Shown here: positions 1-44,129 of the stretch, piece after piece
Layout: every line of letters begins with the position of its first letter
How positions within the stretch are numbered: position 1 is the first letter of the stretch
IMG/VR virus record: IMGVR_UViG_3300023174_000009
Span: 1-44,129 of that record
DNA length: 44,129 bases
From: a virus
Reading direction: 5' to 3' (one strand)
Notes under the pieces: generated by a model
Databases searched by the model: none
What the model was told of the DNA's origin: nothing
The model's input: the letters and a program-made list of their open reading frames with translations, nothing else
Translations under genes and position numbers: made by a program

Positions 1-127
1 GGATCCACCAACACCCTGGAGCTCGGCATCGTCGCGACCGCTGCGCTCACCCAGTACCGCGGCGTGACCGTCGCCGGCGCCGTCCCGGCTGCTGCCGCGA
101 CCGCGCTGGGCCTGGCCGCAACCGGCG
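1..127. repeat. Terminal overlap of circular contig, left copy
   Basis: Bases 1-127 are identical to 44003-44129. The repeat lies inside one gene and its reading frame continues correctly across the join, so it is the overlap of a circular sequence and not a biological terminal repeat. The unique circle is 44,002 bp. Confidence 0.95.
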
Positions 128-330
128 GCGCGATTGGCGACCGCGTGCCCGTGGTCGTGCTTGGCACCGCGATCGGTGAGGCCGGCGCCGCGATCACCGC
201 GGGAGCCGCGCTCGAATACGATTCGAGCGGCCGCGTGATCACCCGCTCGGCGGGCGTGACCATCGGCCGCGCGCTGTCGGCCGCCACCGCTTCAGGCGAC
301 CTCGTCGAAGTTTTCCTGATCCCCAGCTGA
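1..330 (+). CDS. Capsid decoration protein, DUF2190-like (3' part)
   Basis: This is the main part of a 112-residue protein whose ATG lies at 43994, across the circular junction. The joined protein begins MAIGSTNTLELGI and is Ala/Gly/Val-rich with a central stretch GDRVPVVVLGTAIGEAGAAI, typical of the small DUF2190 capsid cement proteins that bind the outside of HK97-fold capsids at three-fold sites. It sits between the protease/scaffold gene and the major capsid gene, the place occupied by gpD in lambda. The GTG at 64 is in frame but internal and is not the start. The stop is at 328-330. The family call rests on size, composition and position. Confidence 0.8.
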   Translation, partial: GSTNTLELGIVATAALTQYRGVTVAGAVPAAAATALGLAATGGAIGDRVPVVVLGTAIGEAGAAITAGAALEYDSSGRVITRSAGVTIGRALSAATASGDLVEVFLIPS

Positions 331-364
331 TCCACCCCGGGCAACTACCTTCTAGGAGCACCAC

Positions 365-1321
365 ATGCCGCAAATCACTCCCGCAGGCGCCCGGGTCATC
401 AACCCGGTCCTGACCAACATCGCGCAGGGCATCAAGCAGTCCGACTTCGTCGGCAGCGCCCTGTTCCCGATCGTCCCCGTCGCAATGCGCGCCGGCAACA
501 TCCTCACGTTCAACCGTGAGGATTTCATGCAGTATTCGAACATCGCGCGCGCTCCGGGTGAAAACACCCGCCGCGTGTCGTTCGGCTACTCGTCGGGCAC
601 GTTCGCGCTGGTGGACTACTCGGTCGAGGGTTCGCTGCCGATCGAGATCATGCAGGAAGCCAGCTCGGCTGCGAACGGGTTCTCGCTGGACGGTGCGATG
701 ATGGCGATGCAGAAGGCGTCGCGCATCCTGGCGCTGCGTACCGAGCTCGCCCAGGCCACCCTGGCGACCACCCTCAGCACCTACGCTGCCGCGAACCGGA
801 CCACCCTGTCCGGCACGGCGCAGTGGTCGGACTACACCGGCACCAGCAACCCGCTGTCGGTGATCGAGACTGGCAAGGAAGCGGTTCGCGCCGCCACTGG
901 CCGCCGTCCGAACACCTGCGTGATGGGCGCCTCCGTCATGGCCCGCCTGCGTCAGCACCCGGTCATCACCGACCGGATGAAGTACACCGGCCGCGACATC
1001 GCCACCACCGAAATTCTGGCCGGCCTGTTCGGCGTGGATCGTGTGCTGGTCGGTGATGCGGTGTGGTCGAACGACGCCGGCACGACTCTGAATGACGTGT
1101 GGGGCAAGCACCTGGTGCTGGCCTACACCGAGACCGACACCATCGCAAACTACGGCACCCCGACGTTCGGCTACACCTACAACCTGGGCGGCTACCCGGT
1201 CGTCGAGGAGCCGTACTACGACCGCAACAGCAAGACCTGGTTCTTCCCAGTGACCCGGGCCGAGGCGCCGGTCGTCGCTGCCGCGGGCGCTGGTTACTTC
1301 GTCCAGAACGCGGTGGCCTAA
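365..1321 (+). CDS. Major capsid protein (HK97 fold)
   Basis: The 318-residue product has the length and texture of an HK97-fold major capsid protein. It shows an N-terminal arm (MPQITPAGARVINPVLTNIA), an E-loop-like segment rich in Phe/Tyr near residues 50-80, a long helix near 105-140, and a C-terminal region with GRDIATTEILAGLFGVDRVLVGDA, which resembles the A-domain of phage capsid families. There is no N-terminal delta domain, in keeping with a separate scaffold made from the protease gene. It lies between the decoration gene and the head-tail joining genes. The ATG at 365 follows a TAGGAG site. The call rests on both sequence texture and gene order. Confidence 0.85.
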   Translation: MPQITPAGARVINPVLTNIAQGIKQSDFVGSALFPIVPVAMRAGNILTFNREDFMQYSNIARAPGENTRRVSFGYSSGTFALVDYSVEGSLPIEIMQEASSAANGFSLDGAMMAMQKASRILALRTELAQATLATTLSTYAAANRTTLSGTAQWSDYTGTSNPLSVIETGKEAVRAATGRRPNTCVMGASVMARLRQHPVITDRMKYTGRDIATTEILAGLFGVDRVLVGDAVWSNDAGTTLNDVWGKHLVLAYTETDTIANYGTPTFGYTYNLGGYPVVEEPYYDRNSKTWFFPVTRAEAPVVAAAGAGYFVQNAVA

Positions 1322-1500
1322 TGGCACGGCACATCGTGGTTCAGGGTCCCGTCGAGCACGACGGGGCCGTCTATCACGACGGGGACGAGGTGGAGCTATC
1401 CGCCTTGTCTGCCGAGGTGCTGCTGGCCGTCGGTGTGGTCGAGCCAAAGCCGGCTGGGAAGAAGGCGAAGGAAGCTGCCAGCAAGGCCGCGGAGGAGTGA
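1321..1500 (+). CDS. Small head-region protein of unknown function
   Basis: A 59-residue protein starting at an ATG that overlaps the capsid stop by one base (TAATG), so translation is coupled. It has an N-terminal beta-rich half (MARHIVVQGPVEHDGAVYHDGDEV) and a charged Lys/Ala/Glu tail. Proteins of this size in this place occur in many lambda-like phages between capsid and head-tail joining genes, but I do not recognise a named family. A role in head completion is inferred from position only. Confidence 0.6.
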   Translation: MARHIVVQGPVEHDGAVYHDGDEVELSALSAEVLLAVGVVEPKPAGKKAKEAASKAAEE

Positions 1501-1503
1501 TCC

Positions 1504-1785
1504 GTGGCGTTCGCGGAGGACCTCACGCAGTTCTTCGACGCGGCTGAGTTCGCTCAGGCCGCGACGTGGGGGGCTCTGAGCGCGAACGTGATCCTGGACA
1601 CGCCGACGGAGGATCAGCTTGGCGGCAAGGCGCTGGGCATGATTTTCGAGGTCACGTTGCCGACGGCGAGCTGGCCGAACATCGCGCGCGGCGCGTCCGT
1701 GACCATCGCGGGAGTGTCCTACACGGTGCGCGAGGTCCGTCTACTTGACGACGGCGCGTTGAAGAAACTGGCCCTGCAGAAATGA
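1504..1785 (+). CDS. Head-tail joining protein, gpFII-like
   Basis: The 93-residue product starts at GTG 1504. It has the pattern of the lambda gpFII group: an N-terminal helical stretch AEDLTQFFDAAEFAQAATW, then a beta-rich core ending in GVSYTVREVRLLDDGALKKLAL, which matches the typical ending of these joining proteins. In lambda, gpFII binds the connector and forms the site to which the tail attaches. Here the gene follows the capsid genes and precedes the tail terminator candidate, as expected. It overlaps the next gene by 4 bases (ATGA). Confidence 0.65.
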   Translation: MAFAEDLTQFFDAAEFAQAATWGALSANVILDTPTEDQLGGKALGMIFEVTLPTASWPNIARGASVTIAGVSYTVREVRLLDDGALKKLALQK

Positions 1786-2201
1786 GCAAGCGCGAGCAGA
1801 TCTTGGCCGCAGTGGTGACGGCACTCGCCGGGACGACCGGCGTCGGTTCGCGGATCTTTCGCAGCCGCGAGGACGCGCTCGACGCTGCCGAGTCCCCGTC
1901 GCTGATCGTGATGCCGGACTCGGAGGAGCCGCAGGAGCTGACGAACGGACTGGTCGAGGCGAAGCTGCAGTTCTCGGTCCATGTCTTTGCGCGAGCGGTG
2001 TCGGCGCCGGATACGACGGCCGACGCGACTGCAGAATCGGTGCACGCGAAGCTGCTGGCCGCTCCGACGCTGGGCGGACTGGCGATCGACCTGTCCGAAG
2101 CTGGGACGGAGTGGGATTTTGACCAGGCTGACCAGACCTCCGTGATTGTCCGGATGCGGTTCGTGGCCTGGTATCGGCACGCGAGGGCGAGCCTCGCATG
2201 A
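1782..2201 (+). CDS. Tail terminator-like minor tail protein (gpU-like)
   Basis: A 139-residue protein starting with MSKREQILAAVVTALAG, an N-terminal amphipathic helix typical of tail terminator and completion proteins. It continues with an alternating beta region (SLIVMPDSEEPQEL, LQFSVHVFARA) and ends with strand VIVRMRFVAWYRH. In lambda-like tails such proteins cap the tail tube and fix its length by forming a hexameric ring. The position just before the tail tube gene supports this. The exact family is not certain; a gpZ-type role is less likely because a gpZ-like protein is found at 36353. Confidence 0.55.
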   Translation: MSKREQILAAVVTALAGTTGVGSRIFRSREDALDAAESPSLIVMPDSEEPQELTNGLVEAKLQFSVHVFARAVSAPDTTADATAESVHAKLLAAPTLGGLAIDLSEAGTEWDFDQADQTSVIVRMRFVAWYRHARASLA

Positions 2202-2242
2202 TGATCAACCAATGGGCCGCGGGCGGCCTCTAGGAGTAGAAA

Positions 2243-3397
2243 ATGCCTTTGCTTTTTCGCAAGCGCGTGCTGACGGCCGCCGTCGAAACGACCTACGGCA
2301 CCGACGCATCGCCGACCGGATCGAATGCGATCCTGGTGCGCAACATGAGCGTGACGCCGCAGGATGCGGACCTGACCGACCGCGACCTGGTGCGTCCCTA
2401 CATCGGCCGCTCTGAGCAGCTGCCAAGCGGGATCCGAGCTCGGGCGGAGTTTGAGGTCGAAATCGCCGGAACGGGCACCGCGGGCATCGCCGCCGGCTAC
2501 GGCCCGCTGCTGCGCGCGTGCGGCATGGCGCAGACCCTGCTGGCCGCCGCGGTGACCGGAACGGCGCAGGCTGGCGCGACGAACACGATCACGCTGGCCG
2601 CTGCCGCGTCGGCGGTGGACGGGTTCTACGTCGGCATGCCGATCGCGATCACGGGCGGCACGGGTTCCGGCCAGACGGCGATGATCACCGGCTACGTCGG
2701 CTCGACGAAGATCGCCACCGTGGCGCGGAACTGGACCGTCACGCCGGGCGCGACCAGCACCTACAGCATCTCGGCGAATGCAATCTACCGGCCGGTGTCC
2801 GCGTCGTTCGATTCGGTGTCGCTCTACTTCAACGTGGACGGCGTGCTGCACAAGCTGCTGGGCGCGCGCGGCACGGTGTCGGTGTCGATGAAGGTGAAGG
2901 ACATTCCGGTTTTCAAGTTCGCAATGACCGGCATCTACCAGGCCGTGACGGACACGGCCGCGGTGACGCCGGTCTACACCGCGTTCCAGACCCCGCTGCC
3001 GGTGACGAACACGAACACCAGCACGTTCTCGCTGCACGGCATCGGCGCGGTGCTGTCGGAGATGTCGATCGACATGGCCGTCGCAATCGCGCACCGCACG
3101 CTGGTCGGTGGCGCCGAGGCGGTACTGATCACCGACCGCGAGCCGGTGGGGAGTTTCACGGTCGAGGCCGACACCGTCGCGAACGCCGACTGGTGGACCC
3201 GCGCGCGCAGCGCGACGCTCGGCTCGCTGGGCATCATCCACGGCACGACGGCCGGCAACCGCGTCTCGATCGCGTCGGCGAACGTGCAGCTCACGACCCC
3301 GACCTACGTCGAAATGGACGGGATCGCGATGGTGCAGATGGGCGCCAACTTCGTGCCGGTGACCGGCAACGACGAAATGCACATCTGCGTGTTCTGA
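2243..3397 (+). CDS. Major tail tube protein
   Basis: A 384-residue protein preceded by TAGGAG and followed directly by the gpG/gpT frameshift pair, the standard place for the tail tube gene. The first part has the common tube opening LFRKRVLTAAVETTYGTDA and contains RARAEFEVEIAGTGTAG. Residues about 105-185 (NTITLAAAASAVDGFYVGMP to ATSTYSI) look like an added beta domain, since the tube fold resumes with RPVSASFDSVSLYFNVDGV. Tube subunits with such extra domains display them on the tail outside. The extra domain explains the length beyond that of lambda gpV. Confidence 0.8.
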   Translation: MPLLFRKRVLTAAVETTYGTDASPTGSNAILVRNMSVTPQDADLTDRDLVRPYIGRSEQLPSGIRARAEFEVEIAGTGTAGIAAGYGPLLRACGMAQTLLAAAVTGTAQAGATNTITLAAAASAVDGFYVGMPIAITGGTGSGQTAMITGYVGSTKIATVARNWTVTPGATSTYSISANAIYRPVSASFDSVSLYFNVDGVLHKLLGARGTVSVSMKVKDIPVFKFAMTGIYQAVTDTAAVTPVYTAFQTPLPVTNTNTSTFSLHGIGAVLSEMSIDMAVAIAHRTLVGGAEAVLITDREPVGSFTVEADTVANADWWTRARSATLGSLGIIHGTTAGNRVSIASANVQLTTPTYVEMDGIAMVQMGANFVPVTGNDEMHICVF

Positions 3398-3407
3398 GGA
3401 CGGACGA

Positions 3408-3746
3408 ATGTTCAAGCTGAACCAGACGGCGACGTACTTTTGGCCGGTCACCGTGGCGGTGCCGGCCGACGGCGGACGGCACGAGAAGGAGACGTTCGAC
3501 GGGGAGTTTCGCCGGATGTCGCAGTCGAGGCTGAAAGACCTGCAGGCGCAGATTGAGGCCGGGAAGATGACCGACGACGGCTTCGTGCGCGAGGTGCTGG
3601 TCGGCTGGAAGGGTGTGACAAGCGGCGGCGAGGACGTGCCGTTCTCGGCGAGCGCGCTCGACCAACTGCTGGACATCCCGCAGGTGGCCGCCTCGATCGT
3701 CGTGGCTTTCGCCGAGTCCCACGCCGGGATCATCCGAAAAAACTGA
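3408..3746 (+). CDS. Tail assembly chaperone, gpG-like (zero-frame product)
   Basis: The 112-residue product is encoded between the tube gene and the tape measure gene. It has the acidic, helical make-up of tail assembly chaperones, with YFWPVTVAVPADGGRHEKETF at the N-terminus and SASALDQLLDIPQVAASIV near the end. Such chaperones coat the tape measure and recruit tube subunits. The gene ends ...CGA AAA AAC TGA, placing a slippery heptamer immediately before the stop, so that a fraction of ribosomes make a longer gpGT-type protein. Confidence 0.8.
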   Translation: MFKLNQTATYFWPVTVAVPADGGRHEKETFDGEFRRMSQSRLKDLQAQIEAGKMTDDGFVREVLVGWKGVTSGGEDVPFSASALDQLLDIPQVAASIVVAFAESHAGIIRKN

Positions 3747-3778
3747 TCGCCGCCGCCGAGCACTGGGCTCGCGGCGGC
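3737..3778 (+). promoter_or_regulatory. Programmed -1 ribosomal frameshift signal (gpG to gpGT)
   Basis: The heptamer A AAA AAC lies at 3737-3743 in the correct frame of gpG, with the zero-frame TGA directly after it at 3744-3746. After a spacer of about 5 bases a strong GC-rich hairpin follows: arm GCCGCCGC at 3749-3756 pairs exactly with GCGGCGGC at 3771-3778, and GAGC at 3758-3761 pairs with GCTC at 3767-3770, with one bulged C. Slippery site, spacer and stem-loop together form a textbook -1 frameshift element, expected at the lambda G-T junction. Confidence 0.92.
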
Positions 3779-4087
3779 AAAACCGACAACGGGGACGCGC
3801 TGGCCGACCTGGATGCACTTGGTGGCGCGCCGCAGGAGTGGATCGACGCGCTGTGCAACGACGAGCAGGACCTGGAGATTGAGTCGGACAACTGGCCGGT
3901 GATGCAGGCGTGGATGCGGGTGCAGACACAATGGCGGGCGGGCATGGGCGGGTACTACGGACTGGACTACGCGGCCGTCGATGTGGCGCTGCGTCGGGCT
4001 AGAATCGAGGATGACGACGGGGCAATATTCGCCGGCCTGCAGGTCATGGAATTCGCCGCGTTGCGCGCGATGAACGCGAAGGAGTGA
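3743..4087 (+). CDS. Tail assembly chaperone extension, gpT-like (read by -1 frameshift)
   Basis: This open frame of 114 codons after the slip has no good start of its own. It is joined to gpG by -1 frameshifting at 3737-3743 to give a fusion of about 226 residues. The segment begins LIAAAEHWARGG and contains WIDALCNDEQDLEI and MQAWMRVQTQWRAGMGGYYG. The last pattern fits the T domain of tail chaperones, which binds the tail tube protein. The frame ends at TGA 4085-4087, four bases before the tape measure start. Confidence 0.82.
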   Translation: MIAAAEHWARGGKTDNGDALADLDALGGAPQEWIDALCNDEQDLEIESDNWPVMQAWMRVQTQWRAGMGGYYGLDYAAVDVALRRARIEDDDGAIFAGLQVMEFAALRAMNAKE

Positions 4088-4090
4088 TGC

Positions 4091-6367
4091 GTGGACATTC
4101 AGGCGGCGTTCAAAATCACCGCGGGCGTGACCGGCCAGCAGGCAATCGACAAGCTGCACGACAGCGTCGGCAAGCTGAACGAAGGCATCACGAAAATCCC
4201 GGGCATGGCGAAGGCCGCCGGCATGGCGCTCGTCGGCCTCGGCGCGGGCGTGTCGCTGGCGGTGCTGAAAGGCAAATTTGACGACATGGTTGAGTCGATG
4301 CTCCGGATTAAGGACGGAGCGGAGAAGGTCGGCTCGACCGTTGAGAAGTTCGGCGCGCTGGCGCAGGCCGCAAGAGTGACGGGCGACGACATCGGCGTGA
4401 TTGAGTCCGGCATCATCAAGATGAACAAGGCGCTGGCCGGCTCCGACGACGAGGCAAAGGGCGCAGCAAAGGCGCTGTCCGCCATCGGGCTGAACATTGC
4501 GGATCTGCGGCGCATGGATCCGGCGGACGCATTCACAAGCATCGCCGTCGCGCTGTCGAAATTTCAGGATTCTGGCGGGAAGACTGCGCTGGTGATGGAC
4601 GTATTCGGGAAGAACGGCGCGCAGCTGCTGCCGTTTCTGAAGGACTACGTCGAGATCGGGGACCAGATCTCCAAGGTCACGGCGAAGCAAGCCGAGGAGG
4701 CTGAAAACTACGACCGCGCCGTGCGCCGGCTGACCGCATCGAAGCAGGATCTCTACAAGGTCATCGGGGTGCAGCTGCTGCCGGTGGCGAACGACTTCGT
4801 GACGGCGCTGCTGAACGTGAGCAACGGCACGAATGGGGTGAAGTCCGCGGCGAAAGGCCTGGCCGACGACGGAACCTTCACGTCGGTGTTCCGCGAAGGC
4901 GCGCGGGCGGCTGCCGCGATGCTGGACGTGGTCGACCTGGTGGGGAAGGCCCTGATGCAGGTCGCTGACTCGGCACGGGTCGTGTGGAACGACATCAAGG
5001 TCCTGATGTCCGGCCTAAACGTGCTGAACCCGGTGGCGCAGTACGACCGGGTCACGAACGGCAAGGGCCTACTGGACGACTTCAAGGCCACAGTGGAGGA
5101 GCGGAACAAGTTCCTTGACGAGGCGAACAAACGCATGGCCGCTCGGTTTGGCGGTTCGCTGACCCCGTACACGGACGCGCTCGAAAAGCAGTTCACGCAG
5201 CGCGACAGCGGGGTGACCGCACCCGATGCAAAGAAGGGCTCGCTGGCCGGCTACCAGTCGCGCACGCCGACGCAGCAGCAGGTGGCCGACCCGTTCCAGA
5301 CCGCGCTGGACTCGCTGGGCCGCGACGCGGCGAAGTTCCAATGGCAGACCGAGCACATCCAGCAGTACGCGGAGAAGATCGATTCCGCGCGCGAGGCGCA
5401 GGTGCGGTTCGACGTGGAGCAGGGCAAGTTCAAGGACCTGACCGAAACGCAAAAGACGCTGCTGATCATGCAGGCGGAGGCGGTGGACCGCTACGCCGAG
5501 CAACTGCGCCATGCGAAGATCGCGCTGGATGTGACGAACCAGACCAAGGCCATCGAGGCGAACACCGACGCGCTGGGCGAGAACAAGCTGCAGCGGGACA
5601 TGGCCGCGTTCTCGCAGCAACTGGAGAACCAGGGGATCACCTTGGGGACGGAGCTGTACGCGAAACTGACGAACGCACGGCGCCAGGCGCTCGAGCGCGC
5701 AAAGGAGCAGCGCGCGAACCCGCTGCTGGGCATCCAGGAGGGCATGGCCGACCTGGGCGACATGGTGGCGGACAAGGCCACGCAGATGAAGGACCTGCTG
5801 ACCGGGGCGTTCAATTCGGCGACCGACGCGCTGACAAATTTCGTCATGACGGGCAAGCTGAACTTCAAAGATTTTGCGCGCTCAATCCTGGCGGACCTTG
5901 CGAAGATGATCATCAAGCAGCAGCTGTTCAACCTGTTGTCAGCGGGAAAAAACCTGCTGTTTGGCGGCGGGTCGGTAACCGTTTCGGGCACTCCGTCGAT
6001 CGCAGCAATGGCCGCAAACGGGGCGGCCTTTGACGGCGGCGTGCGGGCCTTTGCGTCCGGCGGGGTGGTGAACCAACCGACGCTGTTCAAGTTCGCGCAG
6101 GGCGGGGCGATGCGCAACGGCCTGATGGGCGAGGCCGGGCCGGAGGCGATCTTGCCGCTGAAGCGCGACTCCGCTGGCCGCCTTGGCGTGGCTGCGTCAG
6201 GTGGCGGCACGGGCGACATCAACGTGGTGGTTCAGGTCAGCCCGTCTGGCGGCAGCGAGTCGGTCAACAAGAGCGGCCGCATGGGCGACCTGGGCAAGAT
6301 GGTGGGCGCCGCCGTGCGCGCCGAAATCGTGAAGCAGCAGCGGCCTGGCGGCCTGCTGTACGCCTGA
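4091..6367 (+). CDS. Tail tape measure protein, lambda gpH family
   Basis: The 758-residue protein sets tail length and is expelled during DNA injection. The N-terminal 250 residues are helical with heptad-like patterns, hydrophobic stretch GMALVGLGAGVSLAVL at about residues 44-60, and a long coiled region at about 420-550. Near the C-terminus are two hallmarks of the gpH family: FKDFARSILADLAKMIIKQQ (about 595-615) and the Gly-rich GGVVNQPTLF...GLMGEAGPEAILPL (about 655-695). The GTG at 4091 is chosen because it keeps the family N-terminus and lies just after the gpT stop. At 758 residues it is shorter than lambda gpH (853), so the tail should be somewhat shorter. Confidence 0.9.
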   Translation: MDIQAAFKITAGVTGQQAIDKLHDSVGKLNEGITKIPGMAKAAGMALVGLGAGVSLAVLKGKFDDMVESMLRIKDGAEKVGSTVEKFGALAQAARVTGDDIGVIESGIIKMNKALAGSDDEAKGAAKALSAIGLNIADLRRMDPADAFTSIAVALSKFQDSGGKTALVMDVFGKNGAQLLPFLKDYVEIGDQISKVTAKQAEEAENYDRAVRRLTASKQDLYKVIGVQLLPVANDFVTALLNVSNGTNGVKSAAKGLADDGTFTSVFREGARAAAAMLDVVDLVGKALMQVADSARVVWNDIKVLMSGLNVLNPVAQYDRVTNGKGLLDDFKATVEERNKFLDEANKRMAARFGGSLTPYTDALEKQFTQRDSGVTAPDAKKGSLAGYQSRTPTQQQVADPFQTALDSLGRDAAKFQWQTEHIQQYAEKIDSAREAQVRFDVEQGKFKDLTETQKTLLIMQAEAVDRYAEQLRHAKIALDVTNQTKAIEANTDALGENKLQRDMAAFSQQLENQGITLGTELYAKLTNARRQALERAKEQRANPLLGIQEGMADLGDMVADKATQMKDLLTGAFNSATDALTNFVMTGKLNFKDFARSILADLAKMIIKQQLFNLLSAGKNLLFGGGSVTVSGTPSIAAMAANGAAFDGGVRAFASGGVVNQPTLFKFAQGGAMRNGLMGEAGPEAILPLKRDSAGRLGVAASGGGTGDINVVVQVSPSGGSESVNKSGRMGDLGKMVGAAVRAEIVKQQRPGGLLYA

Positions 6368-6369
6368 TC

Positions 6370-6702
6370 ATGGCAACCTGGACCATCGCCCCATCGTTCT
6401 CGGCGCAGCTCGACGAGGAGCCGCGCGTGCTGGCGTCGCAGTTCGGCGACGGCTACACCCAGCGCGTGGGCGACGGCATCAACATCAGCTTGCGCAAGTG
6501 GTCGCTGCGCTTTGACGCTCGCACATCAACCGAGCGCGACGCGATCCTGGCCGCCCTGCGCGCGGAGAATGGCATCACGTCTTTCGACTGGACCGACCCG
6601 CTGGGCTACACCGGCAAGTGGGTCTGCAAGAAGTGGAGCACGATCCTGAATAATGCGGCCAGCAGTTCGGTGGGCGCCGTGTTTGAGGAGGTTCCAGCTT
6701 GA
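6370..6702 (+). CDS. Minor tail protein, gpM family
   Basis: The 110-residue protein has the features of lambda gpM-type tail-tip proteins: FGDGYTQRVGDGIN near residue 25, WSLRFDARTSTERDAILAAL around 45-65, and the closing aromatic block GITSFDWTDPLGYTGKWVCKKW. It starts three bases after the tape measure stop and overlaps the gpL-like gene by four bases. In lambda, gpM joins the tip complex late in assembly between the gpH-containing core and the tube. Size and neighbours match the family. Confidence 0.88.
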   Translation: MATWTIAPSFSAQLDEEPRVLASQFGDGYTQRVGDGINISLRKWSLRFDARTSTERDAILAALRAENGITSFDWTDPLGYTGKWVCKKWSTILNNAASSSVGAVFEEVPA

Positions 6703-7883
6703 CCATCCAGCAGGACATTCACGCGCTGGCTGCCGGCCAGCTCGTGGAGCTGTTCGAGATCGACAGCACCGCGCTGGGAGGCAACGTGCTGCGCGTGCAT
6801 GCCGGCACCAACGGGCTCGGAGGCAACGTCGTCTGGCAGGGCCAGACCTACCAGCCGTTCCCGATCGAGGCATCCGGCTTCGAGTTCTCTGGCAAGGGTC
6901 AGATCCCGCGGCCGGTGCTGCGCATCGCCAACGTGACCGGCTACATGGGAACACTGGTGCGGTCGTTCGACGACCTGGTCGGCGCCAAGGTAACGCGCCG
7001 CCGCACAATGGTGAAGTACCTCGACGCCGTGAACTTCCTCTCTGCCAGGCGCAACCTGCTGCAGCGCACCGAGTCGTTCGACCTGTCGCCGTGGTCGCTG
7101 CGCACGAGCACGGTGGCGCCGGATGCGGCCATGGCGCCGAACGGGACCACCACCGCGGATACCATCACGTCCCTTAGTGATATCGGCGTGTTCCAGAACG
7201 TCGGCGCTTCCATCGGAGCAACCTACGTTGCATCGATTCATGCCAGGGCGGGCACTGCGCCGACCCTGCGCCTGCGCGACGGCGCGAACAACTTTTCCAT
7301 CGACTACACGTTCAGCTCCCAGGCAGTCAGCGTCGCGGGGCTGTCGGCCGGCAACTATGGCGTGATCGACGCCGGCAACGGCTGGTTCCGACTCTGGATT
7401 CGCTACGTCGCCAGTGTCGGCCTTAACTTCAACCCGCGGCCGACGACAGCCGGGACCATCGTGTTGTGGGGAGCGCAGCTGGAGCAGGATTCCGCCCTTA
7501 CCGCCTACCAGCCGGTGCTTGGGACGACGTTCTCGCAGAACCCAACGGCCGACCCGACTGCTGCGCTGCCGGACGACATCTACTACATCGACCGCAAGTC
7601 GTCAGAGAACAAGGTGCTGATCGAGTTTGAGCTGGCGGCGAACTTCGACCTGGCCGGCGTGATGCTGCCAAAACGCACGCTGATCCAGAACGTCTGCACC
7701 TGGAAGTACCGCGGCACCGAGTGCGGATACGCCGGCACCAGCTACTTCGACGCGAACGACCTGTCCGTCGGCACGGTTGGCGCCGACGTCTGCGGCAAGC
7801 GGCTGACGTCCTGCAAAGCCCGGTTCGGAAGCGCAGCGGAGCTGCCCTACGGCGGCTTCCCGGCCGTCGGCCTGACGTCGTAG
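6699..7883 (+). CDS. Minor tail protein, gpL family, with inserted beta domain
   Basis: The 394-residue product is longer than lambda gpL (232). Residues 1-115 and about 275-394 follow gpL: GFEFSGKGQIPRPVLRIAN at the front, RTLIQNVCTWKYRGTECGY at the back. Four cysteines in the C-terminal part (VC...TEC...VCGKRLTSC) match the residues that hold an iron-sulfur cluster in lambda gpL (established knowledge). Between them, residues about 115-275 form an extra domain that begins NLLQRTESFDLSPWSL and ends WGAQLEQDSALTAYQP, the pattern of carbohydrate-binding-like beta-sandwich modules found in phage spikes and fibres. The insertion may place a surface-binding domain on the tail tip. The start overlaps gpM by four bases. 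Confidence 0.88.
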   Translation: MTIQQDIHALAAGQLVELFEIDSTALGGNVLRVHAGTNGLGGNVVWQGQTYQPFPIEASGFEFSGKGQIPRPVLRIANVTGYMGTLVRSFDDLVGAKVTRRRTMVKYLDAVNFLSARRNLLQRTESFDLSPWSLRTSTVAPDAAMAPNGTTTADTITSLSDIGVFQNVGASIGATYVASIHARAGTAPTLRLRDGANNFSIDYTFSSQAVSVAGLSAGNYGVIDAGNGWFRLWIRYVASVGLNFNPRPTTAGTIVLWGAQLEQDSALTAYQPVLGTTFSQNPTADPTAALPDDIYYIDRKSSENKVLIEFELAANFDLAGVMLPKRTLIQNVCTWKYRGTECGYAGTSYFDANDLSVGTVGADVCGKRLTSCKARFGSAAELPYGGFPAVGLTS

Positions 7884-7891
7884 CGACCGCT

Positions 7892-8584
7892 ATGGAATGG
7901 CGGGCGGCGGCCCTGGAGCACGCGCACCTGGAGTACCCGCGCGAGGCCTGCGGCGTGGTTGTGGTGGCCCGCGGGCGCATGCGCTACCGGCCCTGCAGGA
8001 ACATCGCCGACGACTGCGAGCATTTCGTGTTGCACCCGGACGACTACGCGGCGGCCGAGGACGTCGGCGAGGTTGTGGCAATCGTGCATTCACACCCCGA
8101 CGCACCACCCGATCCGTCGGTGTCCGATCGCGTCGGCTGCGAGGCGTCCGGCGTGCCGTGGGAAATCGTTGCGCTGCCAGGCGGCAGCTGGGCGCGGTGC
8201 GAGCCGGCCGGCTTTGTCGCTCCGCTGGCCGGGCGCGAGTTCGTGCACGGCGTGGTCGACTGCTACACCCTGGTGCGCGACTGGTATCAACAGGAGCGCG
8301 GCCTGGTGCTGCCCGATTTCACGCGGACCTGGGGCTGGTGGGACCGCGGCGAAAGTCTCTATGAGGCCAACTTCGCAACATGCGGTTTCGTAGAATGCGC
8401 CGACCTTCAGCCGGGCGACGCGCTGTTGATGCAGATCGGCACGTCGCCGGTGCCCAATCACGCGGCGATCTGGATGGCCGACGACACCGTGCTCCACCAC
8501 CTGCCAAACCGCCTGTCATCCCGCGACCCGCTCGACGGCTACCTGCACGCGGCGATCCGCCGCCGGCTGCGCCATGTCGGGTAA
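7892..8584 (+). CDS. Tail-tip peptidase, gpK family (JAMM plus NlpC/P60)
   Basis: A 230-residue two-domain protein. The N-terminal half carries the JAMM metal site HSHPDAPPDPSVSD (about residues 70-83). The C-terminal half is NlpC/P60-like, with catalytic Cys in VVDCYTLVRDWY (about 120) and His in NHAAIWMADD (about 190). This pairing is that of lambda gpK, a tail-tip component thought to cut peptidoglycan during entry. The ATG at 7892 is eight bases after the gpL stop; longer in-frame extensions would run back into gpL and lack family sequence. It overlaps the gpI-like gene by 11 bases. Confidence 0.88.
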   Translation: MEWRAAALEHAHLEYPREACGVVVVARGRMRYRPCRNIADDCEHFVLHPDDYAAAEDVGEVVAIVHSHPDAPPDPSVSDRVGCEASGVPWEIVALPGGSWARCEPAGFVAPLAGREFVHGVVDCYTLVRDWYQQERGLVLPDFTRTWGWWDRGESLYEANFATCGFVECADLQPGDALLMQIGTSPVPNHAAIWMADDTVLHHLPNRLSSRDPLDGYLHAAIRRRLRHVG

Positions 8585-9179
8585 GCGGGAAATCCGCCTG
8601 TACGGCGCAATAGGTCGTCAGTTCGGCCGCGTGCATCGACTGGTCGTGGCGACCGCCGGCGAGGCCGTGCGCGCGCTGTGCGCCAACTTCCCCGGATTTG
8701 AGCAGGCCCTATCGGCTGCCGGCGCCACCTACCGGGTCACGATCGGCGATCGTGAGCTGACCGAGGCCGAGCAGATCAACGACCCGTCGGGCACGCGCGA
8801 GGTGATCCGCATCGTGCCGGTGGTGGCCGGCGGCAAGTCGAAGTGGCTGGGCGTCCTGCTCGGCGTCGCGCTGGTTGCTGCCGCATTCTTCACCGGCGGC
8901 GCAACGCTGGGCGCGGCAGGCATCACGTTCTCCGGCCTGACAGGGCAAATTGCGTTCAGCATCGGGGCATCGCTGGTCATCGGCGGCGTCGCGCAAATGC
9001 TGGCGCCGCAGCCAAAGTACGCTGCGGGCAGCGACGCCGAGCAGAAGCCCAGCTACGTGTTCAACGGCCCGGTGAACATGAGCCAGCAGGGCATGCCGGT
9101 GCCGATCGGCTACGGGCGCATGATCGTGGGCTCGGCCGTGCTGTCGCAGGGCATCTACACCGTGGACATCCCGGTCTGA
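8574..9179 (+). CDS. Tail assembly protein, gpI family
   Basis: A 201-residue protein with the typical gpI order. There is an N-terminal ubiquitin-like beta-grasp part (REIRLYGAIGRQFGRVHRL, then GDRELTEAEQI), two hydrophobic Gly/Ala-rich segments (LGVLLGVALVAAAFFTGG and FSIGASLVIGGVAQML, about 85-145), and a C-terminal NGPVNMSQQGMPVPIGYGRM that is highly typical. It is encoded between gpK- and gpJ-like genes. In lambda, gpI takes part in starting the tail tip but is not found in the finished virion. Confidence 0.88.
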   Translation: MSGKREIRLYGAIGRQFGRVHRLVVATAGEAVRALCANFPGFEQALSAAGATYRVTIGDRELTEAEQINDPSGTREVIRIVPVVAGGKSKWLGVLLGVALVAAAFFTGGATLGAAGITFSGLTGQIAFSIGASLVIGGVAQMLAPQPKYAAGSDAEQKPSYVFNGPVNMSQQGMPVPIGYGRMIVGSAVLSQGIYTVDIPV

Positions 9180-9180
9180 C

Positions 9181-12100
9181 ATGGCAGACGCCAAGGACAC
9201 CCTGCGCTCGCGCGCGTTTGTGAACCTGCTGGACCTACTGTCCGAGGGCGAGGTCGAGGGCCTGGTGGCCGGCGCGCAGTCGATCATCCTCGACGGCACC
9301 CGCCTGGGGAACAGCGACGGCACGCGGAACTTCCAGAACGTGACTTGGGTGGAGCGGCGCGGCACGCTGGCGCAATCGTCCATCCCGGGATTTTCGGCGC
9401 AGCAGAACGCCGTGTCTGTCGGCGTGGAGGTGACTGCGGCTGCTCCTGTGGTCCGGACGATCACGAATCCGGAAGTGTCGGCTGCAGTTGTCGTGATCGG
9501 CATCCCTGCGCTGTCGTCCACGAACACAGCCAACGGCGACGTCAGCGGCACTTCAGTGCAGTTTAAGATCGAGGTCCAACCCAACGGCGGATCCTGGCAA
9601 TCAGCCACTCTCGGCACCGAGGTTCTTCCGCTGAAGACTGTCTCGGCGTCACAGGTCACGACCGACACGTATGCTGCGTCGGCCTGCACGTTGACCGTGT
9701 CGTTTTGGGGTGTTGCAACGAGTGACACTGACGGCCCGATTGCAGTGTCCTACTCTCTGCAGTATCGCGTACAGGGAGCCGCGGCCTGGACGACAGCACG
9801 CACCGGCACTTTGAACGCTGAAACAGGTCAGACCGACTCCTACAGCGAACGCTTCACTCTTACCCCTGCCAAGTACGAGTGGAGGGTCGTGCGCACCGGT
9901 GGCGCTTCCTTCGCCCCGTCGCTGTCTGGCACGATGGAGGTGGCTTCGGCCACGTCGCAGATCAGTGGCAAGTCGTCCAGCCGGTATCAGCGGTCCTACC
10001 GTATTGAACTGCCTGTCGGCGGTGCGCCTTGGAATCTGCGCATCACCCGGACAACCCCGGACTCGACGTCGCAGTACCTGCAGAACAAGACGTACTGGGA
10101 CACCTACAGCGAGGTGGTCGACGCCAAGCTGCGCCTCCCCGGCTCCGCACTGGTTGCCCTGTCGCTTGACGCCGAGTCATTCCCGTCGATCCCGACGCGC
10201 GGCTACGACATCAAGCTGCTGCGCGTGAAGGTCCCGTCGAACTACGACCCGATCGCGCGCACCTACAGCGGCAGCTGGGACGGCACATTCGTGACGGCCT
10301 GGAGCAACAACCCGGCATGGGTGTGGTACGACCTGGCGACGAACACCCGCTACGGGCTGGGCGAGTACATCGACACGGCCAGCGTCGACAAGTGGGCGCT
10401 CTACACCATCGGGCGCTACTGCGACGAACTGGTGCCCAGCGGGCTGGGCGGCCTGGAGCCACGCTTTACCTGCAACGTCTGGCTATCTTCCCGCACCGAG
10501 GCCTACAAGCTGATGCAGGACCTGGCCGCGGTGTTCCGCGGCATGGTGTTCTGGTCGTCCGGCATCATCACGGCGGTGCAGGACTCGCCGGCGTCGGCGG
10601 CCTACCTGTACACCCCGGCCAACGTCATCGATGGCACGTTCACCTACGCGGGCAGTTCGCGCCGCCAGCGGCACACTGTCGCGCTGGTGACGTGGAATGA
10701 CATGAACGATCTGGGGCGCCAGAAGGTCGAGTACGTCGAGGACCGCGACGGCATCGCCAAGTACGGCGTGATCGAGACCCAGGTGGCGGCCATCGGATGC
10801 ACGTCGCGCGGCCAGGCCGCTCGCGCGGGCCGCTGGCTGCTGTTCACCGAGCGGCTGGAGACCGAGACCGTCACGTTCCGCGCCGGCATGGACGGCGCCG
10901 TCGCGCGGCCCGGGCAGATCATCAAGATCGCCGACCCGGCGCGCGCCGGCGTGCGGTTCGGTGGCCGGTTCGTGTCGGCCACCACCACGACAGCGGTGCT
11001 CGACGCGGCCGTCACGCTGGTCGCCGGCCAGACCTACACCCTGTCGGCGTTGAAGGCCGACGGCACCGTCATGGAGGCGACGGTCACCAGCGCCGCCGGC
11101 ACGCTGTCGTCCATCACGTTCTCCGCGCTGCCCGAGGCGCCCAGCGCCAGGTCGGTGTGGGTGCTCGCGTCGGCCACCGTCGACGTGCAGCTGTTCCGCG
11201 TGCTGGGCGTGGTTGAGAACGACCGCCACGAATTTGAGGTGCTGGCGCTGGAGCACAGTCCCGGCAAATTCGCGTCGGTGGAGCAGGGACTGACGCTGCA
11301 GCCGCGGTCGATCTCGGTCCTGTCGCCGATCCCGCCGGCGCCCACAGGGGTGAACGTTTCCGAGACCCTGTACCTGCAGGGCACGTCGTTCCTGTCGCGC
11401 CTGGACGCATCCTGGCAGCCGGTGGCCGGCGCGCAGAACTACGTGGTGCAGATGCGGCGCGGCGATGGAAACTTCGGGCCAGAAATGGTGACCCGCACGG
11501 CCAGCATCGAGATTGCCGGCCTGATCGAGGGCGCCTACACGCTGCGCATCTACTCGGCGTCGCCGACCGGCGATCGGTCCCGCGTACCGAGCGACACCGT
11601 CTGCGCCGTGTCAGGCAAGACCCTGCCGCCGGCCAACGTGCAGGGCCTGGTGGTGACGCGCTACCTGCAGACCCTGACATTCCAGTGGCGCCCGAACACC
11701 GACGTTGACCTCGCCTACTACGAGCTGCGGCAGGGCAACACCTGGGCGACGGCCACCGTGGTCGCGACGACTGCTGGCACCAGGCTGGACGTCATCTCGC
11801 CGCGCGGCGGCACGTTCCAGGTTCGCGCCGTCGACACGTCGGGCAACTACAGCGCCGACTCATCGGTCGTGGTGGCCGCCGACGTCTCGGGCATCAACGT
11901 CGTGCTGTCGATCGACGACGGCACCGGCGGATTCGGTGGCCTGAAGGTCGGCACGGCCGAGGTGCCGCTGTTCAAGCTCGGCACGTGGGACAGCCTGTCG
12001 ACGTGGGACGACATGGGCACGTGGGATGCCCCGGCATCGCTCAACGGCATCACACTGGCCGGGCCGCTGACCTGGTCAGCGCTGACGCAGCCGTGGTCGG

Positions 12101-12813
12101 CCTACTCGGCGCCGTGGCTGTTTTCCGACGTCGTGCGATCGTCTCCGTACACCACCTGGTCGGCGATGACGGGCACGTGGTCGAGCTACGTCGCAACCTG
12201 GGAAACGGCGGCCAGCATCTCGGGCACCTACCAGACCGACGTGGTCGACATCGGCTACGTGGCAACGTCGGTCGTGTCGATCGCACCGCGCATGCAGGTG
12301 CTGCAGCGTGCCGCAAAGGCCTGGGCGCTCTACACCCTGCCGTGGTCGGCCTACGCAGGCCCTGAGTGGACCTGGCAGGGCTACGTGGCCGATGTTTCTG
12401 CCGGCTACGAGGTGTCGACCTCCCTGGACGGCACCACCTGGTCGACATGGCTGCCGTTCGGCGTGGGCAGCTACCGATTCCGCTACATCCGGTTCCGCGT
12501 GACGCTGGCGACGGCCAACAGCGACACCCGCCCGTATCTCACGTCGTTCGTGGTCTACGTCGACGTGCCGGATCGCGTCGATCACCTGGAAAACGTCTCC
12601 ATTCCGATCGGCGGCGCGACTATTACGTTTTCGCCCGCGTTCGTGGGCATCGAAACCGTGCAGGTCACCCTACAATCGGCGACCAGCGGTGACCGCTTCA
12701 CCGTGACCGGGAAGACGTCTAGCAGCGTCACAATCCAGGTATTCGACCAGGCGGGGGCTCCGAAGGCCGGCCTGGTTGACGTTGACGCCTTCGGATACGG
12801 CGAGCGTTACTGA
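9181..12813 (+). CDS. Tip attachment protein, gpJ-like central fibre
   Basis: At 1,210 residues this is the host-recognition protein at the tail tip, about the size of lambda gpJ (1,132). The N-terminus carries the family start DTLRSRAFVNLLDLLSEGEVEGL. The conserved core includes VPSNYDPIARTYSGSWDGTF and NPAWVWYDLATNTRYGLGEY (about 345-395). A beta-rich insertion at about 80-200 follows TLAQSSIPGFSAQQN. Fibronectin-like segments lie at about 720-900. Residues about 930-1010 and 1045-1110 are strikingly Trp-rich with repeats of the form TWxxxxxxW. The far C-terminus is expected to contact the receptor. It starts one base after the gpI stop. Confidence 0.9.
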   Translation: MADAKDTLRSRAFVNLLDLLSEGEVEGLVAGAQSIILDGTRLGNSDGTRNFQNVTWVERRGTLAQSSIPGFSAQQNAVSVGVEVTAAAPVVRTITNPEVSAAVVVIGIPALSSTNTANGDVSGTSVQFKIEVQPNGGSWQSATLGTEVLPLKTVSASQVTTDTYAASACTLTVSFWGVATSDTDGPIAVSYSLQYRVQGAAAWTTARTGTLNAETGQTDSYSERFTLTPAKYEWRVVRTGGASFAPSLSGTMEVASATSQISGKSSSRYQRSYRIELPVGGAPWNLRITRTTPDSTSQYLQNKTYWDTYSEVVDAKLRLPGSALVALSLDAESFPSIPTRGYDIKLLRVKVPSNYDPIARTYSGSWDGTFVTAWSNNPAWVWYDLATNTRYGLGEYIDTASVDKWALYTIGRYCDELVPSGLGGLEPRFTCNVWLSSRTEAYKLMQDLAAVFRGMVFWSSGIITAVQDSPASAAYLYTPANVIDGTFTYAGSSRRQRHTVALVTWNDMNDLGRQKVEYVEDRDGIAKYGVIETQVAAIGCTSRGQAARAGRWLLFTERLETETVTFRAGMDGAVARPGQIIKIADPARAGVRFGGRFVSATTTTAVLDAAVTLVAGQTYTLSALKADGTVMEATVTSAAGTLSSITFSALPEAPSARSVWVLASATVDVQLFRVLGVVENDRHEFEVLALEHSPGKFASVEQGLTLQPRSISVLSPIPPAPTGVNVSETLYLQGTSFLSRLDASWQPVAGAQNYVVQMRRGDGNFGPEMVTRTASIEIAGLIEGAYTLRIYSASPTGDRSRVPSDTVCAVSGKTLPPANVQGLVVTRYLQTLTFQWRPNTDVDLAYYELRQGNTWATATVVATTAGTRLDVISPRGGTFQVRAVDTSGNYSADSSVVVAADVSGINVVLSIDDGTGGFGGLKVGTAEVPLFKLGTWDSLSTWDDMGTWDAPASLNGITLAGPLTWSALTQPWSAYSAPWLFSDVVRSSPYTTWSAMTGTWSSYVATWETAASISGTYQTDVVDIGYVATSVVSIAPRMQVLQRAAKAWALYTLPWSAYAGPEWTWQGYVADVSAGYEVSTSLDGTTWSTWLPFGVGSYRFRYIRFRVTLATANSDTRPYLTSFVVYVDVPDRVDHLENVSIPIGGATITFSPAFVGIETVQVTLQSATSGDRFTVTGKTSSSVTIQVFDQAGAPKAGLVDVDAFGYGERY

Positions 12814-12815
12814 CT

Positions 12816-13502
12816 ATGGCCTGGCCTGCGGGCAACATCAGCACGACCAACCTCGACGCCGGGGCGGACTCGCCGGCATCGGCACGCGCGCAGATTCTGG
12901 CGGCCGTCCAGGCCGTCAACGACATGGTTGCCATGCTCGGCCTGGCCGGCGGGCCTGCGTCCCTCGACTCCGCTGGCCGCGTGCCCGCAACGCAGGGCGG
13001 CATTCCAACCGGCGCGATGATCCCGTTCGCCGGTGCCTCGGCGCCCACCGGCTGGCTGTTGTGCGACGGCTCGGCCGTGTCGCGGACCACCTACGCGACG
13101 CTGTTCGCCACGCTGGGCACCGCCTACGGCGTGGGCGACGGCTCGACGACGTTCAACCTGCCGGACATGCGCGGGCGCGTGGCCGCCGGCAAGGACGACA
13201 TGGGCGGCACCACGGCTGGCCGCCTCACAAGCGGCGGAGGCGGCGTCAACGGTATCGCGCTGGGAGCAGCAGGCGGCGCCGAGACGCATACGCTGACCTC
13301 CGCACAAATCCCAGCGCACGCTCACCCGCTGAACGGCGGCAATTCCTATTTCCTGATGCGGACGTCCGGAGGTGTGGTCGGACTGACGTCGGGAACCGGC
13401 CTGGCCGACACCGTCACGAACACCAGCAACAACACTGGCGGCGGCGGCGCGCACCCCAACGTCCAGCCCACGCTGGTCGCCACCTACATCATCAGGACCT
13501 GA
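12816..13502 (+). CDS. Tail fibre with phage tail collar domain
   Basis: The 228-residue protein has a short helical N-terminus (SPASARAQILAAVQAVNDMV) that may join the fibre to gpJ. A collar domain starting IPTGAMIPFAGASAPTGWLL CDG follows, with GVGDGSTTFNLPDMRGR in the middle. The closing part has the paired His motif IPAHAHPL and final HPNVQPTLVATYIIRT. Collar-domain proteins trimerise and bind metal through such histidines. It starts two bases after the gpJ stop and probably forms a side or terminal fibre. Confidence 0.85.
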   Translation: MAWPAGNISTTNLDAGADSPASARAQILAAVQAVNDMVAMLGLAGGPASLDSAGRVPATQGGIPTGAMIPFAGASAPTGWLLCDGSAVSRTTYATLFATLGTAYGVGDGSTTFNLPDMRGRVAAGKDDMGGTTAGRLTSGGGGVNGIALGAAGGAETHTLTSAQIPAHAHPLNGGNSYFLMRTSGGVVGLTSGTGLADTVTNTSNNTGGGGAHPNVQPTLVATYIIRT

Positions 13503-13506
13503 CTCC

Positions 13507-14421
13507 ATGGCATGGCAATCAAGCACCATCAACCCGACGACCACGTCGCCGGCGGCAGACATCAGCAAGCTCCTGAATGACCTGTCGATCCTGCGGTCAG
13601 TCATTTCCGGAACCGGCACCGACTCGGATGTGCCTTTCCGGCTCTCGAGCGTTGTCGAAAGCAGCGGGAATGTGGGGATTGGCACTGCAAGCCCAACGGG
13701 AAAACTGCAAGTTGAAAGTGCGACCCAACTGCTAGCGATTCTTCGCAATACTACTGCAGCCTCGTATGCATCGCTGCGCGTGTACAACGATCAAAACAGT
13801 TCGGCGCGGGCACTGGAAATTGACTATGCGGGATCAACCTACGCTTCCGCGCTGCTGACTGGCGGGCCTACTGGCGAATCCGCAGCAATTTCAACCACAG
13901 GCGCGTACCCACTGATTCTGGGAACAAACGGCGCCGCCCGAATGACGCTGGACAGCAGCGGGAATGTGCTGGTGGGGACGAATTCCACAACGCCCAATCC
14001 CGGCTTTGTGATCGGCCCCGGCGGCTTTACTTCAACGGGCAATAACGCCGGCGCGTCGGGGTACACCTTCGCGTTTTACGTCCGCAGCGGCGTCACCATC
14101 GGCAGCATCACCCAGTCAGGCACGACTGCGGTGCTCTACAACACCACGTCCGACCAACGCCTGAAGCAGAACATAGCGCCAGCTGACGACGCCGGCTCTC
14201 TACTGGACGCCGTGCAGGTCCGACAGTTCGATTGGATCTCCGACGACACACACCAGCGGTACGGCTTCATCGCGCAAGAACTGGTCGCGGTCGTGCCTGA
14301 GGCTGTTCACCAACCGACTGACCCCGACGACATGATGGCCGTCGACTATTCCAAGCTGGTGCCACTGCTGGTCAAGGAGATCCAGTCGCTGCGCGCCCGC
14401 GTGGCGGCCCTGGAAAGCTAG
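13507..14421 (+). CDS. Tail fibre with S74 intramolecular chaperone
   Basis: A 304-residue fibre. The first 25 residues (MAWQSSTINPTTTSPAADI) resemble the front of the preceding gene and may be the docking segment. The middle is repetitive beta structure, with GNVGIGTASPTGKLQV and GAARMTLDSSGNVLVG, typical of fibre shafts. The last 100 residues are an S74 domain: TSDQRLKQNIAPADD carries the self-cleavage serine, followed by YGFIAQELVAVVPEAV and a C-terminal coiled-coil helix VKEIQSLRARVAALE. The chaperone helps the trimer fold and then cuts itself off. Confidence 0.88.
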   Translation: MAWQSSTINPTTTSPAADISKLLNDLSILRSVISGTGTDSDVPFRLSSVVESSGNVGIGTASPTGKLQVESATQLLAILRNTTAASYASLRVYNDQNSSARALEIDYAGSTYASALLTGGPTGESAAISTTGAYPLILGTNGAARMTLDSSGNVLVGTNSTTPNPGFVIGPGGFTSTGNNAGASGYTFAFYVRSGVTIGSITQSGTTAVLYNTTSDQRLKQNIAPADDAGSLLDAVQVRQFDWISDDTHQRYGFIAQELVAVVPEAVHQPTDPDDMMAVDYSKLVPLLVKEIQSLRARVAALES

Positions 14422-14434
14422 AAAGGAGTCTGAC

Positions 14435-14749
14435 ATGAGCTTGCCTACTCTGGCAGCCGACAAAGCCAACCACGTGGTCTACGGCGCGTGCATTGGCGTC
14501 GTGTTCTTCGTGTTCATGTTTGCAATCCTGCATGTCGAACTGCGCTTGTCCATGGCCGTGGCCATCGGCCTGGTGTGCTTTGTGGCGTTCGCCAAAGAAG
14601 CATCCGACTGGCTGGTCAACCGAAAGGCCAAGACCGCCGGCTTGCTGCCTCCCCATGGCGTCGAGCTGACAGATGCCCTGGCGACGATTGCTGGAGGTGC
14701 TCTGGTCATCGTGCCGATCATGGTGGCCACGGCAAGCAACAAGGTCTGA
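14435..14749 (+). CDS. Small membrane protein of the lysis cassette
   Basis: A 104-residue protein with a short hydrophilic front (MSLPTLAADKANHVV) and three hydrophobic segments at about 15-32, 36-52 and 84-100. A well-placed AAGGAG site precedes the ATG. Its place directly upstream of two further membrane proteins and the endolysin makes a holin or holin-regulating role likely, but no named holin family is evident. The N-terminal half also resembles small VanZ-like or YfiM-like phage membrane proteins that contain a K-x-x-H motif, here DKANHVVYG. Function is inferred from context. Confidence 0.6.
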   Translation: MSLPTLAADKANHVVYGACIGVVFFVFMFAILHVELRLSMAVAIGLVCFVAFAKEASDWLVNRKAKTAGLLPPHGVELTDALATIAGGALVIVPIMVATASNKV

Positions 14750-14750
14750 C

Positions 14751-15071
14751 ATGGACTTCGACCCTGATCGCGCACTCAGGAGTCCTTTCGCCATCGGGGC
14801 TCTGGGTGCTCTCGCTCACGTCCTAAGGTTCATGCCGGGTGCAAGTTGGGTCGAGCGCATGGTCAACCTGATCGTCGGCACTCTGTGTGCGGGCTTCGTC
14901 GCCCCGGCAGCCGCCGAATGGCTGAACATCAACAGCGAAGGCATGCGAAATGCTGCCGCCTTCCTGGTTGGCCTGCTTGGGGTTTCCCTACTGACCGCCA
15001 TGCTTGACTGGACCAAGTCAGGCAAGCTCGGAGACCTCCTGGACAGCTGGTTGCCCAAGCGGAAGGAGTGA
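14751..15071 (+). CDS. Putative holin 1
   Basis: A 106-residue protein with hydrophobic segments at about 14-28, 42-60 and 68-84, and a charged C-terminal tail ending WLPKRKE. The ATG lies one base after the preceding stop. Size, membrane segments and a basic tail fit a class I or II holin that opens the inner membrane to release the endolysin, which itself has no signal peptide. It could instead be an antiholin for the next gene. Confidence 0.6.
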   Translation: MDFDPDRALRSPFAIGALGALAHVLRFMPGASWVERMVNLIVGTLCAGFVAPAAAEWLNINSEGMRNAAAFLVGLLGVSLLTAMLDWTKSGKLGDLLDSWLPKRKE

Positions 15072-15073
15072 TC

Positions 15074-15379
15074 ATGAACTCGTTCCTTGCTGTAACAGCG
15101 GGCCTTAGCTGCCTGTGCCTCTGCTTGGGCCTCGTGTGGGCAATCACCTCACCACGCATCCGTGACGGTGTGGTGGTCAAGTTCGGCATGATCCTGATGT
15201 GCCTCGGCTTCCTCGGCCTGGCTGACGCAGTCATGCATCACGAGTGCAGCGCGAGTGCAATCCTACTGATCAACGGCGGCTTGGCCGTCGCCATGGTCGG
15301 CATCTCGGTCCGCATGCGCAACCACCCGACATGGTCCATGTCGGCCATCATCGCAGTCGATCACGAGAACAAAGGCTGA
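15074..15379 (+). CDS. Putative holin 2 or antiholin
   Basis: A 101-residue protein with three hydrophobic segments (about 5-25, 34-52, 62-78) and a polar C-terminus. The ATG at 15074 is preferred over GTG 15068 because GGAAGGAG at 15061-15068 then serves as the ribosome site with six bases of spacing. The gene follows the stop of holin 1 by two bases and precedes the endolysin ATG by two bases. Three adjacent membrane genes suggest a holin/antiholin set; which does what cannot be told from sequence. Confidence 0.6.
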   Translation: MNSFLAVTAGLSCLCLCLGLVWAITSPRIRDGVVVKFGMILMCLGFLGLADAVMHHECSASAILLINGGLAVAMVGISVRMRNHPTWSMSAIIAVDHENKG

Positions 15380-15381
15380 AC

Positions 15382-15837
15382 ATGCGCCCATCTGACGAGT
15401 GTGTTGCCCTTGTTGCCGAGTTCGAAGGCTTCCGATCGAAGCCCTACCTCTGCCCAGCTGGTGTGCCGACCATCGGCTTCGGCTGTACGCAGTATTCTGA
15501 CGACCGCAAGGTGACCCTCAAGGATGCGGAGATTAGCCGTGATGCTGCTCACGCGATGTTGCGCAGCAACCTCGATGCCCTGGCGGCCCAGGTCCTGAAC
15601 CTGCTGAAGCGTGACCCGACCCAAGGCCAGCTCGATGCTCTCACATCGTTCGCTTACAACCTGGGCATCGGCGCCCTGGCGTCAAGCACTCTGAAGCGGC
15701 TGTTTAATGCCGGTGATGTCGGCGGTGCGGCTTCCCAGTTCCGACGCTGGATCAACGCCAACGGCAAGGTCCTGCCAGGTCTAGTGTCACGTCGACTTGC
15801 CGAGCGGTTGATGTTCGAGGGTAAGCCATGGCGTTGA
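15382..15837 (+). CDS. Endolysin, GH24 lysozyme (RrrD-like)
   Basis: The 151-residue enzyme cuts the glycan chains of peptidoglycan. Its N-terminus FEGFRSKPYLCPAGVPTIGFG holds the catalytic pattern E15-x8-C24-x5-T30, the variant in which Cys replaces the usual Asp. QLDALTSFAYNLGIGAL and RRWINANGKVLPGLVSRR are further GH24 hallmarks. No signal peptide or SAR segment is present, so it depends on a holin. The ATG at 15382 follows holin 2 closely; an earlier in-frame start would overlap that gene heavily. Confidence 0.92.
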   Translation: MRPSDECVALVAEFEGFRSKPYLCPAGVPTIGFGCTQYSDDRKVTLKDAEISRDAAHAMLRSNLDALAAQVLNLLKRDPTQGQLDALTSFAYNLGIGALASSTLKRLFNAGDVGGAASQFRRWINANGKVLPGLVSRRLAERLMFEGKPWR

Positions 15838-16196
15838 GCGCCAAGCTGATCCTGTCACTCGTTCTGGTGGCCAGCGGCTTCACGATTGGTTGGAAGACGC
15901 AGGGTTGGAGGTGGGAAGCATTTGAGGCTGAACGGCTGAGGAGCGAAGCTGCGGCTAAGACCGACGCCCTGGCCAAGGCTGACAAGGCTGCTGAAAACCA
16001 CGAGGCCGAGAAGGCCAAGTTACAGCAGCAATTCGTGACCATCTACCGAGACGTCGAACATGTGGTTGAAAAGCCTGTCTATCACAATGTGTGCATTGAC
16101 GCTGACGGCCTGCGCATCATCGCCAAAGCCATCGGCAACAGTCCAGCCGCCAGCCAACCTGAGGCAACCGTGTCCGAACCTGTCGGCACCAAATGA
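15828..16196 (+). CDS. Rz: Rz-like inner membrane spanin
   Basis: A 122-residue protein with a single N-terminal membrane segment (LILSLVLVASGFTIGW, about residues 6-21), then a long charged coiled-coil periplasmic part (EAFEAERLRSEAAAKTDAL and on). This is the layout of i-spanins, which pair with an outer-membrane lipoprotein to fuse the two membranes in the last step of lysis. It overlaps the endolysin by ten bases and contains most of the Rz1 gene in another frame. Confidence 0.88.
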   Translation: MALSAKLILSLVLVASGFTIGWKTQGWRWEAFEAERLRSEAAAKTDALAKADKAAENHEAEKAKLQQQFVTIYRDVEHVVEKPVYHNVCIDADGLRIIAKAIGNSPAASQPEATVSEPVGTK

Positions 16197-16299
16197 CGGC
16201 ACTGGTGCAGCCATTCTGCGCTGGAGCCTTGGCGTAGTGGCCATGTACCGTGAATGTGCTAACAGGCACCTCGAACTCGTGGATGCCTGGCCGAAGTAG
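16060..16299 (+). CDS. Rz1: Rz1-like outer membrane spanin lipoprotein
   Basis: A 79-residue protein that starts inside Rz in the +1 frame and ends 103 bases beyond it. The N-terminal signal has the lipobox LTAC at residues 15-18 (ITMCALTLTAC), so the mature protein is a lipoprotein starting at Cys18. The next stretch is Pro- and Ser-rich (SSPKPSATVQPPANLRQP), as in other o-spanins. The C-terminal end (GAAILRWSLGVVAMYRECANRH) is typical of Rz1 proteins in which the ORF extends past Rz. It is the last gene of the rightward arm. Confidence 0.88.
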   Translation: MWLKSLSITMCALTLTACASSPKPSATVQPPANLRQPCPNLSAPNDGTGAAILRWSLGVVAMYRECANRHLELVDAWPK

Positions 16300-16455
16300 A
16301 TTGATTAGATCGTAGTTGATCGATCCGCCACGTGACCCGGCAGATGTGGTGGCGGTCGGTGCCCTTGGAACGGGGCCGTTGAGACACTGTGGCCCGCGGT
16401 GACGAATCTGCTAGGGCACAATCTGCGCCAAGAAGTTCTGCTAGTGACGAACGAA

Positions 16456-16478
16456 CCGGTGGGCACTACGCCCACCGG
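16456..16478. terminator. Terminator-like hairpin between converging arms
   Basis: CCGGTGGGC at 16456-16464 pairs perfectly with GCCCACCGG at 16470-16478 around a 5-base loop. No U-run follows on either strand, so this is a weak intrinsic terminator at best. Its place between converging transcription units and 22 bases from the attP core makes termination or a recombination-linked structure both possible. Confidence 0.4.
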
Positions 16479-16499
16479 CTGCTAAGCTGTTGGAGTTGT

Positions 16500-16544
16500 T
16501 GGTGGGCGCGACAGGGATCGAACCTGTGACCCCTACGATGTCAA
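16500..16544 (-). other. attP: attP core: 3' half of a tRNA-Val(GAC)
   Basis: Read on the - strand this 45-bp stretch is the 3' part of a tRNA from anticodon loop TTGACAT (anticodon GAC, Val) through stem CGTAG, variable loop GGGTC, T-arm ACAGG-TTCGATC-CCTGT, acceptor strand CGCGCCC, discriminator A and CCA. The 5' half is absent: the bases before the loop do not form an anticodon stem. Such 3' halves next to an integrase gene are the classic phage attP core, which restores the host tRNA after integration. The integrase gene ends 119 bases away. Confidence 0.88.
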
Positions 16545-16663
16545 GACTGCACCCTGCTCTGATGCCTTTGACACTCAACAGCTTTCAAGTCAACGGGGTC
16601 TTCAACTGAAGCCACCAGCAACATGCCGAGCAGGCATGTCCGGTACGCCTGCACAGGTGGGAA

Positions 16664-17602
16664 CTACGCGAGTTCAAGGGCTTGTGCCGCTTTGGCCAGG
16701 TAGCTTGGGCTGAACTTGGCATAGACCCGCTCAGTGATCCTGCTGTCCTTGTGGCCTAGGTAGGCTGCAATCTCGCTCATGGGCACCCCGGCCTCAGCCA
16801 TCCAGGACGCTGCCGTGTGGCGGAGCACGTGCGGTGTCACGCCCTTGAGCCCTGCTCGGCTAGCCGCCCTGGCGAAGCCACGCTTCACCGTCGACACCGG
16901 GCGGCCTGCGTACTCGATGACGTGCGTCGACTGACGAATATCGAAAGCTTCTGCCAGGGCGTCTCGCGCCAGGATGGTCATGGGGACGACGGCGCGGCCC
17001 TTCCCATATTCTGCATCTCGCCGCAGGTCTACGCGCCTCTGGGCCATATCCACGCGGTCCCACGTGAGTTCGAGGATTGCGGACCGACGGGCGCCTGTTG
17101 ATAGGGTCAGAACAATGAAGAGTTTGACGTGTGGGATGTCGCAGGCGTCGAGCAGGCGCTTGAACTCGTCCCTAGTCAGGCGTCGGTCCCTTGGTCGGCC
17201 AGCAGGCGGCACTTCGAACTGGGCAGGCGAGTTGGGATGGCAGTAGCGCACGGCCGCCTTCAACACCGACAACTCCCTGGCCACCGTGCCGGCCTTCACA
17301 ACCTTGAGTCGGTAGGCCATGAAGGCGCGGCAGTGGTTGCGCGTGATCTGGTCGTGCCTGAGGTGGCCGAAGAAAGGTTCGAGGTGCCTCCACGCGATAA
17401 CCATCTGGTCGTGCGAAGCAGCGGTCGACCGTTCGGCCATGTAGGTCTGGACGTCAGAAGCAAGAAGGGCACCTGACGGTGCCCTTCTGTAGTCTTCGAG
17501 CCTGCTCAGCGCTGTGGCTCTGTCTTTGGTCTTGAGGCTCGTCCTTGAACCCTGGTCTCTTACGTACCAACTGCCGCTGTTTGGGTGCTTCCAGAGGTGC
17601 AT
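16664..17602 (-). CDS. int: Tyrosine-recombinase integrase
   Basis: The 312-residue protein has an N-terminal arm-binding part, a SAM-like core-binding domain (about 48-125), and a catalytic domain with R172 in STGARRSAILELTW, the H258-x-x-R261 pair in TPHVLRHTAASWM, H284 in YLGHKDSRITERVY and nucleophile Tyr294. It inserts the phage at the tRNA-Val site copied in attP, 119 bases downstream of its stop. The ATG at 17602 gives a natural start MHLWKHPNSGSWYV and overlaps the excisionase-like gene by 43 bases. Longer versions reading from 17680 would add unrelated residues. Confidence 0.92.
   Translation of the reverse strand: MHLWKHPNSGSWYVRDQGSRTSLKTKDRATALSRLEDYRRAPSGALLASDVQTYMAERSTAASHDQMVIAWRHLEPFFGHLRHDQITRNHCRAFMAYRLKVVKAGTVARELSVLKAAVRYCHPNSPAQFEVPPAGRPRDRRLTRDEFKRLLDACDIPHVKLFIVLTLSTGARRSAILELTWDRVDMAQRRVDLRRDAEYGKGRAVVPMTILARDALAEAFDIRQSTHVIEYAGRPVSTVKRGFARAASRAGLKGVTPHVLRHTAASWMAEAGVPMSEIAAYLGHKDSRITERVYAKFSPSYLAKAAQALELA
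17463..17488. other. Perfect inverted repeat inside the integrase gene
   Basis: AGAAGGGCACC at 17463-17473 and GGTGCCCTTCT at 17478-17488 form an 11-bp perfect stem with a TGAC loop. It lies near codon 42 of int. On the - strand it is followed by TTGCTTCTG, a poor U-run. It may act as an attenuator within int mRNA or simply reflect coding sequence. Confidence 0.5.
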
Positions 17603-17757
17603 TCGTACTTCTCCACTTCTTCGAGTTTCACACGAAAGATCCGACCAAGTCGGAAGGAGGGCAAAGTACCATTCACACACAAATTCCGTACATGCTGGTA
17701 GCTACAGGACCACCGAAACGCGAGTTCCTTCAGGGTTAGGTATTGCTGTTGGCGCAT
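17560..17757 (-). CDS. Excisionase-like HTH protein
   Basis: The 65-residue protein has a winged-helix MerR/HTH_17 pattern: YLTLKELAFRWSCSYQHVRNLCVNGTLPSFRLGRIFRVKLEEVEKY. This is the layout of small excisionases and related DNA-binding proteins that bend DNA next to att sites. It is encoded directly upstream of int and overlaps it, as expected for a xis-int unit. A role as a transcription regulator is the alternative. Confidence 0.72.
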   Translation of the reverse strand: MRQQQYLTLKELAFRWSCSYQHVRNLCVNGTLPSFRLGRIFRVKLEEVEKYECTSGSTQTAAVGT

Positions 17758-17786
17758 GTGTTTTTATATCCACGGCTGATTGTCGG

Positions 17787-17814
17787 GTTTTACAGCCTTG
17801 GACCCCTGTTTCAA
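17787..17814 (-). promoter_or_regulatory. Candidate promoter for xis-int
   Basis: On the - strand TTGAAA (17814-17809) and TAAAAC (17792-17787) are separated by 16 bases and lie 30 bases before the excisionase-like ATG. The match to a sigma-70 promoter is moderate. A TATAAA closer to the ATG lacks a -35 partner. Confidence 0.35.
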
Positions 17815-17873
17815 GTGCTCCGCTTTAGCCGTGTTGCCACTCTTCACACCCAATGCAACTGTGGTAAAGGTGG

Positions 17874-19667
17874 TCAGGCTTTGATGCCAAAGTCACCCAG
17901 GATTGACTCGGCCTCGCTGATGTACCAGGCGCGGTCGATATCATCGGGCAACTGGTCCGGCAGCACCATCAACGGCTTGGCACCATCGGTCTTGGCCACC
18001 TTGTTGCCGTTCTTCTTGTAGTGGATGGCTGAGGATTCGCCCTTGGCGTAGTACCAGCGCACGGCCTTGCCGAGGTAGGCGTTGCCCTTGACTGCGCCAC
18101 CGCCCACGGTACGCACAGAGATGAACTGCCGAACGTCGCGGCACATAGCCACAGTCATCTCGATCGGGATGTCGCACTGCAGGTAGTCGACCACCGCCTG
18201 GACACAGACCTGCGCCTGGGGTGTTTTGCTGAGATTCGGGTCAGCGTAAGGGCCCTTGGTCTTGTACTTGCCGTCCTTCTTCAGTGCGATGTAGTTGTTG
18301 ACGTCACGCGAGTAGATGGCCGAGTACTCGGTCTCTTCGGTGTTGAACGACGTGGCCTTCTCCCAGTCCGCGATCACGGCCAGCATCACGTCTCGCTTGG
18401 AGCGGTGACAGAGGATCACGATGCCGTCGGTGTTGGCACTCACGACTGAGACGCCCTGATTCTCCAGGCGCTCGATAAGCATGAGCAAGGCCAGCTGGCC
18501 TGTGACCGTGGTCTGGATCAACAGGTTAGGGCCGTAGAGGCACGACCACTTGCTGCCGAACTTGCCGAAGCTGCCGTTGATTGTGATCTTCAGGCTGGCG
18601 TCGGTGACTTTGTCCTTGGCCCTCTTGGCTGCGATTCGTCGCTCTACGATCGAGCGGTAGACCGACAGGAACTCAGGGCCGATGTGCTCAGGGTAGAGCC
18701 GCTGATTCAGGATGATGTTCGGGTAGTAGGAAGTGACATCGCGGTCGTAGAGAGAGCGGTCGGCATCAGCCACGTAGAAGACCTTCTTCTCGCAAGAGTG
18801 GATCCCACCGATGCCGAGCTGATAATCCGTCTTGCCAACACGCACCTTGAGCTTGCCGACCGCTTCAGGCTCGGCCACGTCGCCCTTGGCATCGAGGCTG
18901 AACAGGCTCGTCCTGAACACCTGGAGAGCCTCGCGGAGCTGCGGGCTGTCGAAGCGGATGAATGTTGGAGGGTTGTAGAGGAACGAGTAGTTCTTCGGGA
19001 ACTCGGGCCGGTAGATGCGTTCGCCCTTGATCTTCTCGATCTGGCTCCTGATGACAGCCTCGGCCATCTGAGCATCGGACTTGGAGCGCAGGTCGACACC
19101 GTACTCCTCTGACATCCGCTCACGCAGCTCGACCTGGTCCTTGAGTTGGTTGAATAGGTCAACGGTTGTGTCCAGGTCGTTCACGCAGTACGAGGTGAGG
19201 TTCACCCTATCCTCGTTCGTGATCGTCGCGCTGGGCTCGATTGGTAGGTCCTGCATGCGCTTGCTGTGCATGCGGCCACCGTAGATCTTGAGGCTGGCCT
19301 TGCCTGGTGCCACCTCGATGAGGTCGATGTGGTCCAGGTACGGCAGGTTGGGCAGGGCGTAGCCGCGCTCGACGTCCCACGGCTTGGCCTCGTCCACGAT
19401 GATCTGGTCAGACATCTTCTTCAGCTGAGCAGGCTTGCCGCCTGCGATGGCGTACTTGATCAGCAGCTCGTCGTACCACTTGCCGTTGAAAGTGATGATG
19501 GTGAACTTGGCCAGGATCGTCTTCAGATCCTGCAGATTAAAGTCAGTCCAGTCCGACCGCTCGAACAATGCGACCTTGCCGTTCGAGAGGCTCTTGATGG
19601 CAATCAGAAAGAAGTTGACGTAGCACTCGATGTCGAGCACTGCCTTGGGTCGTTTGCGGATGATCAC
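17874..19667 (-). CDS. Family B DNA polymerase with 3'-5' exonuclease
   Basis: The 597-residue enzyme starts at GTG 19667, which overlaps the stop of the upstream HTH gene (GTGA). The exonuclease domain shows Exo I VLDIECY (about 9-15), Exo II TFNGKWYDELL (about 50-60) and Exo III YCVNDLDTTVDL (about 150). The polymerase domain has motif A DVTSYYPNIIL (about 310), motif B KITINGSFGKFG (about 355) and motif C SANTDGIVI (about 410). Motif C reads NTDG where most family B enzymes have DTDS; the second aspartate is kept. It is the likely replicative polymerase, working with the primase-helicase at 33254. The enzyme lacks a protein-priming TPR2 pattern that I can see. Confidence 0.88.
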   Translation of the reverse strand: MIIRKRPKAVLDIECYVNFFLIAIKSLSNGKVALFERSDWTDFNLQDLKTILAKFTIITFNGKWYDELLIKYAIAGGKPAQLKKMSDQIIVDEAKPWDVERGYALPNLPYLDHIDLIEVAPGKASLKIYGGRMHSKRMQDLPIEPSATITNEDRVNLTSYCVNDLDTTVDLFNQLKDQVELRERMSEEYGVDLRSKSDAQMAEAVIRSQIEKIKGERIYRPEFPKNYSFLYNPPTFIRFDSPQLREALQVFRTSLFSLDAKGDVAEPEAVGKLKVRVGKTDYQLGIGGIHSCEKKVFYVADADRSLYDRDVTSYYPNIILNQRLYPEHIGPEFLSVYRSIVERRIAAKRAKDKVTDASLKITINGSFGKFGSKWSCLYGPNLLIQTTVTGQLALLMLIERLENQGVSVVSANTDGIVILCHRSKRDVMLAVIADWEKATSFNTEETEYSAIYSRDVNNYIALKKDGKYKTKGPYADPNLSKTPQAQVCVQAVVDYLQCDIPIEMTVAMCRDVRQFISVRTVGGGAVKGNAYLGKAVRWYYAKGESSAIHYKKNGNKVAKTDGAKPLMVLPDQLPDDIDRAWYISEAESILGDFGIKA

Positions 19668-19924
19668 AACTGCAGTTGAGTCTGGTTGGGGTCCTGCTGG
19701 GTCGAGGCCTTGTAGGCCCTGTCGACCAGCTTGAGGGTGCGCTCGGTGGGCACACGCGTCAGCGAGTTGCAGAGCCAAGCGCGCACGGTGTACTCGGCCA
19801 CTTCGGCGGCCGATGCCACCCATCGTACCTTCTCGACGTTGGCACCAGGCAGTTTGTCCATGATGGCAATGAGGCGCTGACGGCGAGCCTCACGTGGGTC
19901 AGTTGTCTTCTGTGACTTCGGCAT
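19664..19924 (-). CDS. Small HTH DNA-binding protein
   Basis: An 86-residue basic protein with a helix-turn-helix pattern at about residues 36-65 (VASAAEVAEYTVRAWLCNSL, then VPTERTLKLVDRA). It begins with a basic stretch REARRQRLIAIMDKL. The gene overlaps the dCMP deaminase end by 26 bases, and its TGA overlaps the polymerase GTG. It may regulate the polymerase operon or be a further candidate lysogeny regulator. No named family recognised. Confidence 0.65.
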   Translation of the reverse strand: MPKSQKTTDPREARRQRLIAIMDKLPGANVEKVRWVASAAEVAEYTVRAWLCNSLTRVPTERTLKLVDRAYKASTQQDPNQTQLQL

Positions 19925-20345
19925 AACGCTTCCAGGTGCGTCCGGCTTGGAGCCACAGGTCACGCCCGCTGGCCGGATAATCAGCGAGAGCGACGATCGT
20001 CTTGATGCCTGTGCAGAGAGCCAGCTTGGTGCAGCTGATGCATGGCGCGGTCGTGCAATAGAGCGTGTCGGCCTCGAACGGCTCACGCAAGCGGGCGATG
20101 GCGTTCTGCTCGGCGTGAGCCGACATGCAGGCGTCCAAGCCCGTGCCACTGGGCAGGCCGGCTCCCTCACATGGGATGTCGATGCAGTGCGGCGATCCGC
20201 TGAAGCTGCCATTGTAGCCGGCCGACAGGATGTAGCCAGCACCGACCACCACAGCACCGACCTTTCGGCGGCTGCAGGTGGACCGCTCAGCAAAGACCTG
20301 GGCGATGGCCATGTAGGTCTGATGGATGGTGGGGCGTGTGCTCAT
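19899..20345 (-). CDS. dCMP deaminase
   Basis: The 148-residue enzyme deaminates dCMP to dUMP. Catalytic zinc motif: H77-A-E79 with C102-x2-C105 (CMSAHAEQNAI and YCTTAPCISC). Additional Cys and His residues (PHCIDIPC at about 52-59) resemble the second zinc site of T4-type enzymes. ATG 20345 gives MSTRPTIHQTYMAIAQVFAERS, the normal start. No clear Shine-Dalgarno site precedes it; instead a UUCG hairpin ends 6 bases before the ATG. dUMP from this enzyme would feed the synthase-like protein at 24391. Confidence 0.92.
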   Translation of the reverse strand: MSTRPTIHQTYMAIAQVFAERSTCSRRKVGAVVVGAGYILSAGYNGSFSGSPHCIDIPCEGAGLPSGTGLDACMSAHAEQNAIARLREPFEADTLYCTTAPCISCTKLALCTGIKTIVALADYPASGRDLWLQAGRTWKRYAEVTEDN

Positions 20346-20351
20346 GAGACA

Positions 20352-20367
20352 AGGGGCCGAAGCCCCT
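20352..20367 (-). terminator. UUCG-capped hairpin before the dCMP deaminase gene
   Basis: On the - strand AGGGGC-TTCG-GCCCCT forms a 6-bp stem with the very stable UUCG loop, followed by TGTCTC and then ATG. It may be an attenuator or weak terminator between the DUF2786 gene and the deaminase gene, or may shape the start region, which has no ribosome site. Confidence 0.45.
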
Positions 20368-20388
20368 CTCCGTGGTTGATGGATGTAA

Positions 20389-21150
20389 TCAGCCGAGCCG
20401 CAGCGTGCCGTTGCTCGAGCTCGAACCGATGCCTCGACGACCGACGTCCAGCTTGCTGCCTTGGCTGCGGCCCTGTTCGAAGGCCTCGCCCTGGCGAGTG
20501 GTGGACTTGGCGGAGCCGTACCGCACCTCGCCAAAGTGCTGCGCAACAGCCTGGGCTTTGACCACGACCAGGGCGCGGCTCGACGCGGCTTCCTGCATCT
20601 CGGCCTGCTTCTCGCGGCGCAGCTCGTTCAGCTTGGAGTTCACGGCCAGGATGTAGCCGCGGCGGAAGGACTCGCCCTCGGCACGAGCACCAAAGGCGAT
20701 GTCCTTTGTGTAGGCCCGGCTCGCCGCAGCCATGTTTGCAACCACAAACTCATAGGTGTACTTGCACATCTCGACGTCCGTCTTGTAGCCGCTAAACCTG
20801 ATCGTCTTGCCGCCGTCCGAGCGAATGCCGTACCGAGCCTGGCAGTCGTACAGCTTGGCGACCGCGACGCCCAACAAACCGGCCCAGCCGCTGGCCTTGC
20901 TGACCTTCCACTTGACGTCCATGCCGGCACCCAGGTCGACCGTGTCGAAGGCCTCTTCGCCGGCATTCCGGATCTTCTCGGTCAGCACCTCGGCGTGCTC
21001 GATCTCGAACTTGCGCATCAGGCTCTCGGCCATCCGAGCAGCAGCGGCGCACTCGTTCGGGTCACCGCGGCTGTCCTCGGCGATGGCGAGCAGCTTGCGG
21101 ATGCGGCGCATCACGCCTTCGAGGTTGGTGCCGTTGGTTTCGTCAGTCAT
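20389..21150 (-). CDS. DUF2786 family protein
   Basis: A 253-residue protein with the DUF2786 signature near the N-terminus (MRRIRKLLAIAEDSRGDPNECAAAARMAESLM, about 14-45) and a following beta-rich part with FSGYKTDVEMCKYTYEFVV, then a helical, charged segment. Members are common in phages and bacteria without known function; the second half often resembles DUF7168. The ribosome site AGGAG at about 21157-21161 lies within a 14-bp inverted repeat that can hide it (see 21155-21278). The C-terminus is Ser/Gly-rich and probably disordered. Confidence 0.82.
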   Translation of the reverse strand: MTDETNGTNLEGVMRRIRKLLAIAEDSRGDPNECAAAARMAESLMRKFEIEHAEVLTEKIRNAGEEAFDTVDLGAGMDVKWKVSKASGWAGLLGVAVAKLYDCQARYGIRSDGGKTIRFSGYKTDVEMCKYTYEFVVANMAAASRAYTKDIAFGARAEGESFRRGYILAVNSKLNELRREKQAEMQEAASSRALVVVKAQAVAQHFGEVRYGSAKSTTRQGEAFEQGRSQGSKLDVGRRGIGSSSSNGTLRLG

Positions 21151-21277
21151 CGCAATCTCCTAGGTGTCGACAATCAAGCTGCAGCACCGTGCTGCAGTGA
21201 GTGCATCATAGCGCGAAACTATGTACCACGTACATAGTCACACAACTTGTGTGACTATTCGTCAGACACCTAGGAGA
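21151..21277 (-). promoter_or_regulatory. Palindrome-rich promoter and leader region P1
   Basis: This 127-bp gap holds nested perfect inverted repeats. CTGCAGCAC (21179-21187) pairs with GTGCTGCAG (21189-21197), ACTATGTAC (21218-21226) with GTACATAGT (21230-21238), and ATAGTCACACAA (21234-21245) with TTGTGTGACTAT (21247-21258). A -10 candidate TATGAT reads leftward at 21210-21205. No consensus -35 is seen; its place is occupied by the palindromes, which suggests operator control. The region would drive the DUF2786-dCMP deaminase-HTH-polymerase unit. Confidence 0.7.
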
Positions 21278-21278
21278 T
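21155..21278 (-). promoter_or_regulatory. Inverted repeat that can pair with the DUF2786 ribosome site
   Basis: ATCTCCTAGGTGTC at 21155-21168 and GACACCTAGGAGAT at 21265-21278 are a perfect 14-bp inverted repeat. In a leftward RNA reading through from the transferase gene, the upstream copy is complementary to the downstream copy, which contains the AGGAG ribosome site of the DUF2786 gene. An RNA started at the internal promoter (about 21200) would lack the upstream copy and leave the site open. Confidence 0.6.
21219..21260. repeat. Composite operator repeat, copy 1
   Basis: This 42-bp element matches 32439-32480 at 38 of 42 positions. It consists of a CTATGTAC/GTACATAG palindrome fused to an ATAGTCACACAA/TTGTGTGACTAT palindrome, ending ATTC. 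In both places it lies 8 bases upstream of a leftward -10 candidate. Confidence 0.85.
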
Positions 21279-22408
21279 CAACCCACAAGCAAGCGGTAGT
21301 CATCTGCCGTGAGACCGACGCGCTTGAGCACGTAGTCGTCCGAGGGGTGGACGCTCAGCTCGTTGAAGCTCTTGATCAGGCCCATACTCAACATGGCTTT
21401 CTGCCGACCGAACGGGTGGTCGGTGATCGTGCTGCTGTTCCAGACGGCGTCGCGGTCGACGTGGTCGTAGTCGGCACCTGGCCTGACGTAGTTCTCGATC
21501 CACCGGATGAAGTCGCAGCAGACGTCCTCAGCGTCGTACGGGTGTGCATCGGTGTCCTGCTGGATCTTGGCCATCACCTCGTCAAGGAAGAGCTCCTTGG
21601 GACCACGTCCAAGCGGCCTGGCCAGGTAGCTGATGCACTCAATGGCGTTGGTGCCGTAGTAGAAGGGCGAGGTGCGGTCGACAGTGGCTGGGAAGAAGTC
21701 GGCGATGTCGGCGATGATCGCCGCGTACTGGAAACGGTAGGCACGCAAGTCGTTTCGGGCATTCCAGCGGAACATCCACTCGCCCACCTCGCGCAGCGGC
21801 TTGCTGCTGCCACTCGACAGGAACTCAGCGAGTTGATCAGCCAGTCTCGGTGCGTACTCGCATAGGAACATGTCACCACCGAGCGTGTACCTGTCATCCA
21901 CCTTTGGGAAGGCCGGGAACTGGTAGCCAACGCTGGTGAAGATCGAGCTGGATCGGTCACGGCACTTGATGGTCGTGATCATCTGGTTGAGGTCTCGGCA
22001 GTTAGTCAGTGCCGGCAGGATCGTGTTGTTGTAGCCGCTTGGCTTCTTGGCATAGTTGATACCGCTGCCGGTCACGCGGTGAACGATGAAAACGTAGAGC
22101 CAGTCGGCCAGGTCCCAGGTCTCACGGAAGCGATCGGCCTTTTCGCAGATGGGGCTTCGGACTGAGTGCAGTTTGGCAGAGTACGGGTGCTCGTTGCTGT
22201 TGCCGTACCAGAGGTCAAGCAGGATCTGGGTGAAGCCTGCGTACTTCCTGTTGACCACGTCATACAGCTCGACGTGCTGCATCAGCGGATCCTTGACCGT
22301 GCCGGCCATGTGGGGGATCGTGCCCAGGTTGCACTCGTCCTGCTGGGTCTTGGCCAGGCTGTAGTAGCGCAGGAACTCGTCGTAGTAGTGGGTGGTCTCG
22401 ATCTTCAC
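21278..22408 (-). CDS. Putative amino acid:DNA transferase / thymine pyrophosphorylase-like protein
   Basis: A 376-residue, mostly helical protein starting at GTG 22408, which overlaps the upstream TGA (GTGA). The most striking motif is H110-RVTGSGINYAKKPSGYNNT, followed by CRDLNQM, FTSVGYQFPAFP and YYGTNAIECISYLARPLGRG. I compare it with the HhH-glycosylase-related group that includes alpha-glutamyl/putrescinyl thymine pyrophosphorylases and amino acid:DNA transferases, which attach an amine or amino acid to a phosphorylated 5-hydroxymethyl base in phage DNA. The comparison is from memory of motifs. Context supports it: it is co-encoded with a hydroxymethylase-like enzyme and a PLP-like enzyme. 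Alternative: an unrelated phage helical protein. Confidence 0.58.
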   Translation of the reverse strand: MKIETTHYYDEFLRYYSLAKTQQDECNLGTIPHMAGTVKDPLMQHVELYDVVNRKYAGFTQILLDLWYGNSNEHPYSAKLHSVRSPICEKADRFRETWDLADWLYVFIVHRVTGSGINYAKKPSGYNNTILPALTNCRDLNQMITTIKCRDRSSSIFTSVGYQFPAFPKVDDRYTLGGDMFLCEYAPRLADQLAEFLSSGSSKPLREVGEWMFRWNARNDLRAYRFQYAAIIADIADFFPATVDRTSPFYYGTNAIECISYLARPLGRGPKELFLDEVMAKIQQDTDAHPYDAEDVCCDFIRWIENYVRPGADYDHVDRDAVWNSSTITDHPFGRQKAMLSMGLIKSFNELSVHPSDDYVLKRVGLTADDYRLLVG

Positions 22409-23331
22409 AGCCCACGCTCCAAGTCGCGCAGGTCTCCCCACTCACGCGCACTGTCGATGCTGTCCACGTCCACCTGGCCTAGCATGGACTCGATGGCCTG
22501 GTCGGAGCCGACGTTGATGAAGATGGCACCTGGTGAGCCCAGCTGAACGAAGTCGTCCCAGGCCTTGGCGTCGTAGGTGGCAGTGGTCGGGAACGAGGGC
22601 ATGAGGTGCTTCTTCACGCCGCTCAGGAATTGCATGGTTGCGCTCCGGATCTTGGCATTGCCAATCTCACCATCGTGCATGTTGCGCGCTACGGCGACGC
22701 CGTGGGCGCGAGCATGAGGCCAGCCGATCTGGAACGCACGGATCGCTGTGCCGGTGGACACAGCCATCCAGACCTCAGTCGGTTCGCCGTGATGCTGGGT
22801 GATGTGGTCGGCGAGGCGGACCAAGCCGGCTGTCACCTGAGGGACACCCGACAGGCCGAAGGGTAGGAACTTGGCACCGTGCTTCTCGGCCCACTGCTTG
22901 GCGTAGCCGTTCAGGACCGGCATCGCAGCGATCCTGATGAACCGCAGGTCGGCACCGTGCGCCTTCAGCACGGCTTGGTGGTTTGACACCCTGGCCGAGG
23001 CTGGGCAGAAGAAGACGCACCGCTTGCCGTACATCTTGGCCAAGGTCGCGATGGCGTCAGGGGCGTGGCCGACACGAGGAGCGCAGTAGACCAGCACGTC
23101 CTCCTTGGTCTCGGCGATCAGCTTCTCAGCGCCGTAGGCCTTGAGGCCTGCAGGGGCTAAGTCAGCTCGTAGGACCATCTTGTCCTCAAAAGCCTCGATG
23201 ACAGGCGGAGGCATCTTTGGTTCAAAGTCAGCACCGTACAGGTCGAGGTAGTGCTGCTTGGCCTGGCCAAGGTTCATGTTGGCTGGGATGTCCTTGTTGG
23301 TTCGGATGACGGTGATGCTGAAGATGGACAC
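22405..23331 (-). CDS. PLP-dependent enzyme-like protein (fold type II)
   Basis: The 308-residue product starts at GTG 23331 with GAGGA upstream. It reads like the tryptophan synthase beta / D-cysteine desulfhydrase fold. VLRADLAPAGLKAYGAEKL (residues 53-71) carries candidate PLP lysines K64 and K70. VYCAPRVGHAPDAIATLA and VFFCPASARVSNHQAVLKAHGA resemble the Ser/Asn-His and small-domain segments. VSTGTAIRAFQIGWPHA resembles the Gly/Ser loop that binds the PLP phosphate. In known thymine hypermodification a PLP enzyme decarboxylates the amino acid adduct (established for other phages). That this one does so is inference from its neighbours. The catalytic lysine cannot be assigned with certainty. 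Confidence 0.55.
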   Translation of the reverse strand: MSIFSITVIRTNKDIPANMNLGQAKQHYLDLYGADFEPKMPPPVIEAFEDKMVLRADLAPAGLKAYGAEKLIAETKEDVLVYCAPRVGHAPDAIATLAKMYGKRCVFFCPASARVSNHQAVLKAHGADLRFIRIAAMPVLNGYAKQWAEKHGAKFLPFGLSGVPQVTAGLVRLADHITQHHGEPTEVWMAVSTGTAIRAFQIGWPHARAHGVAVARNMHDGEIGNAKIRSATMQFLSGVKKHLMPSFPTTATYDAKAWDDFVQLGSPGAIFINVGSDQAIESMLGQVDVDSIDSAREWGDLRDLERGL

Positions 23332-23435
23332 AAGGTTTCCTCGTTGTAGGGTTTGAGGCCTCGGGCAGTGATCCATCCGAGGACGAAGCCGACGTCGATC
23401 AGGATCCAGCCGGCAATGAACTCCCAGAACCCCAT
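23274..23435 (-). CDS. 53-residue single-span membrane protein nested between genes
   Basis: ATG 23435 has a strong GGAGG ribosome site six bases upstream. The product begins MGFWEFIAGWILIDVGFVLG, one hydrophobic span, followed by WITARGLKPYNEETLC and a Ser/Pro/Thr-rich tail. It overlaps the end of the SGNH-like gene by 37 bases and the start of the PLP-like gene by 58 bases, and so fills the only gap in the cassette. The good ribosome site and clean membrane segment support it. No family recognised. Confidence 0.5.
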   Translation of the reverse strand: MGFWEFIAGWILIDVGFVLGWITARGLKPYNEETLCPSSASPSSEPTRTSQPT

Positions 23436-24394
23436 CCATTCCTCCGGTAGTGGGTCGGTGAGATGTGGACGGACGAGCCCAGCTCCATGCAGGTCTTTGC
23501 GTAGAGCTGACCGTCCATCGAGTACCAGTCGTCCGGTGGCTGAACGACGCTGATGTCGTGGCCCTGCAGACGTGTGATGAAGGTCTTGGTCCAGCCACGC
23601 CGCTGCTCGGCACTGCCTGCAAACGGAGTCTTCATGTAGAAGCCGGTCTGCGGGATGCGCCTGCCCTCGTGCTCGACTGGCACAGGGGCCGCGACCTCGA
23701 TGTCCATGATGAACTCGCCCATCAGAGACTTGACGTGATGGGCGTAGCGGTCGGCCAGGCGCAGGACGGCATCATCCGGATTCTCCTGACGGCCGATGTG
23801 GTGGCGGATGTCGATGGAACCCAGAACCATCAGGACGTGATCGTACTTGGAGCAGTCGATAGCCTGCAGCCGCATGTTGATGAAGTCATCCTCCATGGCC
23901 CCGTACAGCGTGCGGCCGTTGTGCCGTGAGATGGCGGCGCCGGCCGGTGCGTAGGCTGTCGCGTGGCTGTCACCGATGACCAGGGTCTTGGCTTCTAGGT
24001 CGGTCTGCAGGACGGTCTCGGCGCTTTCGAACCGTTCCTTCAGTACCGGCAGCAGCTTCGGCAGACGCGGATCACACGTGTCCTGGCCGACGCGCTTGGC
24101 CAACTGGTCGACGTAGTCCGGCATCGGACGGTCGAGGCTGAACAGCTGGCCTTCGTGCGTGACCAGCTGCAGCAGCCGCTCGTAGACCTCTGGACTCACG
24201 CCACCGAACAGGTTCAGCGCGCCACCGAAGTTGACGCCGTGGTCAAGGTACAGGTCGTCGTAACCGTGGATGTCCGTCTCCTTGTCGGCCACCTCGGCCT
24301 TGAGGGACTCGGCCCAGTGCAAGGCCCAGCCACGGACGTGCGACTTCGAGCTCACCGGCACCGGTGAGAAGGGATTGAAGATCAGCTTGGTCAT
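23399..24394 (-). CDS. SGNH-hydrolase-like protein of the modification cassette
   Basis: A 331-residue protein starting at ATG 24394, overlapping the synthase-like gene by 4 bases (ATGA). The core from about residue 134 shows SGNH blocks: LVIGDSHATAY with the nucleophile serine, VLMVLGSIDIRHHIG in the place of the GxND block, and SSVHISPTHYRR near the end with the His. The first 110 residues (with YDDLYLDHGVNFGGALNLFGG) are not a known part of that fold. SGNH proteins cut or transfer acyl and similar groups. In this setting it could finish, trim or acylate a base side chain, or act on a donor. Substrate is unknown. Confidence 0.6.
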   Translation of the reverse strand: MTKLIFNPFSPVPVSSKSHVRGWALHWAESLKAEVADKETDIHGYDDLYLDHGVNFGGALNLFGGVSPEVYERLLQLVTHEGQLFSLDRPMPDYVDQLAKRVGQDTCDPRLPKLLPVLKERFESAETVLQTDLEAKTLVIGDSHATAYAPAGAAISRHNGRTLYGAMEDDFINMRLQAIDCSKYDHVLMVLGSIDIRHHIGRQENPDDAVLRLADRYAHHVKSLMGEFIMDIEVAAPVPVEHEGRRIPQTGFYMKTPFAGSAEQRRGWTKTFITRLQGHDISVVQPPDDWYSMDGQLYAKTCMELGSSVHISPTHYRRNGWGSGSSLPAGS

Positions 24395-25050
24395 GGTGTG
24401 ACGAGGTGGAAGTGGCGTGGGTAGACGTGAAGCGAAGCGGCGTTCCAGTAGATCTTGCCAAGCTTGAGACCGTGGAACGACATGGCGTCACGAGCCATTT
24501 TGTGGATGTAAGCGTGCCACGCGTAGTCGTTCTTGTAGCCGAACACTGCGTCGTTGCTGCGCATGTAGACGAGGTAGTCCAACTTGCCATTGCGGATCAA
24601 AAGCTGGACTGCGTAAGTGCACATGAAGTCCTTCATGCCGCCTGCCGTTGCGTCATCGTGCATGGTCGGCCGGATGTAGATCATCGTGGCCTGACGGCTT
24701 GCCGGGTTTTTGGTCAGGGTTCTGATGGCCGAGTCGAACTGGTAGTAGTTCTCATCGCTCCAAATACACCAGCCGTAGTTGCTGTTGATCTGGCCATCCA
24801 CACTGGCGATGCTCTTCCAGATCTCAGGTATTGGTGGGGTAATGTCGTTGACGTTCAGCGACATCGACTCGTACCAATCCAACTCGCGATCGATGTAGTC
24901 ATGATTGGGTGTTCCGAAGATCGCGGGCTCGTCCGCCACAAAGCAGGCGTTGACGATCTCGATGTTGCCATCTTCAGCAAAGTCACCGGACAGCAGCAGG
25001 TGGCGAAACGCCTCGCGGACCATCGCCACGTTGGTCGATGCCGGCATCAT
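24391..25050 (-). CDS. Thymidylate-synthase-like pyrimidine hydroxymethylase
   Basis: A 219-residue member of the thymidylate synthase / dCMP-dUMP hydroxymethylase superfamily. Seen: NSNYGWCIWSDENYYQF (about 89-105), the SRQATMIYIRP arginine region, catalytic Cys144 in KDFMCTYAVQL, MRSNDAVFGYKNDYAW (163-178), and LHVYPRHF near the end. Cys144 lies in DFMCT instead of the PPCH of standard synthases, and the segment after RSND is that of phage hydroxymethylases. In the place of the Asn that selects dUMP in thymidylate synthase there is Asp175, a feature of dCMP hydroxymethylase, so both 5-hmdUMP and 5-hmdCMP are possible products. It overlaps the MazG-DUF5664 gene by 4 bases. Confidence 0.78.
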   Translation of the reverse strand: MMPASTNVAMVREAFRHLLLSGDFAEDGNIEIVNACFVADEPAIFGTPNHDYIDRELDWYESMSLNVNDITPPIPEIWKSIASVDGQINSNYGWCIWSDENYYQFDSAIRTLTKNPASRQATMIYIRPTMHDDATAGGMKDFMCTYAVQLLIRNGKLDYLVYMRSNDAVFGYKNDYAWHAYIHKMARDAMSFHGLKLGKIYWNAASLHVYPRHFHLVTP

Positions 25051-25874
25051 GCTGCTTCGCCCTTGCGGTTGAAGCGGTCGTCCTTGTCAGGGTTGTTGGC
25101 AACGTGCTCCATCAGGATCATGAGCTGGGTGCCGGCATGGGCAAGGTGGTGCTTGCCGCTCTCCGGGTCCACGTCCTGGCCGTCCCAGAACATGAACAGG
25201 TGGCGGAGGATGCTGCCGTAGGTGCGGGACCAAGCCACCGTCTCGCCGCTGCGGTAGCTATTGGCAAAGTACTTCAGTGCGCCGTAGCCGAACACGTCGG
25301 CGATCTGCAGCATGGGGTCGACGGGCAGCAGGTCGACACGGACCTTGTTGCTGTCGAACTTCGGAGCCTGGCCAGCGATGATCGGCTCACGGTCAGCCGT
25401 GACGAGCTGAGGACCAGGCACGGCAAGTGGTTTGGCCTTTGGCTCCTTACCGTCAACACGGTCACAGGCCTGATTGATGATGTGGGCCAGTTCGGTCTCT
25501 GGACCGACCCAACCAGCAGGCTTGACCAAGTCGCGCTTGAAGCCGCCGCGCTTGTTGCCGTTCTGGCCGACCTCCTTGGCCATGTTCGCCAGCATCACGG
25601 CTTCGAAGCCTGGCAACAGTGGCAAGCCGTGGCGCTCCAGGGTGCCGACAGCAAACACGATCAGGTCGAGCAGCGAGTCGTACAGGGTGACGAGGTCCTG
25701 CGCCTCCTCGTACTCCTGGATCTCCTCGCGCATAGCGGCAATGCGGAAGCGCTTCTCCTCCTCGTTGAGGACCGTTGGGCCATCTGTGTTCTGCAGGCCG
25801 AACTTCATGTGCATGGCCAGCACAAGCTGCATCAGGACAGACTCGTTCTGCGTTTTGGGTGGGATGTTGGGCAT
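25047..25874 (-). CDS. MazG-like and DUF5664 (dATP/dGTP diphosphohydrolase) fusion
   Basis: The 275-residue protein joins two nucleotide pyrophosphohydrolase domains. Residues about 10-95 are MazG-like, with FRIAAMREEIQEYEEA and DSLLDLIVFAVGTLERHGL forming the metal-binding E-x-x-E and D pattern. Residues about 170-270 match DUF5664: KFDSNKVRVDLLP, FGYGALKYFANSY, ILRHLFMFWDGQDVDPESG and HHLAHAGTQLMILM. DUF5664 is annotated as a dATP/dGTP diphosphohydrolase; related MazZ works in diaminopurine phages (established). It may remove normal dNTPs or supply monophosphates for the synthase-like enzyme next to it. ATG 25874 has no strong ribosome site; the leader contains inverted repeats. Confidence 0.75.
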   Translation of the reverse strand: MPNIPPKTQNESVLMQLVLAMHMKFGLQNTDGPTVLNEEEKRFRIAAMREEIQEYEEAQDLVTLYDSLLDLIVFAVGTLERHGLPLLPGFEAVMLANMAKEVGQNGNKRGGFKRDLVKPAGWVGPETELAHIINQACDRVDGKEPKAKPLAVPGPQLVTADREPIIAGQAPKFDSNKVRVDLLPVDPMLQIADVFGYGALKYFANSYRSGETVAWSRTYGSILRHLFMFWDGQDVDPESGKHHLAHAGTQLMILMEHVANNPDKDDRFNRKGEAA

Positions 25875-25972
25875 GGTGATTGGGTGTTGAGGTAGACATG
25901 GCGGGAGGGCGCCAAAGCGCAGGTCGTTTAACCAGGAGCCGCCGGCATCCTGGCCCTCCCAAAACCTGGTGA

Positions 25973-26530
25973 TCAGTCCAGCAGACTGTCGCTCGGACGG
26001 CTGCCGGCCACGTCGGCGAAATCGGTCGCGGCGTCGGTGCGGCCCGAGTACGCCTCGTCGTCCTTGACCTTCATGACGTTGTCGAGCGCGATGGAAACGC
26101 CTTTGCCACCGGTCGGATGGTCCCAGGCGTAGGCGCGGATCGAGGCGCGGTACCATGCACCGCTGTAGATCTCGTCCTCGGACATGATCGGGCTGAGGTC
26201 GGCGTCCACGATGCCGGGCTTGTTCTTGCTGCTGGCCTGGATGGTGAACTTGCCCTTGAACTCAGGCCGCTCGTTGCCGTCGTTGTCCGGCTCGTCGCCG
26301 TCCTTGATCGGGCGCTTCAGCTTGGGCGGGATCTTGCCGAACTTCTCCTTGGCCGTCTCCTCGATGAGGGCCTCGACCTTCTTCCAGAACGAGTCGTTCT
26401 TCGGGATCGGAATGGTGATCTGAAATCGAGGCTCGGCCTGCTTCTCGCCGGGCTGCGCTTTGATGGCGTGCGGCTTGACGAGGTGGACAAACGAACCGCG
26501 GAACTCAGGGGTAATCAGCTTGGAAGCCAT
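25973..26530 (-). CDS. DUF2815 single-stranded DNA-binding-like protein
   Basis: A 185-residue protein starting MASKLITPEFRGSFVHLVKP. This start, and the later GAWYRASIRAYAWDHPTGGKGVSIALDNVMKVKDDE, are the recognisable signature of DUF2815, whose members are encoded beside DUF2800 nucleases and phage polymerases and have an OB-like fold. It is the best candidate for the phage single-strand-binding protein. The acidic tail (TDFADVAGSRPSDSLLD) resembles SSB tails that recruit partners. The DUF2800 gene lies two genes upstream. Confidence 0.82.
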   Translation of the reverse strand: MASKLITPEFRGSFVHLVKPHAIKAQPGEKQAEPRFQITIPIPKNDSFWKKVEALIEETAKEKFGKIPPKLKRPIKDGDEPDNDGNERPEFKGKFTIQASSKNKPGIVDADLSPIMSEDEIYSGAWYRASIRAYAWDHPTGGKGVSIALDNVMKVKDDEAYSGRTDAATDFADVAGSRPSDSLLD

Positions 26531-26627
26531 GTGGTCACTTTCGACAGTAAAGGTTGATGGGAATGAGGACGCAGGCAAGCGCCTCCCGCTGCCCACCGTG
26601 ATGAGCAGGGAGCGACGGCCGTTGCCG

Positions 26628-27062
26628 TTACTTGGCGGTGATCTGGTAGTAGCTGACATCCTCGACCTTGGTGCGCGTCAGCTGCTCGCTGTCGGGCAGC
26701 ATTTTGCGGATGTCGCACACGTCGTTGAGGATGACCTTGGGGGTCGTGCCGAAGTCGGCGGCCAGGGCGTCAACGGAGCTCGACCGTTCGCGCAGGATGG
26801 TCACCAGACGCTCGAAACGGCTAGGTCCCTTGTCCTTCTTCTCGGCCTTGGGCTTTGGCTCCTTGGCGGCGCGCTTGGCCTTCTTCTCAGCCTTGGCCGC
26901 TGCGGCCTCGGTAGCGGCCTTCTCTTCGGCTTCTAGGATCGGTGTCAGGCGGGCAATGGCGCTGGCCTTTGTCTCGAACTTCTTGATCTGCTTCTCGGCC
27001 GGGACGCGCTGGTTGTACATGGCGGTCAGCTCGGCAACGGAGATGGTGTTCAAATCGGTCAT
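26628..27062 (-). CDS. Unknown phage protein with basic linker and HTH-like end
   Basis: A 144-residue protein. The first 45 residues (SVAELTAMYNQRVPAEKQIKKFETKASAIARL) follow a recurrent phage pattern in which a short helical unit ends in a KKF-T-KA-A-R motif. A Lys/Ala/Glu-rich linker covers about 50-85. The C-terminal 60 residues (FERLVTILRERSSSVDALAADFGTTPKVILNDVCDIRKML) have a winged-helix or HTH look. It may bind DNA. It is encoded between the DUF2800 and DUF2815 genes, with its own promoter region upstream, so a replication or regulatory role is possible but not shown. Confidence 0.62.
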   Translation of the reverse strand: MTDLNTISVAELTAMYNQRVPAEKQIKKFETKASAIARLTPILEAEEKAATEAAAAKAEKKAKRAAKEPKPKAEKKDKGPSRFERLVTILRERSSSVDALAADFGTTPKVILNDVCDIRKMLPDSEQLTRTKVEDVSYYQITAK

Positions 27063-27195
27063 GGCAATTCCTTTCGTCAGTTTCAACAATCGAGGTGCGG
27101 TGTGCTGATGCACAAGTGCATCATACTGCAGCACACAAGCAACCACACAAGTTTATATTGTAGATGATTGCCACTGAAGTCATGGACTTCAGCGT
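27063..27195 (-). promoter_or_regulatory. Putative promoter and operator region P5
   Basis: TGATGCAC at 27106-27113 and GTGCATCA at 27116-27123 form a perfect palindrome around AA. A leftward -10 candidate TATGAT reads 27125-27120 and shares GTGCATCATA (27116-27125) with the P1 region (21201-21210). AACCACACAAGTT at 27141-27153 recurs at 37127-37139. These shared elements suggest common control. No conventional -35 is evident. Confidence 0.5.
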
Positions 27196-28311
27196 TCAGC
27201 CCTCGAAGTCCTTGGCCGCCTGAGCGGTCTTGTTGATGGCCGGTCGCTTGTCGTCTTCCGGCACGATGGTTGGTGATCCGGCCTTGGTCACCAGCAGAGG
27301 CGTGATGTCGAACTTCTCGCCAGCCGTCTTGAGTGCCTTTTCGACCTGGGCAGGCGAGAGCAGCTCAGGCTTGCTGAAGATCACGTTGGCCAGGCCAGCC
27401 TTGGTCAGCTGAATGACGGCGTTGTCAGGACTGCCCCACGCCCTGGTCTTTCGTCCCTCGACCACCTTGAAGCCATCGATCGTTCCGCCGGCCAGCAGCT
27501 TGTCCTTGGCATGGGACTCGACCGCATCGATGAACTGCTTGATCATCGGCACCTTGCGGAGCCAGACGGAGATGTCGTCTTCAGCCAATGAGCCGAAGTC
27601 AGCTGCAGCTGCCTCGTTGGCCAGCTTGTGCATCTCCGGGCAGACGCGCTTGGCTTGGCACCACTGGCACGCCTTCTCATCGGGCACGTAGGTCGTCGGT
27701 TCGTTGACGATCCGGACGTAGGCCTCCTTGACCTGGTCAGCAAAGGCCAACAGCTCCTTCGTGGTGATAGTCCATGACGAGAAGTTGTTCAGCGGTGGCT
27801 GCACGATGGCGAGCGTCACCTCCTCGAAGTCGTACATCCAGTCGTACTTCAGGTAGGCACCGAGCGCGTAGAGCAGCAGCTGCTTGTTGGCCTCTGGGTC
27901 GACGCGGTTGCCTGCGCCGGTCTTCAGGTCGATGACCGACAGATGGCCTGGCCGCATTGCAACGGTGTCGGCCGTACCGAAGCAGTCCGGGATGACCTCT
28001 TCAAGGCTGACGCGCACCTCGTAGTGCTTGGTGCCGACCACCTCGTCCACGAAGCTGATGTAGGCCTGGGCAATGTCCACCATCTCCTGGGTGACGGTGT
28101 AGCCCTTGAACTGAAGTTCGCCATTGAGGAACTCAGCCGGCGAGAAGCTAGTCTTGAGGCAGTGCTCGGACAGGGCGTGGATGGCTGTGCCCTTCGCGGC
28201 GTACTCCGAGCTGCCGCTTTGTGGCGGCAGCGTCGCGGAGAGCGCCACGGATCCTGGGCATACCATCCAGCGACTTGCGCCGGAAGGAGAGAGCCGGGCG
28301 TGGACACCCAT
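27196..28311 (-). CDS. DUF2800 family nuclease (RecB/Cas4-like)
   Basis: A 371-residue protein whose start MGVHARLSPSGASRWMVCPGS is the hallmark of DUF2800. PD-(D/E)xK nuclease elements are visible: GTAIHALSEHCL (His), CFGTADTVAMRPGHLSVIDLKTG (Asp and D-L-K), QLLLYALGAYLKY. A Cys cluster ACQWCQAKRVC at about 212-222 fits the iron-sulfur-type tail of Cas4-like nucleases. Encoded beside DUF2815 and SNF2-helicase genes, as in many phages, and likely serves in replication or recombination. The ATG at 28311 is three bases from the preceding stop. Confidence 0.85.
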   Translation of the reverse strand: MGVHARLSPSGASRWMVCPGSVALSATLPPQSGSSEYAAKGTAIHALSEHCLKTSFSPAEFLNGELQFKGYTVTQEMVDIAQAYISFVDEVVGTKHYEVRVSLEEVIPDCFGTADTVAMRPGHLSVIDLKTGAGNRVDPEANKQLLLYALGAYLKYDWMYDFEEVTLAIVQPPLNNFSSWTITTKELLAFADQVKEAYVRIVNEPTTYVPDEKACQWCQAKRVCPEMHKLANEAAAADFGSLAEDDISVWLRKVPMIKQFIDAVESHAKDKLLAGGTIDGFKVVEGRKTRAWGSPDNAVIQLTKAGLANVIFSKPELLSPAQVEKALKTAGEKFDITPLLVTKAGSPTIVPEDDKRPAINKTAQAAKDFEG

Positions 28312-28313
28312 GA

Positions 28314-28733
28314 TCAGAGCGCCAGGGCCTGCAACTCGGCCATGACGGCCGGGAAGTCCTTGATGGCAAGTTCGGACAGTTTGTTGGCGCCGTACTTGTT
28401 GACCACTGCCAGTCCTTCGTCACGCTTGCCGTCGGCGATGAGGCTGGCCAGTTGCGAGCGCAGATTGTCCAGGGTGATGGAAGTGCTTTCCTTCTCGGAC
28501 GGCGCATCGACCTTGGCCGCCGGCTGGGCCTCCTCGGCAGAAGGCTTGGAAGCGGCAGCCTTGGTTTCCTTCGCAGGCTTGGTCGGCTTCGGTTCGGGCT
28601 TGGTCTCCGGTTCCGGCGCCTCGGACTTTCCCGGCGCCTCGGCGGCAGCGGTGATGGCCTGGCCTTCGAAGGCGGCGGCCAGTGCATGGAGAGCAGCAGC
28701 GACGGCGGACCAGTTGGGTTGAGCTTGGGACAT
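28314..28733 (-). CDS. Possible internal translation product of the helicase gene (139 residues)
   Basis: In the helicase frame the ATG at 28733 has an AAGGA ribosome site with seven bases of spacing. The product, starting MSQAQPNWSAVAAALHALAAAFEG, looks like a complete small phage protein: an N-terminal helix, an Ala/Pro/Lys/Glu linker, then LDNLRSQLASLIADGKRDEG and KYGANKLSELAIKDFPAVM, a domain often seen at the end of phage replication proteins. Either two genes have fused or both products are made from one frame. Internal initiation is inferred from the ribosome site only. Confidence 0.4.
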   Translation of the reverse strand: MSQAQPNWSAVAAALHALAAAFEGQAITAAAEAPGKSEAPEPETKPEPKPTKPAKETKAAASKPSAEEAQPAAKVDAPSEKESTSITLDNLRSQLASLIADGKRDEGLAVVNKYGANKLSELAIKDFPAVMAELQALAL

Positions 28734-29951
28734 GTCAGTTTCCTTGATGACGCGGTTGATAAGGCCCATCTTCTCGATGACGCTGTGGAGCATCTGCGCG
28801 TCGATGGACCGGTGGATGGTCAGAATGTCCACGAGGACTGTGTGTTCCTGACCTCTTCTGTGGCATCGGTCGGCGGCTTGTTCGATGTCGGCCGGTGTCC
28901 ACGAAGATTCGACAAAGATGACCCTGCGAGCGGCGGTGAGTGTGATGCCCACACCTGCTGCTTTGAAGTTGCCGATGAACACTCGGCACTTTGGGTCCTC
29001 TTGAAACTTGGCGACAGCTTGATGCCTTCTCTTGGCATCGACTGATCCGTTGATGTAGACGACGCCGAAGTCCTTCAAGGCTTCTCTGAGGGCGTCAATG
29101 ATGGCGGTGTGGTTGGCAAAGACCACGACCTTGGGCTCGGTCTCCAGAGCATCCTTGATGTGCTGGATGGCTTGCGGCAGCTTGCGCTCCGCGTTCATCT
29201 TCAGGATGTCGCTGATGGCCTCGAAGGCGACCTTGCTGCCGGCCTCGATGTCCTCGATGTCGAGGTTCTTCTCTCGGCGGTCGACAGGCAGGTCCAGCTC
29301 GAAGACTCTGTAGATCTTTGGCGGCAGGTCCTTCAGCCAGTTGGCCTTGGTCATGCGGATCATGCAGCTGGAGAGCACGGCCTGCAGGCCCTCCTCGTTG
29401 CTCAGACCGGTGAAGTCCCACGTGTCCCACGGCGTCTTCCAGCCGGCGCAGTAGCGCAGACCAAACTCGAACCAGCCCAGCTTCGTGGCGCCGATGGTGT
29501 AGAGGACAGGCCAAAGCTCGATGGGCCGGTTGACCACTGGCGTACCGGTCAGGACGCGGACCTTTGGGGTGCGCTCAATGATCTCGCTGATGGCCGCTGT
29601 GCGCTTGGCAGTCGGGCTCTTGAGGTAGTGGCCCTCGTCGATGATCAGGGTTTTTGTTTTTGGCAGTTGGACTTTGGTCGCCGCGTCGTAGCTGGTGATC
29701 CAGACGTCGACGTTCTGGACCGGCTCCTTGGCTGCGCCGAACACCTGGGTCTTCAGCTCAGGGCGCCAGATGGCCAGCTCGGCCTGCCATGTGTACTTCA
29801 TAGACGAAGGACAGATGACGTGGCAGGGAGGATCCAAGTCGACTGATCCAACGATCGTCTTGCCGAGCCCTTGCTCAAGCGCAACGATGGCCTTAGGCAC
29901 AGATGAGAGCCATCTGAGCGCAAGCTGCTGATGATGATCAAGTCTCGACAT
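28314..29951 (-). CDS. SNF2-family helicase with C-terminal extension
   Basis: A 545-residue protein. Helicase motifs: I EQGLGKTIVG (about 27), II IIDEGHYLKS (about 107), III LTGTPVVNRP, V GVGITLTAARRVIFVESSW and VI QAADRCHRRGQ (about 355), the SMARCAL1/SNF2 pattern of annealing or branch-remodelling enzymes. From about residue 410 an Ala/Pro/Lys linker follows, then a 55-residue helical domain (LDNLRSQLASLIADGKRDEG, AVVNKYGANKLSELAIKDF). The extension has its own ribosome site and ATG (see 28314-28733). ATG 29951 is preferred to GTG 29960, though neither has a clear ribosome site. Starts 62 bases from a divergent Cro-like gene. Confidence 0.88.
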   Translation of the reverse strand: MSRLDHHQQLALRWLSSVPKAIVALEQGLGKTIVGSVDLDPPCHVICPSSMKYTWQAELAIWRPELKTQVFGAAKEPVQNVDVWITSYDAATKVQLPKTKTLIIDEGHYLKSPTAKRTAAISEIIERTPKVRVLTGTPVVNRPIELWPVLYTIGATKLGWFEFGLRYCAGWKTPWDTWDFTGLSNEEGLQAVLSSCMIRMTKANWLKDLPPKIYRVFELDLPVDRREKNLDIEDIEAGSKVAFEAISDILKMNAERKLPQAIQHIKDALETEPKVVVFANHTAIIDALREALKDFGVVYINGSVDAKRRHQAVAKFQEDPKCRVFIGNFKAAGVGITLTAARRVIFVESSWTPADIEQAADRCHRRGQEHTVLVDILTIHRSIDAQMLHSVIEKMGLINRVIKETDMSQAQPNWSAVAAALHALAAAFEGQAITAAAEAPGKSEAPEPETKPEPKPTKPAKETKAAASKPSAEEAQPAAKVDAPSEKESTSITLDNLRSQLASLIADGKRDEGLAVVNKYGANKLSELAIKDFPAVMAELQALAL

Positions 29952-30013
29952 TGGAATCACTAGAGTTGTGCGTACTATACGATGACTGTGCTACTCAACA
30001 GCACTGAATCTAC
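29952..30013. promoter_or_regulatory. Divergent promoter region (helicase / Cro-like 1)
   Basis: The short gap between divergent genes contains CGTA-CTA-TACG, which gives TACTAT on the + strand and TATAGT on the - strand, so one symmetric site can serve as a -10 for both directions. GTGCT/AGCAC arms flank ACTCAAC nearby. The Cro-like protein made from this gap could repress one or both directions (inference). Confidence 0.45.
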
Positions 30014-30376
30014 ATGAATGACACCGATGAAATCGTGGACAGCAACGACAGCAACGACAGCAACGACAGCCCGGAGGACCGAAAGGCCAGGAAGGCTGCT
30101 CGGGCTGCTCGGCGGGCTGCTCGGCGTCAGAGAAAGCTCGACCGGATGGATCCGTGCTTGCGGGCGCTGACACTGCTGCTTGAGCACTTCGGCAACAACG
30201 CTGCCGAGATGGCCCGCAAGCTCGACGTGCACTATCAGCTGGTCAACGTGTGGAAGAAAACCGGCAAGGTTGGGAAGCAGACGGCACTGCGCATCGAGCT
30301 GTTCAAGCTGGCGCCGTTTACCTATGCTGAGCTGAGGCCTGACCTGGTCAAGTCAAGGCCTGACGAGAAGGCCTAG
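30014..30376 (+). CDS. Cro/YdaS-like regulator 1, with basic N-terminal extension
   Basis: A 120-residue protein. Residues about 47-110 (LRALTLLLEHFGNNAAEMAR, VHYQLVNVWKKTGKVGKQTA, APFTYAELRPDLVK) match the Cro/YdaS HTH group and are clearly paralogous to the protein at 33021. The first 44 residues are an added part: an acidic Asn/Asp/Ser repeat from GACAGCAAC units, then a Lys/Arg/Ala-rich stretch. A start at internal ATG 30146 would give the bare HTH domain. It is the only + strand gene within the leftward arm, and its 3' end overlaps the HNH gene by 24 bases tail to tail. Confidence 0.78.
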   Translation: MNDTDEIVDSNDSNDSNDSPEDRKARKAARAARRAARRQRKLDRMDPCLRALTLLLEHFGNNAAEMARKLDVHYQLVNVWKKTGKVGKQTALRIELFKLAPFTYAELRPDLVKSRPDEKA

Positions 30377-30868
30377 CTTCATCTGGCTGAATGGGTCGGC
30401 CAGTGGGTCAGGCCAGCTCTTGTTGAGGCAGATGAGCGAGATCGTACTGGTGCTGACACCGAACTCCTTGCCCAGGGCCGTCTGGGTCTTGCCCTCGGCA
30501 TAGCGCCTGCGGATCTCCCTCACCTGCTGGATGTTGAGAGGTGAAGTGGTTCGCGCGTTGGCGGCCCTGGAGGCGCGTGCCGTTGGGCTCTGCAGACTAC
30601 CACCCTCCGCGATCCACGTGTTGAACCTGGTGGTCGTGAGCGCGAGGGCATGATCGGCATTCACGCACTTGGGGTTCCGGCACTTGGGCACGATGCGCAG
30701 CTTGCTTGCAGGAACGTTGTGGGCCACCTCCCAGACGTGTCGTCGTACCGACTTCACCTTGTTGTTGAACATGGCGATCGGCTGACCGGAAGGGTTGGTG
30801 GCGAGCTGCCAGACAAGGCAGTCGCCGTCCTCTACAGTGCGAGCCTTCAAATACTTGGCTAGGTCCAC
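30353..30868 (-). CDS. HNH endonuclease with C-terminal HTH
   Basis: A 171-residue protein starting at GTG 30868. The N-terminal half has the HNH pattern CLVWQLATNPSGQP, RRHVWEVAHN and VPKCRNPKCVNADHALALTT, with paired Cys and His for metal binding. The C-terminal half has an HTH (VREIRRRYAEGKTQTALGKEFGVSTSTIS), as in free-standing homing-type nucleases. Such genes may be selfish elements or help terminase. Being far from terminase and inserted among small genes, a mobile origin is more likely. Confidence 0.82.
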   Translation of the reverse strand: MDLAKYLKARTVEDGDCLVWQLATNPSGQPIAMFNNKVKSVRRHVWEVAHNVPASKLRIVPKCRNPKCVNADHALALTTTRFNTWIAEGGSLQSPTARASRAANARTTSPLNIQQVREIRRRYAEGKTQTALGKEFGVSTSTISLICLNKSWPDPLADPFSQMKLGLLVRP

Positions 30869-30870
30869 GA

Positions 30871-31245
30871 TTAGATTGGCTGGGTGTTGACGATCAGCTC
30901 CTTGCCAAGGGCAAAGAGCAAACGGTTGGCCAAGGGGAGGTCGGTGGGTGCGACCGTCATGGAGCCAGGGCCAACATTGGGGGAGACGATTCGTAGGACT
31001 TCAGCACCACGCTTGTTCTCGATCCTGAGCAACCAGCCCAAGACGTCGACACGCGGCATGAGCTTGGCCACAGGAGCTAAATCATGCTGCCAAAGCCAAG
31101 TGTTGATGTTGTCCGGCAAGTACTGACTGTGCAGCTCACGGATGAGGTTCCTGGCATGGTCAGCGTGCTCTGGGTACGTGCGCACAATGTAGGCCAGGCC
31201 GTTGCCGATGAGCTCAATGTCCTTGATGGTCAACGGTCGGTTCAT
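30871..31245 (-). CDS. Unknown protein
   Basis: A 124-residue soluble protein starting MNRPLTIKDIELIGNGLAYI. Notable segments are HADHARNLIRELHSQYLP, NTWLWQHDLAPVAKLMP and GWLLRIENKRGAEVLRI. I do not recognise a family. It overlaps the next upstream gene by 4 bases (ATGA) and is followed two bases later by the HNH start, so it belongs to a coupled set of small early genes. Confidence 0.6.
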   Translation of the reverse strand: MNRPLTIKDIELIGNGLAYIVRTYPEHADHARNLIRELHSQYLPDNINTWLWQHDLAPVAKLMPRVDVLGWLLRIENKRGAEVLRIVSPNVGPGSMTVAPTDLPLANRLLFALGKELIVNTQPI

Positions 31246-31538
31246 GACAGCAGGGCGATGACGGCACAAGCACTGAGGACAATGACCATTCCGATTAGGC
31301 AGGCCTCGGAGTCGCTCATGTAGCAGTCACGCACTGTGATCCGGTGCTTCTTGATCAAGTTGCCCATGATGCGGTCGCCGCATTCCTCGTAGAACTGCCA
31401 CTCGCGCAAGAGGAACTGCTGTGCCTCGCTGCCACCACTGGCGATGCAGGCGTCACGGGCCAAGTCGCAGGCCTCGTCACGGACGAGCTTGAGCTTGAAG
31501 CGTTGCGGGATTGTCCGGATGCGTGTGATGAGTTTCAT
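31242..31538 (-). CDS. Small protein with C-terminal membrane segment
   Basis: A 98-residue protein. The first 75 residues are charged with several Cys (DEACDLARDACIASGG, YEECGDRIMGNLIKKH). The last 20 residues (CLIGMVIVLSACAVIALLS) form one hydrophobic span, so it is probably tail-anchored in the inner membrane. Overlaps its neighbours by 4 bases on both sides, implying coupled translation. Function unknown. Confidence 0.6.
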   Translation of the reverse strand: MKLITRIRTIPQRFKLKLVRDEACDLARDACIASGGSEAQQFLLREWQFYEECGDRIMGNLIKKHRITVRDCYMSDSEACLIGMVIVLSACAVIALLS

Positions 31539-31633
31539 GGTGTGGGTCTGATCAGGTTGGTGAAGAGGCGCGGCCACTTGCACTGGTCAGCAGAGTGGCC
31601 GTAGCGCCCGAAGTAGGTGCAGGCGCGTTCCAT
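31535..31633 (-). CDS. 32-residue zinc-knuckle-like microprotein
   Basis: ATG 31633 overlaps the upstream TGA (TGATG), and its own TGA overlaps the next ATG (ATGA), so it fits exactly between two genes. The product contains CTYFGRYGHSADQC, which follows the CCHC zinc knuckle C-x2-C-x4-H-x4-C except that Phe replaces the second Cys. Similar tiny C-x-x-C-G-x-x-G-H-x4-C proteins occur in many phages. It may bind nucleic acid; the lost Cys could weaken zinc binding. Confidence 0.62.
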   Translation of the reverse strand: MERACTYFGRYGHSADQCKWPRLFTNLIRPTP

Positions 31634-31947
31634 CAGTCGGTCAGTGAGTCGATGCGGCTGGCCAGCTTGTTGACCGTGGCCTTGAGCTGGGCGATCTCAG
31701 CCTCCAAGGCAGCCACCCGCTCGAACATCTTGCTGGGCTCGGGCTTCTCGATGCGACGCGGCTTGTTGGCCGGGATGCTGAAGTCGGCACGGAGACGGCA
31801 GACCTGGTGCTGACCGACCGTAAAACCTAGCTCCTTGGTCACCTTCTCGGCGTACAGCTTGTCGTTCAGGCCACTGGCCACGTAGTTGGCCTTTAGGTCA
31901 GTGACAAGTTTGAAGGTTTGGACGGCAGTGAGGATGTTGATTCTCAT
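31633..31947 (-). CDS. Unknown protein with C-terminal coiled coil
   Basis: A 104-residue protein. The N-terminal 65 residues are mixed and contain ELGFTVGQHQVCRLRADFSIP, which has an HTH-like feel. Residues about 75-104 (MFERVAALEAEIAQLKATVNKLASRI) form a clear heptad coiled coil that would make dimers or trimers. It could be a small DNA-binding regulator. First gene of a tightly coupled set of small genes running leftward. Confidence 0.62.
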   Translation of the reverse strand: MRINILTAVQTFKLVTDLKANYVASGLNDKLYAEKVTKELGFTVGQHQVCRLRADFSIPANKPRRIEKPEPSKMFERVAALEAEIAQLKATVNKLASRIDSLTD

Positions 31948-32019
31948 GATGACGTTGAGGTGTTGCCCGGTCGGATCGCCGGTTACAGGGCCCAGCAGGC
32001 CCTGTCCCCGATGTACGTC

Positions 32020-32385
32020 TTAAGCGACGGCGTTGTGTTGGCTGCGGTTCTTGTTCTGCTCGAAATCTGCCATGTAGCCGAGCAGCAAGCAGTATTTTCC
32101 GGTGGACTTGTCGATGTTCGGCCGCAAGTTGTTCACGTTGCCAGACTTCGTCCAGTACGTGGCGCTGCCAGGCCAAACCTTGCTGCCGGTTCTGAAGCGA
32201 ACCGCCAGGCCGTAGAGGTCGATGTTGTCGATCTGGTCATCGCGGCGGGTCACGTGGCAGTACACTCGGCGGCGATCGTTGCGGATGCTGATCTCGATCG
32301 TCTCGCGCTCGAAGTGACGGGCCTCACCCTTTATGACGTACAAAGCCGGTTCGGTTTGGATAGTGTCGATGTGGACAGTGATCAT
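32020..32385 (-). CDS. Unknown beta-rich protein
   Basis: A 121-residue protein, MITVHIDTIQTEPALYVIKG at the start, with alternating strands (RETIEISIRNDRRRVYCHVTR) and a basic central part. GTGSKVWPGSATYWTKSG-like middle and LLLGYMADFEQNKNRSQ end. No family recognised. It is the first gene after the P2 operator region, so it is made early under the same type of control as the polymerase unit. Confidence 0.6.
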   Translation of the reverse strand: MITVHIDTIQTEPALYVIKGEARHFERETIEISIRNDRRRVYCHVTRRDDQIDNIDLYGLAVRFRTGSKVWPGSATYWTKSGNVNNLRPNIDKSTGKYCLLLGYMADFEQNKNRSQHNAVA

Positions 32386-32424
32386 AGTCAGACTTCGTTG
32401 AGGTGGTTGGGTTGCGGTGATGCA

Positions 32425-32480
32425 ATTATTCAGCAGTTCTATGTACAGCGTACATAGTCATACAAATTGTGTGACTATTC
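32425..32480 (-). promoter_or_regulatory. Promoter and composite operator region P2
   Basis: Contains the second copy of the 42-bp composite operator (32439-32480): CTATGTAC (32439-32446) pairs with GTACATAG (32450-32457), and ATAGTCATACAA (32454-32465) with TTGTGTGACTAT (32467-32478), one mismatch. A leftward -10 candidate AATAAT reads 32430-32425, eight bases from the operator, the same distance as in P1. The operator abuts the stop of the gene at 32479. Confidence 0.7.
32439..32480. repeat. Composite operator repeat, copy 2
   Basis: Matches 21219-21260 at 38 of 42 positions in the same orientation. The four changes fall in the two spacers (three) and in one arm position (one), which keeps the palindromic arms almost intact and supports a binding-site role. 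Confidence 0.85.
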
Positions 32481-32823
32481 AGCCGATGACCTCGACACCG
32501 TCTTCCCCGACCACACTGATCGCACCGTTGCCGTACTTGCCTGGATGACCGAAGCCATCTGCTTGGCACTCCCATCCGTTCCAGATGCGTCTGCCCTGGA
32601 AGACCATGTTGGGATCGACATCCTGACCGGATGCCGTGGACGGCCAGCTGCCAAAGGCGCGGTCTTGGGTGATGCGCGTGCCTGGTTTGATGCGGACCTT
32701 GTGGGTTGTCGTGACCAGGGGTGGCTTAGACCTCCAATACTCTGCTGCACTCACGCATGTGCCGCAGACGGGCGCGTCCAGACCATGCGGACAACGCTTG
32801 GCGAGTGTGACTGCTCTGTTCAT
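32479..32823 (-). CDS. Unknown small protein with zinc-ribbon-like front
   Basis: A 114-residue protein starting MNRAVTLAKRCPHGLDAPVCGTCVSAAEYW, where CPHG and CGTC could bind one zinc ion. The remainder is Gly/Trp-rich (GRRIWNGWECQADGFGHPGKYGNGAISVVGEDG). ATG 32823 has an AAGGAG site upstream. It is the first gene of the leftward arm after the switch region. Function unknown. Confidence 0.62.
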   Translation of the reverse strand: MNRAVTLAKRCPHGLDAPVCGTCVSAAEYWRSKPPLVTTTHKVRIKPGTRITQDRAFGSWPSTASGQDVDPNMVFQGRRIWNGWECQADGFGHPGKYGNGAISVVGEDGVEVIG

Positions 32824-33020
32824 TCTGACTCCTTGAGTAGGTCGGTGAGGCCTTTCGCAGGCCTGAAGCGACATGACTTGTATGACTATTCCTGCCCTGA
32901 CTGATGTTGGTGACGTCCTTGGAAAAGTAGTAGGAAGATTATACACACTTGTGTGAGCATCGATGTAGTGTTCGATGCATGTTTTCGTGTATGATGCGAC
33001 TCCCACCAACGAGTCGATCG
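32824..33020. promoter_or_regulatory. Central divergent switch region
   Basis: The gap between the leftward and rightward arms. On the - strand a perfect TATAAT lies at 32943-32938, directly next to the palindrome CACAC (32944-32948) TT GTGTG (32951-32955). On the + strand TATGAT at about 32991-32996 lies 25 bases before the Cro-like ATG. A degenerate operator half-site, ACTTGTATGACTATTC at 32876-32891, lies in the leftward leader. The set-up resembles an early lysis/lysogeny control region. Confidence 0.6.
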
Positions 33021-33257
33021 ATGCCCGTCAACAACCTATACCAAGGTCAGTGTCTAGAGGCGCTGACCAAGTTGCTAGAGTACTTCAACGACAACCAAGC
33101 CGAGTTGGCCCGCTACACAGGTGCTTCCTACAGCACCGTCGTGGCCTGGAAGAAGCGCGGCTACATCGGCAAGTCCTGGGCTGCCAAATTGGACGAGGAC
33201 CAGCGGGTGCCGTTCACCAAGGAACAGCTGCGGCCTGACGTGAAGGTGTGGCAATGA
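33021..33257 (+). CDS. Cro/YdaS-like regulator 2
   Basis: A 78-residue HTH protein: LTKLLEYFNDNQAELARYTG, then SYSTVVAWKKRGYIGKSWAA, ending PFTKEQLRPDVKVW. The WKK-x-G-x-IGK part and the final LRPD motif are shared with the protein at 30014, so the two are paralogues. YdaS/Cro-like proteins turn prophage promoters off or on. As first gene of the rightward arm next to the switch region it is the best Cro candidate. Its TGA overlaps the primase-helicase ATG. Confidence 0.85.
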   Translation: MPVNNLYQGQCLEALTKLLEYFNDNQAELARYTGASYSTVVAWKKRGYIGKSWAAKLDEDQRVPFTKEQLRPDVKVWQ

Positions 33258-35659
33258 GCCGGCCCACCAACCTCCCCTTCAAGCCTGCTGCCGTTCCTGC
33301 TGAGCTCAAGGCCCTAGACCGCTGGGTCCTGTGGCGCTTCGCCAAGAAGCGTGGCAAGGCCTTCGCCAAGATTCCATTCCAGGCCAGTGGCACGGTGGTG
33401 GTCACGACTGATTCGTCCACATGGTCAGCCTATGACTTGGCCTTCGACGCCTACGTGGACGGTGGCTTTGATGGCATGGGTGTGGTGTTCAACGGCGACG
33501 GTCTGGTTGGCATCGACCTGGACGACTGTGTGGTCGATGGGGTGCTGAGCGCCACTGCTACAGAGCTGCTGGACAGGATCGTCTGCTACGCTGAGTTCTC
33601 GCCGTCCGGTACCGGCATCAAGGTGTTCACCAGGTCTGTGCTCGGATCCTCGTACGTGGACTCGTCCAAAGGGGTCGAGGTCTACAACAAGGACCGCTAT
33701 TTCACGGTCACTGGGCATGTTCTGAGCGGCCACGAGCTGGTACCCGATGAGCCGCAGGATCTGGTGTGGTTCATCGAGAAGCACTTCGGTGTTCAGGACA
33801 CTGGTGGGGACTCGGACGCCCTCGCCTTCTTCAAGCCGCCGCTCGATGGCTGGGACCTTGAGAAGGTGGTCGAGGAAGTGCTGGCCGTGCTGCCGGCTGA
33901 CTGCGGCTACAGCGAGTGGGTCATGGTCGGCCAGGCTCTCTATCACCAGTTTCATGGTGACCCTCAGGCCATGGACGCATGGGACGAGTGGTCAGCGTCC
34001 TCGGCTGAAAAGTATCAGAATGGTCTGTGCCAGTCCAAGTGGGACAGCTTCTCCAGCGAGCGCGTCAAAGGCCGTGGCCCTGTCACTCTGGCTTCGCTGC
34101 TGAAGTTGGCAGGAGACATCAGGGCAGAGGAGCGCCGTGCCGAGTTCGATCGGTGGAAGTCGACCATCGAGGATGCGGCCGATGCCAACGAGCTGTTGAA
34201 GACGGTGTGCCCTGGTCTGGCTAAGGATGTGCTGCTGACCAAGGTCGACCGAGACGTGCTGGCACAGGTGCTCAAGGCACGGTTCAAGGCGCTTGGCTAC
34301 CCGGTCATGCTGCCGGACATCAAGAAGATGATCAAGCCGAAGGCTGGTGGCGAGATGCCGGCCTGGCTGGAGGACTGGGTCTACGTCACGCACGAGGACA
34401 AGTTCTTCAACGTGCTGACTAAGCGGAAGGTCACCGTGATGGGCTTCAATGCCCTGTACAACCGCGAGGTCGGTGGCTTCGACACGGAGACCAAAGCGAC
34501 CGTGCTGGCGCTGGACCTGTGGAAGGTGCCGACGCCTGACAAGATTATCTACCTGCCGTCGGCTGGCGACATGTTCACTCTGAATGGCCAGCCGTGCGTC
34601 AACCTCTACGACCCGAACTCGCCGCCTGACGTGCCAGCCGAGTACTCGGTCGGGGACCGCAAGGCCATCGAGCTAGTGCTGGACCATCTTGGGAGGATCC
34701 TCACAGAGCAAGGCGCCGTGGAGATGATGCTGTCCTGGATGGCCTTCAACGTGCAGCGCCCAGGGGTCAAGATCAGGTGGGCACCTCTGCTCAAGGGCAT
34801 CGAGGGTGATGGCAAGACGCTGATCGGTAAGGTGCTGTCTGCGGCCATGGGCATGGTCAACGTCGGCATCGTGTCACCTGCAGTGTTGGGGACTCCGTAC
34901 ACAGCTTGGGCGGAAGGTCGCTGCGTCAACGTGATGGAGGAGATCCGGATTGTCGGGCATAATCGGTACGATGTGCTGAATACCATCAAGCCCTATATCA
35001 CCAACGACACGATCACGGTCCATCCGAAGGGCGTGAACGAATATGTGGCACCGAACACGGTGAACTACATTGCCTTCACCAACCACGAGGATGCACTGCC
35101 GCTCGATAATACCGACCGTCGCTGGTGGGTGTTATTCTCGCCATTCCTCGATCGCGAGACTTTGGCCAAGGAGATGGGCCCTGTCTACTTCAACAGGCTG
35201 CACGCCGCCATCGAGCAGCATGCAGGCGGGTTGAGGCGCTGGCTGTTGGAGTACGAGCTGGCTGCAGGCTTCGAGCCGAACGGCACGGCACCAGGCTCTG
35301 TGGCTAAGTCTCAGATGATCGCCTTGAGCACCAACGACGGCGATGAGTCTGTCCGGCAGCTGATCGAAGATGGTGCCCCTGGAGTGTCAGCCGTGGTGGT
35401 GTCGGGCCCACATCTCAAGGCTGCGCTTGAGTTCGAGGAGGAGACGGATGCCCCGTATGGCAGGAAGCTGTCGCTCTTGATGGCGAAGTTGGGCTTCACT
35501 CAACTCGCGCGCAAAGTGCGGTGGCAGGGCAAGACCTGTCGGGTCTGGATGCGTGTTCCGAATGGGATCAAGTTCGGGTCGGACGAGGCCTACGAGCTCG
35601 CCAAGGCCGAGCTGGACAAGACCCTTGGCCAAGCCGCTAGCGACTCGATCCTGGACTAA
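33254..35659 (+). CDS. Primase-polymerase / D5-like SF3 helicase
   Basis: The 801-residue replication protein starts at ATG 33254 (ATGA overlap); the in-frame GTG six bases earlier is less likely. The first 190 residues are an archaeo-eukaryotic primase-type domain, with VGIDLDDCVV (about 90), FSPSGTGIKVF and VYNKDRYFTVTG. A linker region (about 200-400) contains a DUF3987-like primase C part. The helicase domain has Walker A GIEGDGKTLIGK (about 514), Walker B CVNVMEEIRI (about 558), sensor YIAFTNHEDAL (about 606) and the Arg finger NTDRRWWVL (about 619). Together with the polymerase it forms the core replisome. The candidate origin lies directly after its stop. Confidence 0.9.
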   Translation: MSRPTNLPFKPAAVPAELKALDRWVLWRFAKKRGKAFAKIPFQASGTVVVTTDSSTWSAYDLAFDAYVDGGFDGMGVVFNGDGLVGIDLDDCVVDGVLSATATELLDRIVCYAEFSPSGTGIKVFTRSVLGSSYVDSSKGVEVYNKDRYFTVTGHVLSGHELVPDEPQDLVWFIEKHFGVQDTGGDSDALAFFKPPLDGWDLEKVVEEVLAVLPADCGYSEWVMVGQALYHQFHGDPQAMDAWDEWSASSAEKYQNGLCQSKWDSFSSERVKGRGPVTLASLLKLAGDIRAEERRAEFDRWKSTIEDAADANELLKTVCPGLAKDVLLTKVDRDVLAQVLKARFKALGYPVMLPDIKKMIKPKAGGEMPAWLEDWVYVTHEDKFFNVLTKRKVTVMGFNALYNREVGGFDTETKATVLALDLWKVPTPDKIIYLPSAGDMFTLNGQPCVNLYDPNSPPDVPAEYSVGDRKAIELVLDHLGRILTEQGAVEMMLSWMAFNVQRPGVKIRWAPLLKGIEGDGKTLIGKVLSAAMGMVNVGIVSPAVLGTPYTAWAEGRCVNVMEEIRIVGHNRYDVLNTIKPYITNDTITVHPKGVNEYVAPNTVNYIAFTNHEDALPLDNTDRRWWVLFSPFLDRETLAKEMGPVYFNRLHAAIEQHAGGLRRWLLEYELAAGFEPNGTAPGSVAKSQMIALSTNDGDESVRQLIEDGAPGVSAVVVSGPHLKAALEFEEETDAPYGRKLSLLMAKLGFTQLARKVRWQGKTCRVWMRVPNGIKFGSDEAYELAKAELDKTLGQAASDSILD

Positions 35660-35981
35660 AGCAATCGGAACTGAATCGGAACACTAATCGGAACACTTCT
35701 AAGTTGTTGATCTTGTTGATCATTCCTATTGATTTGTTCCGATTCCGATTTGTTGATGGTCCAATGTAAGGAAAAATAATTTTCACAGAAGTGTTCCATA
35801 TGGTGAAAGGAGACTCAAAAAATATTCCATATGGCCCAGAAGGAGTTGAAATCGGAATCGGAACATTTGGGTCGTACGACCGCGATCCTGGACGTCAGCC
35901 TGGAAGCAGCTGGCAGAACAAGGCGCACAAGTAGACTGGGCATGAGCCCCCGAGACGGCGCGAGTTCTACAATCGCGGCTC
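35660..35981. other. AT-rich iteron region, candidate replication origin
   Basis: A 322-bp non-coding stretch, unusually AT-rich for this genome. AATCGGAAC occurs at 35663, 35674 and 35686 (spacing 11 and 12), then tandem TTGTTGATC at 35704 and 35713. A 17-bp perfect inverted repeat, 35735-35751 with 35849-35865, is built of two iteron units per arm. TTCCATATGG recurs at 35794 and 35825, 31 bases apart. An A/T tract lies between. Repeats in register with the helix turn next to the helicase gene are typical of phage origins (inference). Operator use is the alternative. Confidence 0.65.
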
Positions 35982-36350
35982 ATGCGAAGCGAGAGCACTG
36001 AACAAATCATCCTGATCGCCCGGATCAGGCACTTCCACGAAGGACTGATCGTGTACTCGGTGCCGAACGGCGGCAAGCGCGATCCCAAGGAGGCAGCGAG
36101 GCTCAAGCGTGAAGGCGTGCTTGCCGGAGTGCCGGATGTGGTTCTGGCCGCACCACGCGGCCGTTGGCATGGGCTGTACATCGAGATGAAGCGTGAGACA
36201 GGGGGTAGGCTTTCGGACGCGCAGACGCGCATCCAAGCGGCTTTGGTAGCTGAAGGGTATCGGGTTTTGACCTGCCACGGCGTCGAAGAAGCTTACAAGG
36301 CCTTTCTGGACTACATCGGCCAAGGTCCGTTTACAGCCCAAAGGAGCTGA
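35982..36350 (+). CDS. VRR-NUC family nuclease
   Basis: A 122-residue single-domain nuclease with the VRR-NUC pattern: SEQ IILIARIRHF start helix, VYSVPNGGKRDPKEAARLKREG, GVPDVVLAAPRGRWHGLYIEMKRETGG with catalytic Asp, Glu and Lys, and LSDAQTRIQAALVAEGYRVL. Such small enzymes resolve or cut branched DNA in phage replication. It follows the iteron region and precedes a gpZ-like gene by two bases. Confidence 0.9.
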   Translation: MRSESTEQIILIARIRHFHEGLIVYSVPNGGKRDPKEAARLKREGVLAGVPDVVLAAPRGRWHGLYIEMKRETGGRLSDAQTRIQAALVAEGYRVLTCHGVEEAYKAFLDYIGQGPFTAQRS

Positions 36351-36352
36351 AC

Positions 36353-36919
36353 ATGTTCACTGTCGAGACCAATGTGGCTCAGGGCCTCAATGCGCTGCTG
36401 GCATTGAAGGCAGGCCTCGAGAAGAAGGCCACGAGTAGGGCGCTGAATCGAGTTATCCAGATGGCTCGGACTGATGCATCAAAAACCATTCGGCAGCAAT
36501 ATGCATTCAAGGCTGCAGAGGTTAAGGCCACGATGCGGATATTCAACGCCTCACAATATAAGCTTGAGGCCACGTTGAATAGTAAGGGTAAGCGCACACC
36601 ACTCATCAAGATGGGTGCTAGGCAGAAGGCCAAAGGGGTATCTGTCAAAATAGGCAAGCAGCGCAAGCTGATCAAAGGTGCATTCATCGCCACGATGAAG
36701 AGCGGTCATACAGGTGTGTTCATACGACTGGAAGGCACAGTGGCAGGCAAGAGGGGCAAGCCGATACTGAATAGGAAGATCAAAGAGCTCTACACCATCG
36801 GTGTGCCTGAAGCCTTCGGTGCCAGGGTTGTCAGCCAATCGATGGTAGCCCTTGTGAAGGACAAATTCCCTGAACGGCTGCAGCACGAGATCGAGTGGCT
36901 GATGAAGCAGCGGAGCTGA
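36353..36919 (+). CDS. Minor tail protein Z-like
   Basis: A 188-residue basic protein with the pattern of prophage minor tail protein Z: KKATSRALNRVIQMARTDAS near the start, IRQQYAFKAAEVKATMRIF, and a closing FGARVVSQSMVALVKDKFPERLQHEIEWLM. gpZ of lambda is needed to connect or ready tails. In lambda it lies in the tail operon, but here it sits before the terminase genes. The base composition is visibly less GC-rich than that of the tail genes, pointing to a separate origin. Confidence 0.78.
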   Translation: MFTVETNVAQGLNALLALKAGLEKKATSRALNRVIQMARTDASKTIRQQYAFKAAEVKATMRIFNASQYKLEATLNSKGKRTPLIKMGARQKAKGVSVKIGKQRKLIKGAFIATMKSGHTGVFIRLEGTVAGKRGKPILNRKIKELYTIGVPEAFGARVVSQSMVALVKDKFPERLQHEIEWLMKQRS

Positions 36920-37158
36920 GCGCAGTGCGGCAGCGAGGGGGAGCTGTAGAGGGCGGGTGCGGCAGCGAGGAGGGGCCCCCTGCGCTCGGTTCCTTTCAGC
37001 GCTCAGGATCGAGGGTTCGAATACGACCCCGATTTTGAGCTAGACTGTGGCTGTCGGTGCGTTTTAGCTGACGCGGTCCCGGCTGATCTACGCCCACCCA
37101 CACGGCTACTGACGAGCCAGCATGTTAACCACACAAGTTAACGTGTTAAGATGCGCGC
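36920..37158. other. Candidate cos/packaging region and late promoter
   Basis: The 239-bp gap before the small terminase gene has a direct 14-bp repeat GTGCGGCAGCGAGG at 36925 and 36957. The second copy is followed by the symmetric AGGGGCCCCCT. In cos phages the cohesive end site and terminase binding repeats lie here. Near the terminase start the palindrome GTTAAC occurs at 37124 and 37137, with GTTAAG at 37145; it overlaps an AACCACACAAGTT element shared with 27141. No gene is seen. Confidence 0.4.
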
Positions 37159-37716
37159 ATGGCAACAACCGGCAACGCACGTCAGTACGCAAAGCACCGC
37201 GGAGTGAGCGCGGTTGCTGTCAGCGTTGCTCTGAAGGAAGGGCGCATCAAGGCGGTCTCGCACGACGGCCGCAACTACGTCCTGGACTTCGAGCAGTGCG
37301 ATCGAGACTGGGTCAAGAACCGCAACCCTGCCAACAGCGCATCACAGGCTGAAGCCGCAAGGAACCCTGACAAGCAGGGTCCGGTCGAGCCGCCGACCCC
37401 GCCGATCAAGGACGAGGCCGACAAGGCCGAGCCTGAAGTCAGCGAGATGAACTTCAACCAGGCCCGGACCCGACGTGAACGCTTCCAGGCCGAGTTGGCC
37501 CGGCTGGAGTTCGAGGAGAAGTCCGGCATGTTGATCAGTGCCGAGAAGGTCAGGGCCCAGCAGTTCACCCTGGCCCGCAACGTCCGCGAGGCACTGCTTA
37601 ACATCCCCAACCGCATCGCTCCGTCCATGGTCGGGCTCAGCACCCTGCACGAGGCGCGCATGATCCTGACCAAGGAGATCCACGCAGCCCTTACGTCCCT
37701 GGCCGACGAGACCTGA
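37159..37716 (+). CDS. Terminase small subunit (gpNu1-like)
   Basis: A 185-residue protein. The N-terminal 55 residues have a winged-helix DNA-binding pattern (ARQYAKHRGVSAVAVSVALK, then IKAVSHDGRNYVLDFEQCDRDW) as in gpNu1, which recognises the packaging site. A Pro/Glu/Lys linker follows, then a helical part (TRRERFQAELARLEFEEKSG, LARNVREALLNIPNRIAPSM) that assembles and binds the large subunit. The last base of its TGA is the first base of the large subunit ATG. Confidence 0.85.
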   Translation: MATTGNARQYAKHRGVSAVAVSVALKEGRIKAVSHDGRNYVLDFEQCDRDWVKNRNPANSASQAEAARNPDKQGPVEPPTPPIKDEADKAEPEVSEMNFNQARTRRERFQAELARLEFEEKSGMLISAEKVRAQQFTLARNVREALLNIPNRIAPSMVGLSTLHEARMILTKEIHAALTSLADET

Positions 37717-39674
37717 TGCGGGACGCCATGGAAGCCGAAGAGCTAGTCCGCAAGGCCTGGTCCGATGGCCTGCGGCCGGACCCCTTGATGATGGTCAGCG
37801 ACTGGTCTGACGAGTATCGCATCCTGTCCAGCAAGTCGTCGGCCGAGCCGGGCCGATGGAAGACCAGCCGGGCACCGTACGCACGGGAGCCGATGGACGA
37901 GCTGAGTGCCTACTCGGAGACCGAGCGGGTCGTCCTGATGTGGGGAGCTCAGCTCGGCAAGACCGAGGCCGGCAACAACTTCGTCAGCTACTCGGCGCAC
38001 TACGCCCCTGGCCCGATCATGTGCGTCCAGCCAACCCTGGACATGGCGAAGCGTCTGTCGAAGCAGCGCATTGCCCCGCTGATCGAAGAGACCCCTGTGC
38101 TCAAGGAGAAGTTCGCGACGAGCAAGTCGAAGGACACCTCGAACACCATCATGTCGAAGGACTTCGAGGGAGGCATCCTCGTCCTGACCGGCGCCAACAG
38201 TGCAGTGGGCCTGCGGTCCATGCCTGTGCGGTACCTGTTCCTGGACGAGGTGGACGCCTTCCCACAGGATGTGGAGGGTGAAGGCGACCCCGTCAGCCTG
38301 GCCGAGAAGCGGACGACCACGTTCAGCCGCCGCAAGATCCTGATCACGTCGACCCCGACGATCAAGGACATGAGTCGGGTCGAGCGCGAGTACGAGCGGT
38401 CGGACAAGCGAAAGTACTTCGTCCCCTGCCCTCACTGCGGGCATGAACAGTGGCTCCGCTGGCGTGGTTTCAACGACAACAAGGACGACCCAAACGCCAA
38501 GACCTACCGCCTCGTCTGGACTGACGAAGGCAAGACCAAGGCAGCCTACATCTGCGGGGACTGCGGAGCCCACATCGAGGAGCGGTTCAAGACCCAGATG
38601 CTGGAGGCCGGCAAGTGGGTCGCGACCAGCGTCAGCGAGGACGGCAAGACGAAGGGCTACCAGCTGTCCTCACTCTACAGCCCGATCGGCTGGAAGAGCT
38701 GGGTCGAGATCTTGCGGGAGTTTGAGATTGCCTCGAAGGACCCGAGTGCGCTGAAGACCTTCGTCAACACGGTCCTGGCTGAGACCTGGGAAGAGGCCTA
38801 CAGCGCGAAGCTGGATGCCGATGGCCTGGCCAAGAGGGCCGATGCGTACGAGCTCCTCACTGTGCCAGAAGGTGGCCTGGTCATCACGGCGGGTGTGGAC
38901 GTGCAGATCAACCGAGTCGAGGTCATCCAACGCGCCTGGGGCCTCAATGAAGAGTCCTGGTTGGTCAACTACACCGCCATCCATGGTGACCCGTCGAGCA
39001 TGGAGCTATGGAACCAGGTACTCGACGTGCTGAACATGAAGTTCAAGCACCCATCAGGAGCCGAGCTGGTCACGTACGCAGCAGCCATCGACTCCGGTGG
39101 TGACTACACACACGAGGTCTACACCTTCACACGCCAGCACCGGAAGCGTCACCTGCTCGCAATCAAGGGCCAGTCGATCCAGGGCAAGCCGGCTCTAGGC
39201 AAGCCGACGAAGCAGGACATCAACATCCGGAAGCAGACGATCAAGAACGGCGCGGAGCTGTGGCCAGTCGGCTCGGACACCATCAAGGCTTTGATCTACG
39301 GGCGCCTGAAGAACCCTGACCCTAGCCTCGGCATGTACCATTGGCCGGTCGGTCTCGGCGAGCAGTACTGGAAGCAGCTGACCTCAGAGAAGCAGGTGAT
39401 CAAACTGCTGAACGGCTTCCCGAAGAAGGTCTGGGTCAAGAAGGATGGCGACGCCAACGAGGCCCTGGACTGCGAGGTGTACGCCTACGCAGCACTTCAA
39501 TACGTGTACACCAGGCACAACCGCGCCACTTTCTGGCAGCAGATGTCGGCGAGGTTAAAGAAGCTATTTCCGGTGCAAGGTTCAGTGGGTGTCTACGAAG
39601 TAGAATCTCACACAGATGTTGTGGTGGCCCCTGTCAATCAGCATTCGTTGTCTGGATGGAAGCGAGGATCATGA
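37716..39674 (+). CDS. Terminase large subunit (gpA family)
   Basis: The 652-residue packaging motor and nuclease. The N-terminal ATPase has WSDEYRILSSKSSAEPGRWK, typical of the gpA family, Walker A MWGAQLGKTEAG (about 74-85) and Walker B YLFLDEVDAF (about 172-181). A zinc-finger-like insert CPHCGHEQ ... CGDCGAHI lies at about 238-285. The nuclease domain has GVDVQINRVEV (about 390) and AIDSGGDYTHEVYTF (about 457). gpA-type terminases cut at cos, supporting cos packaging. It overlaps the next gene by 4 bases. Confidence 0.93.
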   Translation: MRDAMEAEELVRKAWSDGLRPDPLMMVSDWSDEYRILSSKSSAEPGRWKTSRAPYAREPMDELSAYSETERVVLMWGAQLGKTEAGNNFVSYSAHYAPGPIMCVQPTLDMAKRLSKQRIAPLIEETPVLKEKFATSKSKDTSNTIMSKDFEGGILVLTGANSAVGLRSMPVRYLFLDEVDAFPQDVEGEGDPVSLAEKRTTTFSRRKILITSTPTIKDMSRVEREYERSDKRKYFVPCPHCGHEQWLRWRGFNDNKDDPNAKTYRLVWTDEGKTKAAYICGDCGAHIEERFKTQMLEAGKWVATSVSEDGKTKGYQLSSLYSPIGWKSWVEILREFEIASKDPSALKTFVNTVLAETWEEAYSAKLDADGLAKRADAYELLTVPEGGLVITAGVDVQINRVEVIQRAWGLNEESWLVNYTAIHGDPSSMELWNQVLDVLNMKFKHPSGAELVTYAAAIDSGGDYTHEVYTFTRQHRKRHLLAIKGQSIQGKPALGKPTKQDINIRKQTIKNGAELWPVGSDTIKALIYGRLKNPDPSLGMYHWPVGLGEQYWKQLTSEKQVIKLLNGFPKKVWVKKDGDANEALDCEVYAYAALQYVYTRHNRATFWQQMSARLKKLFPVQGSVGVYEVESHTDVVVAPVNQHSLSGWKRGS

Positions 39675-39964
39675 ACAAGCCCGACTTCGTCTCCGAGCTG
39701 GTCGCCATCGTGCGCGAGGTGACTCCCCTTAGCAGCTATGACGCGCACCAGATCGAGCACTCCATCCGCCTACAGTATGGTGGTGAGCGTGTCCGGATCG
39801 AGCCCAAAGCGCCCGTCAGCTACGAGCAGATCGACTCCCTGCAGCGCCAGAGAAAGTCCGTGAACGTCATCGCCAAGGAACTGGGCTGCTCCAGGTCGAC
39901 CATCTACCGCTTCCTTGAGAGGCGAAAGTCTCCAGCCACCAAGACCGGAGACCGGCGGACATAG
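39671..39964 (+). CDS. Small HTH protein, Mor-like
   Basis: A 97-residue protein. The first half is helical (MNKPDFVSELVAIVREVTPL, IEHSIRLQYGGERVRI). The second half holds an HTH of the kind LQRQRKSVNVIAKELGCSRSTIYRFLERR. The arrangement resembles Mor/C-type activators of late transcription and small HTH proteins in head operons. It starts at an ATGA overlap with the terminase gene. A role in controlling late genes is possible but not shown. Confidence 0.7.
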   Translation: MNKPDFVSELVAIVREVTPLSSYDAHQIEHSIRLQYGGERVRIEPKAPVSYEQIDSLQRQRKSVNVIAKELGCSRSTIYRFLERRKSPATKTGDRRT

Positions 39965-39979
39965 TACAGTCCGCAGCCT

Positions 39980-40207
39980 ATGGCTGGCATCACGCTCGCG
40001 CAGGCGCAGGCGCAACTCGACGCATACCTCGCCGCTGAGACGGCCGTCCTGGGCGGCCAGAAGTACGAAATCGCCGGCCGGATGCTGCAGCGGGCCGACC
40101 TGGGGCTGATCCAGAAAGGGATCGACCTCTGGAACCAGCGCGTGCAGGACATGACGCTGCGCGCGTCGAACCGCACGCGCTCGATCGTTGCGCGGCCGAT
40201 TTTCTGA
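39980..40207 (+). CDS. Head-tail connector, gpW/DUF6148-like
   Basis: The 75-residue protein MAGITLAQAQAQLDAYLAAE has two helices joined by a short hairpin (QKYEIAGRMLQRADLGLIQKGIDLWNQRV), the fold of gpW-type connectors. It stabilises packaged DNA in the capsid and makes the surface for gpFII-like proteins. It is encoded between terminase and portal as in lambda. The last base of its TGA is the first base of the portal ATG. Confidence 0.85.
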   Translation: MAGITLAQAQAQLDAYLAAETAVLGGQKYEIAGRMLQRADLGLIQKGIDLWNQRVQDMTLRASNRTRSIVARPIF

Positions 40208-41841
40208 TGGCGAAGAAACTACCGCTGATTGAGCGCGCGATCTACGCGCTGTCGCCCGCTTGGGCGGCTCGGCGCGACCGTGCGCGGGCCACGATGGCGC
40301 TGTCCGGCGGGTACGTCGGCGCCGGGTATTCGGAGCGTTTCAGCTACTGGCAACCGGGCGTCGCGGACGCCGACGGCGACATCACGCGGGACCTGCGAGA
40401 ACTGCGTGCGCGGTCGCGGGACCTGGCCCGGAACGCCCCGATCGCCGTGGGCGCAATCGAGACGCAGGTCACGCATGTCGTGGGCACAGGCCTGGCGCTG
40501 CAGTCGCGGATCGACGCGGACCTGCTCGGGCTGTCGGACGACGAGGCGTCGGCGTGGCAGTCATCGACGGAGCGCGAGTTTCGGATGTGGGCCGCGTCGC
40601 TGTACGCGGACGCGACAAACGAGCAGACGTTCTACGAACTGCAGGATCTCGCGTTCCGGTCGCACCTTGAGTCGGGCGATTCGTTCGCGATCCTGGCCGG
40701 TGTGAACCGCCCCGGCTGGCCGTATCGGCTTGCGGTGCAGATCATCGAGGCCGACCGGGTGACGAATCCGAAGTGGGCGGCCGATACCGACACGCTGCTG
40801 CAGGGCATTGAGCGAAACGAGTCCGGCGCGCCGATCGCGGTGCACGTGGCCGACCGCCATCCGGGCCGCCAGGTGGCGACGAAGGATATCAAGTGGACCC
40901 GGGTTCCGATCCGCGGCACAAGCGGCCGGCTGAACGTGCTGCACCTGAAGCGCAAGCTGCGGCCGGGGCAGACGCGCGGTGTTCCGGCGCTGGCGCCGAT
41001 CATCGCGGTGTTGAAGCAGCTCGACCGCTATTCCACGGCCGAGGTGGACGCCGCGGTGAATTCTGCCGCGATGGCGGTGTTCGTGAAAATGGACCCGGAG
41101 ACGTTCCAGGACGTGTTCGACGATGCCGCGCAGCAGGGGATCCTGTCGCAGGCGAAATCGTGGGATGGGTCGCTGAACTCCGGCAAAGCCGTGAACCTGC
41201 TGCCCGGCGAGTCGATCGAGGCGCCCGCGCTGGGCCGGCCGAATCCGAACTTTGACCCGTTCATGACGGCCGTTCTGAAGCAGGTCGGGATGGGGCTCGG
41301 GATCCCTTACGAGGTGCTCGGGAAGCACTTCAATTCTTCCTATTCGGCCGCGCGCGCGGCGCTTCTGGACGCCTGGCGAACATTCCGCGTGCGCCGGGAC
41401 TGGCTGGCCGCGCGGTTTTGCCAGCCGATCTACGAGGAGTGGCTGGCCGAGGCCGTTGCAGCCGGCCGGATCGAGGCGCAGGGGTTCTTCTCCGACCCTC
41501 TGGTGCGGGCCGCCTGGTGCGGCTCAATGTGGAGTGGCGACGGTCCGGGCGCGATCGACCCGCTGAAGGAGGCGAACGCTGCCGGCGAGCGAATGAAGCT
41601 CGGCATCACGACGCTGGCCGAGGAAATCATTGCCTACGACGGAGGAGATTGGGAATCGAAGCACAGGCAGCGCGCGCGCGAGGTGGACGAGCGTGTCGAG
41701 GCCGGGCTCGAGGCGCCAGTGGCGGTGCCTGCAGGCGGGGCGGCGATGCCCGAAGACCCCGCCGAGGATCCGACCGAAGACCCGACGGAGGACGCCGATC
41801 CCGGCGAGAACGTCGACCCTACTGAAATGCCCGAGGAGTGA
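40207..41841 (+). CDS. Portal protein (lambda gpB family)
   Basis: A 544-residue portal that forms the dodecameric ring for DNA entry and exit. Typical gpB-family parts are RELRARSRDLARNAPIAVGAIETQVTHVVGTGL (about 60-95), GDSFAIL, the core WTRVPIRGTSGRLNVLHLKR, and PYEVLGKHFNSSYSAARAALLDAWRTFRVRR (about 365-395). The C-terminal 50 residues are Pro/Glu/Asp repeats (EDPAEDPTEDPTEDADPGE) and are likely disordered. It is encoded directly after the gpW-like gene. Confidence 0.92.
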   Translation: MAKKLPLIERAIYALSPAWAARRDRARATMALSGGYVGAGYSERFSYWQPGVADADGDITRDLRELRARSRDLARNAPIAVGAIETQVTHVVGTGLALQSRIDADLLGLSDDEASAWQSSTEREFRMWAASLYADATNEQTFYELQDLAFRSHLESGDSFAILAGVNRPGWPYRLAVQIIEADRVTNPKWAADTDTLLQGIERNESGAPIAVHVADRHPGRQVATKDIKWTRVPIRGTSGRLNVLHLKRKLRPGQTRGVPALAPIIAVLKQLDRYSTAEVDAAVNSAAMAVFVKMDPETFQDVFDDAAQQGILSQAKSWDGSLNSGKAVNLLPGESIEAPALGRPNPNFDPFMTAVLKQVGMGLGIPYEVLGKHFNSSYSAARAALLDAWRTFRVRRDWLAARFCQPIYEEWLAEAVAAGRIEAQGFFSDPLVRAAWCGSMWSGDGPGAIDPLKEANAAGERMKLGITTLAEEIIAYDGGDWESKHRQRAREVDERVEAGLEAPVAVPAGGAAMPEDPAEDPTEDPTEDADPGENVDPTEMPEE

Positions 41842-41844
41842 ATC

Positions 41845-42303
41845 ATGCGCGTAGTGACTGGTGAAGCGAACCGCTGGCCGCTGAAGATTTTTGAGACCGG
41901 CGTGTCGGCCGTTGCGGCTGGCACGGCGAATGGTGGCTGGGTGAGCGGCAACCCTGCGAGCCTGGCAGCGTCGGCCAACGTGACGGCTCTGTTCGACCTG
42001 GGCCAGGACTGGCACCAGTATTCGCACGTCCTTGTGTCGGTGCTGTCGAGCGCGCCCGCGTCTGGCCTGACGCTGAACCGAATCACAGGTTCGGACACGA
42101 ACACGGAAAACCTGAAGCGCACGCTGCGCGGGGCGGACGGAGCCGGCTTCGGCGCGGTGACGAACGTCAGCGTTCCGGCCGCTGGCGGCGCGCTGACCGG
42201 CATCGTGCACCCGATGGGGCGCTACGTATTCGTGACGGTGACCAACGCGGACGCGACAAACGCGCAAGGCGCGACGACGGCCATCACGATCGCTGCGCGC
42301 TGA
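41845..42303 (+). CDS. Unknown head-region protein, beta-rich
   Basis: A 152-residue protein encoded between portal and protease. It has an Ala/Thr/Val-rich alternating pattern with WHQYSHVLVSVLSSAPASGL and GALTGIVHPMGRYVFVTVTN that suggests a beta-sandwich. Such proteins in head operons are often minor capsid or outer capsid decorations. No family is recognised. The gene begins four bases after the portal stop. Confidence 0.6.
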   Translation: MRVVTGEANRWPLKIFETGVSAVAAGTANGGWVSGNPASLAASANVTALFDLGQDWHQYSHVLVSVLSSAPASGLTLNRITGSDTNTENLKRTLRGADGAGFGAVTNVSVPAAGGALTGIVHPMGRYVFVTVTNADATNAQGATTAITIAAR

Positions 42304-42354
42304 ACAAGCGCGACATGGAATGCAGGGGAAGCACACGCCAGAAAGGATGGGTCG

Positions 42355-42618
42355 ATGCCCGTGAATCGAAGTGCTGTTCTGACGTTCGAAGTGGAGTCTG
42401 TGACGGTGCAGGGTTCGGGTGCGTGCGATGTGTCCATGGTGACGAAGCTGAGGGACGAGTTCCTGCGAAGAACATTCGTTCAGCTGTCGGCGCAGGACTG
42501 CGCTCCGGTGTGGTCGGGAGTGCCGCCCGAGGGTCTGTCGCGCTGGGAGGACTTTCGCGCCGAGCTCTACCGGGTGCTGGAGGCCGCGGGCGAAATCCCG
42601 GCCTCCGAAAGTATCTGA
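42355..42618 (+). CDS. Unknown small protein in head operon
   Basis: An 87-residue protein starting MPVNRSAVLTFEVESVTVQG and ending SRWEDFRAELYRVLEAAGEI, with a beta front and a helical end. It is encoded just before the protease gene; an AAGGA sits upstream of the ATG. It is not recognised as any named head protein. Confidence 0.5.
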   Translation: MPVNRSAVLTFEVESVTVQGSGACDVSMVTKLRDEFLRRTFVQLSAQDCAPVWSGVPPEGLSRWEDFRAELYRVLEAAGEIPASESI

Positions 42619-42660
42619 GCGGGCACCACTGCGACAACGGTCATCCATAGAATCACGGAC

Positions 42661-43992
42661 ATGCGCATCCTCGACGTTCTCTATTCGCCGTGGGCGATCC
42701 TGCCCGACAGGCTGCTGGAGATCCAGGCGATCTACGGCACGCACCTGCGTGGCGAGAAGATCGACGTGGACGCCGTCGAGGCGCGGATCGGCCGCTCGTT
42801 GAACAACGAGCCGCAGGGCTACCAGGTGCGCGACGGCGCCGCGCTGATCCCGCTGCAAGGCGTGGTTTCCCAGCGCATGAATCTGATGTCGCAGATCAGC
42901 GGCGGGGCGTCGACGGAACTGTTCGTGCGCGACGTGCGCGCGGCACTGGCCGATCCTGGCGTGCAATCGATCGTGCTGATGGTGGACTCGCCTGGCGGAT
43001 CGGTCGCTGGCACACAGGCTGCTGCTGCTGCGGTGATGGCCGCGCGCGGGAAGAAGCCGATCGCGACCTACTCCGACGGCACGATGGCCTCGGCCGCGTA
43101 CTGGATCGGATCAGCATCGGATCGCGTATTCATCGATTCCGGCGTGGCGCAGGTCGGATCGATCGGCGTCGTGGCGACGCACGTGGACGTGAGCAAGCGC
43201 GAGGAAATGCTCGGCATCAAGACCACCGAGATCGTTGCGGGCAAATACAAGCGGATCTCGTCGCAGTACGGGCCGCTGTCGGAGTCCGGCCGGGCCTCGA
43301 TGCAGGATCAGGTCGACTACCTCTATTCCCTGTTCGTGGCGGACGTGGCGAACCAACGCGGCGTCTCGGTCGAGCAGGTGCTTTCGGACATGGCCGATGG
43401 AAGAATCTTCATCGGCCAGCAGGCGGTGCGCGCGGGACTTGTGGACGGTGTTGCCACACTCGACGACGTGATCGCCGAAATGAACGACCGCGCGGCCGGT
43501 GCTGCCAGCGTGTCGGTTCCGTTGAACTTCAAACCCCAAGGAGTCGCGATGACCCCGCAAGAGCAAGCAGCGGCCTGGGCCGCAGAGAACCATGAGGCCG
43601 CGGCTGTGCTGCGTGCCGAAGGCGCCGTAGGTGAGCGTGACCGGATCGCCGGCGTGCGCGCGCAGGCAATGCCTGGCCACGAGGCGCTGATCGACCAGCT
43701 GGCCGCCGATGGCAAGACCACCGGCCCGGAGGCCGCCGTGCAGGTGCTGGCCGCCGAGCGCGCCCGCGTCGCAAAGGCCGGCGCCGACCGCATGGCCGAC
43801 GCTCCCGCTCCGGTCCTGGCAGGCCCGGCGCCCGACGCGGAGACCGTCTCGCCAAAGCTCGGCAAGGCCGGCCGCCTCGACGAGAACACCGACGCTGCGG
43901 CGCTCGACGCTGCCGCGCGCGAGTACCAGAGCGCCCACCCGGGCGTGTCCTACATCCAGGCCGTGAAGGCCGTCCAGACGCAAGGAGCCTGA
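42661..43992 (+). CDS. Capsid maturation protease and scaffold, S49/gpC family
   Basis: A 443-residue protein. Residues about 60-285 are an SppA/S49-type serine protease: VLMVDSPGGSVAGTQAAAAAV (oxyanion and substrate region), DGTMASAAYWIGSASDRVF with the nucleophile serine, QVGSIGVVATHVDVS, and AGKYKRISSQYGPLS with the lysine region. The last 147 residues are an Ala/Glu-rich helical scaffold that can also be made alone from an internal start (43549). In lambda, gpC and Nu3 share this same design. The decoration gene starts one base after the stop. Confidence 0.9.
   Translation: MRILDVLYSPWAILPDRLLEIQAIYGTHLRGEKIDVDAVEARIGRSLNNEPQGYQVRDGAALIPLQGVVSQRMNLMSQISGGASTELFVRDVRAALADPGVQSIVLMVDSPGGSVAGTQAAAAAVMAARGKKPIATYSDGTMASAAYWIGSASDRVFIDSGVAQVGSIGVVATHVDVSKREEMLGIKTTEIVAGKYKRISSQYGPLSESGRASMQDQVDYLYSLFVADVANQRGVSVEQVLSDMADGRIFIGQQAVRAGLVDGVATLDDVIAEMNDRAAGAASVSVPLNFKPQGVAMTPQEQAAAWAAENHEAAAVLRAEGAVGERDRIAGVRAQAMPGHEALIDQLAADGKTTGPEAAVQVLAAERARVAKAGADRMADAPAPVLAGPAPDAETVSPKLGKAGRLDENTDAAALDAAAREYQSAHPGVSYIQAVKAVQTQGA
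43549..43992 (+). CDS. Scaffold protein from an internal start (Nu3-like)
   Basis: In the frame of the protease, ATG 43549 has AAGGAG at 43538-43543 with five bases of spacing. The 147-residue product MTPQEQAAAWAAENHEAAAV is helical, Ala/Glu/Arg-rich and lacks protease residues, as expected of a capsid scaffold. The lambda C gene makes Nu3 in the same way (established). That this internal start is used here is inferred from the ribosome site. Confidence 0.75.
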   Translation: MTPQEQAAAWAAENHEAAAVLRAEGAVGERDRIAGVRAQAMPGHEALIDQLAADGKTTGPEAAVQVLAAERARVAKAGADRMADAPAPVLAGPAPDAETVSPKLGKAGRLDENTDAAALDAAAREYQSAHPGVSYIQAVKAVQTQGA

Positions 43993-43993
43993 C

Positions 43994-44129
43994 ATGGCAA
44001 TCGGATCCACCAACACCCTGGAGCTCGGCATCGTCGCGACCGCTGCGCTCACCCAGTACCGCGGCGTGACCGTCGCCGGCGCCGTCCCGGCTGCTGCCGC
44101 GACCGCGCTGGGCCTGGCCGCAACCGGCG
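43994..44129 (+). CDS. Capsid decoration protein, DUF2190-like (5' part, runs off the end)
   Basis: The ATG at 43994 follows an AAGGAG ribosome site and begins one base after the TGA of the protease/scaffold gene. The frame continues at base 1 of the window after base 44002 and ends at 330, giving 112 residues. It is cut only because the circle was opened here. The tight spacing implies translation coupled to the protease/scaffold gene, so that cement protein is made along with the other head proteins. Confidence 0.8.
   Translation, partial: MAIGSTNTLELGIVATAALTQYRGVTVAGAVPAAAATALGLAATG
44003..44129. repeat. Terminal overlap of circular contig, right copy
   Basis: Exact copy of bases 1-127. 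A length of 127 is a common largest assembly k-mer, which fits an assembler joining a circular molecule (inference). Downstream counts should treat this copy as redundant. Confidence 0.95.

Follow-up and report, generated by a model that had tools for sequence, protein, structure and literature searches.

The amino-acid hypermodifications of phage DNA that Lee described in 2018 and 2021 are said to lie on thymine and to be reached through a phosphorylated base. In the M6/YuA type, Pseudomonas phage M6 (gp51-gp55) makes 5-(2-aminoethyl)deoxyuridine. Two papers reviewing such work (PMC6449724, PMC7653180) place the known amino-acid hypermodifications on thymine, via a phosphorylated intermediate. 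No amino-acid hypermodified cytosine was described in the literature that we searched. In T4 dCMP hydroxymethylase, Asp179 determines the preference for dCMP over dUMP (PMC6400193). A metagenome study, MetaGPA, reported Asp at the same position in thymidylate synthase (TS) family enzymes from phage contigs whose cytosine is modified; in these contigs, the Asp177-type TS is accompanied by PRA-PH and dCMP deaminase domains (PMC8670742).

We have analysed the 44,129-nt viral stretch IMGVR_UViG_3300023174_000009 (the whole stretch is called the window below), which carries a gene cassette at 21278-25874. A sequence-only reading had taken these genes for a possible kinase-less DNA base hypermodification cassette. 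A kinase-less cassette with a transferase-like protein, a PLP enzyme and an SGNH protein stands, but thymine, the base implied by that reading, does not, nor does a tiny membrane protein as a member. The gene cluster is a real, conserved and widespread module with hundreds of uncultured relatives in metavirome contigs, and it most likely acts on cytosine.

Results

Table 1. Cassette genes and neighbouring features, in positions of the window
Feature	Position	Strand	Evidence or remark
MazG-type pyrophosphohydrolase and dGTP_diPhyd_N/DUF5664 fusion	25047..25874	(-)	PF01503 E 1e-5; PF18909 E 3e-26
dCMP hydroxymethylase (T4 gp42 type, by sequence; TS family)	24391..25050	(-)	PF00303 4e-15; T4 enzyme match E 4e-66
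SGNH-fold enzyme (as modelled)	23399..24394	(-)	AlphaFold model pLDDT 89.5, Z 12.3; Ser143 and His310
PLP-dependent fold-type-II enzyme, M6 gp52 kind	22405..23331	(-), GTG start	PF00291 1e-6; phrog_7093 5e-60
Amino acid:DNA transferase-like protein	21278..22408	(-), GTG start	AlphaFold pLDDT 86.8; PUGT Z 9.4
dCMP deaminase, nucleotide-pool gene close by	19899..20345	(-)	PF00383 3e-19; phrog_174 2e-38
53-aa ORF, one predicted hydrophobic stretch	23274..23435	(-)	Unconserved; probably not a cassette member

The cassette was first read as six leftward genes joined mostly by 4-base overlaps. Five of these ORFs hold (Table 1), with 4-base overlaps at three junctions, including that at which the GTG start of the transferase gene overlaps the PLP stop. 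The sixth, the 53-aa ORF taken for a tiny membrane protein, was dropped as a member because it overlaps the ends of both flanking genes, SGNH and PLP, and none of the relatives examined has a homologue of it. Both halves of the proposed MazG-DUF5664 fusion were recovered by profile. The gene for this fusion is conserved in relatives, where it stands first in the cassette, and its product is probably a nucleotide-pool enzyme, perhaps a dCTPase. The dCMP deaminase gene noted nearby is indeed present; a DUF2786/DUF7168 gene sits between it and the cassette, and in many relatives it is linked to the cassette. PADLOC gave no match in support of a defence-system role.

The gene order MazG, hydroxymethylase, SGNH, PLP, transferase, deaminase recurs in IMG/VR contigs, and rearranged versions of the same genes occur in others. 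Because dozens of further contigs carry the cassette genes, for the most part in this order, chance is excluded as the cause of their association. Linkage of the transferase was counted in 27 distinct contigs that extend at least 4 kb to either side of it; SGNH and PLP were both present in 22, SGNH alone in one, and neither in four. These four contigs, which lack SGNH and PLP within the flanks, count against the cassette reading. Starting from SGNH, the transferase was found in 34/34 contigs with enough flank and PLP in 31, no PLP being found with the transferase in the other three. Four contigs from bacterial genomes, all MAGs, each carried transferase, SGNH and PLP. The transferase family has at least 543 relatives in metaviromes, and two queries of 50,697 isolate phage records gave no match. 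Since the cassette is present in hundreds of metavirome contigs and its transferase is unmatched in the isolates, a common DNA modification may be overlooked.

The second gene had been read as a thymidylate-synthase-like hydroxymethylase. The TS family assignment is correct, but the premise of a thymine pathway fails, the enzyme being of the dCMP type by its Asp179 equivalent. Its top match among solved structures is T4 dCMP hydroxymethylase (PDB 1b49/1b5e), with thymidylate synthases trailing far behind (1e-9 and weaker), and its matches in phage records come mostly from T4-like phages at about 50% identity, several annotated as dCMP hydroxymethylase. At the site of T4 Asp179, the window protein and 74/74 cassette enzymes carry Asp; Asn, the mark of the dUMP-type enzyme of the M6/ViI thymidine pathway and the residue of the M6 gp58 control, was seen in none of them. 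The catalytic Cys (Cys148 equivalent) is kept in 75/75 hydroxymethylases. On these sequence grounds, we assign the protein as a T4 gp42-type dCMP hydroxymethylase. With Asp at the specificity position of a dCMP-type hydroxymethylase, the pathway should act on 5-hydroxymethylcytosine, so this base, and not 5-hydroxymethyluracil, is probably the target of the cassette. Furthermore, the MetaGPA cytosine-modification gene set (Asp177 TS, PRA-PH, dCMP deaminase) is complete in the window. Glucosylation of the hydroxymethylcytosine was rejected, as neither AGT nor BGT rose over the cut-off in the window. No T4-type dNMP kinase, which could lead hydroxymethyl-dCMP on towards the triphosphate, was found in the window, and this counts against a cytosine cassette.

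The P-loop kinase of thymine hypermodification had been noted as missing, and our searches agree. The 5-hmdU DNA kinase (PF18748) is absent from the window, where just one strict Walker-A motif is plausibly placed, that of the primase-helicase. The kinase is also absent from 20 related IMG/VR records, several of them >100 kb, in a search that detected the M6 positive control, and from seven further records, including three IMG/VR records >100 kb. A profile grown from M6 gp54 found the kinase in 38/39 M6-type loci, as a positive control, and matched no cassette locus at a meaningful E-value. Weak kinase matches, none better than E 0.13, seem to come from P-loop ORFs of a clamp-loader-like kind. 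As read from the sequence around the motif, the P-loops near the cassette in relatives resemble the ones found in clamp loaders and replicative helicases. A hidden HMUDK kinase was rejected, since both profile and whole-record searches were negative while the controls worked. The absence from relatives, together with the positive controls, shows that the lack of the kinase is a trait of the whole family and not of one contig, with many of the records searched being fragments.

The third protein had been called SGNH-like and foreign to the known hypermodification pathways, and both statements are borne out. Its model matches GDSL esterases (Z 12.3) and the O-acetyltransferase PatB (Z 11.7). Ser143 is invariant (108/108 sequences), and His310 is kept in every sequence having a residue there. 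The canonical Asn of block III (GxND) is missing, the motif reading G-S/N-I-D instead, and the canonical Asp of block V (DxxH) is missing as well, with S, Q or K three residues before the His. An invariant Glu304 lies near the active-site His. Thus, the protein is modelled with an SGNH fold in which Ser and His are invariant and the active site is unusual. The loss of the canonical Asn and Asp was counted against the cassette reading.

In G032, a 225-kb phage record, a single 790-aa ORF consists of SGNH followed by the transferase family of the window. The PLP gene is also encoded in this record, as is a TS-family member whose base-specificity residue is Asp, and a search of the record for an HMUDK kinase was negative. 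Given this fusion and the strict co-occurrence of SGNH with the transferase (34/34), SGNH probably acts in the same step as the transferase or in a neighbouring one. Aeromonas phage 44RR encodes a 795-aa protein (44RR2.8t ORF233c) with a layout similar to that of the G032 fusion. Its N-terminus is homologous to SGNH over the full length, and its C-terminal part matches HMUDK_hel and phrog_2396 weakly and shows no sequence relation to the window transferase. In the 44RR record, an HMUDK kinase, AGT and BGT are all absent, and a dCMP hydroxymethylase is present in the 44RR relative avDM1. In Aeromonas phage 25, the SGNH homologue adjoins a UDP-galactopyranose mutase, and no transferase of the window family was found; this observation speaks against a simple SGNH-transferase rule and against the cassette reading.

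The PLP-like enzyme was confirmed by the matches in Table 1 and by profile comparison with M6 gp52, to which it is homologous (HH 95%, E 2e-8). The PLP-binding lysine is kept in 102/102 sequences of the family.

Searches of Pfam, PHROG and NCBIfam gave no meaningful hit for the transferase-like protein. PF18724 (ADDT) and PF18723 (HMUDK_hel) are absent from the window, 35 members of the family gave no Pfam match, and profile comparison with M6-type ADDT and HMUDK_hel gave HH probabilities of 0.4% and 1.8%, so membership in these families at the sequence level failed. The structure prediction proposed as a check gave a different result from the profiles, the closest solved structure to the model being PaMx11 PUGT (8z2n; 211 residues, rmsd 4.3), the 5-PmdU glycinyltransferase, which is an amino acid:DNA transferase. 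To that extent, the original description of the protein is supported. The Z score of 9.4 is a moderate one for a mostly helical protein and was counted against the cassette reading; DUF2419 and HhH-GPD glycosylases follow in the fold list at Z 7-8. The first BFVD hit of the model, at 54% identity, carries the name amino acid:DNA transferase domain protein; the phiW-14 HMUDK_hel protein is also among the BFVD matches. We regard the transferase as a new sequence family that likely shares its fold with the amino acid:DNA transferases. A short E-x3-C-x-[FW] motif is common to transferase families; it is present in 138/884 other ORFs and was discounted as evidence.

Discussion

We judge it likely that the cassette as a whole directs hypermodification of cytosine, and we infer its chemistry as follows. 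5-Hydroxymethyl-dCMP would be the product of the dCMP hydroxymethylase, and the nucleotide pool would be adjusted by the dCMP deaminase and by the MazG-type pyrophosphatase, which is probably a dCTPase. 5-Hydroxymethylcytosine would enter the phage DNA, a step for which homology and the Asp179 equivalent argue strongly. The fold, the homology to M6 gp52 and the gene linkage suggest that the transferase-fold protein attaches an amino acid or a similar nucleophile to 5-hydroxymethylcytosine at its 5-methylene carbon, and that the PLP enzyme then modifies the added group, for instance by decarboxylating it. The SGNH protein could esterify the hydroxymethyl group by means of its invariant Ser and His, so that an ester, and not a phosphate, would serve the transferase as leaving group. 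This activation by esterification is our preferred hypothesis, and we hold it tentatively. The complete kinase-free route to an amino-acid-derived cytosine, in which SGNH acylates 5-hydroxymethylcytosine, the transferase, at times part of one polypeptide with SGNH, exchanges the ester for an amino acid, and the PLP enzyme processes the product, is more doubtful. Most likely, a hypermodification pathway has been retargeted to cytosine, with SGNH working alongside the transferase and possibly standing in for the kinase.

About as likely as SGNH activation, and held just as tentatively, is a route in the same cytosine cassette by which the transferase substitutes or condenses directly on the hydroxyl of 5-hydroxymethylcytosine, with no activated leaving group. 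SGNH would then be a tailoring enzyme, for O- or N-acylation or ester hydrolysis of the attached group. The SGNH homologue of phage 25, beside a mutase and without the transferase, implies that the protein is not tied solely to amino-acid transfer, and both O-acetyltransferases and esterases are among its fold relatives. However, the tight co-occurrence of transferase and SGNH, the G032 fusion, and the three SGNH contigs that have the transferase and no PLP found suggest a role at the transferase step.

The other alternatives concern the base and the transferase itself. An M6-like thymine hypermodification, for which the host or an unrecognised protein provides the 5-hydroxymethyluracil kinase, would agree with a PLP enzyme of the M6 gp52 type and with a transferase model resembling PUGT, a thymine-pathway enzyme. 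We regard it as highly improbable; the dCMP-specifying Asp in 74/74 hydroxymethylases, against Asn in M6, led us to rule out a thymine target, and the nearest relatives of these hydroxymethylases are the T4-type dCMP enzymes. It is also unlikely that the transferase-like protein is a DNA glycosylase of the HhH-GPD superfamily or a nucleoside hydrolase, in a cassette that does not serve amino-acid transfer to DNA. HhH-GPD glycosylases and a DUF2419 salvage enzyme do lie close behind PUGT in the fold list, and a sequence-level ADDT match is lacking, but PUGT is the top solved match and has the lower rmsd, the 54%-identical homologue bears the name of an amino acid:DNA transferase, and a PLP partner of the M6 type is a sign of amino-acid chemistry.

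The cassette appears to extend amino-acid chemistry from thymine to cytosine by another activation route, and it probably relies on an esterase-fold enzyme where the thymine pathways have their kinase; this would be a new kind of DNA base modification. The cassette would offer enzymes for 5-hydroxymethylcytosine labelling and would supply studies of type IV restriction with new substrates. The idea is testable now, since cultured Aeromonas phages carry a related SGNH fusion.

Comparison with known systems

The cassette has in common with the M6/YuA type a TS-family hydroxymethylase, a homologous PLP enzyme (gp52) and a dCMP deaminase, and its transferase may share the amino acid:DNA transferase fold. 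It differs in that the hydroxymethylase is of the dCMP instead of the dUMP type, the 5-hmdU kinase and a radical SAM enzyme of the gp53 kind are absent, the transferase is unrelated by sequence profile, and an SGNH enzyme is added. The fusion protein 44RR2.8t ORF233c is similar in its N-terminal SGNH, its weak HMUDK_hel C-terminus, the lack of an HMUDK kinase, and a relative, avDM1, with dCMP hydroxymethylase. Unlike the window, it has no adjoining PLP gene, a sodium:solute symporter lies upstream, and a T4-type dNMP kinase is present.

The cytosine hydroxymethylation and glucosylation system of T4 resembles the cassette in its dCMP hydroxymethylase (about 50% identity to T4-like enzymes), dCMP deaminase and pool pyrophosphatase. 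In place of AGT or BGT over the cut-off and a T4-type dNMP kinase, the window has the transferase, PLP and SGNH genes. The 5-hydroxymethylcytosine carbamoyltransferase phages of MetaGPA (PMC8670742) likewise combine an Asp177-type TS with PRA-PH and dCMP deaminase domains, but their tailoring is by a carbamoyltransferase, whereas the window carries the transferase, PLP and SGNH set.

Gene neighbors of the transferase, SGNH and PLP families

Twenty-five of the 26 transferase loci with no PLP or SGNH gene nearby have a protein of about 340 amino acids adjoining the transferase. It could represent a second transferase-like paralogue; paralogy with the transferase was not shown by profile comparison. 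In several of the loci that have it, an HhH-GPD glycosylase-like gene is also seen upstream.

The PLP family is fused to, or adjoins, an N6_N4 DNA methylase-like domain in L001, L002 and L003, the loci of Erythrobacter phages R6L and ZS04 and Microcystis phage Mae-JY30, and thus it has partners outside the cassette.

The sodium:solute symporter gene next to the SGNH fusion gene of Aeromonas phage 44RR2.8t is present at the same place in phage AS4, and its product might import a donor for the modification. The SGNH homologue of Aeromonas phage 25 adjoins genes for a UDP-galactopyranose mutase and an apparent glycosyltransferase, which suggests that this phage has a cytosine modification based on a sugar.

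Positions of the integrase gene and of the neighboring genes in related loci
Feature	Locus	Position	Strand	Remark
Tyrosine-type integrase gene	Window	16664-17680	-	
Locus type with ~340-aa protein and, in several loci, HhH-GPD glycosylase-like gene	L104	9187-9972 and 11676-12704		Also L065, L095, L102 and others
Sodium:solute symporter gene	L004 (Aeromonas phage 44RR2.8t)	4408-5931		Directly upstream of SGNH fusion gene
SGNH homologue, UDP-galactopyranose mutase and glycosyltransferase-looking genes	L113 (Aeromonas phage 25)	4776-8047		Adjoining

Lifestyle and nucleotide supply

The integrase gene suggests that the window phage is temperate, a lifestyle that is unusual beside a DNA hypermodification cassette; as a prophage, its DNA would presumably carry no modification. 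A search of the whole window record did not find the T4-type dNMP kinase (PF21448), which would account for conversion of hydroxymethyl-dCMP to the triphosphate; this kinase is present in 44RR and phage 25.

Follow-up and report, generated by a model that had tools for sequence, protein, structure and literature searches.

A candidate replication origin made of PrimPol-covarying iterons directly downstream of the PrimPol-helicase gene in a tailed phage genome

The kind of replication origin considered here is already known from satellites and plasmids. In SaPIs, the C-terminal domain of Rep recognises iterons that lie directly downstream of its own gene (PMC7581432), and PICI origins are found immediately 3′ of rep, where two iteron sets flank an A/T-rich region and from where a cloned origin drove plasmid maintenance (PMC6092414). 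The P4 alpha protein likewise binds its origin repeats through a winged helix and, as a single protein, also unwinds and primes the DNA (PMC4234260). For NrS-1 PrimPol, a specific 8-nt template motif was proposed as the origin, and the two copies of this motif in the NrS-1 genome were read as single-strand template sites (PMC7102993, PMC8718748). Here, a viral DNA stretch of 44,129 nucleotides (IMG/VR record IMGVR_UViG_3300023174_000009, hereafter the window) was analysed, and comparison with related phages indicated that its segment 35660-35870 is very probably the phage replication origin, with the PrimPol-helicase encoded just upstream as the initiator.

As in the SaPI and PICI systems, the putative origin of the window adjoins the 3′ end of the initiator gene and has iteron sets on either side of an A/T-rich region (PMC6092414), and the initiator would combine a helicase and a C-terminal origin-reading domain (PMC7581432) with an AEP-type primase (phmmer matches to 7ola). 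The window differs in three oriented iteron groups, a doubled inverted iteron and an IHF-like site, and in a prim/pol, a PriCT-2 and a helicase part joined in one protein. Moreover, the gene set is not that of a SaPI or PICI satellite but that of a tailed phage, as terminase, portal, head protease and tail genes are encoded. The presence of winged helix, helicase and primase in one polypeptide is shared with P4 alpha; however, the P4 alpha primase is of the Toprim type, whereas the N-terminus of the window protein matches AEP prim/pol structures, and the P4-family primase model TIGR01613 (NCBIfam) scored only 17.1 bits against a cut-off of 108.7. In ORF904 of plasmid pRN1, an AEP prim/pol, an SF3 helicase and a C-terminal winged helix are likewise followed directly by the origin (PMC4234260), but the pRN1 origin depends on a large stem-loop and lacks iterons, whereas on the window side it is the iterons, and not the stem, that are conserved. 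NrS-1 PrimPol has prim/pol and helicase parts related to those of the window protein, with the two reported single-strand motifs of 8 nt standing against an iteron block in the window.

The window PrimPol-helicase is composed of an AEP prim/pol, a PriCT-2, an SF3-type helicase (DUF5906) and a C-terminal winged helix, and its phmmer search matched 7ola and the NrS-1 PrimPol chains. An AlphaFold2 model of the whole protein was poor (mean pLDDT 63), but the model of its last 170 aa gave a winged helix, three helices followed by a beta wing, with a mean pLDDT of 83 and high values over most of the domain. The structural matches of this domain were mostly winged-helix/HTH proteins with low Z, and as such matches are generic, only a general winged-helix fold is proposed for the predicted C-terminus. 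No solved relative of the domain was found by sequence profile search and no NCBIfam model covering it was found; P4 alpha and SaPI Rep were absent among the fold matches listed, which does not exclude them. Residues are numbered from the start codon, so that K756, T763 and R765 below correspond to 759, 766 and 768 when counted from the stop-to-stop frame, which begins three residues upstream.

Among the other genes of the window, a regulator-like ORF with weak repressor PHROG matches (32949-33257, + strand) runs in the same direction as the PrimPol gene, and its homologues in relatives lie on the strand opposite PrimPol. A 369-aa protein (25047-26156, − strand) carries a nucleotide pyrophosphohydrolase-like part at about residues 97-232 (PHROG), while its residues 260-365 match families named dATP/dGTP pyrophosphohydrolase and endolysin, a possible fusion. 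Residues 145-372 of the product of 22405-23622 (− strand) match a PHROG named threonine dehydratase, an unusual phage cargo.

The initial annotation, made from the window's letters alone, had proposed a candidate origin from three spaced AATCGGAAC units, tandem TTGTTGATC units and a perfect 17-bp inverted repeat of doubled units around an A/T-rich tract next to the primase-helicase stop, and all of these elements were recovered as described (Table 1). The iterons begin 4 nt past the PrimPol stop. Across the 44 kb, exact copies of AATCGGAAC were located only at 35663, 35674, 35686 and 35856 on the plus strand and at 35736-35744 on the minus strand. Each arm of the inverted repeat is a doubled iteron, and 97 nt separate the arms. 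The first TTGTTGATC forms part of the IHF-like site, the second is an insertion relative to most relatives, and a further copy with one mismatch was found at 35750. The view that this is the most repeat-dense stretch also held: among 1464 windows of 211 nt, an exact 8-mer occurred more than three times only in those touching the block, where it reached 6, and the commonest 7-mer 3′ of the PrimPol stop had 7 copies, compared with at most 4 in dinucleotide shuffles (0 of 200 reached 7). The A/T content of the roughly 211-nt block is 62.1% vs 37.2% for the genome, unmatched by the other 211-nt windows sampled. The spacer additionally contains a second short repeat, AAGTGTTCCATATGG / AAATATTCCATATGG, at 35789-35803 and 35820-35834, and a sigma-70-like promoter match at 35753-35780 (+ strand; 9 of 12 positions, with an average of 0.1 in shuffles), from which the VRR-NUC gene could be transcribed or an origin transcriptionally activated.

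Table 1. Positions of the repeat block and of the adjoining genes in the window
Feature	Position	Strand	Remarks
PrimPol-helicase gene, 803 aa; proposed initiator	33248..35659	+	PHROG primase families; Pfam PriCT_2, DUF5906; stop codon ends at 35659
Predicted C-terminal winged helix, coding part, aa 697-770	35336..35557	+	AlphaFold2 of last 170 aa; covariation
Left iteron group, three AATCGGAAC at 35663, 35674 and 35686	35663..35694	+	Spacing 11 and 12; layout common to relatives
IHF-like site GATCAACAACTTA	35700..35712	-	12/13 match to consensus WATCAANNNNTTR; directly after left iterons, as in relatives
Tandem TTGTTGATC	35704-35712 and 35713-35721	+	
Doubled iteron, reversed; left arm of 17-bp inverted repeat	35735..35751	-	Inverted pair kept in relatives
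A/T-rich spacer, candidate unwinding element	35752..35848	.	62.9% A/T
Right doubled iteron; right arm of 17-bp inverted repeat	35849..35865	+	Right group tandem in relatives
VRR-NUC nuclease gene	35982..36350	+	Pfam VRR_NUC; conserved neighbour in closest relatives only; outside the proposed origin

The GC skew behaved differently from what the initial annotation had expected of an origin. No turning point was seen at the block, as the cumulative skew rises almost throughout the genome, and after detrending its extremes fell at 21.4 and 6.4 kb. A skew minimum elsewhere had been named as an argument against the proposal, and formally this is what was observed, yet skew locates no origin here.

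With the window PrimPol as a single query sequence, no viral contigs were found, and a scan with the downstream VRR-NUC protein yielded 74, in about 38 of which a PrimPol about 50-54% identical to that of the window sits directly upstream of VRR-NUC. The gap between the two genes measures 218-418 nt, and within it the layout is constant while the repeat word differs from contig to contig, including CTCGAACC, CTCGATCC, TTGTAACC and ATGGATCC; some 40 related viral contigs retain the architecture, each with its own word. First come direct iterons spaced by about 12 nt and then TTAAGTTGTTGATTT, whose other strand fits the IHF consensus; a doubled reversed iteron with a spacing of about 7 nt and an A/T-rich spacer come next, and a tandem group of two or three iterons precedes the following gene. 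Within the close clade these positions barely shift, as exemplified by L047 with forward iterons at 21, 33 and 45, the IHF-like site at 56, reverse iterons at 90 and 97, and forward iterons at 196, 203 and 210. The consensus WATCAANNNNTTR is perfect at the equivalent place in many relatives and missing in some, e.g. L023 and L024.

Scans with a PrimPol alignment extended these observations to more distant phages, in which the same kind of block is built from other words. A similar block occurs in isolated Casjensviridae such as Chi, BcepNazgul and AH2, and iteron blocks 3′ of the primase were also recorded in the isolates SS2019XI, PCA1, Psp6, Silvanus, SAP012, phiAxp-2, JS26, Suzuki and others. 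The primase and the iterons of Chi are separated by a small HTH gene. No iteron block was recognised 3′ of PrimPol in, for example, L164, L165, L167, L174, L175, Carli and R22L. The gene after the block varies by phage (VRR-NUC, a late activator, an endolysin or an unknown gene), and because it changes while the block stays beside PrimPol, the block belongs with PrimPol. The PrimPol relatives on alphaproteobacterial genome contigs (L254-L258, L261) differ in their C-terminus, WS[VI]RNHxxW, and are followed by iteron-like blocks, GTAGACAGGTAGACA / TTGTCTAC, which are likely to be origins of this type in prophages or islands.

The iteron letters were compared with all columns of the PrimPol alignment, with no region chosen beforehand; the words were assigned by hand from the repeat scan, as 8 letters in a common register. 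The first set held 30 non-redundant loci, and 24 added loci gave a pooled set of 54 over 692 columns. In the 30 loci, the T763 column ranked first for letters 5-6 with a normalised mutual information of 0.685, compared with 0.355 for the next column and a shuffle maximum of 0.445, and the R765 column ranked first for letters 3-4 and for letter 3; these top values were reached by 0 of 300 shuffles. T763 was still first after the set was thinned to 60% or 45% identity. In the 54 loci, T763 again ranked first for letters 5-6 and R765 for letters 3-4 and 3, with K756 first for letter 4, and 0 of 200 shuffles reached these signals. All three residues are located in the wing of the predicted C-terminal winged helix.

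In the pooled set, 34 loci combine R at 765 with G at letter 3, and 12 combine T or Q with C; for residue 763 and letters 5-6, A or T accompanies AA, P mostly TA, M AT and Y GA. One group of related loci has near-constant wings, WDGKxHRVW and close variants, in which x is A or T where the iterons read TAACC, P for GGACC, S for TGACC and M for TATGG; an exception is L304, with WNGTAHRVW and TTACC. A rule set before the last scans (A, T or L predicts AA; P, TA; M, AT; K, AC) could be applied to 17 new loci, of which 13 fit, one fits partly (L333, with mixed words) and three miss (L304, L309 and L313). L234 and L241, two earlier loci that had not been used, fit as well, and SAP012 and L252 deviate. 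Because many of the fits belong to the common AA class, the rule amounts to a strong, context-dependent tendency and not a fixed table. The wing covariation points, indirectly, to a C-terminal domain that reads the iterons, as in SaPI and PICI initiators.

The same data bear on other explanations of the repeats. They could be operators through which PrimPol or a phage repressor regulates the late genes or PrimPol transcription, as the promoter match inside the spacer might suggest, but no exact iteron was located elsewhere in the genome, three groups of fixed orientation plus an IHF-like site exceed what operators need, and the wing covariation points to PrimPol and not to a repressor. We therefore regard operators as quite unlikely, although PrimPol autoregulation could accompany origin use.

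In lambda cosB, arranged R3-I1-R2-R1, terminase binds the iterons and IHF bends the DNA between them, and the iterons and IHF-like site of the window resemble this layout. A packaging site of that type, bound by the small terminase subunit, would also suit the small terminase gene 1.3 kb downstream of the block and the block of BcepNazgul and Chi, which is no more than about 0.6 kb away from the cos ends. By position alone the block could serve packaging in those two phages, but the repeat word follows PrimPol. A packaging site is quite unlikely all the same, given that the iteron letters covary with PrimPol wing residues, that downstream neighbours change while the block stays beside PrimPol, that the window's terminase was not found in the examined stretches around the block of close PrimPol relatives, and that in Chi more than 10 kb separates the terminase genes from the left cos end (PMC4342425). 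A search of the window for a Nazgul-like cos overhang gave only chance matches, and the TerL relatives did not carry the PrimPol block in the stretch examined.

That the 17-bp inverted repeat is itself the functional element, by analogy with the 100-nt stem-loop origin 3′ of the PrimPol-SF3-winged-helix gene of pRN1 (PMC4234260), is hardly credible and was dropped, as the stem is not conserved among relatives: the window stretch does fold as a single strand (z −2.9), but the perfect inverted repeat measures 18, 16 and 15 bp in L047, L038 and L034 and is absent or at most 10 bp in L028, L033, L042, L142, L141, L160 and L004, which keep the iteron layout. The repeat is a by-product of iteron orientation rather than a conserved hairpin.

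The reading of the block as an origin bound by the adjacent PrimPol-helicase was also consistent with natural exchanges between relatives. L147 and L149 encode nearly identical PrimPols; of the 7 residues specific to L147 against three relatives, 4 lie in the wing, and L147 has GGTACCAG iterons where L149 has GGTAACAG. The L149 block is a mosaic over a stretch about 183-270 nt past the PrimPol stop, with GGTAACAG in its left and inverted iterons and far right copies that are still GGTACCAG, as in L147; these far right copies may be dispensable, or the exchange may be recent. In a second pair, L047 and L042 are about 90% identical upstream and 93-97% identical in the first several hundred nt downstream, while a segment of about 400 nt in L047, which takes in the final ~70 codons and the iterons, matches L050 and not L042. 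Thus, in the L042/L047 pair the wing-coding end and the iterons moved together. As wing and iterons adjoin on the DNA, such joint exchange may reflect hitchhiking and is by itself no proof of selection. Covariation across distant phages of low overall identity should be less open to hitchhiking, and would be the stronger evidence of the two.

Taken together, the conserved architecture, the residue-to-base covariation, the joint exchange of wing and iterons and the SaPI/PICI-like placement support, at the level of sequence, an origin bound by the adjacent primase-helicase. The comparative evidence thereby upholds and sharpens the candidate origin of the initial annotation, with origin activity itself inferred. 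The block is best read as a set of PrimPol-helicase binding sites that would work like the SaPI/PICI and P4 alpha origins. In such a mechanism, the C-terminal winged helix of PrimPol would bind the AATCGGAAC iterons, with the wing reading individual bases, and a bend introduced by an IHF-type host protein, located between the left direct group and the inverted doubled iteron, would bring the iteron groups together. Once assembled, the SF3 helicase part would open the A/T-rich DNA that lies between these groups or next to them, and the first primer for the phage DNA polymerase would come from the prim/pol part.

To our knowledge, the origins of most tailed phages are unmapped, and no description of this origin in Casjensviridae was found in the literature searched, which covered few subscription journals. 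A large set of complete tailed phages with the inverted doubled iteron and IHF-like layout and with residue-level covariation is apparently undescribed, and complete phages appear to share this PrimPol-iteron arrangement. The arrangement offers a sequence-based pointer to the origin in Casjensviridae and in related phages carrying this PrimPol, and the residue-to-base code can be tested by swapping a few wing residues. Tentatively, wing and iterons might constitute an exchangeable specificity cassette with a readable code in a very large phage group, in which the origin word may diversify quickly because a distinct word would prevent cross-initiation, capture by satellites or competition from co-infecting phages.
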